Assembly: GCA_025354405.1 (NCBI GenBank)
Contig: JANXMY010000123.1
Location: forward strand, 1 to 50,295
DNA from: Armatimonadota bacterium
GTDB lineage: Bacteria; Armatimonadota; Armatimonadia; Armatimonadales; Capsulimonadaceae
DNA: 50,295 bases
Direction of reading: 5' to 3'
In this document: positions 1-50,295 of the stretch, one piece after another
Layout of the letters: every line of letters starts with the position of its first letter
How positions within the stretch are numbered: the stretch's first letter is position 1
Program-made: the position numbers and the translations under genes
The notes under the pieces: generated by a model
Seen by the model: only the letters and a program-made list of their open reading frames with translations
Told to the model about the DNA's origin: nothing
The model's database searches: none

Positions 1-94
1 GGGCGTTTCTGAAGGCGATCGATTTTGCGTGGTGACTTCCAGGGGATAGACACGGCACAGCAAAAAGCGGCGTAACGAGTGAAAAGGAAAGTTT
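1..94 (+). other. Left edge, possible 3' tail of an upstream gene
   Basis: Two forward frames are open from the edge, one to a TGA at 33-35 and one to a TAG at 47-49. Either could be the tail of a gene outside the window, but the stretch is too short to identify. An AAGGAAAG ribosome binding site at about 83-90 serves the next gene. Confidence 0.25.
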
Positions 95-1177
95 ATGGCA
101 CAAAAAACCATCGTCGTCATGGAAGGCGATCAGACCGGGCAGGAATTGTTAGTGGAAGGGCTGCGCGTCCTCGACCCCGCAGTCACGAATGTAGACGTCA
201 ACTTTCTGCACTTTGACTTATCCCTGGAGAATCGCAGAGCGACCCAGAACGAAGTCGTCCACGCCGCTGCGCGGGCGATGAAGCTGCATGGCCTCGGCAT
301 CAAAGCGGCGACAATCACGCCGGAAGTGAAGGGCGATGTCGGCTCCCCGAATGCGATCCTTCGGGCGGAGATCGACGGCACGGTGATCGTTCGAACCGGG
401 CGACGGCTGCCGGGGGTGCTGCCTGTTGGCGGCGTCTCTGCCCCGATGTCCGTGGTGCGGATGGCCGTTGGCGACGCCTACGGTGCCAAAGAATGGCGTG
501 AGGGCGAAGGCTACGGGGAAACTGCGCATCGCACGGAAACGATCGACCGGGGCACCTGTCGCATGGTCTCCGAGTTTGCGTTCCGGCAGGCCCGCCAGAT
601 GGGGGCTAAAGTGTTTGGCGGCCCAAAGTACACGGTCTCTCCTGTTTATGAGGGTATGTTCAAAGAGGAGATGGATGCCGCGTCCAAACGCTTCCCCGAT
701 GTTCGCTATGAGCCGCAGCTGATCGACGCCACGTATGCCCTGCTGCTGGCGCGGGCATCGGAGCCGCTGGTTATTCCCGCACTCAACCGTGACGGCGACT
801 GCCTGAGCGACCTTGTGCTGGCGTTTTACGGCAGCATCGCCGGGTCTGAATCTCTGCTGCTGGCATTCGACGAAAACTTCGAGCCGAAAGTGGTGATGAC
901 CGAGGCCCCGCACGGCACGGCCCCCTCACTCCAGGGCAAGAACATCGCGAACCCGCTGGCGATGATCCTCGCCGGAGCCTCCCTGCTGACATTTCTGCAG
1001 ACGCCGGCTGCTACCCGTGCCTCGCGTGCGATCTACGAAGCGGCCTTTGAAGCGATCCACGATGGCATCCGAACCTCGGACTTAGGGGGGGGAGCAACTA
1101 CGAGTGAGTTCACCGACGCCGTAGTGCATCGTGTCCGGAGCAAGGTCGAAGTGTGGGAAACGCTGGGGCAGCGGTAG
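95..1177 (+). CDS. Isocitrate/isopropylmalate dehydrogenase family protein
   Basis: A 360-residue member of the NAD(P)-dependent beta-decarboxylating dehydrogenase family, which oxidises isocitrate, 3-isopropylmalate or related 2-hydroxy acids in the cytoplasm. The strongest family signature is the nucleotide-binding segment EAPHGTAPSLQGKNIANPLA near residues 270-290. The metal-binding region appears as NRDGDCLSDL, and GGPKYTVS probably holds the catalytic lysine. The usual arginine-rich substrate segment is poorly conserved (TVIVRTGRRLPG), so the substrate cannot be named from sequence. No leu genes or other TCA genes lie nearby. The ATG is preceded by AAGGAAAG at good spacing. The family is confident; the assignment to icd, leuB or tartrate/homoisocitrate dehydrogenase is open. 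Confidence 0.8.
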   Translation: MAQKTIVVMEGDQTGQELLVEGLRVLDPAVTNVDVNFLHFDLSLENRRATQNEVVHAAARAMKLHGLGIKAATITPEVKGDVGSPNAILRAEIDGTVIVRTGRRLPGVLPVGGVSAPMSVVRMAVGDAYGAKEWREGEGYGETAHRTETIDRGTCRMVSEFAFRQARQMGAKVFGGPKYTVSPVYEGMFKEEMDAASKRFPDVRYEPQLIDATYALLLARASEPLVIPALNRDGDCLSDLVLAFYGSIAGSESLLLAFDENFEPKVVMTEAPHGTAPSLQGKNIANPLAMILAGASLLTFLQTPAATRASRAIYEAAFEAIHDGIRTSDLGGGATTSEFTDAVVHRVRSKVEVWETLGQR

Positions 1178-1229
1178 ATTAGCGAAGATCGCGCACCCTT
1201 TCGGGAAGAATATTCTAGAAAGCCTTGAT

Positions 1230-1757
1230 ATGCCACTCATTGCCGATAATCCTTTTGCCAGCCTCAGCCTCATCGCCGCACCGGCGGTCTTGACCAACGC
1301 ATCGTCGGTGCTGGCACTGGGCACCAGCAACCGGTTCGCTCGTGCGATCGATCGAGCACGCGCGTTATCGGTCCTGCTGGAAAAAGAGCAGATCAATGCA
1401 GACCCGATCACCATTATGCGAGTACATCAGCTGAATCGTCTGGAACGGCGTTCGCTGATACTGCTGCATGCTTTGCGGCTGTTTTACATGGCCCTGGCAT
1501 CATTTGCGGCATCGGCGCTCATCTCGCTGATCGGCGCCAGTCTGATTTCCTCGACACATCACCTGCTGTTTCGTATTATTCTCGCCGTGGGCGTCGCGAC
1601 TGGGGCGATCGGAGTCGGAGGCATTGTCTTCGGCTGTTCGCTGCTGGTCGGCGAAACGCGTCTGGCAGTGCAGAATGTATCGGAAGAGGCTAAAATGGTC
1701 CGTGCGCGATTTAAAGACTATTTGACGGCCTCGGAAAACGCGGGTGAGCCGGGTTAA
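1230..1757 (+). CDS. DUF2721-type membrane protein
   Basis: A 175-residue protein with the arrangement of DUF2721 proteins: an N-terminal hydrophobic helix running into NRFARAIDRAR, a charged amphipathic middle with an RR pair (LERRSLILLHALR), and two hydrophobic segments near residues 80-140. It is probably an inner-membrane protein of unknown function. The frame is open further upstream into the preceding dehydrogenase gene, but I prefer the ATG at 1230 because the family begins with this hydrophobic segment and the longer form would overlap the neighbour. It lies 14 bp before the next gene, probably in the same transcript. Confidence 0.65.
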   Translation: MPLIADNPFASLSLIAAPAVLTNASSVLALGTSNRFARAIDRARALSVLLEKEQINADPITIMRVHQLNRLERRSLILLHALRLFYMALASFAASALISLIGASLISSTHHLLFRIILAVGVATGAIGVGGIVFGCSLLVGETRLAVQNVSEEAKMVRARFKDYLTASENAGEPG

Positions 1758-1771
1758 GAGGAGGCAGCGAT

Positions 1772-2530
1772 TTGGCAAAGGCAAAGATTGGCCTGATTGG
1801 AATTGTCGGCGAGGAAGCAAATCAAGACTTCTGGGGGACGATGCAGCGTGTCGCCGAGATCGGCTACCGGGGCATCGAAGCTCCAGGCGGCCTGATGGAA
1901 GGTGACGTCGAAGAGAACTTGAAGCGGTTCCATGGATTAGGGCTTGAGGTGCTGACGGTGAGCACAAGCCGCGAAGGCTTGCGAGACGACCTGCCGGCGC
2001 TGATCGCCCAGGCAAAGGCACTTCAATCGCCGCGGGCTACCGTTTGGTGGGCGCCCTGCGATACGCGGGAGGCGGTTTTGGCGGACGCAGTGCTCTATAA
2101 CGAGGCTGGGGCGAAGCTGGCGGACGAAGGCATCACCCTCTGCTACCATCACCACGAGCATGAGTTTCGTCATATTTTTAACGGCGTCTGTGCGTTTGAC
2201 GTGCTGGCGGAGCATACCGACCCGCGCGCTCTGGCCTTCGAGATGGACATCGCCTGGATCACCTTTGGCGGCGCAGATCCCGTTTCTACCCTGCGGCGGC
2301 TGGCAGGACGGGTTCCCGCTGTCCATGTCAAAGACCTCTATGGCCTGAGTGAGCGCGGCCAGTTCACCGCCGTCGGAACCGGTGTCGTGAACATACGAGA
2401 CTCGGTGCAGGCCGCCATTGAGACAGGCATTGAGTGGGTCGTCATCGAGCAGGACACACTGCGCCATTTGACGGCGTTTGAGACCATCACCGTGAGCTAT
2501 CTTAATCTTAAAGAGGCCGGTCTGGTTTGA
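1772..2530 (+). CDS. Sugar phosphate isomerase/epimerase-type TIM barrel protein
   Basis: A 252-residue AP-endonuclease-2/xylose-isomerase-like TIM barrel, a family that isomerises or epimerises sugars or inositol derivatives using a bound divalent metal. Likely metal and active-site segments are visible in order: YHHHEHEF near residue 126, EMDIAW near 153, HVKD near 186 and a late EQD near 228. The start is TTG, supported by AAGAGGAGG directly upstream; an in-frame ATG with a comparable binding site is absent. The length is normal. The actual substrate cannot be deduced, and no sugar-specific neighbours help. Confidence 0.8.
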   Translation: MAKAKIGLIGIVGEEANQDFWGTMQRVAEIGYRGIEAPGGLMEGDVEENLKRFHGLGLEVLTVSTSREGLRDDLPALIAQAKALQSPRATVWWAPCDTREAVLADAVLYNEAGAKLADEGITLCYHHHEHEFRHIFNGVCAFDVLAEHTDPRALAFEMDIAWITFGGADPVSTLRRLAGRVPAVHVKDLYGLSERGQFTAVGTGVVNIRDSVQAAIETGIEWVVIEQDTLRHLTAFETITVSYLNLKEAGLV

Positions 2531-2614
2531 ATCAATGAAGTAGGTGACGGTCGAAAAGCCCTGCACGTCAGCCTGCAGTCGTGGAGCGGCGGTGTAGGTA
2601 TCTCTCGATTAGGG

Positions 2615-2627
2615 TACAATCGGTCCA
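2615..2627 (+). promoter_or_regulatory. -10 box placing the transcript start at the ATG (leaderless)
   Basis: TACAAT at 2615-2620 lies six bases before the ATG at 2627, so transcription should begin at or next to the start codon. No ribosome binding site is present. No good -35 is visible at 16-18 bp. The same GGGTACAATC context recurs before the gene at 33006. Confidence 0.5.
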
Positions 2628-3862
2628 TGCTTAATTCTCTCTCATTGCCGTCCCGGGATTTCATTCGGGCCGGCTTTTTCCTGGCTCTGGGCGTCGTGCT
2701 GATGGCCCTCCTCGCGCTGACCGCGCGGCATTTCCTCGACGCCACACTGGCCGTACTCACCCCCTTTGCGGTCGGCCTAGTTCTTGCCCTGCTGCTCGAT
2801 CCTCTTGCGGATAAACTCATGCACCGTGGGGTGGGGCGCTCTGCGGCGGCCGGGATTGTGTTCGGTGTTTTCCTGCTGCTGTTTGCCGGGATTGGCTGGC
2901 TGACGGTTCCCGCACTTATTGCGCAGGCGGGAAATCTGGCGCAGCATGGGCCTGAGTATGTACACAGCCTGCAAATTCACACCGATACGTTTTTGGCGGC
3001 ACATCCAAAGATCGGTCCCTTTAAGCTGCCAAGCACCTTCCAGACTATGACCGCACAGCTCTCCGATAGAGCTTCTGCTTATGTTCAGGAGGCCGGGGGG
3101 AAGGTGGTGGGGTTCCTGGTCGGGTCGGCGACGGTGCTGATCCAGTTTATCCTGACCCTGATCATTGCGTTCTACTTGCTGGTGGATATTGACCGCCTGC
3201 GCGCCCGTCTGTTATTTCTTGCTCCGGAGGGGTGGCGGGCTAAAATGGGCCAGATGGGCAGCGACATTGGGGGCGTTTTTTCGGACTACCTGCGCGGCCT
3301 GCTGATCGTCTGTGCCCTTTACGGTGTCACCACGATTGCTTTGCTCTATGGCCTGAGCATCTTTCACCACTCTCTCATGCAATATGCATTGCTGGTCGGC
3401 GCGGCGGCGGGAGTGCTCTATGCGGTTCCCTATCTGGGGGCATTCTCGATTGCACTGGCCACTTTTGTAGTCTCTTTCATGGCGGCGACGGCAGATCATC
3501 AGAGCGGCCTGGCTTTCGGCGGAGTGGCATTGCTGGGGACATTGCTTTTGAACCAGGTTTTCGATAACGTTGTGACACCGCGTGTGGTCGGAGGCGGTGT
3601 CGGTTTGCACCCGGTACTGGCACTCTTCTCGCTGGTGATCGGCGGGGAGATGTTCGGACTGTGGGGGATGCTGCTCTCCGTGCCCATCGCCGGCAGCATC
3701 CAGGCGATTCTGTTTCGTCTTTATCCCCGCTTCACACAGCCGACGCCGCCGCCATTTCTGACCGCTCAGGGAGTTTCTCTTGACAGGGGAGAGTCCAGCA
3801 AGATACTCGAAGGTGACGCCTCGGTGACGACAGTGCGGCAGCAGGAAGAGTCTCAGAAATAA
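2627..3862 (+). CDS. AI-2E family transporter (PerM-like permease)
   Basis: A 411-residue polytopic membrane protein of the AI-2E exporter/PerM family. It starts with two close hydrophobic helices (residues 10-65), has a soluble stretch with amphipathic helices near 95-165, and continues with paired helices to about residue 355. The motif PRVVGGGVGLHPVLALFSLV near residue 325 is characteristic. The tail after residue 360 is polar and variable. Family members have been linked to export of signalling molecules or to ion/proton antiport; which applies here is unknown. It is followed by the thrC T-box promoter, so it is likely transcribed alone. Confidence 0.85.
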   Translation: MLNSLSLPSRDFIRAGFFLALGVVLMALLALTARHFLDATLAVLTPFAVGLVLALLLDPLADKLMHRGVGRSAAAGIVFGVFLLLFAGIGWLTVPALIAQAGNLAQHGPEYVHSLQIHTDTFLAAHPKIGPFKLPSTFQTMTAQLSDRASAYVQEAGGKVVGFLVGSATVLIQFILTLIIAFYLLVDIDRLRARLLFLAPEGWRAKMGQMGSDIGGVFSDYLRGLLIVCALYGVTTIALLYGLSIFHHSLMQYALLVGAAAGVLYAVPYLGAFSIALATFVVSFMAATADHQSGLAFGGVALLGTLLLNQVFDNVVTPRVVGGGVGLHPVLALFSLVIGGEMFGLWGMLLSVPIAGSIQAILFRLYPRFTQPTPPPFLTAQGVSLDRGESSKILEGDASVTTVRQQEESQK

Positions 3863-3907
3863 AGGACGAAGAACTCAAGTCGGAGAGGGCTTCGAGGTGC
3901 GTTCCAC

Positions 3908-3937
3908 TTGACTTCACCGTCGCGAGGTGAGTATACT
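3908..3937 (+). promoter_or_regulatory. Sigma-70-type promoter of the thrC T-box leader
   Basis: TTGACT (3908-3913) and TATACT (3932-3937) are separated by 18 bp. The predicted start near 3944 is just upstream of the T-box stem I. Confidence 0.75.
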
Positions 3938-3952
3938 ACTAGCACAACTTTA

Positions 3953-4266
3953 TTTTGCAAAAGCGATGACGAAGACGAGTACGCTGCAATGACGCTTTGA
4001 CAGAGAGCCGGGAGTGCTGAGAACCGGTAGGCGACCTGCGGCGGAAAATGACTTCCGAGCTGGGTAAGGGAACCGTGCTCTGGCACTCAGTAGTTTACCC
4101 CGGGGGGCTCCCGTGATTGGGCCAGGGTCGAAAGACCGCGCTCATTCGCGCGGCACTTGCACCCGACAAGGCGGGCCGCCGTGAGGTGCCCGCGAAGCAA
4201 GGTGGTATCACGAAGGCAAGCCCTTCGTCCTTGACAAACTTATTGTGTGGGACGAAGGGCTTTTTT
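3953..4266 (+). promoter_or_regulatory. T-box riboswitch, threonine type, upstream of thrC
   Basis: This leader has the ordered parts of a T-box, which senses uncharged tRNA and turns transcription on when the cognate amino acid is short. Stem I begins with the GATGACGAAGACGAGTAC-type motif (3965-3982), followed by AGAGAGCCGG and CTGAGAACCGG. The T-box sequence AAGGTGGTATCACG is at 4199-4212, and the terminator follows directly. The likely specifier is ACT (threonine) at 4051-4053 in a GAAAATGACTTCC context; ACC at 4034-4036 is a less likely alternative. Either codon agrees with the downstream threonine synthase. The specifier is inferred from position and not from a folded model. Confidence 0.88.
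4218..4266 (+). terminator. T-box terminator hairpin
   Basis: AAGCCCTTCGTCC (4218-4230) pairs perfectly with GGACGAAGGGCTT (4250-4262) and runs into T residues to 4266. Its 5' arm starts 5 nt after the T-box sequence, as expected for the terminator/antiterminator switch. Confidence 0.88.
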
Positions 4267-4293
4267 AATGGCTTTTGTGGAAGGGAACCAACC

Positions 4294-5577
4294 GTGTCAG
4301 GGAAAAAAGTAGTAGGGCTGCGCTGCCGCGAATGCGGCAAGCAGTATGAGAAAGCACCGATCCATGTCTGCGAGCTGTGCTTCGGGCCGCTCGAGGTCCA
4401 GTATGATTACACGGCCGGGCCGAAGATCACGCGGGAACTGATTGAGAGCGGTCCGCTCACCATGTGGCGTTATGCGGACCTGCTGCCACTCGATGGGCCG
4501 CCGACTGTTGGCAAGCAGGTGGGCTTCACTCCATTGGTCCGAGCGGAAAACCTGGGGCGAGCACTGGGCCTGCGCGAAGTCTATATCAAGAATGACGCCG
4601 TCAGCCATCCGACGCTGTCGTTTAAAGACCGCGTCGTGGCAGTTGCCCTTTCCAAAGCCCGTGAATTTGGGTTCCAGACCGTGGGCTGTGCGTCTACAGG
4701 TAACCTCGCAAACTCCGTCGCCGCGCATGCCGCGGAAGGTGGGTTCGAGTCTTACATCTTCATTCCCCATGATCTCGAACAAGGCAAAGTCGTCGGCACG
4801 CTCATCTATGGGGCGAATGTGCTGTCGGTGCAGGGGAATTATGACGAAGTGAATCGCCTCTGCTCGGAAGTCGCCGGAAAGTATGGCTGGGGCCTGGTGA
4901 ATGTCAACCTGCGTCCGTTCTACGGCGATGGCTCCAAGACCTTCGGGTACGAGATCGCTGAGCAGCTGGGCTGGAAGGCCCCGCAGCATATCGTCTGCCC
5001 GTCGGCGGGGGGCTCACTGGTCACCAAGATCTACAAAGCCCTGCAGGAGTTCAGCCAGTTTGGCGTGATCGATGGCGTTCCTACCAAAATGTATGTAGCG
5101 CAGGCTACCGGCTGTGCGCCAATCTCGACAATGGTCAAAGAGCGCACGGAGATCATGAAGCCGGTGCGTCCGAACACCATCGCGAAATCCATCGCGATCG
5201 GCAACCCGGCGGATGGCTACTACGCCGCTGAGACCTGCCGCAAGTCAGGCGGCTGGGCAGAGGACGTCACCGATGAGGAAGTCATCGAGGGCATTCAGCT
5301 GCTGGCGCAGACGGAAGGTATCTTTACGGAGACGGCAGGCGGCGTGACCGTGGCTGTGACACGCAAGCTGATTGAGCAGGGGATTTTGCCGAAAGACGAA
5401 AGTATCGTTATCTGTATCACCGGCAATGGTCTCAAAACCATCGATGCCGTGCTCAGCACGCTGAACAAAACGATTCCGATCCTGCCTTCACTGGCATCCT
5501 TGGAAGAAGCTTTGGCGAGCCGTGCCCACACCGTACCGACAGCGCCCGCCAAGCGGCAGGAGCTGGTGTCAGCATAG
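4294..5577 (+). CDS. thrC: Threonine synthase
   Basis: A 427-residue PLP enzyme converting O-phosphohomoserine to threonine in the cytoplasm. An N-terminal zinc-ribbon-like segment (CRECG...CELCF, residues 8-30) precedes the fold-type II PLP domain. LSFKDRVVAVAL near residue 110 contains the PLP lysine, and GCASTGNLANSVAAHAA follows as the substrate/phosphate-binding loop. The GTG at 4294 is chosen because it follows the T-box terminator and is preceded by GGAAGGG; the longer open frame from 4117 would translate the riboswitch itself. It is followed by hemQ, a sulfur-carrier-like gene and a NIL-domain gene. Supply of threonine is probably controlled by tRNA-Thr charging through the leader. 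Confidence 0.92.
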   Translation: MSGKKVVGLRCRECGKQYEKAPIHVCELCFGPLEVQYDYTAGPKITRELIESGPLTMWRYADLLPLDGPPTVGKQVGFTPLVRAENLGRALGLREVYIKNDAVSHPTLSFKDRVVAVALSKAREFGFQTVGCASTGNLANSVAAHAAEGGFESYIFIPHDLEQGKVVGTLIYGANVLSVQGNYDEVNRLCSEVAGKYGWGLVNVNLRPFYGDGSKTFGYEIAEQLGWKAPQHIVCPSAGGSLVTKIYKALQEFSQFGVIDGVPTKMYVAQATGCAPISTMVKERTEIMKPVRPNTIAKSIAIGNPADGYYAAETCRKSGGWAEDVTDEEVIEGIQLLAQTEGIFTETAGGVTVAVTRKLIEQGILPKDESIVICITGNGLKTIDAVLSTLNKTIPILPSLASLEEALASRAHTVPTAPAKRQELVSA

Positions 5578-5633
5578 TCTCTGTGTCTGCGCAGGAGCGG
5601 GGCTTGCCCCCGCCCCTACAGGCGAAATTAGAA

Positions 5634-5646
5634 AATAATACGTCCA
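5634..5646 (+). promoter_or_regulatory. Possible -10 box directly before hemQ
   Basis: AATAAT (5634-5639) is six bases before the ATG at 5646, the same geometry as the likely leaderless starts at 2627, 20647 and 33006. No ribosome binding site is seen. The match is weak, and the gene could instead be read from the thrC transcript. Confidence 0.3.
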
Positions 5647-6416
5647 TGAGAGCTTATCGAGAAAATCTGGCGCCCGACGAAGAGGCGAAGTATTTAGAGA
5701 TGCGGGCCGCCGACGCCGAGTCGCCGCGGCAGTTCGTCAACTTTGCGTTTTACAAATTAGACCCATTGTTCCGGCGGGAACTCTCTGAAGCGGAGAGGGC
5801 CGAAGCGGCGCGCGAAGTTTCCGCCCTGGTGACGGAGGCCAAAAGCAAATTTTTGGTGTATCCGTTCAGCACATTGGGCATCCGCCCAGAGTGCGACTTC
5901 TTGCTCTGGCGCATCTCCTATCGCCTGGAAGACTTTGAAGAGATGACGACGGCACTGCTGCGAACGCGCATGGGTCAGTATCTTTCCACGCCGTATTCGT
6001 ATCTGGCGATGACAAAGACCAGTATTTATGTCGACGAGCACGACTTCGAGGATCGCGAATCGGGCCGCAAGCAGATCGTCATCGGCGGCGGCAAGTATTT
6101 ATTTGTGTATCCATTCATCAAGACACGGGCCTGGTACCGCTTGAGCGATGATGAGCGGCGCCGCGCGATGCGCGAGCATATCACGGTCGGGCATGACTAT
6201 CCGAGTATCAAGCTGAACACAACCTATTCGTTCGGCCTGGATGACCAGGAGTTTGTAGTCGCGTTTGAAAGCGACTATCCGCAGGACTTTCTGGACCTGG
6301 TCCATAAACTGCGCGAAAGTGAAGCGAGTGCTTACACGGAGCGCGACGTTCCCGTTTTCACCTGCCTGCGGCAGGATATTGAGACAATTACCAAGCATGT
6401 CGGCGGCGTGAAGTAA
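5646..6416 (+). CDS. hemQ: Coproheme decarboxylase HemQ / chlorite dismutase-like haem protein
   Basis: A 256-residue member of the chlorite dismutase superfamily, clade of HemQ/ChdC, which oxidatively decarboxylates coproheme III to haem b in the coproporphyrin-dependent pathway. Characteristic segments are VYPFIKTRAWYRLSDDERR near residues 150-170 (the YPF tyrosine is the family's catalytic residue) and MREHITVGHDYP, which supplies the proximal-histidine region. DVPVFTC closes the fold near residue 234. The frame is open upstream to 5583, but ATG 5646 fits the family's N terminus better. Its position between thrC and a sulfur carrier is not explained by haem synthesis, and other haem genes are not in the window. 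Confidence 0.85.
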   Translation: MRAYRENLAPDEEAKYLEMRAADAESPRQFVNFAFYKLDPLFRRELSEAERAEAAREVSALVTEAKSKFLVYPFSTLGIRPECDFLLWRISYRLEDFEEMTTALLRTRMGQYLSTPYSYLAMTKTSIYVDEHDFEDRESGRKQIVIGGGKYLFVYPFIKTRAWYRLSDDERRRAMREHITVGHDYPSIKLNTTYSFGLDDQEFVVAFESDYPQDFLDLVHKLRESEASAYTERDVPVFTCLRQDIETITKHVGGVK

Positions 6417-6452
6417 ACGTGCCGGCCCCGGCGGAAAGAATGAGGAGAGACA

Positions 6453-6731
6453 ATGCCCGTCAGCGTATTAATACCTACCCCCCTGCGTAATCTGACGCAA
6501 AACTTGGACACCGTCGATGTGACGGCGGACAACGTGACCGGCCTGGTGGATGTGCTGGAAAGCACCTACCCTGGCATGGGCGGCCGCCTGCGCGGCGAGG
6601 ACGGCACACTGCGCCGATTTATCAATATTTATGTCAACGATGAAGACATTCGTTTCCTCGCGGGGGCGGAGACGCCGCTTAAAGACGGCGATCAAGTTTC
6701 CATCGTCCCGGCGATTGCGGGAGGGGTTTAG
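6453..6731 (+). CDS. MoaD/ThiS-family sulfur carrier-like protein ending GGV
   Basis: A 92-residue ubiquitin-fold protein of the MoaD/ThiS/CysO type. These carry sulfur as a C-terminal thiocarboxylate for molybdopterin, thiamine or cysteine synthesis. The signature is the C-terminal LKDGDQVSIVPAIAGG, but here one valine follows the diglycine, so the reactive terminus would have to be exposed by removing it. GAGGAGAG lies before the ATG. The gene is 36 bp after hemQ and 5 bp before the NIL-domain gene, and close to thrC, a PLP enzyme related to cysteine synthases. A CysO-like role in sulfur amino acid metabolism is inference; a MoaD role is possible because molybdenum enzymes are encoded at 47-49 kb. 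Confidence 0.82.
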   Translation: MPVSVLIPTPLRNLTQNLDTVDVTADNVTGLVDVLESTYPGMGGRLRGEDGTLRRFINIYVNDEDIRFLAGAETPLKDGDQVSIVPAIAGGV

Positions 6732-6736
6732 TTTCT

Positions 6737-6976
6737 ATGGCCGTCGAACGATTTAATCTGACTTTCAATACGCTGATGTCGAACCAGCCGATTATCTATA
6801 ATCTGGGCCAGAAATACCGTCTGGTGACAGTGATCGAGCGGGCGAATGTCTCGGAAGAAGCGGGCTGGATGCAGATAGCATTCAATGGGGACGGCGACGA
6901 AATCCAGCGGGCGATCGCAGATTTAAACACAATTGGCGTCGTGGTGACACCTACGGATATCGACGCACTGACCTGA
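6737..6976 (+). CDS. NIL domain-containing protein
   Basis: A 79-residue protein that is essentially one NIL domain: an N-terminal beta strand (VERFNLTF), NQPIIYNLGQKYRLVTVIERANV and a C-terminal helix-strand ending VVVTPTDIDAL. NIL domains are ACT-like ligand-binding folds found at the end of methionine ABC transporter ATPases, and as stand-alone or ferredoxin-fused proteins in sulfur metabolism. The start codon follows the sulfur-carrier stop by 5 bp, so translation is probably coupled. The stop codon lies inside an 18-bp tandem duplication, so the last residues may be a recent change. Confidence 0.78.
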   Translation: MAVERFNLTFNTLMSNQPIIYNLGQKYRLVTVIERANVSEEAGWMQIAFNGDGDEIQRAIADLNTIGVVVTPTDIDALT

Positions 6977-6998
6977 TTCAACGCACTGACCTGATTCA
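6963..6998 (+). repeat. 18-bp perfect tandem duplication across the NIL-gene stop
   Basis: ACGCACTGACCTGATTCA occurs at 6963-6980 and again at 6981-6998, with a further partial copy (ACGCA) after it. The stop codon at 6974-6976 is in the first unit. Confidence 0.95.
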
Positions 6999-7010
6999 AC
7001 GCATAAAACG

Positions 7011-7046
7011 AAAAAAGCCCCGGCACGGATGTGCCGGGGCTTTTTT
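7011..7046. terminator. Bidirectional terminator between NIL and pilus genes
   Basis: A run of A, then GCCCCGGCAC (7017-7026), loop GGAT, GTGCCGGGGC (7031-7040) and a run of T. The symmetric A/T tracts let it end both the forward thrC-NIL operon and the reverse pilus operon ending at 7057. Confidence 0.93.
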
Positions 7047-7056
7047 CGTTCCGTCA

Positions 7057-8808
7057 CTAAAGCGTAGTTATGACGCGCTGCCATGAAATGATATCGTAGT
7101 GGGAGCCGGTCGTCGGAAAAAAGGGAGGCGGAGTATCCGCCAGCCGGCTGTCATAATGGTAGATTTCATTGTAGCCGTTGATGATTGTTCCATTACTATT
7201 TGCAGTTGCAAACAAGCCGGAATCTTTCGTAATAACTCCACCAACGCAGATCATATTACCTTTGATGCCGCCGGTACCATAGTTTGGGTAATCGAATGTG
7301 GACGTGGCAAAGATGCTGCCGTCAAACTCAAGGTTTGCGGGGGCACTGGACGCAACTTGAACATGGTGGCTTAAGATGCCGAAAATACCTGCCTTCTGGT
7401 TGAAGGCAGTGTCTGCTGCCTGGGCCTTAGTCAGGTCACGGGCTGTGTTGTAGGTAATGGAGTCGATAAGCGTGACATCCTTGCTATTGGCGATATCTGT
7501 GGCTATCGTCATATGCGAAGGATTGATGATGTTACCACTTGCATCCGTGACGTTGTCCGCAAGCTTTCCGCTGAGCGCGGTGATATTCCCATCCGAATAG
7601 ACCATTCCATTGGGAACGCCGATCAGACTTTGAACGTGGTGAGTTACAACTCCTCCACTTACCGTCGGGAGGTCGATGGTCGTGCTGTTGCTCGCCATAT
7701 TAATTGTGACGGTCTGCGTAACGCCACCCTGTACGACCAGAATTTGCTGGTTGCCACTCCCATCCAATTGCAAGGTCATGGCATTGTCTCCATGAATGTA
7801 CAATCCCCCGGTGATGTGCCCATTCGATTGGTTGAACCCAGCGCTAGTGCTGATATTGATACCATTTGTCGTCGGGGCATTTCCATCCGGGGAATTGACA
7901 CCTGCGGGAGCAGGATCACCCAGAGCCGCATATTGCTGCTGATAACTCGTAGTCGGCAGAGGGATTGGAGGCGATTTTGGGATTTTGTTTCCACCTGCAT
8001 CCAAAATTGGGTTTCCACTGGCATCGGTTTGAAAGCCATATGTCATCGACGCCAGACCACCTACGGCAACACTTTTAAAGTCTGAAGCAGAGGTTGGCGC
8101 ACTCACGTTGCCAATGGTGTCTTTCCACCATTTGACGTCATCCGAGACTGAAAAAGCATCCGACCCTGTATACGTGAAAATCGGCGTTGGTGTCGGGTTT
8201 TGCCATAAAAACGTGCTCTGGCCGGTGTCACCATTATGGCCGTCGTTAAAGTGCACCGGGCCTTCAAAGTGATTGTTGAAATCCCAGAAGCCGCCGCCGT
8301 CGTTGACGGCAAAGTAGGCGTATTTGCCGAAACTCGATTGCTGGACGTACTCACGGACAATCTGGATCGCCCCACTTGGCATGGTCGCCTGGCTTTCGAT
8401 CAGGTAATGCTTTTGTACCGAGCCTGTATTCGTATTATCCACATTGATCGTGATCTTCAGTGTTGCGCCAGCCTGCGAAGCAATACCGAAGGGATTGGTT
8501 ATCGTTCCGTTCGTCCCATAGAAAGCGTTGTTGTTTGGGAAATTCAAGTTCGAGTAAATGGGTGGGGTGCTTTGTTGTGTCAGCCAAGTTTTTGCGAGGT
8601 CCAGGCCGGAGTCTGCCATATTGAACGCTTCCGTCGAATCCGTACGCTTTTGTGCCGAGGTGATTGCTGTGCCAACGAGATTCAGCAGGCTCGCTGTTGT
8701 AACGCTCATCAGAAACAGCAAGATCACGGTCGTGATCAGTGCCATGCCACGCTGACGTGATTTTTGGTGCCGGGTGCCCGCCGTGAGGAAAGTCTGGGTG
8801 TGTATCAT
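7057..8808 (-). CDS. PilX-like pilus tip / minor pilin assembly protein
   Basis: A 583-residue protein with a PilX-type N terminus: a short basic leader, then RGMALITTVILLFLMSVTTASLL as the membrane helix and an amphipathic stretch ending FNMADSGLDLAKTWL. The rest is a large, beta-rich, Asn/Gly/Thr-rich extracytoplasmic region without a domain I recognise. PilX proteins help start or bridge type IV pili. GGAGG sits immediately against an ATG at 8817, so the ATG three codons later (8808) has the better spacing and is used here. It overlaps or abuts the PilW-like gene upstream and is the last gene of its operon. Confidence 0.75.
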   Translation of the reverse strand: MIHTQTFLTAGTRHQKSRQRGMALITTVILLFLMSVTTASLLNLVGTAITSAQKRTDSTEAFNMADSGLDLAKTWLTQQSTPPIYSNLNFPNNNAFYGTNGTITNPFGIASQAGATLKITINVDNTNTGSVQKHYLIESQATMPSGAIQIVREYVQQSSFGKYAYFAVNDGGGFWDFNNHFEGPVHFNDGHNGDTGQSTFLWQNPTPTPIFTYTGSDAFSVSDDVKWWKDTIGNVSAPTSASDFKSVAVGGLASMTYGFQTDASGNPILDAGGNKIPKSPPIPLPTTSYQQQYAALGDPAPAGVNSPDGNAPTTNGINISTSAGFNQSNGHITGGLYIHGDNAMTLQLDGSGNQQILVVQGGVTQTVTINMASNSTTIDLPTVSGGVVTHHVQSLIGVPNGMVYSDGNITALSGKLADNVTDASGNIINPSHMTIATDIANSKDVTLIDSITYNTARDLTKAQAADTAFNQKAGIFGILSHHVQVASSAPANLEFDGSIFATSTFDYPNYGTGGIKGNMICVGGVITKDSGLFATANSNGTIINGYNEIYHYDSRLADTPPPFFPTTGSHYDIISWQRVITTL

Positions 8809-8813
8809 TACAA

Positions 8814-9650
8814 TCATCCTCCAAAATACAGTCGTTTGCCATTTGTACCGCCGGGAACAATGGGTGATGGGTTATGATCACGGAGATAAACGCACTCGCC
8901 AGTCAGCGCGGTGCTGCTCCCCGCGGAGGAGTCCGATGTGGCAGTCCCATGGATTGGGTCATACTGCCCGCTGATGATTTTGATCTCGGCTTCATTGACG
9001 ACGGGAGTGACACCATCGGCGAGGCGTGGAATGATAAACTGCACGGCGTCCGGAGTTGGTGCGATCGTCTTGATCACGGGGCCCGGTATGACAGCTTGGC
9101 CGTTCTCTGTGCCTGTGACCCAAAGGCATTTCCCGGTGTTTGGGTTTGGCGTGCCGTCTGCCCCCTCGGATTGCTGCCAATTTGCGCGGTAAAATGTGAC
9201 TACCGAGGCGGTAGTATCCGGTTTTGCCGCAAGGTCATAGGGACTGTTTGCCGCCGTGAGCGCTTTACTCACTCCGGTGCCTGACGTGTAAGTGATCGTG
9301 GATTTCCATGGGTTGGGAGAAGTAATGGTGATACCTGTCACAAGCGTGTTGCCTAGCGAATCGGTTGCATCATGGACGACATCATCGAGCAGCACAAAGC
9401 TATTCGCTTCACGCAGGTCGGTGCTGATGCGCTGGATTGCATTCGATGCATCCTGGGACGAGGTCATAGACGCAAGAACGCTTCCGCTGAGACCCAGCAT
9501 GAGATTGAATATCCCGATCACGCCCAGAAGCAGGAGCGATAGGAGGCTAACGCTGATCATCAGCTCCATCAACGTATACCCACGCCGGAAGCGTGAAGTT
9601 CGGGACTGTGTCTGGCTCAAAATATTTTTCGGACGAGATTTTGACGGCAT
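8814..9650 (-). CDS. PilW-like prepilin
   Basis: A 278-residue protein with a type IV prepilin leader and N-methylation site RRGYTLMELMISVSLLSLLLLG near residues 22-43; cleavage is expected after the glycine, and Glu+5 is present. The mature part resembles PilW/PulJ-like minor pilins (SSQDASNAIQRISTDLREANSF), followed by a variable beta-rich region. It would be processed by PilD peptidase and inserted into a pilus or pseudopilus. GAGGAAAA precedes the ATG. It lies 10 bp after the PilV-like gene and just before the PilX-like gene, the usual order of a minor pilin cluster. Confidence 0.82.
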   Translation of the reverse strand: MPSKSRPKNILSQTQSRTSRFRRGYTLMELMISVSLLSLLLLGVIGIFNLMLGLSGSVLASMTSSQDASNAIQRISTDLREANSFVLLDDVVHDATDSLGNTLVTGITITSPNPWKSTITYTSGTGVSKALTAANSPYDLAAKPDTTASVVTFYRANWQQSEGADGTPNPNTGKCLWVTGTENGQAVIPGPVIKTIAPTPDAVQFIIPRLADGVTPVVNEAEIKIISGQYDPIHGTATSDSSAGSSTALTGECVYLRDHNPSPIVPGGTNGKRLYFGG

Positions 9651-9660
9651 CGGATTTTCC

Positions 9661-10251
9661 TCAGGTGGGTGATACCACCGTGTGTGTTGTGAATGAACCG
9701 CTCCCTTGTGGTCCGCCGTTCCAGGAAATGATGACGGTAACCATTGTGGTTGTCGATGCAGCTACCGCTGTGTTGACTGCATGGTAATCGACAATCGAAA
9801 TGGTGCCGGTACTTCCCACTGGATAGAAGCCGGGATATAACACGCTGCCTTTGGTATTGGCTACCAGGTTATCCGTCAGGGTGAAGTTATAGGTGACTGC
9901 CGTGCCAGGCTGCCCGACAGGATTTGCCACGACAATCGGTACTCCGCTGCTGTTGGTGTCGATCAATCCCTGACTTGCCAGAGAATTGACGTCCAGCTTG
10001 GCAAACCCGATATCCCGGAGCTGATCGACTTTATGCTGAGCGATAAATGTGGCCTGCGAATAGTTGCTGCCGACGTGCCCGGCCCGCGTCGCGACGGGGA
10101 ACGTTGCGCCGAAGAGAATCAGAATCATAAAAAAAACAAAAAACGCCAGCATCAGTTCAACGAGGGTGAAACCACCATCCCGCGCCTTTCTGCGTCTTCG
10201 TATCAGTTTATCGTCGGATACACTTCGTATTCTTGAGCATTGAAATTTCAT
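9661..10251 (-). CDS. PilV/PulI-like prepilin
   Basis: A 196-residue prepilin. The leader is basic (KLIRRRRKARDGG) and the methylation motif GFTLVELMLAFFVFFMILIL lies near residues 27-46 with Glu+5 present. The segment SNYSQATFIAQHKVDQLRDI resembles PilV-type proteins. The remainder is a small beta domain. It is the first gene of a three-gene minor pilin group (PilV-, PilW-, PilX-like) transcribed leftwards. The ribosome binding site is weak. Confidence 0.8.
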   Translation of the reverse strand: MKFQCSRIRSVSDDKLIRRRRKARDGGFTLVELMLAFFVFFMILILFGATFPVATRAGHVGSNYSQATFIAQHKVDQLRDIGFAKLDVNSLASQGLIDTNSSGVPIVVANPVGQPGTAVTYNFTLTDNLVANTKGSVLYPGFYPVGSTGTISIVDYHAVNTAVAASTTTMVTVIISWNGGPQGSGSFTTHTVVSPT

Positions 10252-10403
10252 AGTGCGGTTCGCCTTTTCGAGTACAGGAGGCTAACGTTGATTTTTGGGA
10301 GATTTATGTAGATTATGGCGTTTCAGGCGTTTGGCATTACCGGCAAATGGACGGGGTTTGGGAGCCGGGACTCTCCCTGCGACTTGCTGCGAGCAAAGTG
10401 CTG

Positions 10404-10865
10404 TTAGTACCCGTGGTACCATTTGCCGCCTGATTGGAAATCCGTGCTGACCGCCGCCGTTGCCACATCACAGGTGGGGGGCGTCGCCACCGTGCCGGAA
10501 GAGTAGGCGCCACCGGAGGGGCAGCGGGGGATGCCGCGCATATAGTTGGAACTGCCTCCGTACGTGACGAGTTGGTAGTTCCCATTTGGCCCAAGCGTGG
10601 TGGCTGTCGTGCCGTCCAGGCTGAAGGTTGCCGTGGAGCCGGCCGCCAGCTTGTTTTCCATACTGCACTGCATCTTTGCACTGTTGATCTGCGCCAGGCT
10701 GCCCACGCATGCCTTGGCGCGGGCCGACTCGCGGGCGCTGACGAAGCTTGGAACGGCGATGGCGAGCAGGACGCCGATGATCAGAACGACGATCATGATC
10801 TCGACGAGGGTGAAGCCATAGTGGATGCGGCGCGAGCTGCGTGAAAGTTTTTGGAAGAGCTTCAT
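10404..10865 (-). CDS. Major-type prepilin (GspG/PilA-like), paralogue 1
   Basis: A 153-residue prepilin with leader MKLFQKLSRSSRRIHY and motif GFTLVEIMIVVLIIGVLLAI. Glu+5 is present, followed by a helix ending SARAKACVGSLAQINSAKMQ. The C-terminal domain has the RCPSGGAYS segment common in pseudopilin-type proteins and ends KWYHGY. It is a clear paralogue of the prepilin at 11349-11828, which ends KFYHGL. The frame is open to a TTG at 10895, but the ATG at 10865 gives the usual short leader. No terminator is evident between it and the minor pilin cluster. Confidence 0.85.
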   Translation of the reverse strand: MKLFQKLSRSSRRIHYGFTLVEIMIVVLIIGVLLAIAVPSFVSARESARAKACVGSLAQINSAKMQCSMENKLAAGSTATFSLDGTTATTLGPNGNYQLVTYGGSSNYMRGIPRCPSGGAYSSGTVATPPTCDVATAAVSTDFQSGGKWYHGY

Positions 10866-10943
10866 GGTGTAGGGTTTCCCGACTTGGTATTTCAACCGGA
10901 TAATTTGATTGTCGGCGGCGGGTGCGCGTGTCTTTAGTCCTTG

Positions 10944-11275
10944 CTGCTCTCCCCAAATGCTGTGACACAGGGCGTTACAGAACCCACCCCGTCACTCCGT
11001 TCCGACCCTCCCGGAACGGGAGGGTCGGTGGGAAGGGGGCAACGTGTTTGGCGATCTTAGTGAGAGGCTTTTTAAGAGCCTGGTTCATATCTGATGTTAC
11101 GCGGTGGATTTCAATCCCACGTCTTGCCCGTTTCACGTCTTTCCCACGTAACATCAGTCAAGAAGACAGAACCCAACAAATCCCTACCCGCCGACCCTCC
11201 CGTTTCGGGAGGGTCGGAACGGAGTGACGGGGTGGGTTCCGAAAGACCCTGCGTTACAGCATTTGGGGAGAGCAG
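10944..11275. mobile_element. MITE-like nested palindromic element between two prepilin genes
   Basis: Two arms of about 85-94 bp (10944-11037 and 11182-11275) are inverted copies with roughly 90% identity by eye. Each arm contains its own hairpin (CCGACCCTCCCG / CGGGAGGGTCGG). Inside lies a second perfect 11-bp inverted repeat, CTGATGTTACG (11091-11101) and CGTAACATCAG (11147-11157). No transposase is encoded. The element looks like a non-autonomous inverted-repeat unit or a pair of REP-like sequences; I see no clear target site duplication. Confidence 0.75.
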
Positions 11276-11287
11276 GAGCCGTCACGC

Positions 11288-11320
11288 AAAAAAAGAGGAT
11301 GCCAGTCGCCTGGCATCCTC
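11288..11320 (-). terminator. Terminator of the prepilin gene at 11349-11828
   Basis: Read on the minus strand, GAGGATGCCAG (11320-11310) and CTGGCATCCTC (11305-11295) form an 11-bp stem with a four-base loop followed by seven T. Confidence 0.92.
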
Positions 11321-11348
11321 GGGATCGGTAAGTGCAATCGGCTGCGAT

Positions 11349-11828
11349 TTACAGTCCGTGGTAGAACTTGGCACCCGAAGAGTAGTTCGTATCTGTGCTG
11401 TTCGATCCAGTGACTGCTGTTTTGTTGGTTGCGTTTCCAGAGATGGCGCAGTACGGCGAATCGCTGATTGTCGGTGCAACACTGTAGGCACCGCTGGCCG
11501 GGCAAACCGGCGTTGTGCGAAGGTAGCCACTCGTCGATCCACCGGCACTCACGAGTCCGGTCAATGCCACTGTGTTCAGGGTAGGGAGATTGGAAATGTA
11601 GCTGGTCGCTCCCGTGGAGGCGCCGCTCAGCTTCTGGTCCATACAATACTGCTGTGTCGCGCTGTCGATCTGCTTCAGGTTGCCGATACAGGCTTTGGCG
11701 CGGGAGGACTCACGGGCCGCGACGAAGTTCGGGATGGCGATGGCGAGCAGGATACCGATGATCAGAACGACAATCATAATCTCAACCAGCGTAAAGCCGG
11801 CTTTGTTTTTTGGCTGAAAAATCTTCAT
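11349..11828 (-). CDS. Major-type prepilin (GspG/PilA-like), paralogue 2
   Basis: A 159-residue prepilin. A short leader, MKIFQPKNKA, precedes GFTLVEIMIVVLIIGILLAI with Glu+5, then AARESSRAKACIGNLKQIDSATQQY. The globular part holds PVCPASGAYS and ends KFYHGL. Being the first reverse gene in this region with its own strong terminator, it may be the main structural pilin, expressed separately from the paralogue at 10404. A MITE-like element has been placed between the two, which may uncouple them. Confidence 0.85.
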   Translation of the reverse strand: MKIFQPKNKAGFTLVEIMIVVLIIGILLAIAIPNFVAARESSRAKACIGNLKQIDSATQQYCMDQKLSGASTGATSYISNLPTLNTVALTGLVSAGGSTSGYLRTTPVCPASGAYSVAPTISDSPYCAISGNATNKTAVTGSNSTDTNYSSGAKFYHGL

Positions 11829-12224
11829 AGCGTAAATGGTCTTCTTTCTGGACAGGTGGTTAGTATTATCACTCTGCTGCCCTGCACTTGCTTGTTATCG
11901 CAGACTGTATCAGGTGACACTTTTAATATCGGCGAGGAGCGGGGGACTCCTTAGGGGAACATGCTCCCGAAATATACGGGGATTTTGTAAATAAATCTAA
12001 AATGGGGCGCATCAACCCCGAAGACGGGGACAGGGCGAGTGCGCTGCCGGCAATTTTCGGTCCGGGGAGATGCTGCACCCTAGGCTGCGAAAAATTCAAG
12101 GCGTGACAAAGAACAACTGCTGACGGCAGGTTTGCCTCGTTCTCTTGCCGGGTAGATTGTCCATGCGATGGTCAGCCGAAACAAGGCGACCACTAAGACG
12201 CAGAAAACAAAGGAGTTTCAACCC
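11829..12224. other. Intergenic region between prepilin and stress-protein genes
   Basis: No gene is seen in about 400 bp. A GATAAT-like box on the minus strand (near 11867-11872) could be the prepilin's -10, without a convincing -35. Near 12018 there is a small CCCCG-AAGA-CGGGG hairpin without a T tract. AGGAG at about 12211 is the binding site of the next forward gene. The class of c-di-GMP riboswitch often found before pilin genes was looked for and not seen. Confidence 0.5.
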
Positions 12225-12893
12225 ATGGCACATTTGTATGCTTCGTTTGCAGATGCTTCGCTGGCGGAAAAAGCGGCGGGAGCACTGCTCGATTACGGCG
12301 TTCGTCAGGAAGATCTCAGCCTGGTTGCTCACGACGATTACAGCAAGACACGTCAGACGACTTACGGGGCGGAGACGGCGGTCGGAACAGCCTATGGCAC
12401 GGAGATGGCCGGTGGTGCTTACAGTGCGGTTCCGGTCACGACATCAGGCGATATGAACCCGCTGGATCAGGGCGGGCCGGACTCTGCGGCAAACAACTCC
12501 GACCTGTCGGCGAAGCATGGCCTGAGCACCACGACCCCGGAAGATGCCGGTGAGGGCGCGGTCAAAGGGACAGGCATCGGACTGGGCGTGGGCATACTCG
12601 CTTCACTGGCGGCTCTTGCAATCCCTGGTGTTGGCCTGGTGCTCGGCGGCGGGGCGCTGGCGGCGGCCCTCGGTGCGACGGCGCTGACGGCGGGTGCGGG
12701 CGCGATCGCGGGCGGTGCGACTGGCTATCTGAAGGAGCAGGGCGTTCCGGGGGAAGCGGCGGAGCGCTACCACGGCACGGTGCAGGGCGGCGGCGCAATG
12801 CTGTCGGTAAACCTGCCTTCAGGCGACGTCGATCAGGCGATGGCACAGGATGTCCTAACTAAGTATGGGGCGTCAGACATGAGCGCGTACTAG
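12225..12893 (+). CDS. Glycine-zipper general-stress-type protein
   Basis: A 222-residue protein. The first 40 residues (HLYASFADASLAEKAAGALLDYG) resemble the N-terminal domain of YflT/general stress protein 17M-type proteins. Residues about 105-165 are a long run of Gly/Ala helices with small-xxx-small spacing (GIGLGVGILASL..., AGAGAIAGGATGYL), a glycine-zipper-like membrane segment. The C terminus (LSVNLPSGDVDQAMAQDVLTKYGA) resembles a second copy of the alpha-beta unit. Function is unknown; a stress-responsive envelope role is inferred. The ATG at 12225 has AAAGGAG at good spacing; the frame is open upstream without support. Confidence 0.65.
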   Translation: MAHLYASFADASLAEKAAGALLDYGVRQEDLSLVAHDDYSKTRQTTYGAETAVGTAYGTEMAGGAYSAVPVTTSGDMNPLDQGGPDSAANNSDLSAKHGLSTTTPEDAGEGAVKGTGIGLGVGILASLAALAIPGVGLVLGGGALAAALGATALTAGAGAIAGGATGYLKEQGVPGEAAERYHGTVQGGGAMLSVNLPSGDVDQAMAQDVLTKYGASDMSAY

Positions 12894-12932
12894 TACGGGG
12901 CAAAATATTCGTAAAACAAAATTGAAAGTTGC

Positions 12933-12961
12933 TTGACAAGAAAAAGCAGACGTGATAGAAT
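12933..12961 (+). promoter_or_regulatory. Strong sigma-70-type promoter of the pil operon
   Basis: TTGACA (12933-12938) and TAGAAT (12956-12961) are 17 bp apart, giving a start near 12968. This is the best promoter match in the window. Confidence 0.85.
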
Positions 12962-12963
12962 AG

Positions 12964-12994
12964 GGGGACGTGGAGTTTTTCACGTCCCCTTTTT
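12964..12994 (+). terminator. Terminator-like hairpin at the pilM transcription start
   Basis: GGGGACGTG (12964-12972), an eight-base loop and CACGTCCCC (12981-12989) form a 9-bp perfect stem followed by TTTTT. It probably ends read-through from the stress-protein gene. Because the pilM start point falls within the 5' arm, it could also cap the pil mRNA with a 5' stem-loop. Confidence 0.75.
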
Positions 12995-13008
12995 CACGAG
13001 GTAACCCT

Positions 13009-14550
13009 ATGGCCGCTACACCCGTTATTGGACTGGACATCGGATCGCAGCAGATCAAGATCGCCGAACTACGGCCGGGCAAGACCGGGCTGACTATTTC
13101 CGCGCTGGGAATCGGTCCGACTCCGCAGGGAGTGATCCAGAATAACATCATTACCGACCCCGCTGCGATGGGGGCTGCGATCAAGCAGATCATGCGTGAG
13201 AGTGGCATCACCGTCAAAAAGGTGGTCGGCTGTATCTCCGGCCAGAACGCCGTTGTGATTCGGATCATCGAAGTCCCACGCATGACGGATGCCGAGCTGA
13301 AAGAGACCATGAAGTGGGAAGTGGAGCGCCATGTTCCCTTCGCTCCCAGTGAGACTATGCTGGATTACCAGCCGCTGGTCCAATACACTGCTGAGGCCCG
13401 CACTGCCCCAAATATGGAAGTGCTGCTGGCAGTCGCCCAGCAGGACGCCGTCAACAACTATCTGAACTCGATTTACGCGGCGGGTCTGGACCCGGTCGCC
13501 ATCGATATCGAGCCGCTGGCGACTGCGCGTGCCGTGCTGGATATCGCTGAAGGCGGTCAGCCGCTGGCACGGCCGCAGTTTCTACCGGGTATGGAAACCA
13601 TGCCGGAAGGCCCTCCACCCGAGACGGTTGCCATCGTCAATATTGGCGCCGCAAACACGGATATCTCCATTTTTCAAGGCGACCAGCTCACCTTCCCACG
13701 CTCTCTTCCTCTGGCCGGTGACAGCCTGACACGTGCGATCGCGGAGGCCTTGCAGTACACTCCCGAGCAAGCAGAGCGCGTCAAGCGTGAGTACGCCGTG
13801 GTGCAGCTGGACCGGATGGCCATTTACACGGGAACTCACTACGAGGGCGAGGGCGGTTTCGACAATACACCCCAGTTCGAGGATGAAAATGGCTTTGATC
13901 TGAACGATGACGGTCAGGATCACCCCTTTGATATGAATGCCGGAGATGATGCTGGGTTCGGAGAAGCGGGACATCAGGGGAACCCGAGTGGACGACTGGG
14001 TGAGACGCGCTTTGACGACGTTGAGCGCACGCAGCCGATGTCGCGCCGGACACTAAACCTGGCTAAGCCGCTGTCGTCAGATAACTCCGGGGCTTTCCTG
14101 GGAGCGGATGCAGATGGTTTCGGTCTGCCGCCGGTGGAAGGCACAGTGGACGCTGACAAGCTGCGCGACGACATCTTTGAGGCAATTGCGCCGGTGCTTG
14201 GCGAGATGGCGTCGGAATTACGCCGCTCTCTGGACTACTACCGCAGCCGGGGGGCACAGATCTCCGTCGACCGAGTTTTGCTAACAGGTGGCACGGCGAT
14301 CCTGACGAATTTTGCGGCCTTTCTGCAGAATGAATTGCAGCTTCCGGTCGCAGTCGCCAACCCGCTGGCCGCGCTGCCGGTCACGGCCAAGCAGTTTGAT
14401 CCCACCTATCTTTCGGTGATCGGGCCGGCCTTCACTGTGGCGGTCGGACTAGCGGCACGTGATGCCGTCTTCGGCGCAAATCCGGTGCCGAAAGCACCGA
14501 AAGCTCCTAAAGTGTCTCGTAAAGAAGCGGTGGCTGCCGCGTCCAGCTGA
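13009..14550 (+). CDS. pilM: Type IV pilus inner-membrane platform protein PilM, with an acidic insertion
   Basis: A 513-residue actin-like ATPase-fold protein that sits on the cytoplasmic side of the inner membrane and binds the N terminus of PilN. VIGLDIGSQQIKIAEL at the N terminus, MKWEVERHVPF near residue 105, IVNIGAANTDISIF near 212 and LLTGGTAIL near 425 are PilM/FtsA-like signatures. The family is normally about 350 residues; the excess is an acidic, low-complexity insertion at about residues 262-380, followed by a normal C-terminal region. ATG 13009 is preceded by CGAGGTAA and follows the promoter and hairpin. pilN, pilO and pilP analogues follow directly. Confidence 0.9.
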   Translation: MAATPVIGLDIGSQQIKIAELRPGKTGLTISALGIGPTPQGVIQNNIITDPAAMGAAIKQIMRESGITVKKVVGCISGQNAVVIRIIEVPRMTDAELKETMKWEVERHVPFAPSETMLDYQPLVQYTAEARTAPNMEVLLAVAQQDAVNNYLNSIYAAGLDPVAIDIEPLATARAVLDIAEGGQPLARPQFLPGMETMPEGPPPETVAIVNIGAANTDISIFQGDQLTFPRSLPLAGDSLTRAIAEALQYTPEQAERVKREYAVVQLDRMAIYTGTHYEGEGGFDNTPQFEDENGFDLNDDGQDHPFDMNAGDDAGFGEAGHQGNPSGRLGETRFDDVERTQPMSRRTLNLAKPLSSDNSGAFLGADADGFGLPPVEGTVDADKLRDDIFEAIAPVLGEMASELRRSLDYYRSRGAQISVDRVLLTGGTAILTNFAAFLQNELQLPVAVANPLAALPVTAKQFDPTYLSVIGPAFTVAVGLAARDAVFGANPVPKAPKAPKVSRKEAVAAASS

Positions 14551-14568
14551 ACTCCCTGAAAAAATACT

Positions 14569-15735
14569 ATGCTCCGAATCAACCTACTTCCCTCGTATGT
14601 CAGTCAACGGCGTCTCACAAAACGACTCGTCGTCGCGTTCGCTGCACTATTTGTTCTCTGTGTCCTGGCTCCTCTGGCGATCTATGCTTCGATGGTGCAC
14701 CATCTGAACGATGTCTCTGCGCAGGCCGACAGTGCAGAAGCAGGAAAAAAGATAACAGACGCTCGTAAGGCACAGGCCGCGGCCGCAATCGCTTCCATCA
14801 AACCGATCCAAGACAAACTGGATTTTGTCACCGCAGTGCATGCATACAACCGCCAGCAGGTTGCACTTTATAACACGCTGGCCGATACCAGCCCGAAATC
14901 CAGCCTAATTTATACGGATGCTTCCTACAGTGCTTCGACGATGAGTATCAAAGCTTATTCGCCAAGTGTCGGCGTGGTAGGCCGCTACCTTCAGGCGATG
15001 TATCAGGAGCCGGACTTTCAGACTGTGGCGGTGGACAAAGTCCCCGGGTACCCGGACAATGTTCGCCATCTGTACTATTTAAACGGCAAGATGGTTTTTG
15101 CCGACGGAGCATCGGGCAGCACCAGCACTGGCGGTCAGCAGGGCTCCCAGAGCAGCAGTCAGGGAAGGGGCCAAGGCGGCTTTCCCGGTGGCGGACCCGG
15201 TGGCGGCGGCAGCCCCAGCGGCGGCTATGGGGGAGGGCAGTCTGGAAGCAGCACTGGCCCAGCTGGTTACACTCTGGCGAATCTTGGTCCGAATGGGCCG
15301 ACGAATCTTCCGGCCGGTGTCGGACCGCCCCCGGCTGAGCTGACCGGCGGCGCGACGGCATCGACGCAGGGTGGGGGGCAAGGCGGTGTTGGTCAGGGCA
15401 GCGGTGCCGGGCAGGCCGGTGGCTATAGCCCGGCGTTTCTGGCAATTGCTGATCGAAACCTCAGCCCATTCATTCTTCCCGAGGCGCGCGAAGCTATTCA
15501 TCGGCAATTCCTACGCCGAGTTGTTATGGTAAGTGCCCCAAAAGGCTTTGATATTAATGTGACTGCGACGCTGAAACAACCGTTGACTGCACCCACGCTG
15601 CCGGGGTCCGCACCCGCCGCCGGGGCGGGACGAGGTGCTGGATTTGGCGGCCCAATGGGCGGTCCTCCGGGCGGTCCTCCGGGCGGTCCAATGGGCGGCC
15701 CTCCAAGCGGTTCACCTGCCGGCTCATCTGGCTAA
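14569..15735 (+). CDS. pilN: PilN-like type IV pilus assembly protein
   Basis: A 388-residue inner-membrane protein. MLRINLLPSYV is the conserved N-terminal INLLP segment that inserts into PilM, followed by one membrane helix (residues 23-45). The middle has a coiled-coil-like stretch and a small alpha-beta domain (residues 110-175). From about residue 180 it changes to Gly/Ser/Gln/Pro-rich low complexity; a second folded segment (near 285-345) is followed by repeated GGPP-type sequence. Standard PilN is about 200 residues, so this form carries long flexible extensions. It lies 18 bp after pilM. Confidence 0.82.
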   Translation: MLRINLLPSYVSQRRLTKRLVVAFAALFVLCVLAPLAIYASMVHHLNDVSAQADSAEAGKKITDARKAQAAAAIASIKPIQDKLDFVTAVHAYNRQQVALYNTLADTSPKSSLIYTDASYSASTMSIKAYSPSVGVVGRYLQAMYQEPDFQTVAVDKVPGYPDNVRHLYYLNGKMVFADGASGSTSTGGQQGSQSSSQGRGQGGFPGGGPGGGGSPSGGYGGGQSGSSTGPAGYTLANLGPNGPTNLPAGVGPPPAELTGGATASTQGGGQGGVGQGSGAGQAGGYSPAFLAIADRNLSPFILPEAREAIHRQFLRRVVMVSAPKGFDINVTATLKQPLTAPTLPGSAPAAGAGRGAGFGGPMGGPPGGPPGGPMGGPPSGSPAGSSG

Positions 15736-15750
15736 GGCTCTGAGATAACC

Positions 15751-16548
15751 ATGAAAACAACTCAATCAAATCCACTTTTGGTCGCGATCATCGGTATCGT
15801 ACTGAGCCTGATGGCCGTCGCCGGGATCGCCTTCGGACTCATCAAGCCGACGCAGGATAAGACTGTCATTGCGCAGGCTCGCCTCGATGCCGCTCTGCCC
15901 GACAGCTTATTGCCCGAGCAAAACAAAGCACTCAAGACCCTTAACGCCGCAAATCTGCAGGTGAAGATGGTGCAGAACGTCTGGGCGCAAAAAGATGCTG
16001 CACTGATGCCGCGCTACGATGTCAGCAATCGATTTGGTGCACTGAAGCAATTGACAACTGAGCTGACACAAAATCTCGGTCCGAATTTGGAGCACCATGC
16101 TCGGCAGCCCGGGGTTCGTTCAACATCAGCCTTTAATCTGCCGGCTCCGCCGGTCAATCCGAACGACATTACGAATGCGCCTGTTGTCATTCCGCTGGGA
16201 ACGCTCACGGATGTCGGTCCATTTCGAAGCATCCTGACTAACGTTTACAACTGGCAGTATTTCAACCGTCTGGTGCTGATCGATAACCTGGCATTGCATG
16301 GGAATAGCCCTTATATGCAGGGCACTTATACGGCAACTCTTTTCCTGTTCCCACAGAATGATACCAAGCTGCCGCCGGTCATTGCCGCCGCCGGCGGAGC
16401 GACTGCGACGACAAGCGGACGCGGTCCTTCCTCGTTCGGCGGACCAGGTCCCTCCGGACAGGCTTTCGAAGGAAGAGGTCCGACCGGATCATCGAGGGCG
16501 CCAAACGGCGGCATGCCGCCCGGTGCTGGCGGGATGCCGGGACGGTAG
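15751..16548 (+). CDS. pilO: PilO-like type IV pilus assembly protein
   Basis: A 265-residue single-pass inner-membrane protein: short cytoplasmic N terminus, membrane helix at residues 9-30 (LLVAIIGIVLSLMAVAGIAFGL), coiled-coil region at about 40-110 and a small periplasmic domain (IPLGTLTDVGPFRSILTNVYNWQ...). The tail after residue 215 is Gly/Pro/Ser-rich. Position 15 bp after the pilN-like gene and topology indicate PilO, which pairs with PilN to align the secretin with the motor. Sequence similarity to classical PilO is low, so the name rests on order and architecture. Confidence 0.72.
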   Translation: MKTTQSNPLLVAIIGIVLSLMAVAGIAFGLIKPTQDKTVIAQARLDAALPDSLLPEQNKALKTLNAANLQVKMVQNVWAQKDAALMPRYDVSNRFGALKQLTTELTQNLGPNLEHHARQPGVRSTSAFNLPAPPVNPNDITNAPVVIPLGTLTDVGPFRSILTNVYNWQYFNRLVLIDNLALHGNSPYMQGTYTATLFLFPQNDTKLPPVIAAAGGATATTSGRGPSSFGGPGPSGQAFEGRGPTGSSRAPNGGMPPGAGGMPGR

Positions 16549-16636
16549 GAGATTTAGTGTCAACGAATTATGAAGTCTTTTCGGGTAGAACGACTCGAAG
16601 GCAGTATCACACTCCGATAAGCGAGGACTGGGTTGT

Positions 16637-17470
16637 ATGGACTGGCTAAAAGATAAGAAAAATCTGCCGACCGTGGTTGGCCTTGCGGTATTTGTGCTGG
16701 TAGTAACGGGCTTGCTGATCGCGTTTGAGACCGGGCTCTTTAGTCCGGCACCCGCTTCGACTCCGATTACGTCGGGTCCGGGTATGGGCCCACCTTTAGT
16801 GCCAGGAAGCCGTCCTTCCATTGGCCCTGGCTCTCCCACCATGCCGCCGTCCATGGGCCGGCCGCTTGAGGGCAGCCGCGGTCCTACTAGCATGCGCAAC
16901 CCTCAAATGGCCTCGGCCCTGACTAAAACCACAGTGGCACCGAAGCTGGTGAATCCGGCGATAGGTCCAGATCCGTTTAGCATTCCTAACGGACAGAAAA
17001 ACTACGCGAAACAGGTGAATGCGGCACTTGTGGGAAGTGCGTCTGGAATGCCGCCACTGCTGCGCGACATACTGCCGCGAAATGATCTGTTCACGATTTC
17101 TCCGCCCTCCCCACCGCCAGTCGTGGTGGGACCTAACAGCGATCCCGGTTCACAGAACTACAAGCTGACGGGCGTAATGAACTCGGACGGCAGCATTCTC
17201 GCCATTTTAGAAACGAATGGCCAGTCCCAGACGGTTAAACCCGGTGATAGTCTCTCCGATGGCGGCAAAGTTGTTTCGATTCAGGACACGAGTGTCACAC
17301 TGCGTACACCCAGCGGCTCGACCGTTTCCATCCCGCTGTCTACAGGAGCCGGAGCGCCGGACCAGTTCCAAAATGGGCAGAACGAACAAAATGGGCAGAA
17401 CGGGCAATATGGCCAATATGGACAGATGCAAAATCAGCAGAACTACCCTGGCCAGCCGTTTGGCCAGTAG
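16637..17470 (+). CDS. PilP/GspC-like periplasmic pilus assembly protein
   Basis: A 277-residue protein with one N-terminal membrane helix (VVGLAVFVLVVTGLLIAF), a Pro/Gly/Ser-rich linker and a C-terminal beta domain at about residues 170-235. That domain (YKLTGVMNSDGSILAIL... followed by VKPGDSLSDGGKVVSI) resembles the homology region of PilP and GspC, which contact the secretin N0 domain. The tail is a Gln/Asn/Gly repeat (NGQNEQNGQNGQYGQYGQ). Classical PilP is a lipoprotein; this one appears membrane-anchored by a helix, more like GspC. It follows pilO and precedes the secretin-type genes. Confidence 0.7.
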   Translation: MDWLKDKKNLPTVVGLAVFVLVVTGLLIAFETGLFSPAPASTPITSGPGMGPPLVPGSRPSIGPGSPTMPPSMGRPLEGSRGPTSMRNPQMASALTKTTVAPKLVNPAIGPDPFSIPNGQKNYAKQVNAALVGSASGMPPLLRDILPRNDLFTISPPSPPPVVVGPNSDPGSQNYKLTGVMNSDGSILAILETNGQSQTVKPGDSLSDGGKVVSIQDTSVTLRTPSGSTVSIPLSTGAGAPDQFQNGQNEQNGQNGQYGQYGQMQNQQNYPGQPFGQ

Positions 17471-17504
17471 ATTCAGAGTGATCTAAGCGGAAAGGCTGCA
17501 AGGA

Positions 17505-17882
17505 ATGGCAAGATTTTTCTGTCGGATGCCGATATGGATAGTCACACTTACAGCGGGAACGCTGCTGGCTTCTTTCGTGCAGGCGCAATCAGACTCGTCT
17601 TTCCAAAAAATCAGTTCGGATGGGTATCGATTTACAAAGATTCGTATCAGGCACTACGATGCCGGTATGATCGCAGACCTGATCACGCGGCCTGACGGCA
17701 TAATCGTGGTCCCGCCGAATTTTGTCGTTCCCGCGGGAGCGACGGTGCCGCCAAAAGCTGCACCCAATGTTCTGCCGGAAGGTGTGCGAAGGATTTTCGT
17801 TCTTGAAAGTGATAATTCTCTGGTGATCGAGGCAACACCCGAAGGGCTTGCTTCTCTCACTCTCGCCCTTTCCCTCTTGTAG
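17505..17882 (+). CDS. Short secreted secretin-N1-like protein
   Basis: A 125-residue protein with a signal peptide (WIVTLTAGTLLASFVQAQ) followed by one secretin N1/NolW-like unit: FTKIRIRHYDAGMIADLI..., a loop, then RRIFVLESDNSLVIEATPEG. The last part closely parallels ARIFALQSNNSLLIEATPDG in the full secretin downstream. It ends abruptly just after that element, without a beta-barrel domain. It may be an accessory periplasmic ring protein or a duplicated and truncated secretin piece. A ribosome binding site (GCAAGGA) and neighbours argue that it is expressed. Confidence 0.65.
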   Translation: MARFFCRMPIWIVTLTAGTLLASFVQAQSDSSFQKISSDGYRFTKIRIRHYDAGMIADLITRPDGIIVVPPNFVVPAGATVPPKAAPNVLPEGVRRIFVLESDNSLVIEATPEGLASLTLALSLL

Positions 17883-17901
17883 ACTATAAAAGGAAAAAAC
17901 C

Positions 17902-18672
17902 ATGAAAATGATATCTGGCCGCCGGACCATTGCCCTCGCACTGGGCGGCGTCTTTCTTCTCAGCAGTGCGATGATCGCTCCCGTCGTTCGGGCGCAGGAT
18001 GCAGGCACAGGCGAGCCTACCAAACCGATTTCCCTGAACCTGCACAACGTGCCGATTCAGACTGCGCTTCAGCTTTTATTCACCGGAGCCGGTATCCGCA
18101 ACTCAAGCATCGCAAATGATGTACAGGGTTACGCGAATATCACGGTGAACGAAGTTCCGTTTAGCCTTGCCCTGCGCACCTTGCTTAGCTCAGTCAACCC
18201 GCCTCTGACCTATGATGTCGTTGACGGTGTCTACCAGGTTAAAGTACTTCGCGCAGCCGCGCCCGCCCCGCCGGTCGTCGCGCCGACGCCGACAGTCGAT
18301 CCAAACAGCACGGGCAATGCCCCTGCGGATGGTCCCAAGCGTTTTTACCGGATCCCGATTGAGAAGTATGATGCCTATTATATCGCGCGTCTGCTTGGGG
18401 CACAGGGCATCGTACAGGTCGGTGTCAATGATGTCATACCGGCGGGCGGCGGCCAGGGAAATAACGGCGGTGGTAACAATCGCCAGGGCGGCGGCTTCGG
18501 TGGCGGCAGCGGCTTTGGCGGCGGCGGTGGTTTTGGCGGCGGCAGCGGTCCGAACATCACCTCCGTTGGAGGCAGCTCCGGCGGCTTCGGTGGTGGCAGC
18601 AGCTTTGGCGGCGGCAACAGTTTTGGCGGGGGAGGCGGCCGCTATGGCGGTGGCGGCGGCCGCGGCTACTAA
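17902..18672 (+). CDS. Secretin N0 (STN)/N1-domain protein with glycine-rich tail
   Basis: A 256-residue exported protein. After a signal peptide (residues 1-33, ending VVRAQ), an STN/secretin N0 domain covers about residues 40-115 (ISLNLHNVPIQTALQLLF ... FSLALRTLLSSV). A partial N1 unit (FYRIPIEKYDAYYIARLLGA) follows near 150-185. From about residue 190 the sequence is almost entirely Gly with Phe, Ser, Asn and Arg. No secretin barrel is present, so it cannot form the pore alone. It probably stacks with or docks onto the secretin encoded next. AAAAGGAAAA precedes the ATG. Confidence 0.7.
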   Translation: MKMISGRRTIALALGGVFLLSSAMIAPVVRAQDAGTGEPTKPISLNLHNVPIQTALQLLFTGAGIRNSSIANDVQGYANITVNEVPFSLALRTLLSSVNPPLTYDVVDGVYQVKVLRAAAPAPPVVAPTPTVDPNSTGNAPADGPKRFYRIPIEKYDAYYIARLLGAQGIVQVGVNDVIPAGGGQGNNGGGNNRQGGGFGGGSGFGGGGGFGGGSGPNITSVGGSSGGFGGGSSFGGGNSFGGGGGRYGGGGGRGY

Positions 18673-18717
18673 TTTCAGTTGTGTTTTTGCACGAGAATTG
18701 ACAGAGGAGAACTCGAT

Positions 18718-20550
18718 ATGCGCTTTACTCAAAAACGGCGGGGCTTGACCACCGTCTGCTGCGGTCTTCTGACACTTGGCGGGCTGATGGCGGCGGCTGC
18801 TCCGCGCCCGGCTGTCGCTCAGAGTGCGGTGCAGAGCAGCACCGTCAATATCGATGTTGTCGGAGAGAAACTCCAGACTGTCCTAAATATCTTAGGCCGT
18901 CAGGCAAATATCGAAACGGTGGTACGTGAAGGCGATACCCCCTTTAAGCTGATCAACGTCCATCTGTCGGATGCTGCTCTGCCGAAGGCACTGCGCACCA
19001 TTGCGCTAAGTGCCGGGGCCCGAGTCAGCCGAAACGAAGACGGTGTCTACGTCTTCAGTTCGGATACTGACAGCGCATCGGCACCGGGTGCCGCGCCAGT
19101 GTCGGCTTCAGCTCCTGCATCCGTTCAGAACGCCGCAAACCCGCAGAGTTCGCGCAGCGAAAACCCGGAATTGCGATATGCGCCGGGTGAGCTGCACTGG
19201 CAGGCTCTCGTACTCCAGCATGCCGTGCCCTCCGATATCTTGAAACTCATGCAATGGGATCGGGACCTGGTCGAAGTCAATCCTTTTGTGGCTCTGCGCA
19301 TGCCGGAAGCCCGTCCGGTGATTTCGTCTACGCAGCCTTTCAATTCTTCGCAGACCCCGCAGCAGCAGTCACCGTATTCCAGCTATCCTTCGGTACCGAT
19401 CGGGACCGGGAACATGCAGAACAACGGCGCAAACTATGCCCGCCGCAGCGCTGATCCCGCCTCCCCCGAGCAGGCCAATCAGTTCCCCGGTGGCTTTCCC
19501 GGCGGCGGTTTTAATGGCGGCGGCGGTTTTAATGGCGGCGGCGGCTTTCAGCAGGGCGGCGGCGGTTTTAATGGCGGCGGGGGCTTCCAGCAGGGCGGCG
19601 GCGGCTTCCAGCAAGGCGGAGGCTTCCAGCAGGGTCAGCAGGGGCAAGGCGGCCAGCAAGGCGGCGGCGCACTCCCAGCCGGCGTGGCCCGAATCTTTGC
19701 GCTCCAGAGCAACAACTCTCTGCTGATTGAAGCAACTCCGGATGGCTACAACCTGGTTAAGCAGATCGTCAAAATTCTGGACATCGCCCCGCGTCAGGTG
19801 CAGATCAAAGTTGAGTTCGTTACAGCCAGCGTCGCCGATGTCGACAACCTCGGTATCAACTTCGATCTGGTGCCCTTCCCCGGAGTCGAGCTTGCCTCCA
19901 AGCAGGGCGACTCTACCATTGTCAGCAATGTGGCACCGACCTTCCTGCAGTATGCGACTGGTAATATCGTTGCACAGCTTTTCCAAACTTTGACCCGTTC
20001 GCGCGGCAAAGTCGTTCAGGCTCCGCTGATTACCACGACAAACAATGTCACGGCCAGCATCGAAGTCAATACGCAGATTCCGTTCTTCACGACTACCGTC
20101 GTCAACACCGGTGGCAACAACAACGGCACCGCGACGGGCCAGCAGGCCAACTTCCTGCAGCTTCAGACCGGTCTGACCGTAACGCCGCGCATCAACAGTG
20201 ATGACTCCGTCACACTCAACCTCGCCCCGCAGATCACGGACACCACTGGGCAGTCACCGGTCGGGGGCATTCCGCCCACGATCACGCAGCGTGTCACGAC
20301 TTTGCGTACGGTCCGCAGCGGCGATACGATGGTTCTCGGCGGCCTGGTTCGCAAGCAGGAGACCTCTTCGACCCAGCGTATTCCGATCCTGGCAGACCTG
20401 CCCATTCTTGGCAATCTGTTCCGCACTCGCTCCAAGCAGACGAATGATCAGGAACTGCTGATTTTCGTCACGCCGACTATTATCGGCGAGAGCAACGATA
20501 GTGCGACCGCCAATGCAAACGGCGGCCAGAGCGTTACCGTTACTCCATAA
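18718..20550 (+). CDS. pilQ: Type IV pilus secretin (PilQ/GspD family)
   Basis: A 610-residue outer-membrane secretin forming the pilus exit pore. A signal peptide (to about residue 35, PRPAVAQ) precedes an N0/STN domain (residues 40-115). An N1 region is split by a long Gly/Phe/Gln-rich insertion (about 255-320) and resumes at ARIFALQSNNSLLIEATPDG. The C-terminal barrel domain holds VEFVTASVADVDNLGINFD, the LITTTNNVTASIEVNTQIPF region and the typical RSGDTMVLGGLVRKQE ... RIPILADLPILGNLF signature. ATG 18718 has AGAGGAGAA upstream; the frame is open slightly further without support. It ends the pil operon; PilB, PilC, PilT and PilD are not in the window. Confidence 0.9.
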   Translation: MRFTQKRRGLTTVCCGLLTLGGLMAAAAPRPAVAQSAVQSSTVNIDVVGEKLQTVLNILGRQANIETVVREGDTPFKLINVHLSDAALPKALRTIALSAGARVSRNEDGVYVFSSDTDSASAPGAAPVSASAPASVQNAANPQSSRSENPELRYAPGELHWQALVLQHAVPSDILKLMQWDRDLVEVNPFVALRMPEARPVISSTQPFNSSQTPQQQSPYSSYPSVPIGTGNMQNNGANYARRSADPASPEQANQFPGGFPGGGFNGGGGFNGGGGFQQGGGGFNGGGGFQQGGGGFQQGGGFQQGQQGQGGQQGGGALPAGVARIFALQSNNSLLIEATPDGYNLVKQIVKILDIAPRQVQIKVEFVTASVADVDNLGINFDLVPFPGVELASKQGDSTIVSNVAPTFLQYATGNIVAQLFQTLTRSRGKVVQAPLITTTNNVTASIEVNTQIPFFTTTVVNTGGNNNGTATGQQANFLQLQTGLTVTPRINSDDSVTLNLAPQITDTTGQSPVGGIPPTITQRVTTLRTVRSGDTMVLGGLVRKQETSSTQRIPILADLPILGNLFRTRSKQTNDQELLIFVTPTIIGESNDSATANANGGQSVTVTP

Positions 20551-20562
20551 GCACAACCTCGT

Positions 20563-20593
20563 AAAACCCGGTCCGAAAGGGCCGGGTTTTTTT
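20563..20593 (+). terminator. Terminator of the pil operon
   Basis: AAAACCCGG(T)CC and GGGCCGGGTTTT form a stem with a GAAA loop, followed by a T tract ending at 20593. Confidence 0.92.
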
Positions 20594-20633
20594 ATGTTTG
20601 GCCCCGTGTTTTATGCCCCGTTTCATTTTCAGG

Positions 20634-20647
20634 TATAATAAGTATTA
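20634..20647 (+). promoter_or_regulatory. TATAAT box directly before aroC (leaderless)
   Basis: TATAAT (20634-20639) lies seven bases before the ATG at 20647, predicting a transcript that starts at or one base from the start codon. No ribosome binding site and only a poor -35 are present. Confidence 0.6.
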
Positions 20648-21837
20648 TGTTTAGATTCCTCACCGCCGGCGAGTCTCACGGCCCGGCCTTAACCGCAGTC
20701 ATCGAAGGTGTCCCTGCCGGACTAGCGATCACCGCCGAACCTATCAACTTCCAGCTCAAACGCCGTCAGGGCGGGTATGGGCGAGGTGCACGGCAGAAGA
20801 TCGAGTCGGACACGGCCGAGATCTTGTCGGGTATCCGTTTCGGCCTGGCGATGGGCAGCCCGATCACGCTGGTGGTTCGCAACCGGGACTGGGCTAACTG
20901 GACCGTCAAGATGTCGGTCGAGCCGCTCACCGAGGGCGAAGCGCCGCCCGAGATCACTGTGCCTCGTCCCGGCCATGCCGACTTTACGGGCATGATGAAG
21001 TTTGGGCACGATGATCTCCGGAATACGCTGGAGCGCTCGTCGGCCCGGAACACGGCAACGCTGGTAGCGGTTGGTGCCGTCGCCCGTATCCTGCTGGCGG
21101 AGTTCGGCATTTCGGTGGACTCCCATGTCGTGAATATCGGGGGCGTCAAAGTAAACGCCGAAAACATCGACCTGCGCCAGATTGGCCTGCTGGCGGAAGA
21201 CAGCCCCGTGCGTGTGGCTGACAAAGAAGCCGAAGCCGCGATCATCGCCGCGATCGATGCCGCCAAGTCCCGGGGCGACACGCTGGGCGGCACGTTCGAA
21301 GTCGTGGCCCTGGGCCTGCCGGTCGGCCTCGGCTCATATACCCAATGGGACACGCGTATCGACGGAAAGCTGGCACAGGCACTTATGTCCATCCAGGCTA
21401 TTAAAGGCGTCGAAGTCGGGATCGGTTTCGGGGCAGCTGATATTCCCGGTTCACAGGTGCATGATGCTTTTTATTACGATCAGGCCGAGGGCGAGGAAGC
21501 GGCCCATTTTCGGCGCGGGTCCAACAACGCCGGCGGCACCGAGGGCGGTATTTCGAACGGTGAGCCTCTGGTGATCCGGGCGGTGATGAAGCCGATTGCA
21601 ACTCTGATGAAGCAGCTGCCATCGGTCAATCTCCAGACCAAAGAAGGCGTTCCCGCTTTCGCCGAACGGTCTGACGTCTGCGCCGTCCCCGCCGCCGCCG
21701 TTGTTGGCGAAGCGATGGTCGCCATTGTCTTGGCCGACTTGATGCGCGAAAAGTTCGGCGGCGACAGTATTCGTGAAATGCGTGCCAATTATGACAGCTA
21801 CCAGGCGACGATCGCACTCCGGACTGCTCAAAAATAG
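20647..21837 (+). CDS. aroC: Chorismate synthase
   Basis: A 396-residue FMN-dependent enzyme making chorismate from EPSP, the last common step of aromatic amino acid synthesis. Signatures include the N-terminal FLTAGESHGPALTAVIEGVP, RRQGGYGRGARQKIE, RSSARNTATLVAVGAVAR near residue 130 and GGTEGGISNG near 297. Length is normal. It begins a shikimate block, aroC-aroK-aroB, where the genes are 11 bp apart or overlapping. The start is apparently leaderless. Other shikimate genes are not in the window. Confidence 0.97.
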   Translation: MFRFLTAGESHGPALTAVIEGVPAGLAITAEPINFQLKRRQGGYGRGARQKIESDTAEILSGIRFGLAMGSPITLVVRNRDWANWTVKMSVEPLTEGEAPPEITVPRPGHADFTGMMKFGHDDLRNTLERSSARNTATLVAVGAVARILLAEFGISVDSHVVNIGGVKVNAENIDLRQIGLLAEDSPVRVADKEAEAAIIAAIDAAKSRGDTLGGTFEVVALGLPVGLGSYTQWDTRIDGKLAQALMSIQAIKGVEVGIGFGAADIPGSQVHDAFYYDQAEGEEAAHFRRGSNNAGGTEGGISNGEPLVIRAVMKPIATLMKQLPSVNLQTKEGVPAFAERSDVCAVPAAAVVGEAMVAIVLADLMREKFGGDSIREMRANYDSYQATIALRTAQK

Positions 21838-21848
21838 GAGAAATCCCG

Positions 21849-22418
21849 GTGACCGTCGCGCCTCCAAATCTGATGCAGCAGAACCGTAGCATTGTCCTCA
21901 TCGGCTTCATGGGCACTGGGAAAAGTGCCGTCGGCCGCGCACTGGCCGGCCGGCTTCAGTGGAGACATCGGGACACGGATACCGAAATCGAGCGTGAGGC
22001 AGGCTGCTCCATTGCGGACTGCTTTGCCGCCGAGGGGGAAGCGGCGTTCCGCCAGCGCGAAACCACGATGCTGGCCCGGCTTTTGACTGATCTGCCTTCA
22101 GAGCGATTAATTCTCTCGACCGGAGGCGGGACCCCGCTGCGGCTAGAAAATTCCACTCTGCTGCAGCAGGGTGGGACTGTCATCTGGCTGCAAGCTTCAC
22201 CGGAGGCGATTTTGTCTCGTATCGGCTTGAATCTCAGCAGCCGGCCACTGCTGGCAGACTACCTAGATAACCCGAAAGAACGAATCGAAGATCTTCTCGC
22301 CGCACGCTCGGCGCACTACGCCGCGCTGGCTGATTTTGCCCTCGACACGTCGAAATGCGCTGGACCACTTCGGGCAGCGGAAGAAATCATCAGCCTTTTG
22401 GGCCAACAACAAGAATGA
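21849..22418 (+). CDS. aroK: Shikimate kinase
   Basis: A 189-residue P-loop kinase phosphorylating shikimate at the 3-hydroxyl. The Walker A is GFMGTGKSAVGRALA (residues 19-33), followed by DTDTEIEREAG with the substrate aspartate, EAAFRQRE and the STGGGTPLR loop; SSRPLL is the arginine of the lid region. The start is GTG, preceded by AGGAGAAA. It is 11 bp after aroC, and its stop overlaps the aroB start (ATGA), suggesting coupled translation. Confidence 0.95.
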   Translation: MTVAPPNLMQQNRSIVLIGFMGTGKSAVGRALAGRLQWRHRDTDTEIEREAGCSIADCFAAEGEAAFRQRETTMLARLLTDLPSERLILSTGGGTPLRLENSTLLQQGGTVIWLQASPEAILSRIGLNLSSRPLLADYLDNPKERIEDLLAARSAHYAALADFALDTSKCAGPLRAAEEIISLLGQQQE

Positions 22419-23539
22419 CTCAGCAAAGATACACTGTGACGGTTCACCTCAGCGACCGCTCCTATGATATACTCGTGGGAAGGGGCCTTCTTGCCTCTTT
22501 GGGCAGGGAGCTGGCAGCACGGCTGTCGTCGGCCTCGACTGGGCCGAGGCAGGCCTTGATCGTTTCCAGCCCCGAGATTGCCAATTTGTATGGGCCGAAA
22601 GTGCTGCAAAGCCTTGAATCGGCGGGCTTTCTCGTGCGCAGCGCTTTCATTCCTGCCGGGGAGCAGTCCAAATCGGCGGAGTCTGCTGCGAAGCTCTACC
22701 AGGCACTTTATGATCTGGCTGCCGACCGCCAAACGATCGTGGTGGCCCTCGGCGGCGGCGTGATCGGGGATCTGGCGGGGTTTGTTGCCGCAACATATAC
22801 GCGCGGGCTGGATTTTGTGCAGGTGCCGACGACTCTGCTCGCACAGGTAGACAGCAGTGTGGGGGGAAAGACCGGGGTCAATTTTGGGAGTGCGAAAAAC
22901 CTGATCGGGGCATTCCATCAGCCCCGCCTGGTCGTCATTGATCCCGAGACGCTGAGCACGCTTTCCGCGCGTGAACGCCGCTCCGGTCTTGCGGAAGTCA
23001 TCAAGTATGGTATAATAGCCGACAAAGTATTCTTTGACCTGCTTCGGAGCGAAGTCGCCGGTCTGCTGGACCTGACTTCGGAGCATCTGGCTTTTGTGCT
23101 GGCCCATTCCTGTACTCTCAAAGCACGGGTCGTCGAGCAGGATGAGCGCGACGAAGGCCTCCGGGCGATCCTGAATTTCGGCCACACAGTCGGCCATGCC
23201 CTGGAAGCCATCACTCTCTATCAGACCTACACCCATGGCGAAGCGATTGCCCTGGGTATGGTTTCGGCGGCGCTGATCGGCGAAGAAGCAGGCATCACCC
23301 GGCCTGAAGATACGCTGGCGGCAATCGGACTGCTTCGCGCGGCCGGGTTTAACATTCGTTTGGACTCATCTCACTCTGTGGACGAGCTTGTGCGGCTGAT
23401 TGCCTGGGACAAGAAATCGGTCGGCGGGTCGGCGCGGTTTGTGCTCATGGAAGAGATCGGTCATGCCACTCCCGGCCACCGAGTCCCAGAAGCCGCGATC
23501 CGGCGGGCTCTGGAGCGGCAGGCGGCACTGGTGCTATGA
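22415..23539 (+). CDS. aroB: 3-dehydroquinate synthase
   Basis: A 374-residue NAD- and metal-dependent enzyme converting DAHP to 3-dehydroquinate. Clear signatures are GGGVIGDLAGFVAATYTRGLDFVQ-type sequence near residues 110-135, PTTLLAQVDSSVGGKTGVN and, for metal binding, LNFGHTVGHALE near 250 and HGEAIALGM near 273. The ATG overlapping the aroK stop is chosen; upstream in-frame starts lie inside aroK. Its own stop overlaps the start of the small membrane-protein gene. Confidence 0.96.
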   Translation: MTQQRYTVTVHLSDRSYDILVGRGLLASLGRELAARLSSASTGPRQALIVSSPEIANLYGPKVLQSLESAGFLVRSAFIPAGEQSKSAESAAKLYQALYDLAADRQTIVVALGGGVIGDLAGFVAATYTRGLDFVQVPTTLLAQVDSSVGGKTGVNFGSAKNLIGAFHQPRLVVIDPETLSTLSARERRSGLAEVIKYGIIADKVFFDLLRSEVAGLLDLTSEHLAFVLAHSCTLKARVVEQDERDEGLRAILNFGHTVGHALEAITLYQTYTHGEAIALGMVSAALIGEEAGITRPEDTLAAIGLLRAAGFNIRLDSSHSVDELVRLIAWDKKSVGGSARFVLMEEIGHATPGHRVPEAAIRRALERQAALVL

Positions 23540-23730
23540 CCGAAAAGCCGCCGCTCTGGGCTGATATCTCTCTGACCCTCTGGGTGATTTCTGTCGGCGT
23601 CTTCTTTTTTGGTGGCTATTTCTTTCCCGCCCAGATCGGCGTTTATACCCAGGCTGGGGCTGCACTGTACGCACTGATGGTGCTGGTCTCAGTGGGGACG
23701 CTGGCCTGGAAGTTTTTGTTTAGAAAGTAA
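23536..23730 (+). CDS. Small two-helix membrane protein
   Basis: A 64-residue protein with two predicted membrane helices (residues 12-32 and 37-58), a short acidic/proline N terminus and a positively charged end (KFLFRK). No family is recognised. The ATG overlaps the aroB stop in an ATGA arrangement, and GAGCGGCAGG-type sequence lies upstream, so it is likely translated with aroB. The function is unknown and no aromatic-pathway role can be claimed. Confidence 0.6.
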   Translation: MTEKPPLWADISLTLWVISVGVFFFGGYFFPAQIGVYTQAGAALYALMVLVSVGTLAWKFLFRK

Positions 23731-23738
23731 GAGGGGCA

Positions 23739-24425
23739 ATGCTAAACAAGCATTTGTCGTTTCTGAGTATCTTCTGGCTGCCTCTTCTGCTGACAGCTAT
23801 TTCTGCAATGGCGACCCCGACATACCGAGCGTCCGGGATCGCGATCCACCAATGCTCCTGCGCTTACGCCTGCCCCTGTATGTTCGAGAATGGCCCGGAT
23901 AACTGCGCTCTGGCGGCGATATACCACCTTGAAGCGGCCCGCTACGCTGGAGTGGATATCAGCGGGCTGAATATGATCTCGATCGATGGCGCTGTCGACA
24001 AGCATGGCAATGGGGCATGCTGTGCGAAAACGCATTCGGAAACAGCCAAAACAAACGCTCCCTTCGGGGTCGTCTACCTGGATGTCCGGGCGACACCGGC
24101 GCAGCGGTCTGCGCTGCTCGGCCTGCTGGAAGCCCATGGCGAATGGCCGGGGGCGGGTCGTCCAGTCCGCAGCGTCCCGATCTCGTTTGTCAAGACTGCG
24201 GATGGTTACAAGACAACGGTGCCGGGCCTGTTTTCGGGTGAGGCAAAGAGCGTTTTGAGCCGAAAGGGTGCCCCGATTATTGTGGAGGGTGTTGGGTTCG
24301 TGGAAGGGCCGCGCTGGGTCGTTGGACGAAGTGTTGTCAACGATCTGCACGATACTTCCCTGGGCCTGCATTGGCACCTGCCCGGTACGAACGGGTCGTG
24401 GTCGCAGTTTGACTGGAGCCATTGA
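23739..24425 (+). CDS. DUF1326-like secreted cysteine-rich protein
   Basis: A 228-residue protein with a signal peptide or anchor (residues 8-27). The mature N terminus carries a CSCAYACPCMF cluster (C-x-C-x3-C-x-C), characteristic of DUF1326 proteins, and further cysteines at NGACCAK. The rest is an alpha-beta domain with a His-rich end (GLHWHLPG). The biochemical function of this group is not known; the cysteine cluster suggests metal binding or redox chemistry in the envelope. AAGAGGGG precedes the ATG. It is placed between a small membrane gene and the pseudokinase gene on the same strand. Confidence 0.6.
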   Translation: MLNKHLSFLSIFWLPLLLTAISAMATPTYRASGIAIHQCSCAYACPCMFENGPDNCALAAIYHLEAARYAGVDISGLNMISIDGAVDKHGNGACCAKTHSETAKTNAPFGVVYLDVRATPAQRSALLGLLEAHGEWPGAGRPVRSVPISFVKTADGYKTTVPGLFSGEAKSVLSRKGAPIIVEGVGFVEGPRWVVGRSVVNDLHDTSLGLHWHLPGTNGSWSQFDWSH

Positions 24426-24458
24426 GCTTCGGTGGAACCACTGAGGAGAATTCTTTAC

Positions 24459-26585
24459 TTGTCAAGTCAGGCCATCAGTCCGCGCTATGAAATTCTGGAG
24501 ACGGCGCCCAGTGCAGATACGCCGCCTTTTCTCGTCTCCAAGGCCCGCGACCTGGAAGAGGGTCGTGTGGTCTGCCTGCTGGTCCTGCCGGCGGAGAGCC
24601 TCGGGGCAGCACAGGCGGATTTTCAATCGGCGGTGCGTCAGGCCCAGGAGGTTGAGGACAGCGGCATCCTGCGTGTCTACGACCAGGGGATTTCTGAAGA
24701 GACCGGAGAAGTCTTTGTCGCCCGCGAGTACATGCGTGGGATCGCACTTCAGGAGCGCATTCGGCGGATTGCACCTTTTTCTCTGACCGTGGCCGCCGAT
24801 ATTGCCGCTTCAGTCGCGGACAGCCTGACCGCCGCCCACCGGGTCGGCGTCACACACGGCGATCTGCGTCCCCTGCGCATTCTGCTCAGCCCGGAGGGTC
24901 AGATCAAAGTCGCTGACTTCGCGTATGGGGCGATTGCAGCTTCGCGTACGGAAGATGTCACGCGCCTGGCCTATCTGGCCCCCGAGCTTGGGCCCGAAGA
25001 CTCGTCGTTTGCCGGTGATATCTACGCTCTGGGTGCGATCCTCTACGAAATGCTGACCGGTACTTCGCCTCTGGTGGGGGGAACACGCGTGAGCTCCCCG
25101 CGTGCGATCAATCCCAGTGTTCCCCCCGCACTGGACGGTATCGTGCAGAAAGCTCTCCACCCGGATCTGAATATTCGGTACCGCTCGGCGAGTGGCCTGC
25201 TGGCGGACCTGCAAGCTGTGCGCGAAGCATTGCGCGCCGGGAAATCATTAGCGTGGTCACCCCTCATGCAGAAATCTACGGAGAAGCGGGTCCCCCGTCC
25301 GGCGGCTGCGGAGCCCGTTTTAGCCCCCCCTTTGATCATTGCCGCCCCCGGATCAATTACGGCCGCTGCGCAGGAGCTGGATGAGGAACGTGCCAGAGTG
25401 CCGGTGTTCGAGAAGCACGAGATGGAGAACCGAGCGGATATGCGGGATGATAAGCGACGCGAGCGAGAACCAATTTCGGTGCTGAGCATCGCGACATCGA
25501 TCATGTTCGTGATCGCTATTTTGGGTGTGATCGGCCTGACCTGGTACCTGACGAAGTTCATGCAGCCGCCGAATGATGTCCAGGTCCCTAACTTAATCGG
25601 TAAAACGTTCGACGATGCCAAGCGGATCGCGGAGCAGCAGCATTTCACGCTCGTCGAAAACCCCGGCAGTACTTACAGCGACACGATGCCGGAGAACCAG
25701 ATCTACGAACAGTCCCCGTTGTCCGGCCACACGATTAAGGCCGAAAAAGAGGTGACAGTGTTCCGCAGCCTCGGCCCGCGCCTGCTGGTAGTGCCTGATC
25801 TGGTCGGCACGACACAGGATCATGCGACTCAGGCACTGGAAAGCGCCAAATTTCCGTCTCCCGGAACCGTTGCGCAGGAATTCAGTGAGACCGTCCCGTC
25901 CGGGATCATTATCCGTCAGTCGCCAGACCGGCAAAGTCGAGTCGCACGCAACACCGCCGTCAACTTTGTGGTCTCCAAAGGCCGTCAGCCGCCTGAAAGC
26001 CCGACACAGGTGCAGTCCATCGCTTCCGGCCCAGATAAAGTAGATCTGAACTGGGAGGCGGTCACCCGTGCCCAGTCCTACACTATCCTGCGCTCACTCG
26101 ATGGTGAAGTTGTCACGGTTGCGCGGGCACTGGCCGCGACCCATTTTACCGATACGGGCCTCAAATCCGATACGACATATTCCTATACGATCAACGCCGT
26201 CAACTCTGCGGGTGAGTCTGGTCCCAGTGAGTCGTCCCTGGTGACAACTTCACCGAAGGTGGAAGTGCCGGTTGTGCTGCCGCCGAATACAGTGGTCACG
26301 CCGCCGGTGGACTCGTCGACGTCTCCCTCTGATGTGACGCCATCGACAGATCAGCCGCAGACTGCCAGCCTGCGGCAGTTTACGATTGAGTTCCGGGTGC
26401 CGCGCCGTCCGCGCCGCACCCGCCATGTCCAGATCGAGATACAGGACACGACGGGGACCAACCTGGTCTATGATGAAAACCACGATGCGGGTGAGACCGT
26501 CAGTGCCCCGGTGCAGGGAATTGGCCACAAAGTCACGTTCCGCATCTTCTTAGATAACAAGCTGGTCAAGCAGCAGACGTTTTAA
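24459..26585 (+). CDS. PASTA and FN3 domain Ser/Thr pseudokinase
   Basis: A membrane protein of about 708 residues built like PknB-type receptors: a kinase-fold domain (residues 8-260), an acidic/basic linker, a membrane helix (IATSIMFVIAILGVIGLTWYL near 345-365), two PASTA domains (about 370-510) and a fibronectin type III domain (about 510-605). The kinase core is degenerate. The beta-3 lysine is missing (VCLLVLPAE), the catalytic loop reads HGDLRPLRIL so the asparagine is lost, and DFG is DFA; APE and the helix-F DIYALG segment remain. It is therefore probably a scaffold or sensor binding peptidoglycan-type ligands. TTG 24459 follows GAGGAG; GTG 24432 is an alternative start. Confidence 0.82.
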   Translation: MSSQAISPRYEILETAPSADTPPFLVSKARDLEEGRVVCLLVLPAESLGAAQADFQSAVRQAQEVEDSGILRVYDQGISEETGEVFVAREYMRGIALQERIRRIAPFSLTVAADIAASVADSLTAAHRVGVTHGDLRPLRILLSPEGQIKVADFAYGAIAASRTEDVTRLAYLAPELGPEDSSFAGDIYALGAILYEMLTGTSPLVGGTRVSSPRAINPSVPPALDGIVQKALHPDLNIRYRSASGLLADLQAVREALRAGKSLAWSPLMQKSTEKRVPRPAAAEPVLAPPLIIAAPGSITAAAQELDEERARVPVFEKHEMENRADMRDDKRREREPISVLSIATSIMFVIAILGVIGLTWYLTKFMQPPNDVQVPNLIGKTFDDAKRIAEQQHFTLVENPGSTYSDTMPENQIYEQSPLSGHTIKAEKEVTVFRSLGPRLLVVPDLVGTTQDHATQALESAKFPSPGTVAQEFSETVPSGIIIRQSPDRQSRVARNTAVNFVVSKGRQPPESPTQVQSIASGPDKVDLNWEAVTRAQSYTILRSLDGEVVTVARALAATHFTDTGLKSDTTYSYTINAVNSAGESGPSESSLVTTSPKVEVPVVLPPNTVVTPPVDSSTSPSDVTPSTDQPQTASLRQFTIEFRVPRRPRRTRHVQIEIQDTTGTNLVYDENHDAGETVSAPVQGIGHKVTFRIFLDNKLVKQQTF

Positions 26586-26593
26586 CTACTATT

Positions 26594-27292
26594 ATGTCAA
26601 TCAAAATTGCGCCTTCGATCCTCTCGGCCGACTTCGGCGCCTTTGCCGAGGCGACGGAAGAGCTGGCCGCCGCCGGGGCGGACTACATCCATATTGATGT
26701 CATGGATGGCCACTTCGTGCCGAACATCACCTTTGGGGCGCAGCTTGTCCGCGCCCTGCGCCCGGTCACGGGCGTTCCCTTCGACACCCACCTGATGATC
26801 GAAAACCCGGAGAGGTATGTCGCCGAGTTTGCGAAAGCGGGCAGCAACCTCGTGACCATCCACCCGGAGACGACATTCCATTTAGATCGGGTTCTTCATC
26901 AGATCAAAGATGCTGGGGCAAAGGCCGGGGTCGCCCTCAATCCTGCGACTCCCATCAGTGCGATCGAATGGACTCTGGGGCTGCTCGACCGAGTTCTGGT
27001 AATGACGGTCAATCCCGGTTTTGGCGGGCAGGCCTTTATCCCCGAAATGCTGCAAAAAGTTCGCGCTCTGGCCCAGCTCCGGGCCGCTCAGGGTCTGCGA
27101 TTTGAGATCGGTGTGGATGGCGGCGTCAATGCCGATACTGCCCCGCTGGTCGTTAAAGCGGGTGCGGATACGCTGATTGCCGGGAGTGCGGTTTTTCATC
27201 ATCCCGAAGGCCTTGCCGATGCCATCTCCGAGCTGCGCCACCTCGCGAATGCCGCCGCCTCGGAGAATCCGCACCGAAATGGAGGCCGCTGA
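26594..27292 (+). CDS. rpe: Ribulose-phosphate 3-epimerase
   Basis: A 232-residue TIM-barrel metalloenzyme interconverting ribulose 5-phosphate and xylulose 5-phosphate in the pentose phosphate pathway. KIAPSILSADFGAF, HIDVMDGHFVPNITFG, DTHLMIENPERYV, MTVNPGFGGQAFIP and EIGVDGGVN are diagnostic and contain the metal-binding His and Asp residues. It begins 8 bp after the pseudokinase gene without a clear ribosome binding site. Its stop overlaps the next ATG, and it is near the riboflavin genes, which use ribulose 5-phosphate. Confidence 0.96.
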   Translation: MSIKIAPSILSADFGAFAEATEELAAAGADYIHIDVMDGHFVPNITFGAQLVRALRPVTGVPFDTHLMIENPERYVAEFAKAGSNLVTIHPETTFHLDRVLHQIKDAGAKAGVALNPATPISAIEWTLGLLDRVLVMTVNPGFGGQAFIPEMLQKVRALAQLRAAQGLRFEIGVDGGVNADTAPLVVKAGADTLIAGSAVFHHPEGLADAISELRHLANAAASENPHRNGGR

Positions 27293-27687
27293 TGCCCTCC
27301 GGGCTGCTTTCCCGCCCTCTGCTCATTTTTGCCCTATTGGCTGTCCTCGCCTATGGGGTATGGGAAGTCCGCCGCTGGTCCACTCCGACTGGCCTCGAAG
27401 TTATCTCTCCCAAGCAGCGCGTTCTCCGCGCCTGGGGCCTCTTTTTCCTCCTCGCCGCTCTTGGCCTTTGCCTGGGCTGGACCTACATCCCGATTCCGCA
27501 CACTCGCCGCGCACTCATCCGCTACGCGCAGTACATCATTTTGATCTGCCTGTCCGTCCTGCCGCTGGTCCCGCTGGCCCTGCTGGACTGGCGCGAGAAC
27601 ATCCGGCATCTTGCCGCTTCGCGCAGGAAGCTATTCGAGGAAACGCTAGGGTCGATGGCGGGGCAGCGGGGTGATGGTTTGGAGTAG
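27292..27687 (+). CDS. Small membrane protein coupled to rpe
   Basis: A 131-residue protein with three likely membrane helices (about residues 7-25, 45-65 and 80-100) and a basic/amphipathic tail (NIRHLAASRRKLFEETL). No family is recognised. The ATG shares its first base with the last base of the rpe stop (TGATG), so its translation is probably coupled. Codon usage and GC-rich third positions match the surroundings, which supports a real gene, but its function is unknown. Confidence 0.55.
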   Translation: MPSGLLSRPLLIFALLAVLAYGVWEVRRWSTPTGLEVISPKQRVLRAWGLFFLLAALGLCLGWTYIPIPHTRRALIRYAQYIILICLSVLPLVPLALLDWRENIRHLAASRRKLFEETLGSMAGQRGDGLE

Positions 27688-27690
27688 GAC

Positions 27691-27724
27691 GGATTGGAAT
27701 AAGCCACGGATTGGAATAAGCCAC
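27691..27724 (+). repeat. 17-bp tandem duplication preceding an inverted-repeat element
   Basis: GGATTGGAATAAGCCAC occurs twice in a row (27691-27707, 27708-27724). The end of the second copy forms the left tip of the element at 27720-27857. Confidence 0.93.
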
Positions 27725-27857
27725 GGATTGGAAATCCGAGGCTTGGAACGGCCCACCGTCGAAGCGACGTTTAGAGAATAACGTGAAGCCTTTTCGCGGC
27801 TTTCTTGCGTCCCCTGGACGCCGGGCTTTTTTCAGCCTCGGATTTCCAATCCGTGGC
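27720..27857. mobile_element. 138-bp inverted-repeat element, copy A
   Basis: Perfect 24-bp terminal inverted repeats occupy 27720-27743 and 27834-27857, beginning GCCACGGATTGG. The interior shares ordered blocks with copy B at 42054-42190: CACCGTCGA.GCGACGTT, GTCCCCTGGA and GGGCTTTTTT, the last a terminator-like tract. There is no coding capacity. It could be a MITE/REP-type mobile unit or a dispersed structured RNA element. Copy A sits between the rpe-linked gene and ribD. Confidence 0.82.
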
Positions 27858-27861
27858 TTCC

Positions 27862-27945
27862 TGCCGCTTGCCGCTTGCCGCTTGCCGCTTGCCGCTTGCC
27901 GCTTGCCGCTTGCCGCTTGCCGCTTGCCGCTTGCCGCTTGCCGCT
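27862..27945 (+). repeat. Twelve tandem copies of the heptamer TGCCGCT
   Basis: The 7-bp unit repeats perfectly twelve times, directly after inverted-repeat element A and ending 21 bp before the proposed ribD start. Both strands are open through it in some frames (for example a repeating KRQAASG on the minus strand), which is an artefact of the repeat. Confidence 0.97.
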
Positions 27946-27966
27946 TTGGCTTGATAGAGACCCATT

Positions 27967-29079
27967 TTGCACCTAACTGACCAAATTTACATGCGCCGCG
28001 CTCTCCGCCTCGCCGCTCTCGGGCGTCACGCCAGTCCCAACCCGATGGTCGGCTGCGTGATCGTGAGCCCGGAGGGCCTAATCGTCGGCGAAGGCTTTCA
28101 CCCGCAGGCCGGACAGCCGCATGCCGAGGTGTTTGCACTGCGCGAAGCTGGAGACAAGGCGCGTGGGGCGACGGCGTATGTGACCTTGGAACCGTGTGCC
28201 CATTACGGGCGAACTCCTCCCTGTGCCGATGCACTTTTGGCGGCGGGGGTGACCCGCGTCGTGGCGGCGATGACGGACCCGGATCCGCGCGTGGCCGGCG
28301 AAGGTCTGGTGCGTCTGCGGGCGGGTGGGGTGGAAGTGGTGGAGGGGATTTTAGAGGCCCAAGCCCAGGCGCTGAATGCGGCCTATTGTAAACATCGAAT
28401 GACGGGGCTGCCCTGGCTTGTTTTGAAGACTGCGATGACGCTCGACGGCAAAATCGCAACGGCCACAGGCGATTCGCAGTGGATTACATCGGCAATCTCG
28501 CGGAAGGCCGTGCATCGGCAGCTGCGCGACCGCTGCGATGCGATTTTGACCGGGGTGGGGACGGTGCTGGCGGATGATCCCTCTCTGACCACGCGGCTGA
28601 CACAGCGTGCCGGAAGAAATCCCTGGCGTATCATAGTCGATAGCCATCTGAGGACGCCGCTGACTTCGAACGTCGTTCGACTGGCAAAGGGCGATGGGCG
28701 GACGATATTGGTGACGACGTCCACAGCCGACCCGGAGAAAATCGCCGAGTTCGAGGCTTGCGGCTGCGAAGTGCTCCTTTGCGCTTCGGTCGACGATGGG
28801 CGGGTCGATCTCACCGACTTTGCCCATCAGCTGGGAACCCGTAAGGATATTATTAGTGTTCTCTTAGAGTGCGGTGGCACACTGGCCGCTGGTCTTCTCA
28901 GCGCGGGACTGGTCGACCGCTGGATCAGTTATATCGCTCCGAAAGTCGTGGGCGGCTCAGGCGCCCCCGGCCCCTTAGGCAGCCTTGGCATCACGCTGAT
29001 GAGCCATGCTCGCCCCGTAACATTTCAGAAAGTCCGTCGCTGCGGCCCGGATATCGTGATTGATGCCCGCTTTGGGTAG
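27967..29079 (+). CDS. ribD: Bifunctional riboflavin deaminase/reductase
   Basis: A 370-residue enzyme performing the second and third steps of riboflavin synthesis: deamination of the pyrimidinone intermediate, then reduction of the ribosyl side chain. The N-terminal deaminase has HAEVFAL and EPCAHYGRTPPCADAL (zinc His/Cys and catalytic Glu). The C-terminal reductase starts near residue 150 (PWLVLKTAMTLDGKIAT) and has GTVLADDPSLTTR. The start is taken as TTG 27967, which gives the usual IYMRRALRLA beginning; no ribosome binding site is seen, as the heptamer array lies just upstream. It leads ribD-ribE-ribBA-ribH. I see no FMN riboswitch before it. Confidence 0.94.
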   Translation: MHLTDQIYMRRALRLAALGRHASPNPMVGCVIVSPEGLIVGEGFHPQAGQPHAEVFALREAGDKARGATAYVTLEPCAHYGRTPPCADALLAAGVTRVVAAMTDPDPRVAGEGLVRLRAGGVEVVEGILEAQAQALNAAYCKHRMTGLPWLVLKTAMTLDGKIATATGDSQWITSAISRKAVHRQLRDRCDAILTGVGTVLADDPSLTTRLTQRAGRNPWRIIVDSHLRTPLTSNVVRLAKGDGRTILVTTSTADPEKIAEFEACGCEVLLCASVDDGRVDLTDFAHQLGTRKDIISVLLECGGTLAAGLLSAGLVDRWISYIAPKVVGGSGAPGPLGSLGITLMSHARPVTFQKVRRCGPDIVIDARFG

Positions 29080-29130
29080 AATAAAAAAAACAAACAGAAA
29101 AACCACTCGGGGAGGTGAGAAAGAGGCACT

Positions 29131-29808
29131 ATGTTTACGGGAATCATACAAGAAGTCGGTTTGGTAGAATCGATCACACGCGGCGAGCAGTCCGCACGGT
29201 TCACGATTCGTGCCGGGCACATCCTTGACGACGTTAAGCTGGGCGACAGCATCACGGTCAACGGGGCCTGTCTCACCATTGTCGAGCATGGGGAGGGGAC
29301 GGTTTCCTTTGATGCGGTGTACGAAACGCTGCAAAGAACCGCACTCGGCGCCCTCGCCATTGGCGATGCGGTCAATCTGGAGCCGAGTCTTGCGGCCAGC
29401 GGCCGCTTCGACGGCCACATCGTCCAGGGACATGTGGATGGTGTCGGCACCATCGCCAGTATCCGCGAAGTGGACAACTCTTACTACATCTACATCACCG
29501 CCTCGTCAGCCCTCACCCGGTATATAGTACGTAAGGGCAGTATCGCCATCGACGGCATCTCGCTGACTGTCGTGGATGCCGACGAGAAAACTTTCTCCGT
29601 CGCGATCATTCCCCACACCTGGGACCATACGAATTTGCACATTCGCCGTGCCGGGGATCAGGTCAATCTAGAGACCGACATCATCGGAAAGTATGTCGAA
29701 AAGCTTATCGGCGGCGATTATACCCGCTCCGAGGCCCCCGTTCGCATCGCCGACCTGGAGCGCTCTGAGCCGTCCTGGGCTGGTCCAGTAACGGCTTACC
29801 GGGAGTAA
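29131..29808 (+). CDS. ribE: Riboflavin synthase alpha chain
   Basis: A 225-residue lumazine-binding protein catalysing the dismutation of two dimethylribityllumazine molecules to riboflavin. The two homologous halves are visible: MFTGIIQEVGLVE with VNGACLTIV in the first, and GHIVQGHVDGVGTI with AIDGISLTVVD in the second. The family is usually near 200 residues, and the last 20 residues here are a short extra tail. A strong ribosome binding site (GGGGAGGTGAG) precedes the ATG 51 bp after ribD. The gene symbol ribE follows B. subtilis-style operon naming; the E. coli equivalent is ribC. Confidence 0.94.
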   Translation: MFTGIIQEVGLVESITRGEQSARFTIRAGHILDDVKLGDSITVNGACLTIVEHGEGTVSFDAVYETLQRTALGALAIGDAVNLEPSLAASGRFDGHIVQGHVDGVGTIASIREVDNSYYIYITASSALTRYIVRKGSIAIDGISLTVVDADEKTFSVAIIPHTWDHTNLHIRRAGDQVNLETDIIGKYVEKLIGGDYTRSEAPVRIADLERSEPSWAGPVTAYRE

Positions 29809-29894
29809 ACTACGCATCCTGCAGCGGCATCGTGAGCCGCTGCATCCGGGCAGTCCATATCTTCAGTCTCTCAAATACCGTTAGAAACTCCACT

Positions 29895-31130
29895 ATGATC
29901 GAAACACACTTCAACACAATCGACGAAGCTGTCGCTGACCTGCGGGCGGGCAAGATGGTTATTCTCGTGGACGATGAAGACCGCGAAAATGAAGGTGATT
30001 TTGTGATGGCGGCCGAGTTTATCACGGCGGAAGCGATCACCCTGATGACTCGCCATGCCAGTGGGATCATCACGGTTCCTATGCCCGAAGAGCGGCTGAT
30101 CGCGCTGAACCTGGAGCTGATGGTCCGCGAGAACAGCGAATCCATGCGGACAGCGTTTACGATCACGGTAGATGCCCGCGAGGGGACAACCACGGGGAGC
30201 AGTGCGGCGGACCGGGCATACACAATTCGAAAACTCGCTGACCCGGGTGCCCGTGCCTCGGATTTCAACCGGCCTGGACATGTCAACCCGCTGATGGCCC
30301 GAAACGGAGGCGTCCTGAAGCGCGCCGGGCACACGGAAGCCGCAGTCGACCTCATGCATCTGGCGGGCCTGCAGCCCGTGGGTGTCATCTGCGAGATCAT
30401 GGGTGACGGCGGCGAAATGGCTCGCGTCCCAGAGCTGGCAGAGCTGGCGATACAGTTCAGCTTGAAGTTTATCACGATTGCCGAGCTGATCAAATACCGT
30501 CGCCGGATGGAAAAACTGATACACAAAGTGGCTTCGGCTCGCCTGCCGTCGCGCTACGGGGAGTTCACCGCCCACGCTTATGAAAGCGAGGTAGACCCGT
30601 CTCCATATACGGCATTCACGATGGGCGATATCGCCGATGGCAAAGATGTGCTGGTGCGAATTCACTCCTCGTGCGTTACAGGTGACCTGCTCGATTCGCT
30701 CAAATGCGACTGCGGTGATCAGCTGCATCTAGCGCTGGAGAAGATTGGGACCGCGGGGCGGGGAGTGCTGCTCTACATCGAGCAGGAAGGACGCGGTATC
30801 GGGATCGCCAACAAAATCCGTGCTTACGCGCTGCAGGATGCCGGTGCAGATACGGTCGAGGCCAATGTCCAGCTTGGATTTAAAGCCGATTTGCGCGACT
30901 ACGGGATTGGGGCGCAGGTGCTCGTGGATCTTGGGGTCAAGCGGCTGCTCTACATGACGAATAACCCGGCTAAGCTGGCAGGGCTTGAGGGTTATGGTCT
31001 GGAAATTGTCGAGCGCATCCCGCTGATCTCTGAGCCGAATGACTCGAACCGCCATTATTTAGAAACGAAGCGAGCAAAAATGGGGCACTTTCTTGCGCTC
31101 GACGAGCAGGACGTGCCCGAAGCGGCATAA
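29895..31130 (+). CDS. ribBA: Bifunctional DHBP synthase / GTP cyclohydrolase II
   Basis: A 411-residue fusion supplying both branches of riboflavin synthesis. The N-terminal half is 3,4-dihydroxy-2-butanone 4-phosphate synthase acting on ribulose 5-phosphate ([33 protein letters not shown]). The C-terminal half is GTP cyclohydrolase II, with the zinc-binding [20 protein letters not shown] segment near residue 257 and [12 protein letters not shown] 29895 is chosen because the family starts here; the frame is open upstream without support. It lies 86 bp after ribE and 29 bp before ribH. Confidence 0.96.
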
Positions 31131-31159
31131 ATATTCTTGGGGGAAAAGTAACCGACAGT

Positions 31160-31627
31160 ATGAAGACACATGAAGGTACGCTGATTGCATCCGATACACG
31201 GATCGCCATTGTTTTGAGCCGGTTTAACTCGCTGATTGGAGACCGTCTCCTGGAGGGCGCACTTGATACTCTGAAGCGTCACGGAGTCGCGGACGACGAA
31301 ATCTCACTGGTGCGAGTTCCTGGTGCATTCGAGATACCGCTGGCGGCCTCAGTGCTGGCGAATACGGGCCGGTATGATGCCGTTATCTGCCTCGGAGCAG
31401 TTATTCGGGGCGCGACCGCTCATTTCGATTACGTCGCCGGGCCGCTGGCATCCGGGCTGGCTTCGATCGCAGTGGATACTGGAGTTCCGATACTGTTTGG
31501 AGTGCTGACAACTGATACCATCGAGCAGGCTCTGGAACGAGCAGGGACGAAAGCGGGCAACAAAGGCGCGGATGTTGCTGCCGCCGCGATTGAGATGGTG
31601 AACTTATTGAAGACAATCCGCGTATAA
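31160..31627 (+). CDS. ribH: 6,7-dimethyl-8-ribityllumazine synthase
   Basis: A 155-residue lumazine synthase condensing the RibD product with DHBP to make the riboflavin synthase substrate; the family forms pentamers or icosahedral capsids. [22 protein letters not shown] at the N terminus, [31 protein letters not shown] and [24 protein letters not shown] match the family throughout, including the active-site histidine in TAHFDYV. It completes the riboflavin operon. Confidence 0.97.
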
Positions 31628-31684
31628 GTAAACGAAGACACTCAACCTAGCACTCTACAACACACTATGAGGAAATCTGAATAT

Positions 31685-32938
31685 ATGAAGAACGCAAGCT
31701 CTTATGTCGCCGTGTTCGCCGTCGGCGTTGCCGCCTGCGCCGTCGGCTTGAAAACATTCGGTGATCCTATCGCCCTCCTGTCCGGCAATGTTCCGTCAAA
31801 GCGTGCTGTCCTGGCATCACTCGATACGACTCCCCCAACACTTAAGCACTTTACTGGGGATACAGTTGTCGCCGATGCCGCCGCCAAAGTGGACCAGGCG
31901 GTGGTGACGGTCCACACCATTGGCAAGGCAGTGCCCCAGCAGACAAGCCCATTTAGCGAAGACCCGATTTTTCGCCGTTTCTTCGGCGGCGGCGGGGGTG
32001 GTGCGCAATCCACACCGCGCGGAGCCGGGTCAGGCGTCATCATCAGTACCGACGGGTATATTCTCACCAACAACCACGTTGTTGAGAACACGCAGACCGT
32101 GACGGTGAATGTCGGGGATAAAGGCTACGATGCGAAAGTCATCGGCGCGGACCCGATCTCGGATATTGCTGTGGTTAAGATCGATACAAAAGGTGTGAAG
32201 CTGACCGCAGCGCAGCTCGGCAATTCCGATGATCTGCGGATCGGTGACTGGGCCATTGCAGTCGGCAATCCGCTGGACATCGGTACCACGGTCACGCTCG
32301 GTATCATCAGTGCAGTCAATCGAAGCGGCCTGAATGCCGACGGTGGTCATGCCCTGAACTCGGTGATCCAGACTGATGCCGCAATCAACCCCGGCAACTC
32401 CGGCGGTGCCCTGGCAAATATCAACGGCCAGGTGATCGGGATCAATGAGGCGATTTACTCCCCGACCGGCTCGTATGTGGGTATTGGCTTCGCTATTCCA
32501 ATCAACTCCGCTAAGAAAATTGCCGCCGAGCTGATCCGCAGCGGAAGAATCGTTCGCCCCTATCTTGGCGTCTCGTATGCACCACTGAAAGCCTTTCCGG
32601 CCCAGGCTCGCGCCCAGATGGGTATTACACTGGACTCCGATAACGGGGTTATCGTACAGCAGGTCTATCCCGGCTCTCCGGCAGCCACGGCGGGTGTGAA
32701 AACCTACGACGTGATCCTGGAAGCCAATCGAATGCCGGTCACCAATCAGGACAGCCTGAACAATGTGATCAAAACGCTCAAAGTTGGCGATTCGCTGGTA
32801 CTCAAAGTGTCGCGTAACGGCACCGATCGTATCCTCAACGTCACCCTCCGCGAACGGCCTGCGACCTTCGGCGAGACCCCGTCTCAGCAGGAGCAGGCGC
32901 CGCAGCAGCCGCAGATGCAGCCCTTCGGCCAGCCGTAG
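31685..32938 (+). CDS. HtrA/DegP-type serine protease with PDZ domain
   Basis: A 417-residue envelope protease of the HtrA family, degrading or sensing misfolded proteins outside the cytoplasm. An N-terminal signal or anchor helix (residues 5-25) precedes a trypsin-like domain with the triad His in TNNHVVENT (about 131), Asp in SDIAVVKID (about 161) and Ser in NPGNSGGAL (about 239). One PDZ domain follows (about 300-390). A Gly-rich patch lies at FGGGGGGAQS. GAGGAAA directly before ATG 31685 favours this start over the in-frame ATG at 31667. The gene ends at a strong terminator. Confidence 0.92.
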   Translation: MKNASSYVAVFAVGVAACAVGLKTFGDPIALLSGNVPSKRAVLASLDTTPPTLKHFTGDTVVADAAAKVDQAVVTVHTIGKAVPQQTSPFSEDPIFRRFFGGGGGGAQSTPRGAGSGVIISTDGYILTNNHVVENTQTVTVNVGDKGYDAKVIGADPISDIAVVKIDTKGVKLTAAQLGNSDDLRIGDWAIAVGNPLDIGTTVTLGIISAVNRSGLNADGGHALNSVIQTDAAINPGNSGGALANINGQVIGINEAIYSPTGSYVGIGFAIPINSAKKIAAELIRSGRIVRPYLGVSYAPLKAFPAQARAQMGITLDSDNGVIVQQVYPGSPAATAGVKTYDVILEANRMPVTNQDSLNNVIKTLKVGDSLVLKVSRNGTDRILNVTLRERPATFGETPSQQEQAPQQPQMQPFGQP

Positions 32939-32944
32939 TGAAAT

Positions 32945-32982
32945 CCTCCCCTTCCCCGCTTTCGGGGGAGGGGTCTTTTTTT
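32945..32982 (+). terminator. Terminator after the HtrA gene
   Basis: A C-rich arm (CCTCCCCTTCCCCG), short CTTT loop, and CGGGGGAGGGG arm form a stable hairpin, followed by TCTTTTTTT. Confidence 0.9.
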
Positions 32983-32992
32983 GTCTGTCGGG

Positions 32993-33006
32993 TACAATCT
33001 GTGCTA
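32993..33006 (+). promoter_or_regulatory. -10 box directly before the histidine kinase (leaderless)
   Basis: TACAAT (32993-32998) is seven bases before ATG 33006 in the context GGGTACAATC, the same as at 2612-2621. A transcript starting at the ATG is expected. No ribosome binding site or good -35 is visible. Confidence 0.55.
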
Positions 33007-34802
33007 TGAGTGATGATTGTACTTTGAGCGATGATACTGCGACAAAAGATGCGCTGACACTGACCCTGCATCTCTCTCGACGGGCGGTCGAAGTTGATGA
33101 TGCCCAGGCCCTGCTGGAAGAGATCAATCAGGCCGCCATGGAAGCCGTGGGAGCGGATCGCGCGTTTGTCGCTCTCGCCCATGATGCTACGGGCGAGCTG
33201 GCACTGGTGGCGACGGCTGGAATTGGCTGGAATGACCAGTTCCGTGCTCTGAGGCTCAAGATCGATGACACGGGACGGGCGGCAAACAGCAAGACAAATG
33301 GAGAAGGACGCAGCGGGATTACCTCACACGTTGCTTCGACCGGATTACCATACATCACTGGGAATGTCGACGCTGACCCTTACTACTATGCGTTTTTCGA
33401 TGATGTGTACAGTGAAATCGCCGTGCCGCTTTTGGACGGCAACGGGCACACGCTCGGGGTCATCAATATTGAGAGCTTCCAGCCGAACCACTTCCACGAC
33501 TCGCATCTCTCTCTGATACAATCCCTCGCAAATATCGCTTCTCTGCGCCTTCTCATGGACGGCTACCGTGCCCGCGAGGCCGCGCTGGTCGAGATCGGCA
33601 AAGACCTTTCCGCGATCGCCGACCCCGATCTGCTGATGCGCCGGGTCGTGGATGTCGCCGCCGCACAGCTGCGGTTCGAGGATTGTTCTTTGTTTGTACT
33701 CGACCGGGACCGTCAGCAGCTGATTCTCCAGGCCGCACGGGGTGCGCTAGTCAGCCGGATCGGCAAAGCGGCCTATCCGCTGGGCGAAGGTCTGACGGGC
33801 TGGGTCGCGCAGCACGGAGAACCGATCCGTATCGGCAGCCCGCGCGAAGACGTGCGCTGGAAAGGCCGCTTTGAGGAGTTCCCGGCTACGGACGTCGGAG
33901 CTTTTCTGGCTGTTCCAATCTTCGGGCGCAGCGGCATTCTGGGCGTCCTGCGCGTTCTGCGCCGCAAGAGCGTGGCCCCATGGTTCCGGCGCGAATTCAC
34001 GGAAGACGACGAGAGCGTCTTGCTGACCATCGCTTCTCAGCTCGGAACCGCCATTGAAAACAGCCGGATTCTGGACCGTCTGGTCAACACGGAGCGCATG
34101 GCGGCCTGGGGGGAGCTGTCCGCCAAAGCGGCGCACATGATTGGCAATCGGACTTTTGCCATCAAGGGTGATTTGAACGAGCTTGAGTATCTCATGTCGG
34201 AGCCGGAGGATAGGCGCACGGAGTTTCGTATCCTGGCCGAGGGAATTCGGCGCGGCATCTTTCGATTGGAAGAGATTCTGCAGGAGTTTCGCGACTTTGT
34301 CCGTGCGACCCAAATCGCGCTGGCTGAACAAAATCTGAACGAGATTATACGCCAGTGTGTTGAAGAGAGCTACCCAAAGCGCAGCCGCGTCGCTCTGACA
34401 ATGGAGCTTGCCCCGGACCTGCCGCCGATCATGGCCGATGCCGCCCGCCTCAAGCGGGCCTTCTCGGAGCTCATCGAGAACTCGCTTTCATTCCAGCCCG
34501 AGGGCGGCTCGCTGCTGATTCGAACCTCCCGGACAAAACCCTCCCGAATCTCTACGCTGGCCCGTCTTCCGCGTGGCCGCGTTTATCTTCAAGCCGAGTT
34601 TTTGGACGCTGGTCCAGGCATTCCTGACGACATCAAACCCCGCATTTTCACGCCTTTCTTTACCTCGCGTGCCCGTGGCCTCGGGCTGGGCCTGAGCATC
34701 GTCAAGGGGATCCTCGAGGCGCATCGTGGGACCATTGTCGAAGTCGGCGCGAAAAGCTCCGGGGCACACTTTATCGCGTTTCTGCCGGCAAAAGAGGATT
34801 AG
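33006..34802 (+). CDS. GAF-domain sensor histidine kinase
   Basis: A 598-residue soluble kinase. Two GAF domains (about residues 20-180 and 200-355) precede a dimerisation/phosphoacceptor region with SAKAAHMIGNRTFAIKGDL near 370 (likely phosphoacceptor histidine) and an HATPase domain with SELIENSLSF, DAGPGIPDD, FTPFFTS and GLGLGLSIVKGILEAH. No membrane helix is seen, so it senses a cytoplasmic signal through GAF ligands. ATG 33006 is chosen from the -10 box and the start of the first GAF helix; the frame is open back into the HtrA gene. No response regulator is adjacent; the only one in the window is at 40880-41593. Confidence 0.9.
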   Translation: MSDDCTLSDDTATKDALTLTLHLSRRAVEVDDAQALLEEINQAAMEAVGADRAFVALAHDATGELALVATAGIGWNDQFRALRLKIDDTGRAANSKTNGEGRSGITSHVASTGLPYITGNVDADPYYYAFFDDVYSEIAVPLLDGNGHTLGVINIESFQPNHFHDSHLSLIQSLANIASLRLLMDGYRAREAALVEIGKDLSAIADPDLLMRRVVDVAAAQLRFEDCSLFVLDRDRQQLILQAARGALVSRIGKAAYPLGEGLTGWVAQHGEPIRIGSPREDVRWKGRFEEFPATDVGAFLAVPIFGRSGILGVLRVLRRKSVAPWFRREFTEDDESVLLTIASQLGTAIENSRILDRLVNTERMAAWGELSAKAAHMIGNRTFAIKGDLNELEYLMSEPEDRRTEFRILAEGIRRGIFRLEEILQEFRDFVRATQIALAEQNLNEIIRQCVEESYPKRSRVALTMELAPDLPPIMADAARLKRAFSELIENSLSFQPEGGSLLIRTSRTKPSRISTLARLPRGRVYLQAEFLDAGPGIPDDIKPRIFTPFFTSRARGLGLGLSIVKGILEAHRGTIVEVGAKSSGAHFIAFLPAKED

Positions 34803-34809
34803 GCTTCCC

Positions 34810-35766
34810 ATGTCCTTAGTATTGACTTTTTCTTTTAGGCGTCTCAAAAATATGGCAACTACCGCACTTCTCTGTTTTCTGACTTGTCTCAGCTTTATCG
34901 TGCTCGGGGCAAGTGTCCCAGTGTCAGCCGAAGACCGCGACATCGTTGCGCCCGGTGCGAAGCTGACCCTTCTCGTCGGCGGCTTCTCTTTTACAGAAGG
35001 ACCGGCCTGTGACAGCCAGGGGAATGTCTTTTTTACCGACCAGCCGAATAACCGTATCCACGAGTGGAGCGCGGACGGGAAGCTTTCGACGTTTTTAGAG
35101 CCAAGTGGCCGCTCGAACGGCCTCTGTTTCGACACGCATGGCGATTTATGGGCCTGTGCGGACGAGAAAAACGAACTCTGGCGTATCAGTCCGTCCGGGC
35201 GGCATACGGTTGTCGCCGCAGGCTATGGCGGCAAGCTGCTCAATGGCCCCAATGATATCTGGATCCGGCCTGATGGTGGGCTGTATCTCACCGACCCTTA
35301 CTACCAGCGCGATTACTGGAAACGCGGGCCGATAGAACAGGATTCACAGGGCGTCTTTTACCTGCCTCCGGGCGGCCATACCTTGAATCGCGTCGATGCC
35401 GACTATAAGCAGTCCAACGGTATCATCGGGACACCGGACGGGAAAACGCTTTATGTGTCGGACATTGGTGGGGGAAAGACTTACGCTTATGACATTGCTA
35501 AAGACGGCGGCCTGAAAAACAAGCGTCTCTTCTGCGGAATGGGTTCCGACGGCATGACCATCGACAGCGAGGGGAACATCTACCTCACTGGGCACGGGGT
35601 CACCGTGTTCAGCAAATCGGGGAAACAGATTTTGCAGGTCCCCATCGCGGAAAACTGGACCGGCAACATCTGCTTTGGCGGAGCCAACCGGCACACGCTG
35701 TTTATCACAGCCAGCAAAGGCTTGTATGCGCTGGAAATGCGTGTCCACGGCGTCGGCAGTCAGTGA
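34810..35766 (+). CDS. SMP-30/gluconolactonase-type exported beta-propeller
   Basis: A 318-residue protein with a signal peptide (membrane core ALLCFLTCLSFIVLGA, likely cut after VSA near residue 40) and a six-bladed propeller of the SMP-30/gluconolactonase/LRE family. FTEGPACDSQGNVFFTDQPNN, GRSNGLCFDTHGDLW, LNGPNDIWIRPDGGLYLTDPYY and GSDGMTIDSEGNIYLT provide the metal-binding Glu, Asn and Asp positions. It likely hydrolyses a sugar lactone outside the cytoplasm. The start at 34810 is 7 bp after the kinase stop; ATG 34852 is an alternative within the signal peptide. Confidence 0.85.
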   Translation: MSLVLTFSFRRLKNMATTALLCFLTCLSFIVLGASVPVSAEDRDIVAPGAKLTLLVGGFSFTEGPACDSQGNVFFTDQPNNRIHEWSADGKLSTFLEPSGRSNGLCFDTHGDLWACADEKNELWRISPSGRHTVVAAGYGGKLLNGPNDIWIRPDGGLYLTDPYYQRDYWKRGPIEQDSQGVFYLPPGGHTLNRVDADYKQSNGIIGTPDGKTLYVSDIGGGKTYAYDIAKDGGLKNKRLFCGMGSDGMTIDSEGNIYLTGHGVTVFSKSGKQILQVPIAENWTGNICFGGANRHTLFITASKGLYALEMRVHGVGSQ

Positions 35767-36093
35767 AATATCGGCGGCTATTTTGCTGTTTCAAAGCATT
35801 ACAGCAAAAAGTTCTCGCAGTCATTTTATTATAGCTCTTTAAATGTCCCTGACTTGGCAGCTGCTTCCTTGACTGACTCATCGGTCACAACGCCCCCAGC
35901 TTGCGTGTCGCCGGCGTACAAACTGCCATCCATATTTGTGGCCCACGCCTTTCATAGTACGCAACATCCCAACCGAGTCATCCCAGGCGAACCAGCCAAG
36001 GCTTCATCGCGTGTTGCCGATGAAACCACTCTGCCATCAGACGAAAGCGGCTGCGCTGAGACAAACGATTGCGTTCAAAGTGTTTCGGGGTTT
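35767..36093. other. Intergenic region, possibly with a decayed reverse gene
   Basis: No intact gene is seen. On the minus strand a 40-codon open stretch (35832-35951, stop at 35829-35831) reads ...NMDGSLYAGDTQAGG... KEAAAKSGTFKEL, which looks protein-like but has no start signals. Neighbouring minus frames upstream (to about 36090) also read protein-like for 20-30 codons before stops. This could be a frameshifted remnant. The convergence of genes from both sides makes it a dead-end region. Confidence 0.35.
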
Positions 36094-37032
36094 TCACCGC
36101 GGGACCGGAATCTTCTCCAGGGCTTCCTCGATCATCTGTGCCCCGGAAATGCCGCCGTATTTTGTCTTCGTGTCCAGCATCATCCGATGAGCCAGTACGG
36201 GGACGGCGAGGGCGCGAACGTCGTCAGGCAGGACGTAGTCACGGCCCTCGGTCAGGGCGCGGGCCTGGGCGGTGCGAAACAGGGTGAGCGAGCCGCGCGG
36301 CGAGACGGCCAGGCGGATACGCGGGTCGGTTCGGGTCCAGTCCACCAGGCGCAGAATATACTCGGCCACAGCACGGTCCACCGTGACCGCCCGCACCTGT
36401 TCCTGCAGTGCTAAAACTTCCGCGCCGGTAACGACAGGGACAAGGTCATCAAAGGGGTGGTGGCGGTTTTGACTGTACAAAATCTCCATCTCGTCGGGCA
36501 GATCGGGATATCCGAGGGTGACGCGCACGGCAAAGCGGTCGAGCTGTGCTTCCGGCAGGGGATACGTGCCATGGAAATCCGTCGGGTTCTGCGTCGCGAT
36601 GACAAAGAATGGCCTGGGCAGGTCCCGCCGCTGACCGTCCACCGTGACCTGCCCTTCGCTCATCACTTCCAGCAGGGCGGATTGGGTGCGGGGCGAAGTT
36701 CGATTGATCTCATCGGCCAGGACGATGTTGGCAAACACCGGCCCTTCGCGAAATGTAAAGGAGCCGTCGCCCGGGTTGTAAAAACTGCTGCCGGTGATGT
36801 CAGCAGGCAGCAGGTCCGGAGTGAATTGAATACGTCGAAAGACGCCGTCCATGGTGCGCGCCAGTGACTTCGCAAGCGTCGTCTTACCCGTGCCCGGCAC
36901 GTCTTCAAGCAGGGTGTGGCCCCCTGCCAGCAGCGAAATCAGCAGCAGACGAATGCTCTCGGGTTTGCCCTTGATGACTGAAGCAAGATTGGCCTCAATC
37001 CTCTCCACTGGCCCGATAAATGTCTCGGTCAT
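36094..37032 (-). CDS. MoxR-family AAA+ ATPase
   Basis: A 312-residue MoxR ATPase, a chaperone-like AAA+ protein. Walker A is EDVPGTGKTTLAKSLA (about residues 39-54), Walker B is VLADEINR, then TQSALLEVMSEGQVTVDG, the sensor region PFFVIATQNP and the C-terminal lid domain. MoxR proteins are nearly always paired with DUF58 proteins, as here. Its start overlaps the end of the transglutaminase-type gene by 4 bp (37029-37032), making it the last gene of the DUF58-transglutaminase-moxR operon. Confidence 0.93.
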   Translation of the reverse strand: MTETFIGPVERIEANLASVIKGKPESIRLLLISLLAGGHTLLEDVPGTGKTTLAKSLARTMDGVFRRIQFTPDLLPADITGSSFYNPGDGSFTFREGPVFANIVLADEINRTSPRTQSALLEVMSEGQVTVDGQRRDLPRPFFVIATQNPTDFHGTYPLPEAQLDRFAVRVTLGYPDLPDEMEILYSQNRHHPFDDLVPVVTGAEVLALQEQVRAVTVDRAVAEYILRLVDWTRTDPRIRLAVSPRGSLTLFRTAQARALTEGRDYVLPDDVRALAVPVLAHRMMLDTKTKYGGISGAQMIEEALEKIPVPR

Positions 37033-38984
37033 ACGGTCTCCTTTTTCGCACTGAATTCCAGCGAACGAAGTGCCCTCTCTAGTTGGATGATTTCTGGGCT
37101 GCTGGGCAGGGGGCCAAATCGAAATCGACTGTATTCGCCGACGAATGCCTCCAGTGGAACCCGGTGTGCTTCGATAAATTCCTCGGTGAGCCGCAGATGC
37201 TCATTCCAAGTACGTCCCTCCGGGCAGGGCTGACCCAGCCGTGTCAGCAGGCGTTCGAATCGCTGCGCGAGTGCCGACAAGGCCTCCTCAGGCTGAGAAT
37301 ATCGAAACTTTGTCTGCGCCTGCCGTCGGCGCTGCCAGTAACGATAGATCTGCGGGATCAGCAGGCCCAGAACCAGAAGAGAAAAGACGGCGGCCTTCTG
37401 AGTCCAATCGGACGTCGTCACCCAGCGTCGAATCACTCCCAGCAGGTCCTGCATCCGCTCCCAGACGCGCCACCAGGGCGGGATCGCCCCGGCCAGGGCA
37501 TCAGGGCGGCCATTCCCCGGGGTCGCATCCACGGTGACCCAGCCGGACCCATCGATCCACGCCTCGGCCCACGCATGGGCATCACGCTGGCGGACAAGTG
37601 TCGTGCCATTCCCCTCAGACTCATGGGCGTAGTAGCCGCTGACATAGCGGGTCGGCACATTCAATGCCCGCAGAAGTACGACGGCCGCAGAAGCAAAGTA
37701 TTCACAGTGGGCGTTTTTGTGCTCAAGAATAAAGGACGAGATCGGGTCCCCGTGCCCGGGGTCTGTGGTCAGGCTGTACTGATTATTGCTGTGCAGGAAC
37801 AAGACGACCGCCCCCACCTTTTGTGCATCAGTGGTCAGGCCTGCCCCAATCTCCTTCGCTTTCTCCACGACGCGGCCATCGATGTCGCGTGGAATGACGA
37901 GATCACTTGCGCGTTCGTCGGAAGTCGGTGCGGCGTCGATCTGTCCATGTGGGGCGTCACCTTTGCCCGGAGCGATCGTGTAAGTGAGCGGGTCGGTATC
38001 CGTCGGCGGTGTCCGCAGCGGTCCGTCTGTCCGGGGCGCCCATTCCAGAAAATGCCCGCTGGCTGTCTGCACCCCAAGGCTGTGCAGCGGGGCAAAAATC
38101 AGCCCGTTGGCATCGTCCAATCGGTCCACGGCGATTGCAGACTTCTCGCTTGCTTTTGGAATTGGGGAACTCTCTCGATACGGCACAAAGATTCGCTGAT
38201 CCAGCCCCAGCCCCCATGCCCGCTGAGAGTAGCTGTCGAAAACCATGCCGCGCAGGTAAGGGTCGTCGCCGATGTTTCGAACGCGCAGCACCCGTGTCAG
38301 CGAGTCGCGCAGGGTAAAAGATGACCCCAGTATCGGCCGGCCGCTCATGCCAATACTGGCCGTCGCGTGCTGGCCCGAGAGCATCTTAGATCCAAACGCA
38401 TTCAGGTCGCTCTTGTAAATATAAAATCCGGCGTGGCCCGCTCCGCCGATCAGAAGGGCGATCAGGGTGGGAACCACGGTTAAGCGCAGGGGGATAGTCG
38501 ATCCCCGAAAGCATGGCAAAGCCAGGGTCAAAAAGAGAAAGTAGGCCGGGGCCAGATACCAGAGGTAGTGGTAGGTGTCGTCAAGGGTAGAGCACCCGGC
38601 CAGAAAGACCAGTCCGGAGAGCATCACGGTCAGCGGGGCACGTGCTCCTCCGGTCGGCTCGCGCCGCCAGAACTGCAGGACGATCTCGCCGGCGGCGGCC
38701 AGGGCAAACGAGTAGCCGTAGCGCATATCCAGAAAGGCGTTGTCGTCTTTAGCTGCTGTGATCCAAAAAGTGAAGATCAGGCTGCCGATGACCAGGATGC
38801 GCAGGGTCCACTTAAGGAGCCCTTGATTTTCGTACCGTGCCGAAAAGGCATAGGACGCCAGGAGGCCGAAGCTGAGTACCGCCAGCGCCACGTATGCCCC
38901 GGAGCTCAGGGCCAGCGCAGCGAAGGCCAGCAGGGATGCGATCGCGGCCGTCAGTGGCGGTCGAATGCTCTGTGGGTTTCCCAT
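37029..38984 (-). CDS. TgpA-like membrane transglutaminase-domain protein
   Basis: A 651-residue protein. About six membrane helices fill residues 10-200. An extracytoplasmic region with a transglutaminase-like core follows: NAHCEYFASAAVVLLRALNVPTRY (catalytic Cys, near 430), then RDAHAWAEAWIDGSGWVTVDATPG (His and Asp). After one more helix (near 540-560) comes a cytoplasmic DUF4129-like tail. This is the TgpA arrangement. Such proteins are linked to cell envelope processes, with unknown substrates. It lies between the DUF58 and moxR genes with gaps of 1 bp and -4 bp. Confidence 0.88.
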   Translation of the reverse strand: MGNPQSIRPPLTAAIASLLAFAALALSSGAYVALAVLSFGLLASYAFSARYENQGLLKWTLRILVIGSLIFTFWITAAKDDNAFLDMRYGYSFALAAAGEIVLQFWRREPTGGARAPLTVMLSGLVFLAGCSTLDDTYHYLWYLAPAYFLFLTLALPCFRGSTIPLRLTVVPTLIALLIGGAGHAGFYIYKSDLNAFGSKMLSGQHATASIGMSGRPILGSSFTLRDSLTRVLRVRNIGDDPYLRGMVFDSYSQRAWGLGLDQRIFVPYRESSPIPKASEKSAIAVDRLDDANGLIFAPLHSLGVQTASGHFLEWAPRTDGPLRTPPTDTDPLTYTIAPGKGDAPHGQIDAAPTSDERASDLVIPRDIDGRVVEKAKEIGAGLTTDAQKVGAVVLFLHSNNQYSLTTDPGHGDPISSFILEHKNAHCEYFASAAVVLLRALNVPTRYVSGYYAHESEGNGTTLVRQRDAHAWAEAWIDGSGWVTVDATPGNGRPDALAGAIPPWWRVWERMQDLLGVIRRWVTTSDWTQKAAVFSLLVLGLLIPQIYRYWQRRRQAQTKFRYSQPEEALSALAQRFERLLTRLGQPCPEGRTWNEHLRLTEEFIEAHRVPLEAFVGEYSRFRFGPLPSSPEIIQLERALRSLEFSAKKETV

Positions 38985-38985
38985 G

Positions 38986-40341
38986 CTACACTGCCTCCAC
39001 GCCGGCGTCCACCTGAGCCGACGTCAGCACCGTGAGGTCGGCCATCCCATGTTCGGCAATCGGTGGCAGCGTGCAGGGGGTATCCCGCACTATAATCACT
39101 TTGACGCCGCTGCCCTGCTCCCGCAGCCGCTCCACAAAGTCCCGGCGTGTGGGGTCCCAGTCGAGAAAGAGGCAGACGACCATCGCGATCTGCCCCAGAT
39201 GCTCCATCAGCTCCAGCTCCAAGTCGTCAAATGCTTCCCGGTCGCTGGTGTCCACGCAGGCCAGCAAGTCTAAGATCTCATCGAGATAGGCCAGGCTGCG
39301 ACCTGCGGTGAGCTGATGCAGCTCCGGCCCGGCGGCGAATAGATCTACTAAATACTCCGATCGGGCCATATAATCGCTGACTGCCGCGCAGACTGAGACC
39401 GCTCGCTCGAAGGCCGGCGGAATGGGATATCCCGGCGGTACGGGGACGTAGGTGTCGAGTATCACGGCCGCCCGCAGGAAGTATTCCTCGCGGAACTCAC
39501 GCACTACCGGGCGGCCAAGGCGGGCCGTGGCTCGCCAATCGATGCTGCGGATAGGATCCCCATCCCGATATTCGCGATTGCCGATAAACTCAAACGAATC
39601 CCCCAGATGGGAAGCCAGCGCAACGCCTCCGGGTTGATAGCGTCGCCCCATAGGCGCATCCAGCCGGGCCAGCGGCGTAAAGTGGGGATAGACCAAGAGC
39701 GGGCGGTCCTCGGAGAAGACCCGCTGAGTGATCATCAGCCCCAGCGGAAACGCCGTTTCCACCCGAAACCCGCGCAGGCGGTACGCCCCGCGCTGACGGC
39801 ACAGCAGGCCCAGGCGTACGTGCCCCGCTTCGTCTGGTTCGAGTACCGGCAGGCCCACACCTTCTTCCGGCACGGCATCCACCCAGGGCGGCAGCCGGTC
39901 CGGCAGCACCGTGAGGCCTACAGCGCGGCGGCGAAGTGCCGTTACCTCGATCTCTACCGGAAGCGTTTCCCCGGCACTCACCCGGGCGGCATGGGTCGCT
40001 TGCAGAGTGATCGCTGGCCGCCCAATCCACATGCCAACCAGTGCCGTCACCCATAATCCGCAGGCGTAGGTAAACGGCACATACCACTGCTGGTCTAGAG
40101 ACAGCGAGCCAAATGCGCTAAAAAATAGTGTCGCGACTAGGAAGTAGTGGCCCGCCCGCGTAAAACGCTCGGTGTAAACCCGCCAGACCCAGGGAAAAAG
40201 CAGCCCGCGAAATACCGGGTGGTAGCTGATGTCTTTGGTGCGCGTGAACTGCTTCAGCGGCGGCAGCCAGCTGTTGAGCGCCAAAGGTGGGCCTTTGCGG
40301 AAGTTATCTAAAAGAACGTGTTTCGGCAATCGGGTCGGCAT
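38986..40341 (-). CDS. DUF58 domain protein
   Basis: A 451-residue protein with two N-terminal membrane helices (about 57-95), an extracytoplasmic-type beta region, then the DUF58 core. The diagnostic segment is GDPIRSIDWRATARLGRPVVREF near residue 262; the C-terminal half resembles a von Willebrand A-type fold (RAAVILDTYVPVPPG...). DUF58 proteins work with MoxR ATPases. It is the first gene of the operon; AGGATA precedes the ATG. Phosphatase and pilus genes nearby give no further hint. Confidence 0.88.
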   Translation of the reverse strand: MPTRLPKHVLLDNFRKGPPLALNSWLPPLKQFTRTKDISYHPVFRGLLFPWVWRVYTERFTRAGHYFLVATLFFSAFGSLSLDQQWYVPFTYACGLWVTALVGMWIGRPAITLQATHAARVSAGETLPVEIEVTALRRRAVGLTVLPDRLPPWVDAVPEEGVGLPVLEPDEAGHVRLGLLCRQRGAYRLRGFRVETAFPLGLMITQRVFSEDRPLLVYPHFTPLARLDAPMGRRYQPGGVALASHLGDSFEFIGNREYRDGDPIRSIDWRATARLGRPVVREFREEYFLRAAVILDTYVPVPPGYPIPPAFERAVSVCAAVSDYMARSEYLVDLFAAGPELHQLTAGRSLAYLDEILDLLACVDTSDREAFDDLELELMEHLGQIAMVVCLFLDWDPTRRDFVERLREQGSGVKVIIVRDTPCTLPPIAEHGMADLTVLTSAQVDAGVEAV

Positions 40342-40411
40342 CGGGTATCCTGTTACTACTTATCGGCGAGATAGCCGTCTCAATAGTAGTATAACTGGAA
40401 AGAGAAGTAAA

Positions 40412-40879
40412 ATGGTTCGCGTCCTGTTTGTTTGCTTGGGAAATATCTGCCGCTCACCGATGGCCGAAGCGGTCTTTCGGCATAAAGTGCGCGAAGCGGG
40501 GCTGGAACGGGAGATCGAGGCCGACTCGGCGGGGACAGGCGACTGGCACCTCGGCAGCCCACCACACCCTGGAACGCTGCGCCTGCTGGCCGACAATGCC
40601 ATCGAGTATGAGCACCTGGGCCGGCAGATCACCCCCGCCGACCTGCAAGATTTCGACTACGTGCTGGCGATGGACAACGCCAACCTGCGCGGCATCTTAT
40701 CGCTGGGGCAGGGGAAGGCCGTCGTGCGCCGCTTTCTGGAATACTCCCCCAACAAGAAGGTGCTGGAAGTCCCCGATCCCTACCTGACCGGCGGTTTTGA
40801 GGGGGTTTACAAGCTCATCAACGCTGCAGCGGATGGTCTACTGGCGGAGATCCAGGCGACACATAAGTTCGAGTGCTAG
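40412..40879 (+). CDS. Low-molecular-weight protein-tyrosine phosphatase
   Basis: A 155-residue cysteine phosphatase. The P-loop VCLGNICRSPMAEAVFR (C-x5-R plus Ser) is at residues 6-22, and the general-acid aspartate is in EVPDPYLTG near 124. The family dephosphorylates tyrosine on proteins such as polysaccharide kinases; related ArsC enzymes reduce arsenate but need extra cysteines that are absent here. A TATAAC box at 40390-40395 and AGAGAAG before ATG 40412 support the start; the frame is open upstream. It converges tail to tail with the regulator gene with no intergenic base. Confidence 0.9.
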   Translation: MVRVLFVCLGNICRSPMAEAVFRHKVREAGLEREIEADSAGTGDWHLGSPPHPGTLRLLADNAIEYEHLGRQITPADLQDFDYVLAMDNANLRGILSLGQGKAVVRRFLEYSPNKKVLEVPDPYLTGGFEGVYKLINAAADGLLAEIQATHKFEC

Positions 40880-41593
40880 TCAAAGTGACCGCAGCCCATA
40901 CCCGATCCCGCGCCGGGTCTCCAGAAGAGCGGCGGTCTGGGGGGGCATCTTGGCGCGGAGGCGGCGGACATGGATATCTACCGTGCGCTCGCCGCCCTCA
41001 AAGTCCACGCCCCAGACCATGTCGAGCAGGCGGTCGCGGGCGAAGAACTTTCCCCGGTGCAGGGACAGAAAGCGCAGAAGATCGTATTCGCGCGGGGTGA
41101 GCGGTAGGAGGCGGCTGTCGGTGCCCCGGACGCAGCCCCCGGCAAGGTCCAGGGTCAGGTCGGCGATCTGCAGCGTTTCACCGCCCAAAACATGACGCTT
41201 GCGGAAGGCCAGTCCCGAGAGGCGTGCCAGCAGCTCTGAGGGAGAGTAGGGCGGCAGCAGGAAGTCATCCGTGTAAGCTGGCCAATCGGGCTGAGTGAGA
41301 TGTTTGGGTGTGAGCAGGGCCAATCGGGTTGGTGGGGGGGCATCCTCGCCCCAGGCGTGCTGGATCAGGCGCGACGCATGTCGCAGAGGAAGGCAGTCGG
41401 GAGCGGCCGACAGGTCTGCCAGCAGGACGTCCGGCGGACGGCCGCCAAAGGCGCGGCAAAGGCTTTCGACCGCCGCCGCCCCGCTATCCAGAGAGCTCGG
41501 CGTGACAGCATATCCCGCTTCGCGCAGGGCATAAATTAGCCCTTCGGCTGAGCCAGTCCTATCGTGTGGTGCAAGGACGAGAACATTGAGCAT
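40880..41593 (-). CDS. OmpR/PhoB-type response regulator with atypical receiver
   Basis: A 237-residue transcription regulator. The N-terminal 120 residues have receiver-like spacing and an aspartate at the expected position (DVLLADLSAAPD), but the acidic pair at the start of the fold is replaced (VLVLAPHDRTG), so phosphorylation is doubtful. The C-terminal winged helix is typical: LTPREYDLLRFLSLHRGKFF, LLDMVWGVD, ERTVDIHVRRLRAKM and TRRGIGYGL. It is encoded 93 bp downstream of nirD on the same strand. OmpR/PhoB proteins bind paired 7-bp direct repeats with an 11-bp period, the layout found upstream of nirB and of the nasA operon, so it is a candidate regulator of these genes (inference). Confidence 0.85.
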   Translation of the reverse strand: MLNVLVLAPHDRTGSAEGLIYALREAGYAVTPSSLDSGAAAVESLCRAFGGRPPDVLLADLSAAPDCLPLRHASRLIQHAWGEDAPPPTRLALLTPKHLTQPDWPAYTDDFLLPPYSPSELLARLSGLAFRKRHVLGGETLQIADLTLDLAGGCVRGTDSRLLPLTPREYDLLRFLSLHRGKFFARDRLLDMVWGVDFEGGERTVDIHVRRLRAKMPPQTAALLETRRGIGYGLRSL

Positions 41594-41686
41594 GGCGAGA
41601 CCAGCTTCCGGGTCGAGTCAGCTTCTGTGCTGTAAAGTGTAATTTTGGCATGAGAGAGGGCCAGGAGTCAAGAGTGGTTCGGTGTT

Positions 41687-42028
41687 CTATGAGGCGAAAC
41701 GGGCGGCTTCTCCCAAGAAAGTCAGCTCAATATCGCCAGACTCCGTTAAATGCACCGGGTAAGTCTGCAGGGCGCATGACCCCATCTGCGGCTCGCCGGT
41801 CTTCAGATCGAACTTCCAGGCATGAAACGGACAGGTCACCTGCGTACCCCCGACCAGCCCATCCGCCAGTGGGCCTCGCCGATGCGGGCACTCGGCCTGA
41901 GTGGCGTAGATGCCCTGCCGGGTATGGAAAATTGCGATCTCAGTGTCGCCGATCCGAAAGTTCCGCCCTTCCCCGAGCGGTATCTGGGTTACGGAGCCGA
42001 GAGCGTATTTGGTTTTTTCTGATATCAT
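41687..42028 (-). CDS. nirD: Nitrite reductase small subunit, Rieske-type
   Basis: A 113-residue Rieske [2Fe-2S] protein. The two iron-ligand boxes are CPHRRGPL (residues 47-54) and CPFHAWKFD (about 66-74), spaced as in NirD-type small subunits. With NirB it forms the NADH-dependent assimilatory nitrite reductase. A mobile-like repeat (copy B) separates it from nirB by about 220 bp, so co-transcription is likely but not certain. No clear ribosome binding site precedes the ATG. Confidence 0.88.
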   Translation of the reverse strand: MISEKTKYALGSVTQIPLGEGRNFRIGDTEIAIFHTRQGIYATQAECPHRRGPLADGLVGGTQVTCPFHAWKFDLKTGEPQMGSCALQTYPVHLTESGDIELTFLGEAARFAS

Positions 42029-42053
42029 ACTGGGCCTGTTTTCTGGTGTTCAT

Positions 42054-42190
42054 GCCACGGATTGTCAATCCGTGGCTGGAAAGTGCTCACCGTCGAGGCG
42101 ACGTTCAGACAGTAACCTGTAGGCTGTGTAATCACATCTTCTGTCCCCTGGACAGTGGGCTTTTTTGAGCCTCGGATTTCAATCCGTGGC
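42054..42190. mobile_element. 137-bp inverted-repeat element, copy B
   Basis: This is homologous to copy A at 27720-27857, with the same ends (GCCACGGATTG ... CAATCCGTGGC), the blocks CACCGTCGAGGCGACGTT and GTCCCCTGGA, and GGGCTTTTTT. Here the left tip is itself a palindrome (42054-42076). It lies between nirB and nirD. Confidence 0.82.
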
Positions 42191-42228
42191 TCCTATTTTG
42201 TTCAATCATTCTTGATCTTGCAATCACT

Positions 42229-42266
42229 TCTAAGCCTGCATCACCGGTCTAAGCCTGCATCACCGG
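42229..42266. repeat. 19-bp perfect tandem duplication at the nirB stop
   Basis: TCTAAGCCTGCATCACCGG occurs at 42229-42247 and 42248-42266. The nirB stop (42249-42251 on the minus strand) is in the second unit, so the last six codons are repeated downstream out of use. Confidence 0.95.
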
Positions 42267-44696
42267 CAGGGTCGAGACGAACTGATTGGCGGTCGCTGGA
42301 GTGTCGGCCTCCAGCCACGGGTCGACATAGGCATCGACGCTGGCCTGGATAGCGGCATCCAGCCGGGCGGCAATTCCTTCGCTATCCTCCACGACAACCG
42401 CCCGTATCTTGTCCATGCCGATCCGCTCCACGAAGCTAGAGGTCCGCTCCAGATATTTGGCAGTTTCGATGTAATACTGCATAAAGCGGCCCATGATTTG
42501 CAGAACCGCCTCATGCGAGTCGACGATGCATAAAATGTCGCCCTTACGGATGTGTGCTCCAGCGGCCCCGCCGACATAAATTTCCCAGTTGCCGCCCTCG
42601 ACCGCCACCGCGCCCAGGTCTTTCACCATCGCCTCGGAGCAGTTCCGTGGGCATCCCGCCGTCGCCAGCTTCAGCTTGCCGGGGCTTTCAATGCCCTGGA
42701 ACCGCTTCTCAATCTTGATTCCCAGGCCCGTCGAGTCCCCGACGCCGTAGCGGCAGAAGTCCGTGCCGACACAGGTTTTGCAGGTCCGAAAAGACTTCGC
42801 ATAGCCATGTCCCGAGGGCATCCCTAAATCTTTCCAGACTTTCGGCAGGTTTTCTTTCGTGATACCCAGCAGGTCGATCCGCTGGCCGCCCGTGAACTTG
42901 ACCATCGGCACATTGTATTTCTTAGCGACCTGCCCGATCTTGATCAGCTCATCGGCGGTGGTCACGCCGCCGAAGATGCGCGGAATGACCGAGAACGTTT
43001 TATCCTTCTGGATATTGGCGTGAACGCGGTCATTGATGTAACGGGCATCGCGCTCATCTTCGTATTCCGCACCCCACAGGGACTTGAGCAGCGATGCCAG
43101 CCCCATCTTCGACCCGGCATCTTCAACACCGTGTGCGAGCGTATCGAAAACGCTGGACACCGACTTCAGACCCCGAGCCATAATCACTTCAACCAGCTCG
43201 GACTTAACAAGTGCGACGCCGGGAACGTAAAAGTGGATGCTTGGGTCTTCCTCGATCTGACCCTCGGCAGCCCATTCGACGACCTCCGACACCAGCTTTT
43301 TGCAGGAGCCGCAGCCCATGCCTGCACGAGTGGCTTCCATCACCATCTTCAGCGAACGTTTGCCGCCTTCGACGCACTTGCGGATCTGGCCTTTGCTGAC
43401 TCCGTTGCAGTTGCAGATCTGGGCCGTGTCGGGCATCTCCAGCATTGTCGCTTCCACGGAGGGTGCCCCGATATCAAAGAGCAGCGACAGCCGCTCCTCC
43501 GGCAGGGGCGTGCCACGGTCGAAGGCCTGCATCAGATAGGCGACTTTATTCAAATCGCCCAGCATCATTGCGCCGATGAGTATTCCGTCTCGGATAATCA
43601 GCTTCTTATATGTCCCGCGCTTCGGCTCGGAGAAGATAACCACTTCATCTCGGTCGTCGGAGGCTTCGGTGACGCCCATCGACGCCAGCTCGACTCCCAT
43701 CACTTTCAGCTTGGTGGCGATCTTGGAGCCGTGGTAGGCGGCGTTCTCGTTACTGCCCGTGATATGGTCGGCCAGGACCTGTCCCTGCTCCCAGAGCGGC
43801 GCGACCAGGCCATAAACACGGCCACGGTGCTGGGCACACTCGCCGACGACGTAGATATCCGGGTCGTCTACCGAGCGCATCTGATTATCGGTGACGATGG
43901 CGCGCTCCACGGTCAGGCCGCAGTCCCGCGCCAGCTCGTTGTTGGGCGTAATGCCTGCGGAGATGATGACCATGTCACAGTCGAGGATCGTGCCGTCTTT
44001 GAACTGCAGCCCGGTCACACTGTCTTCGCCGAGAACCGCCGCCGTGGCTTTTTCGAGATGGACATGGACGCCCATCTTTTCCATGATTGAGGTGAGAATT
44101 TTGCCGCCCTGGGCATCGAGCTGATTATTCATCAGCCAGGGAGCGAGGTGGATGACATGGACTTCGACTCCGTAATTCAGCAGGCCGCGGGCCGCTTCCA
44201 ATCCCAGCAGGCCGCCGCCGATGACCGCCGCTTTGCGGCATTTGTTGGCGTAACCTGCGATCTTATGGCAGTCGTCGATGGTGCGGAACACGAAGACGCC
44301 GTGCTTATCTTCGCCCTGCGGACCTTTCAGACCCTCCATCGGGGGGACGAATGGACGACTGCCGGTCGCAATCAAAAGCTTGTCGTAGGAAGTGACTTGA
44401 CCGTCGTCGCTGCAAATCTCTTTGCGTGCTCGGTCAATTTGCGTAACGCGGGCTGGGGCATGGAGTGTGACGGTATTTTCCGTGTACCATTCGAGGGGAT
44501 TCAGGAAGATGTCGGCGGGGTCCTGGGTGCCGTTCAATACATTGGAGAGAAGAATGCGGTTGTAGTTGCCATACGGCTCGTCGCCGAACATGGTGATATC
44601 GAACTGCTGACCGCCGCCGCGTGCCAGTATCTCTTCGACGGTCCGGGCACCGGCCATGCCGTTACCAATCACGACCAATTTTTGCTTGTCACTCAT
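42249..44696 (-). CDS. nirB: Assimilatory nitrite reductase large subunit
   Basis: A siroheme enzyme of about 815 residues reducing nitrite to ammonium with NAD(P)H. The N-terminal FAD/NAD-binding part has VVIGNGMAGARTVEEIL and AAVIGGGLLGLEAARGL. One BFD-like [2Fe-2S] domain follows (CNCNGVSKGQIRKC ... GCGSCKK, near residues 410-450). The C-terminal sulfite/nitrite reductase part contains the siroheme/4Fe-4S cysteines, CKTCVGTDFC and ATAGCPRNCSEA. The start is taken at the second of two adjacent ATGs (44696; 44699 is the other). The ribosome binding site AAAGG is buried in an 11-bp leader stem, suggesting regulated translation. Confidence 0.95.
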   Translation of the reverse strand: MSDKQKLVVIGNGMAGARTVEEILARGGGQQFDITMFGDEPYGNYNRILLSNVLNGTQDPADIFLNPLEWYTENTVTLHAPARVTQIDRARKEICSDDGQVTSYDKLLIATGSRPFVPPMEGLKGPQGEDKHGVFVFRTIDDCHKIAGYANKCRKAAVIGGGLLGLEAARGLLNYGVEVHVIHLAPWLMNNQLDAQGGKILTSIMEKMGVHVHLEKATAAVLGEDSVTGLQFKDGTILDCDMVIISAGITPNNELARDCGLTVERAIVTDNQMRSVDDPDIYVVGECAQHRGRVYGLVAPLWEQGQVLADHITGSNENAAYHGSKIATKLKVMGVELASMGVTEASDDRDEVVIFSEPKRGTYKKLIIRDGILIGAMMLGDLNKVAYLMQAFDRGTPLPEERLSLLFDIGAPSVEATMLEMPDTAQICNCNGVSKGQIRKCVEGGKRSLKMVMEATRAGMGCGSCKKLVSEVVEWAAEGQIEEDPSIHFYVPGVALVKSELVEVIMARGLKSVSSVFDTLAHGVEDAGSKMGLASLLKSLWGAEYEDERDARYINDRVHANIQKDKTFSVIPRIFGGVTTADELIKIGQVAKKYNVPMVKFTGGQRIDLLGITKENLPKVWKDLGMPSGHGYAKSFRTCKTCVGTDFCRYGVGDSTGLGIKIEKRFQGIESPGKLKLATAGCPRNCSEAMVKDLGAVAVEGGNWEIYVGGAAGAHIRKGDILCIVDSHEAVLQIMGRFMQYYIETAKYLERTSSFVERIGMDKIRAVVVEDSEGIAARLDAAIQASVDAYVDPWLEADTPATANQFVSTLPVMQA

Positions 44697-44699
44697 CAT

Positions 44700-44817
44700 T
44701 GCTGCCTTTCGGAGACACAAAATTGCCCGTGTGGGCGAAAAGTATCAAGAGAAAGGCAGCATTGCCGGGGAAAAGCTTCAGTGCGGAGGGTAAAGCAAGA
44801 GCCGCGTCATTGCGGCT
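44700..44817 (-). promoter_or_regulatory. nirB leader RNA: two A..G.. hexaloop hairpins and an RBS-hiding stem
   Basis: Read on the minus strand from a predicted start near 44826. Hairpin 1 is AGCCGC-AATGAC-GCGGCT (44817-44800). After 33 nt, hairpin 2 is GGC-AATGCT-GCC (44766-44755) within the 15-base sequence CCCGGCAATGCTGCC. Both six-base loops have A at 1 and G at 4, the rule for targets of ANTAR antiterminators such as NasR. TGCTGCCTTTC (44761-44751) can instead pair with GAAAGGCAGCA (44710-44700), which contains the nirB ribosome binding site and abuts its ATG. Hairpin 2 and this stem exclude one another. Stem 2 has only three to four pairs, so folding needs testing. Confidence 0.6.
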
Positions 44818-44832
44818 AAAGCTTATGAAGAG

Positions 44833-44865
44833 AGTATACGATACAAATGTTTCCATCATGTTTCG
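44833..44865 (-). promoter_or_regulatory. nirB promoter with paired-repeat operator
   Basis: On the minus strand, CGAAACATGATGGAAACAT (44865-44847) contains two GAAACAT repeats 11 bp apart, followed after 8 bp by the -10 box TATACT (44838-44833). The repeats occupy the -35 region. An identical layout occurs at 49735-49703. Confidence 0.65.
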
Positions 44866-44882
44866 GATACTGGATTAGTTAG

Positions 44883-44911
44883 GAACCCGAGTGGTTTTCA
44901 AACACTCGTTC
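44883..44911 (-). terminator. Possible terminator hairpin after the small nitrate-cluster gene
   Basis: GAACGAGTG and CACTC-GG-GTTC pair around a nine-base loop, 27 bp after the stop of the gene at 44938-45285. There is no T tract, so it may be only a weak or factor-dependent terminator. Confidence 0.35.
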
Positions 44912-44937
44912 TGCTCCAAATGAACACGCCGCCGTCG

Positions 44938-45285
44938 CTATACCTCAACCAAACCAATATCCAAAACTACTGTGCCCGAAACGCCCTCGGGAGCGGCCAG
45001 ATAAGTTTCCAGCTTCGTACCGGACATCAGATCCTCAACCACGGCGAGGGCGACGTGGACATCGCTGCGGGCTCCGATGGGGAAGTATCGCATGGGTGAG
45101 CCGTCCCGCATTAGCACAACATAGATCATCTCGGCGGACGAATTTCCCGCCCGAAAGTAGACGAACTGTGCTCTCTTGCCGACCGGGATGACATAGGTCA
45201 GCTCGGCGGAAAGCGAATGTGGGCTGTTCAGCCCATGGCCTGTGAAGGGATAAACGCCCTGTAAAAGTTGCGGTTTGGAATACAT
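44938..45285 (-). CDS. Small unrecognised nitrate-cluster protein, paralogue A
   Basis: A 115-residue, beta-rich soluble protein without signal peptide or membrane helix. I do not recognise its family. It is clearly paralogous to the product of 49153-49575: both have LQGVYPF(T/A)G(H/R)G near the N terminus, YFRAGN in the middle, RYFP(I/V)G, and a C terminus with AAP.G(V/L)(S/T)GTVV(L/V)DIG. It is the last gene of the nitrate operon, 35 bp after the permease, with AAGGAG before the ATG. Two copies flanking nitrate reductase and permease suggest a role in nitrate assimilation, perhaps assembly, binding or regulation. This is inference. Confidence 0.75.
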   Translation of the reverse strand: MYSKPQLLQGVYPFTGHGLNSPHSLSAELTYVIPVGKRAQFVYFRAGNSSAEMIYVVLMRDGSPMRYFPIGARSDVHVALAVVEDLMSGTKLETYLAAPEGVSGTVVLDIGLVEV

Positions 45286-45320
45286 ATCGAGCTCCTTGAA
45301 AGTAAATATTGAAGCGTTTC

Positions 45321-46961
45321 TTACACCGGTTCCATCTCCGACCCACCGGGGGTGACCAGAACGCGCTCACGGACCGGTTCACTAGATTGTGCCACGCCGC
45401 CTGCGCCTAGCCAGGACCGCTGCCAGCCGGGGGCGACGGCCCGCAGGACTATGAACGCTACCAATGCAATTCCCGCAAAGGCAAAAAAGCCGGAGGCATA
45501 GGTCGCCGTTGCATCTTTCAGATGCCCCAGGGCGAAGTTCAGGTAATATCCGCCGACGCCGCCGGCCGCACCGACAATGCCGGTCATCACCCCGATCTCT
45601 TTGCCAAATCGCTGCGGAACCATCTGGAACACTGAGCCGTTGCCCATGCCCAGACAGGCCATCAGTACGAAGAGGCAGATGAATGTCGCCGGCTGGCTCA
45701 CGGTCATCAAAAGACCGACCCCGATGGCGGAGACGATCACCGTGGCATAGAGCAGAGTCAGCATCCGAATGCCGCCCAGTTTGTCCGCAAGCAGGCCTCC
45801 TACGGGGCGAACCAAAGAACCCGCGATGATAAAGATCGCCGTTGCCGCGCCGACAGTTGCTTTAGCATAATCGAACTGGTCTACGAAGAACGTGTTCAGG
45901 AAGCTGGACAGGCCCACGAAGCCGCCGAAGGTGACGAAGTATAACAGGCAGAACCAGAGCGTGTCGGGCTTCGCCAGGGCGGTCACGTATGCACCCGTAC
46001 CCGCAGGTTTGACATGCCCCGGGGCATCCTTTGCCAGCAGGCTGAAAACGATGAAGGTCAGCGCGACGGGAACCATCAGCAGGCCAAATACGATATGCCA
46101 TCCGAAGGCTTTTGCCAGCAAAGGCGCAAACAGAGTCGCCAGTACGGTTCCCGAATTTCCGGCTCCGGCGATGCCCATGGCAATGCCCTGCATGTGGGGC
46201 GGATACCAGCGCGAGGCCAGGGGCAGCGATACCGCAAATGACGCTCCGGCGAGGCCGAGGAAGAGGCCGACAAAGAGCAGCGAGTTATACTCCGTGGCAT
46301 ATTGCCATCCGACTACCAGCGGCAGCAGGGTGCAGAACATAGAAGCCATGCCGACCCGCTTGGAGCCGAACCGATCCGCGAGGACGCCTAAACAGATGCG
46401 CCAGAACCCGGCGGCCAGCAGGGGCAGACCGACGAGAAAAAGCTTCACTCCGGCCGGGTAGCCATTGGCGAGCGGCTGGAATACCTTGCCGGCTTTTTGC
46501 AGCGCAGCTAGCGGCTTCAGGGCAAGAACATTTTCATTCGGGACACCGTGTGCGCTCGACGCCGAAGCGACCTGGATCAGCTTGGACTTGGCATTGATAT
46601 TCGCCAGGGATGCCGCAATCGTGGCTGGGCTGGTGCTGTCCAGAATATACTTCTCGGTTGGTTTAACACTGTTTTTGGTCGCAAGAGTGGGGTCGCCGGC
46701 TTTGATCAGCAGGTGACTGGTCGTCTTCGGTTCATGTTTTGCGGCATCAGGCCCCTTGATCACCAGCGTGTACGGTGTCAGCTTGGAGATCATGGCCGAG
46801 GGGGTAATTCTCAGATTTGTCCCCGTAAGGGCGGGGTCCGTGGCGATAAAAGGCATCAAAGCGCCAAGTATGACCCAGACCATAAACGAGATGTCGAAAT
46901 GCAGAAACGCGCTGAACAGGGAGGGCGCGTGACCACTGGTTTTCAGATCACTGAGTTTCAT
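45321..46961 (-). CDS. NarK/NasA-type nitrate/nitrite MFS transporter with large TM1-TM2 insertion
   Basis: A 546-residue major facilitator importing nitrate (or exchanging nitrite). FSAFLHFDISFMVWVILGAL is the typical first helix, followed later by GLPLLAAGFWRICLGVLADRFG, GLAGASFAVSLPLASRWYPP, AGAGNSGTVLATLFAPLLA and GGVGGYYLNFALG, the nitrate-signature-like segments. Family members are usually 400-480 residues; the excess is about 115 residues between helices 1 and 2 (about residues 44-173), predicted to be outside the cytoplasm. ATG 46961 follows AAAGGAGAC; the frame extends six codons to a TTG. It sits between nasA and small gene A. Confidence 0.9.
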   Translation of the reverse strand: MKLSDLKTSGHAPSLFSAFLHFDISFMVWVILGALMPFIATDPALTGTNLRITPSAMISKLTPYTLVIKGPDAAKHEPKTTSHLLIKAGDPTLATKNSVKPTEKYILDSTSPATIAASLANINAKSKLIQVASASSAHGVPNENVLALKPLAALQKAGKVFQPLANGYPAGVKLFLVGLPLLAAGFWRICLGVLADRFGSKRVGMASMFCTLLPLVVGWQYATEYNSLLFVGLFLGLAGASFAVSLPLASRWYPPHMQGIAMGIAGAGNSGTVLATLFAPLLAKAFGWHIVFGLLMVPVALTFIVFSLLAKDAPGHVKPAGTGAYVTALAKPDTLWFCLLYFVTFGGFVGLSSFLNTFFVDQFDYAKATVGAATAIFIIAGSLVRPVGGLLADKLGGIRMLTLLYATVIVSAIGVGLLMTVSQPATFICLFVLMACLGMGNGSVFQMVPQRFGKEIGVMTGIVGAAGGVGGYYLNFALGHLKDATATYASGFFAFAGIALVAFIVLRAVAPGWQRSWLGAGGVAQSSEPVRERVLVTPGGSEMEPV

Positions 46962-47068
46962 CGAAGTGTCTCCTTTCAAAAAGACGAAAATACTAAAATC
47001 ACCGAATTGCTTAACTTGAAAGGAAGACGCAGCACTGCGTTACAGGGGAACTTGAGAGGCGAAGAAAC

Positions 47069-49156
47069 TTACGCTCGTTCGATGCGCACGGCGCAGACCT
47101 TGAACTCCGGCATCTTCGAAGTCGGGTCCAGGGCCGGGTTCGTGAGATTGTTGGCGCATGCTTCACCGCCCCAATGGAACGGTGCGAAAATGGTGTCCTG
47201 ACGGATCGTCGCAGTCAGGCGTGCCTTCATTCGCGCTTCCCCGCGCCGGGTCGTCAGCACGATGGGATCGTTGTCGGCGATCCCAAAGCGCTGGGCCAAA
47301 GCCGGATGTATCTCCGCGAAGGGTTCCGGGGCGATTTTCAGCAGGGCGTCAACACGCCGGGTCTGCGTCCCCGACTGATACTGCGCCATCACCCGCCCCG
47401 TCGTCAGGTAGAGTGGGTAATCGTCATCGGGCTCCTCCGCTGCCGTGCGATGATGCACGGCATGAAATTTGGCCCGTCCATCCTCGTGTGCAAAGTTATC
47501 GTGGAAGAGCCGCGGAGTCCCCGGGTGATCTTCCGACGGGCAGGGCCAGAAGACGCCGTCCTCCGCTGCGATGCGTTCGTAGGTAATGCCCGAGTAATCG
47601 GCGGCCCCACCAGCGCTGGCGCGGCGCAGCTCCTCAAATATCTCAGCTGGTTCCGCCGTCGGGAAATACTTGCCCGCACCCAGCCGCTCCGCCAGGGCGG
47701 TGACGATCATGGCATCGGTCCTAACCTCACTAGGATGGGGTTTTGCGGCATTGCGCCGGAGAACCCGGCCTTCCAGATTCGTCATCGTGCCGTCCTCCTC
47801 CGCCCACTGCGCGATTGGCAGGACCACATCGGCCATCTTTGCCGTTTCCGAGAGGAAGATGTCGGAGACGCACAGAAAGTCCAGTGCTCGCAGGCGCTCC
47901 TGAACGTGCAAAGCCCGGGGGGCGGAGACGGCGATGTTGGAGGCCATCACCAGCAATGCCCGGACACCGCCCCTCTGCCCCAGGGATTCCAGCAGCTCAT
48001 ATGCCGAGCGTCCCACCCCCGGCAGAGTGCTTTCATCGACGCCCCACACCCCGGCGATATAGGCGCGGTGGGCGGGGTTATCGATCTTGCGGTAACCAGG
48101 AAGCTGATCGGCCTTCTGCCCGTGTTCGCGTCCGCCCTGCCCGTTGCCCTGCCCCGTGATGCAGCCGTAGCCGCAGTGGGGCTTGCCGGCTTTGCCGATC
48201 GCCAGCATCAGATTGATGAATGCCAGCGTGTTATCCGTGCCTTTGGACTGCTGACCGGCTCCGCGTGCCGTCAGCGCCATTGCTGTGCCTGCCTCGCCCA
48301 GCAGGTGGGCCGCTTTGATGATCTGACTGGATGGGACTCCGGTGATACGCTCTACCCGGTCGGGCCAGAAGCTAGCAATAACGCGCCGGACACCTTCCCA
48401 CCCGGTGGTTCGTGATGCGATAAACTCATGATCCAGCAGGCCGTCGGCGGCGGCGACGTGCAGCAGACCGTTTGCCAGAGCTAAATCTGTTCCCGGCGAA
48501 AGCTGGAGATGCAGGGTCGCCAACTCCGCCGTGGCAGTTCGGCGTGGGTCGGCGACGATCAACGCCCCTCCGTTCTCGCGCTGCCGCTCGAAATACTGCA
48601 TAATCGGCGGCATGGTCTCGGCAGGGTTACCGCCGATGAGTAATATCGCCTCGGCCCCGGGAATATCTTCCAGCGGAAATGGCAGGCCGCGATCAATCCC
48701 AAACGCCTTCAGGCTCGCTGCCGCTTCCGAGGCCATGCAAAATCGGCCATTGTAGTCGATATGCGGGGTCCGCAGGGCAACGCGGGCGAACTTGCCCAGC
48801 CAGTAAGCTTTTTCGTTGGTCAGGCCGCCCCCACCGAAAATACCGACTGAGTCGCTTCCGTAAGCGGTCTGCGCGGCTAAGATCGCCGCCGTGACCCGGT
48901 CCAGCGCTTCGTCCCAGGTGGCAGGGCGCAGGGGACTGCCTTTCGAGTCGCGCACCAGCGGCGTCAGCAGACGTTCCGGGTGTGAGAGGAGGTCCGCCGC
49001 CGTCCAGCCCTTTTGACAGAGGCCGCCTTTGTTGGTCGGAAAGTCGGGGCGTGCCTGTACGGACAGCAGACCATTGGCCTCTTTGGCCAAATTCATGCCG
49101 CATTGCAGGGCACAATAAGGGCAGTGGGTGGATGTCATGGCTGCAGTTGGCTTCAT
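47069..49156 (-). CDS. nasA: Assimilatory nitrate reductase catalytic subunit
   Basis: A 695-residue cytoplasmic molybdopterin oxidoreductase reducing nitrate to nitrite. The N-terminal [4Fe-4S] motif is HCPYCALQCGMNL followed by GLCQKGW (residues 11-50). Bis-MGD-binding segments follow, including GGGGLTNEKAYWLGKFAR, NPAETMPP, CGYGCITGQGNGQGGREHG and the C-terminal YLTTGRVMAQYQSGTQTRR. It lacks the extra C-terminal [2Fe-2S] domain of enterobacterial NasA and is closer in size to ferredoxin-linked NarB forms; the electron donor is not encoded next to it. Its ATG overlaps the stop of the upstream small gene (ATGA). mobA, needed for its cofactor, starts divergently nearby. Confidence 0.93.
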   Translation of the reverse strand: MKPTAAMTSTHCPYCALQCGMNLAKEANGLLSVQARPDFPTNKGGLCQKGWTAADLLSHPERLLTPLVRDSKGSPLRPATWDEALDRVTAAILAAQTAYGSDSVGIFGGGGLTNEKAYWLGKFARVALRTPHIDYNGRFCMASEAAASLKAFGIDRGLPFPLEDIPGAEAILLIGGNPAETMPPIMQYFERQRENGGALIVADPRRTATAELATLHLQLSPGTDLALANGLLHVAAADGLLDHEFIASRTTGWEGVRRVIASFWPDRVERITGVPSSQIIKAAHLLGEAGTAMALTARGAGQQSKGTDNTLAFINLMLAIGKAGKPHCGYGCITGQGNGQGGREHGQKADQLPGYRKIDNPAHRAYIAGVWGVDESTLPGVGRSAYELLESLGQRGGVRALLVMASNIAVSAPRALHVQERLRALDFLCVSDIFLSETAKMADVVLPIAQWAEEDGTMTNLEGRVLRRNAAKPHPSEVRTDAMIVTALAERLGAGKYFPTAEPAEIFEELRRASAGGAADYSGITYERIAAEDGVFWPCPSEDHPGTPRLFHDNFAHEDGRAKFHAVHHRTAAEEPDDDYPLYLTTGRVMAQYQSGTQTRRVDALLKIAPEPFAEIHPALAQRFGIADNDPIVLTTRRGEARMKARLTATIRQDTIFAPFHWGGEACANNLTNPALDPTSKMPEFKVCAVRIERA

Positions 49157-49575
49157 AGTCGCTCTTCCAGGATTCCAATATCCACGACGACGGTTCCAGT
49201 CAGGCCGCGCGGAGCCGCCAGGCAGACCTCGATCCGCGACCCGGCTGGGTAGAACTCAACAATGGAAAGATGCACGTGGAAATCCGCTTTGGGGCCAACG
49301 GGGAAATAACGCACGGGGTGACCATTCAGCGACAGAGTTAGGTAAAGCAGGTCGTCCGAAAGGTTTCCGGCACGGAAGTAGATCACTCCAGCGGTTGTGC
49401 CTGCCGGGACTTCATAGCAAAGGGCGTCGTTGAGGGGGGCCAGGTCGAAAAAACCGCGGCCTGCAAACGGGTATACTCCCTGCAGGTAATGCGTCGTCGC
49501 CTCCCCCGTCCGTATCAGCCGCTGCTGCCGCGTCTCAGTTGTAATCGTGTTTGTTTCGGAATCTTGCTGGCTCAT
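49153..49575 (-). CDS. Small unrecognised nitrate-cluster protein, paralogue B
   Basis: A 140-residue protein without recognised family, signal peptide or membrane helix. After a polar N-terminal extension of about 30 residues it is homologous to paralogue A along its full length (YLQGVYPFAGRGFF, VIYFRAGNLSDD, RYFPVGPKADFHVHLSIVE, CLAAPRGLTGTVVVDIGILEE). It is the first gene of the nitrate operon, and its stop overlaps the nasA ATG, so the two are translationally coupled. ATG 49575 follows an in-frame TTG; its ribosome binding site is weak, but a short upstream open frame ends just before it. A role close to nitrate reductase is inferred from coupling alone. Confidence 0.75.
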   Translation of the reverse strand: MSQQDSETNTITTETRQQRLIRTGEATTHYLQGVYPFAGRGFFDLAPLNDALCYEVPAGTTAGVIYFRAGNLSDDLLYLTLSLNGHPVRYFPVGPKADFHVHLSIVEFYPAGSRIEVCLAAPRGLTGTVVVDIGILEERL

Positions 49576-49578
49576 CAA

Positions 49579-49593
49579 TTATGCTCGCTTCAT
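49579..49593 (-). CDS. Possible four-codon leader ORF before paralogue B
   Basis: ATG AAG CGA GCA TAA (49593-49579) ends 3 bp before the ATG of the next gene. GGAG lies 8 nt before its ATG, a better ribosome site than that of the main gene, and is part of an AAATCTC/GAGATTT hairpin. It could couple translation to the nasA operon. Length gives no coding evidence, so this rests on position and ribosome site only. Confidence 0.3.
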   Translation of the reverse strand: MKRA

Positions 49594-49626
49594 CAGAAAA
49601 TCTCCAGAGAGATTTCAATTTGTTCG

Positions 49627-49686
49627 GGCAGCATTGCCGGGAGGAGCCACAGGGCGGTGTGGGGAAAGGGGACTGCATCGGTGCAG
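49627..49686 (-). promoter_or_regulatory. nasA-operon leader RNA with two A..G.. hexaloop hairpins
   Basis: On the minus strand, hairpin 1 is CTGC-ACCGAT-GCAG (49686-49673), starting about 10 nt after the predicted start at 49696. After 34 nt comes the same 15-base CCCGGCAATGCTGCC (49641-49627) as in the nirB leader, which can form GGC-AATGCT-GCC (49638-49627). Both loops have A at 1 and G at 4. No stem hiding the ribosome site is evident here; a downstream hairpin without a T tract lies at about 49616-49597. Confidence 0.55.
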
Positions 49687-49702
49687 AGGTTCTTGCTCCT
49701 TA

Positions 49703-49735
49703 AGAATACCTGCCGATTGTTTCCACAATGTTTCG
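49703..49735 (-). promoter_or_regulatory. nasA-operon promoter with paired-repeat operator
   Basis: On the minus strand, CGAAACATTGTGGAAACAA (49735-49717) carries two GAAACA repeats 11 bp apart, followed after 8 bp by TATTCT (49708-49703). Sequence and spacing match the nirB promoter at 44865-44833. The repeats also lie 15 bp upstream of the divergent mobA ATG. Confidence 0.65.
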
Positions 49736-49750
49736 TGAAAGTGATTACTT

Positions 49751-50295
49751 ATGCTAACTGCAGCTATTCTTGCCGGAGGAGCAAGCCGCCGTATGGGCCG
49801 TGATAAGGCGAGGCTGGAAGTGGACGGTCTGCCGCTTCTGGAGCGCACGGCCGCGTTAGCCCTGGCCATCGATTTGCCGGTGCTGATTGTCGGGCGGCCC
49901 CAACCCGCGGACTGGCCACTGGAGGCGGTGCAGTTCGTGGAAGATTCCCAGCCTGGGCGCGGCCCGCTGGGTGGCCTGCATAGGGCTTTGACACTGGTAA
50001 GGGGGCCGGTTCTGTTGATCGCCTGCGATATGCCGCGGCTTTCCGCAGCCGCACTTCGCTGGCTTCTGGCCGAGGGTCAATCGGAGAGGGCCGGGGAGAG
50101 CGGGCTGATCACAACTAACTCCGGGCGCTGGGAACCGCTTTTTTCGGTATACACCCCTCTCTGCCTTTCGCTGATTGAAGAGAGAATGCAGCAGGGCCGA
50201 CTGTCGCTGCATGGCCTGATTGAAGCGGGAGATTTCAGATACTTGGCGGCCCCGGACTGGCTTAAACCGCTGCTTCTAAACATCAACACCCCGGA
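49751..50295 (+). CDS. mobA: Molybdenum cofactor guanylyltransferase, cut by the window edge
   Basis: 181 complete codons of a MobA-type nucleotidyltransferase, which adds GMP to molybdopterin to form the MGD cofactor used by nitrate reductase. The N-terminal AAILAGGASRRMGRDKARLE is the GTP-binding signature; PGRGPLGGLHRAL and LIACDMPRL (metal-binding Asp) follow, and the late NINTP motif is the last thing before the edge, so only a short C-terminal end is missing. It is divergent from the nitrate operon with a shared upstream region of 175 bp. The ribosome site (GAAAGTG) is modest. Confidence 0.92.
   Translation, partial: MLTAAILAGGASRRMGRDKARLEVDGLPLLERTAALALAIDLPVLIVGRPQPADWPLEAVQFVEDSQPGRGPLGGLHRALTLVRGPVLLIACDMPRLSAAALRWLLAEGQSERAGESGLITTNSGRWEPLFSVYTPLCLSLIEERMQQGRLSLHGLIEAGDFRYLAAPDWLKPLLLNINTP

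Follow-up and report, generated by a model that had tools for sequence, protein, structure and literature searches.

Hexaloop leaders of nitrate-assimilation operons in Armatimonadota: a candidate ANTAR-target RNA regulon with putative control at translation initiation

The window, that is the whole stretch of 50,295 nt that was analysed, comes from the genome (3.6 Mb, 96% complete) of a Capsulimonas-like soil bacterium of the Armatimonadota. On its minus strand lies the nirB operon with nirB itself, coding for the large subunit of assimilatory nitrite reductase (42249-44696; NCBIfam TIGR02374, E 8e-260), a gene for a nirD-like Rieske protein (41687-42028; NCBIfam TIGR02378, E 2e-19, slightly under the cut-off) and, as last gene, one for a GlnR-like atypical OmpR-family regulator (40880-41593), the receiver domain of which is not recognised by Pfam. 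The nasA operon (47069-49575, minus strand) encodes a 141-aa protein of unknown family followed by nasA. This small protein (49153-49578) has a paralogue of 115 aa in the window (44938-45285, also minus strand); neither matches Pfam or NCBIfam, and their conservation extends over nitrate clusters of the Armatimonadota and one acidobacterial MAG.

Upstream of nirB a GlnR-box-like direct repeat, GAAAC-n6-GAAAC (44849-44864, minus strand), replaces the -35 and is located 10 nt before a -10 element TATACT (44833-44838, minus strand), which places the predicted transcription start at about 44826; no sigma-70 -35 was found upstream of this -10. The predicted transcript bears three hairpins on the minus strand, each with A at position 1 and G at position 4 of its hexaloop: a 6-bp hairpin H1 (AGCCGC-AAUGAC-GCGGCU, 44800-44817), supported by sequence, fold and covariation in relatives, a middle mini-hairpin Hm with a stem of 2 bp only (GC-ACUGAA-GC, 44775-44784) and a 3-bp hairpin H2 (GGC-AAUGCU-GCC, 44755-44766). 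The linker between H1 and H2 is 33 nt, whereas Hm stands 8 nt before H2. The 3′ half of H2 together with the following UUUC constitutes an anti-SD arm (UGCUGCCUUUC, 44751-44761, minus strand) that is perfectly complementary to the SD arm GAAAGGCAGCA (44700-44710, minus strand; SD GAAAGG), and the resulting 11-bp helix links H2 to the ribosome site of nirB.

H1, H2 and the 11-bp stem had been described in the original prediction, which was made from sequence alone, and all three held: the hairpins can be read directly, and the stem is borne out by sequence and folding. Its account with two hexaloops was incomplete, as a third is present at 44784-44775, and the stem had been said to reach the nirB ATG. 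The start codon is probably 44696, which gives an SD spacing of 8 nt; this position is preferred because a relative of the same genus retains the second ATG only. With respect to membership among ANTAR-target RNAs, the window's leader contains at least two hairpins of at least 3 bp with hexanucleotide loops (6 bp in H1 and 3 bp in H2), and A1 and G4 are present in both loops (AAUGAC and AAUGCU). The C:G loop-closing pair, a criterion from NasR SELEX (PMC7496416), is met in every aligned H1 and H2. At the gathering score, Rfam returned no match in the window and tRNAs alone in six related loci; families obtained at relaxed E-values were rejected as chance microRNA-like matches. We also discarded a basal stem that would close H1 (in the window, AAGCUUUAG/CUGAAGCUU), as relatives do not keep it.

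Folding predictions place the leader among strongly structured RNAs (z = -4.6 against dinucleotide shuffles; none of 200 shuffles was as stable). The 11-bp SD helix dominates the predicted fold and appears in both the minimum-energy and the centroid structure, and the duplex between H2 and the ribosome site is stronger than about 99.9% of shuffles. Without protein, the leader is predicted to have an SD that is practically never open (P open ~0) and practically no H2 (P ~0), while the predicted P of H1 is 0.998. Positions 44761-44755 are used by both H2 and the SD helix, which therefore exclude each other; the form with H2 is less stable than the SD helix by ~8-12 kcal/mol.

The whole arrangement is duplicated in the window before the nasA operon (49734-49575, minus strand). 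The second leader consists of a GAAAC-n6-GAAAC repeat (49719-49734) of the same spacing, which also recurs in homologous leaders, H1 (CUGC-ACCGAU-GCAG, 49673-49686), a middle hairpin read from the sequence with an octaloop (CCAC-ACCGCCCU-GUGG, 49647-49662) and H2 (GGC-AAUGCU-GCC, 49627-49638), all on the minus strand. As a whole element it scores E 4.6e-10 in a covariance model (see below), with the reservation that it belonged to the training set of this model. A possible 4-codon upstream reading frame (M-K-R-A-stop) in this leader ends at the start of the 141-aa gene; its start codon is missing in the related genome G005.

Nine further genomes of the phylum have leaders of this type, located before nirB, nasA or narK. 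Direct reading of five nirB leaders from the family showed H1 and H2 with A1, G4 and C:G closing pairs in all of them, together with GAAAC-type repeats and the TATACT -10. Their loops are AAUGAC, AUUGAC, AGUGCU, AGUGCU and AGCGUU for H1, and AAUGCU, AAUGCU, AAUGUC, AAUGUC and AGCGUU for H2. The element is found at the nasA operon in six genomes including the host (the copy in G003 is without H1) and at narK in four. In all leaders compared, the loops have G at position 4 and a purine, A or G, at position 1, and the remaining positions (2, 3, 5 and 6) vary. In the nas leaders of G004 (L178 ~5954-6120) and G009 (L179 ~1907-2060), G is found at position 1 of both hexaloops; this matched exchange of A to G might reflect the specificity of the ANTAR protein, although we regard this as no more than a possibility.

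A covariance model trained on ten nirB and nas leaders only, without any narK leader (R1), was run against the class (19 genomes). Besides its training sites it matched a single new one, a narK leader of G003 (contig C404, E 0.002) that has GAAAC repeats of its own; those 13 genomes that have neither nirB nor nasA yielded no match better than E 0.05. After addition of the G003 narK site, the model (R2) matched the narK leader of G002 (E 2e-4) and that of G045, a genome from a distant family (E 0.028). The nirB leaders of G046 and G079 and the narK leader of G047, from other families, were added by reading upstream of these genes. Weak model matches elsewhere in the phylum (G018, G236, G261, G146 and others) were dismissed as chance, being located within coding sequence or without a nitrate gene, and a simple IUPAC double-hexaloop pattern was dropped as evidence since its matches in the phylum were about as numerous as those of a reversed control. 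The leader motif is absent from the orthologous nirB of an acidobacterial MAG, a Chloroflexi MAG, Curvibacter and an alphaproteobacterial MAG; because these four outside orthologues lack it, there is no evidence of spread beyond the Armatimonadota. Two side observations concern the narK leaders of G045 (L173 ~8600-8850) and G047 (L174 ~2400-2660): in both, an extra GGC-R..G..-GCC-like hexaloop directly precedes narK, and H2 pairs with the SD of a short upstream reading frame.

The alignment provides covariation for H1: 14 cells are changed on both sides of a pair compared with a mean of 5.7 in shuffles, and none of 500 shuffles reached this number. The covariation score of H1 is 0.352, against 0.053-0.234 in slid versions, and 91% of cells are paired over the whole aligned structure. 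The three pairs of H2 are invariant in all leaders, so that no covariation evidence can be drawn from H2. A third hexaloop in the GC-R..G..-GC or a 3-bp form is present 7-10 nt before H2 in nine of the 16 leaders, with a chance probability of ~2e-17 for all leaders and ~3e-9 for a non-redundant ten.

Pairing between H2 and the SD was assessed by scoring the H2 loop, its 3′ stem and 10 further nt against the last 32 nt of each leader, in comparison to shuffles. We obtained p values of 0.0006 for the window's nirB leader, 0.009 and 0.002 for those of G005 and G002b, and 0.012 and 0.001 for the nas leaders of G004 and G009; the others were weaker. Combined by Fisher's method, the duplex gives p 6e-8 for all 11 leaders and 4e-7 for seven non-orthologous ones, and a control with re-assigned partners gives p 0.027. 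Furthermore, G046 nirB has 10 bp of this pairing (p 0.0007), and the narK leaders of G047 and G045 reach p 0.005 and p 0.02, with start codons that were picked after the pairing had been seen. In several leaders the SD helix is re-formed with different sequences, examples being UGCUGCCUUUC/GAAAGGCAGCA, CGUUGCCCC/GGGGaGCAACG, GAUGUCGC/GCGACAUC and GACGCCUUUC/GAAAGGCGUU. The second of these belongs to a diverged second nirB copy on the G002 chromosome (position 4963147), which is preceded by a leader of this type of its own; independent anti-SD pairing is clearest there (CGUUGC-CCC/GGGGaGCAACG). In the same shuffle test a direct H2-SD helix was unsupported in the other nirB leader of G002 (G002a, p 0.66), in G003 nirB (p 0.81) and in the nasA leader of the window (p 0.5), and in the G003 narK leader the SD sits in a separate hairpin. 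The control of the ribosome site that had been predicted is supported by the return of the SD helix, in altered sequence, among other leaders, with the reservation that some homologous leaders lack it.

One ANTAR gene was detected in the host genome (Pfam PF03861, 67.7 bits), on contig C53. A PF03861 search found none in the window, as had been claimed; the sole match is on this other contig. The protein is a REC-ANTAR response regulator of 208 aa, and the next gene encodes a BBP2 porin. Its best PDB matches are 1s8n, a putative antiterminator, and 6wsh, a response regulator, which we take to be Rv1626 and EutV, respectively. In G002, G003 and G009 an ammonium transporter follows the porin (order ANTAR-BBP2-Amt). 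We refer to host-like REC-ANTAR proteins as type 2, and to a second kind found almost throughout the rest of the class as type 1, which adjoins a GAF-type kinase in several loci. Type 1 was not found in the host (G000) or in G009; an assembly gap is not excluded. Of the 19 genomes in the class, the six with nitrate genes all carry type 2, which also occurs in three genomes without nirB. Every motif-bearing genome has an ANTAR gene, and most relatives carry further ANTAR paralogues. G019 and G021, which have nirB and no ANTAR genes, yielded no meaningful model match at their nitrate loci. The ANTAR protein differs from EutV at positions that contact RNA (M172 to Q, R175 to Q and R177 to P); these exchanges and the further paralogues count against the reading proposed below.

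The leader of the ANTAR gene itself has an intrinsic terminator, the 5′ arm of which contains GAC-A..G..-GUC, in eight genomes (G000, G005, G002, G003, G004, G009, G018 and G017, with the loops AUUGGU, AGUGGU, AGUGUU, AGUGCU, ACUGCU, AUUGUG, AUCGUG and AUUGUG in this order). In the host it is located on contig C53 (L001 2390-2160, minus strand; GAC-AUUGGU-GUC) behind a TTGACA/TATACT promoter. G000 and G005 have an additional upstream hexaloop, GCGC-AGAGCU-GCGU or GCGC-AAUGCU-GCGC. These terminators were read by eye; a simple scan, whose loop limit excluded the long arm, listed the upstream hairpin only. The region 5′ of the host's terminator is strongly structured and without an Rfam match. 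The layout is that of a classical antiterminator and supports type 2 as a hexaloop reader, an assignment that remains an inference, and possibly points to two output modes in one genome.

Taken together, we consider an ANTAR-target RNA regulon for nitrate assimilation, with the nitrate operons controlled at translation initiation, to be the best reading of these data. For the nirB leader in particular we favour, with moderate confidence, an ANTAR-target RNA that gates translation initiation and activates when bound; there are no binding or expression data, and protein binding, the identity of the ANTAR protein, the signal, the direction of activation and the action of GlnR are all inferred. 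In this view, the loop and the 3′ half of H2 would pair with the nirB ribosome site over 11 bp and keep it closed in the absence of active ANTAR protein. Nitrogen or nitrate status would activate a REC-ANTAR regulator, for which the protein found in the host is the likeliest candidate, and this regulator would bind the R1/G4 hexaloops of H1, Hm and H2 during their emergence. By holding H2 as a hairpin it would occupy the anti-SD strand at the time the SD is transcribed, and nirB would be translated. The same regulator would probably control the nasA operon via the second leader, and its own gene would be controlled by its product via the classical hexaloop/terminator antiterminator. Transcription would be set by a GlnR-like activator at the GAAAC repeats.

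The switch would have to be kinetic, with the protein holding H2 during transcription, because the closed form is favoured by 8-12 kcal/mol. A reservation applies to the claim that binding of H2 would free the site: the two structures exclude each other, yet when H2 alone is imposed in silico the window's SD still pairs with the linker GCUUUUC (P open 0.005). With Hm, H2 and the spacer occupied, P open rises to 0.27 in the window, 0.50 in G005 nirB and 0.40 in G004 nas. It is possible, by inference, that Hm and H2 are the functional pair and H1 an extra site, because the Hm-H2 spacing is near that of eut RNAs, where hairpins are 5-12 nt apart and longer linkers are harmful (PMC3369931, PMC8934654), and the H1-H2 distance of 33-36 nt is beyond the reported range of 2-25 nt for ANTAR hairpin linkers (PMC8164766).

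Other explanations have to be weighed against translation activation. The hexaloops could serve transcription attenuation or antitermination of the Klebsiella nasF or Enterococcus eut type, with the SD pairing being secondary. This is the commonest ANTAR mode (PMC3369931), and its layout is present here in the ANTAR gene's own leader, with a hexaloop in the 5′ arm of the terminator. However, no U-run follows the long nirB helix, which extends to the start codon, so that the antiterminator criterion of an H2 overlapping an intrinsic terminator is not met in the nirB leader. A terminator-like match was obtained only for H1, whose T-tract is weak, and this match does not exceed chance; H1 of the other leaders is not followed by U-runs. 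We consider this explanation improbable. We rate as similarly unlikely that the bound protein represses translation in the mycobacterial style by blocking ribosomes near their site, although the translational ANTAR control described there was reported to be repressive (PMC8164766, with reference to its ref. 28). The bound hairpins of the reported cases contain the SD or adjoin it, whereas in the nirB leader 44 nt separate H2 from the SD downstream: H2 ends at 44755 and the SD arm starts at 44710, so that the criterion of a motif containing or overlapping the ribosome site is not met. In addition, formation of H2 excludes the helix that closes the SD.

The SD helix could also be constitutive, respond to temperature or ribosome kinetics, or be bound by another RNA-binding protein, with the hexaloops being coincidental. 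SD hairpins are common, and no binding has been shown. Against coincidence, the purine at position 1, G4 and the C:G closing pair are kept while the other loop bases and the H1 pairs change, the third hexaloop is spaced as in known ANTAR RNAs, and the two nirB-bearing genomes without ANTAR genes lack the motif too; this alternative, likewise, appears doubtful to us. A chance resemblance within a structured leader can be practically ruled out unless the alignments are wrong. Single hexaloops are indeed frequent, and the double-hexaloop pattern matches ~40% of the genomes of the phylum at a rate like that of the reversed control, but the recurrence at three nitrate operons across several families, the blind narK matches of the model and the duplex statistics speak against chance. 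Translation activation remains the best-supported reading, though unproven, because H2 excludes the SD helix and no terminator is conserved in the nirB and nas leaders. The original prediction had named as refuting outcomes a genome without an ANTAR gene, hairpins without covariation and freely varying A and G loop positions; none of the three occurred, and its ANTAR-target reading is supported by the ANTAR gene in the genome, the covariation of H1 and the restricted positions 1 and 4.

With regard to transcription, the GAAAC-n6-GAAAC repeat matches the GlnR box form gTnAc-n6-GaAAc, and in actinomycetes nirB and nasA are under GlnR control (PMC10704036). The best PDB matches of the regulator encoded at 40880-41593 are 8hig, 8hih and 8hml, which we take to be GlnR structures, and a homologue is present in eight of the nitrate-gene clusters examined. 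This gene may point to a GlnR system outside the actinomycetes.

The leaders share several traits with the RNAs of eut (EutV, Enterococcus) and nasF (NasR, Klebsiella), namely hexaloop hairpins with A1/G4 and C:G closing pairs (PMC3369931, PMC8934654, PMC7496416), a second hairpin that overlaps an alternative inhibitory structure, an association with nitrogen-assimilation genes and a REC-ANTAR protein as in EutV. In contrast to these, the inhibitory structure in nirB is an SD-sequestering helix and not a terminator, there are three hexaloops instead of two, H1 and H2 are 33-36 nt apart, position 1 may be G, and the phylum is new: the Armatimonadota are not mentioned in the two ANTAR RNA surveys searched, and we found no relevant paper on Armatimonadota and ANTAR in the mainly open-access literature searched. 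As in the NasS-NasT system of proteobacteria (PMC3795266, PMC6759348), nitrate assimilation would be under an ANTAR response regulator, but no NasS-like gene was recognised in the neighbourhood of the ANTAR gene, which a porin and Amt adjoin instead. Actinobacterial ANTAR RNAs that overlap the RBS also act at translation initiation (PMC8164766 and a mycobacterial study cited there); in these the bound motif covers the RBS and represses, whereas here the motif is upstream and its formation would free the RBS. The logic proposed here is that of the riboptoregulator with NmPAL (PAS-ANTAR-LOV; PMC11381354), in which binding of an aptamer hairpin in a cis-repressing strand unblocks the SD and raises translation. 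That device is synthetic and driven by light, whereas the Armatimonadota leader is natural and conserved across families. Translational control of this form, which had been called unusual, is therefore less unprecedented than claimed, given the reported repression (PMC8164766) and the engineered activation (PMC11381354).

ANTAR proteins have been described mainly as antiterminators, the reported translational control is repression, and activation by unmasking of a ribosome site has so far been only engineered, in 2024 (PMC11381354), in the literature searched. A bolder reading, which we can neither favour nor dismiss, is that an ANTAR protein self-induced by antitermination binds triple-hexaloop leaders of the nitrate-assimilation operons, blocks the anti-SD helix and runs the regulon by both modes, transcription antitermination and translation activation. 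If the interpretation is true, the Armatimonadota leaders would bring ANTAR RNAs into a phylum that has been little studied, and would offer defined leaders for studying the rules of recognition, such as the choice of A or G at position 1, the contribution of the third hexaloop and the spacing of the hairpins. They would represent a conserved natural version of this control, which would couple one hexaloop code to two output platforms in one genome.
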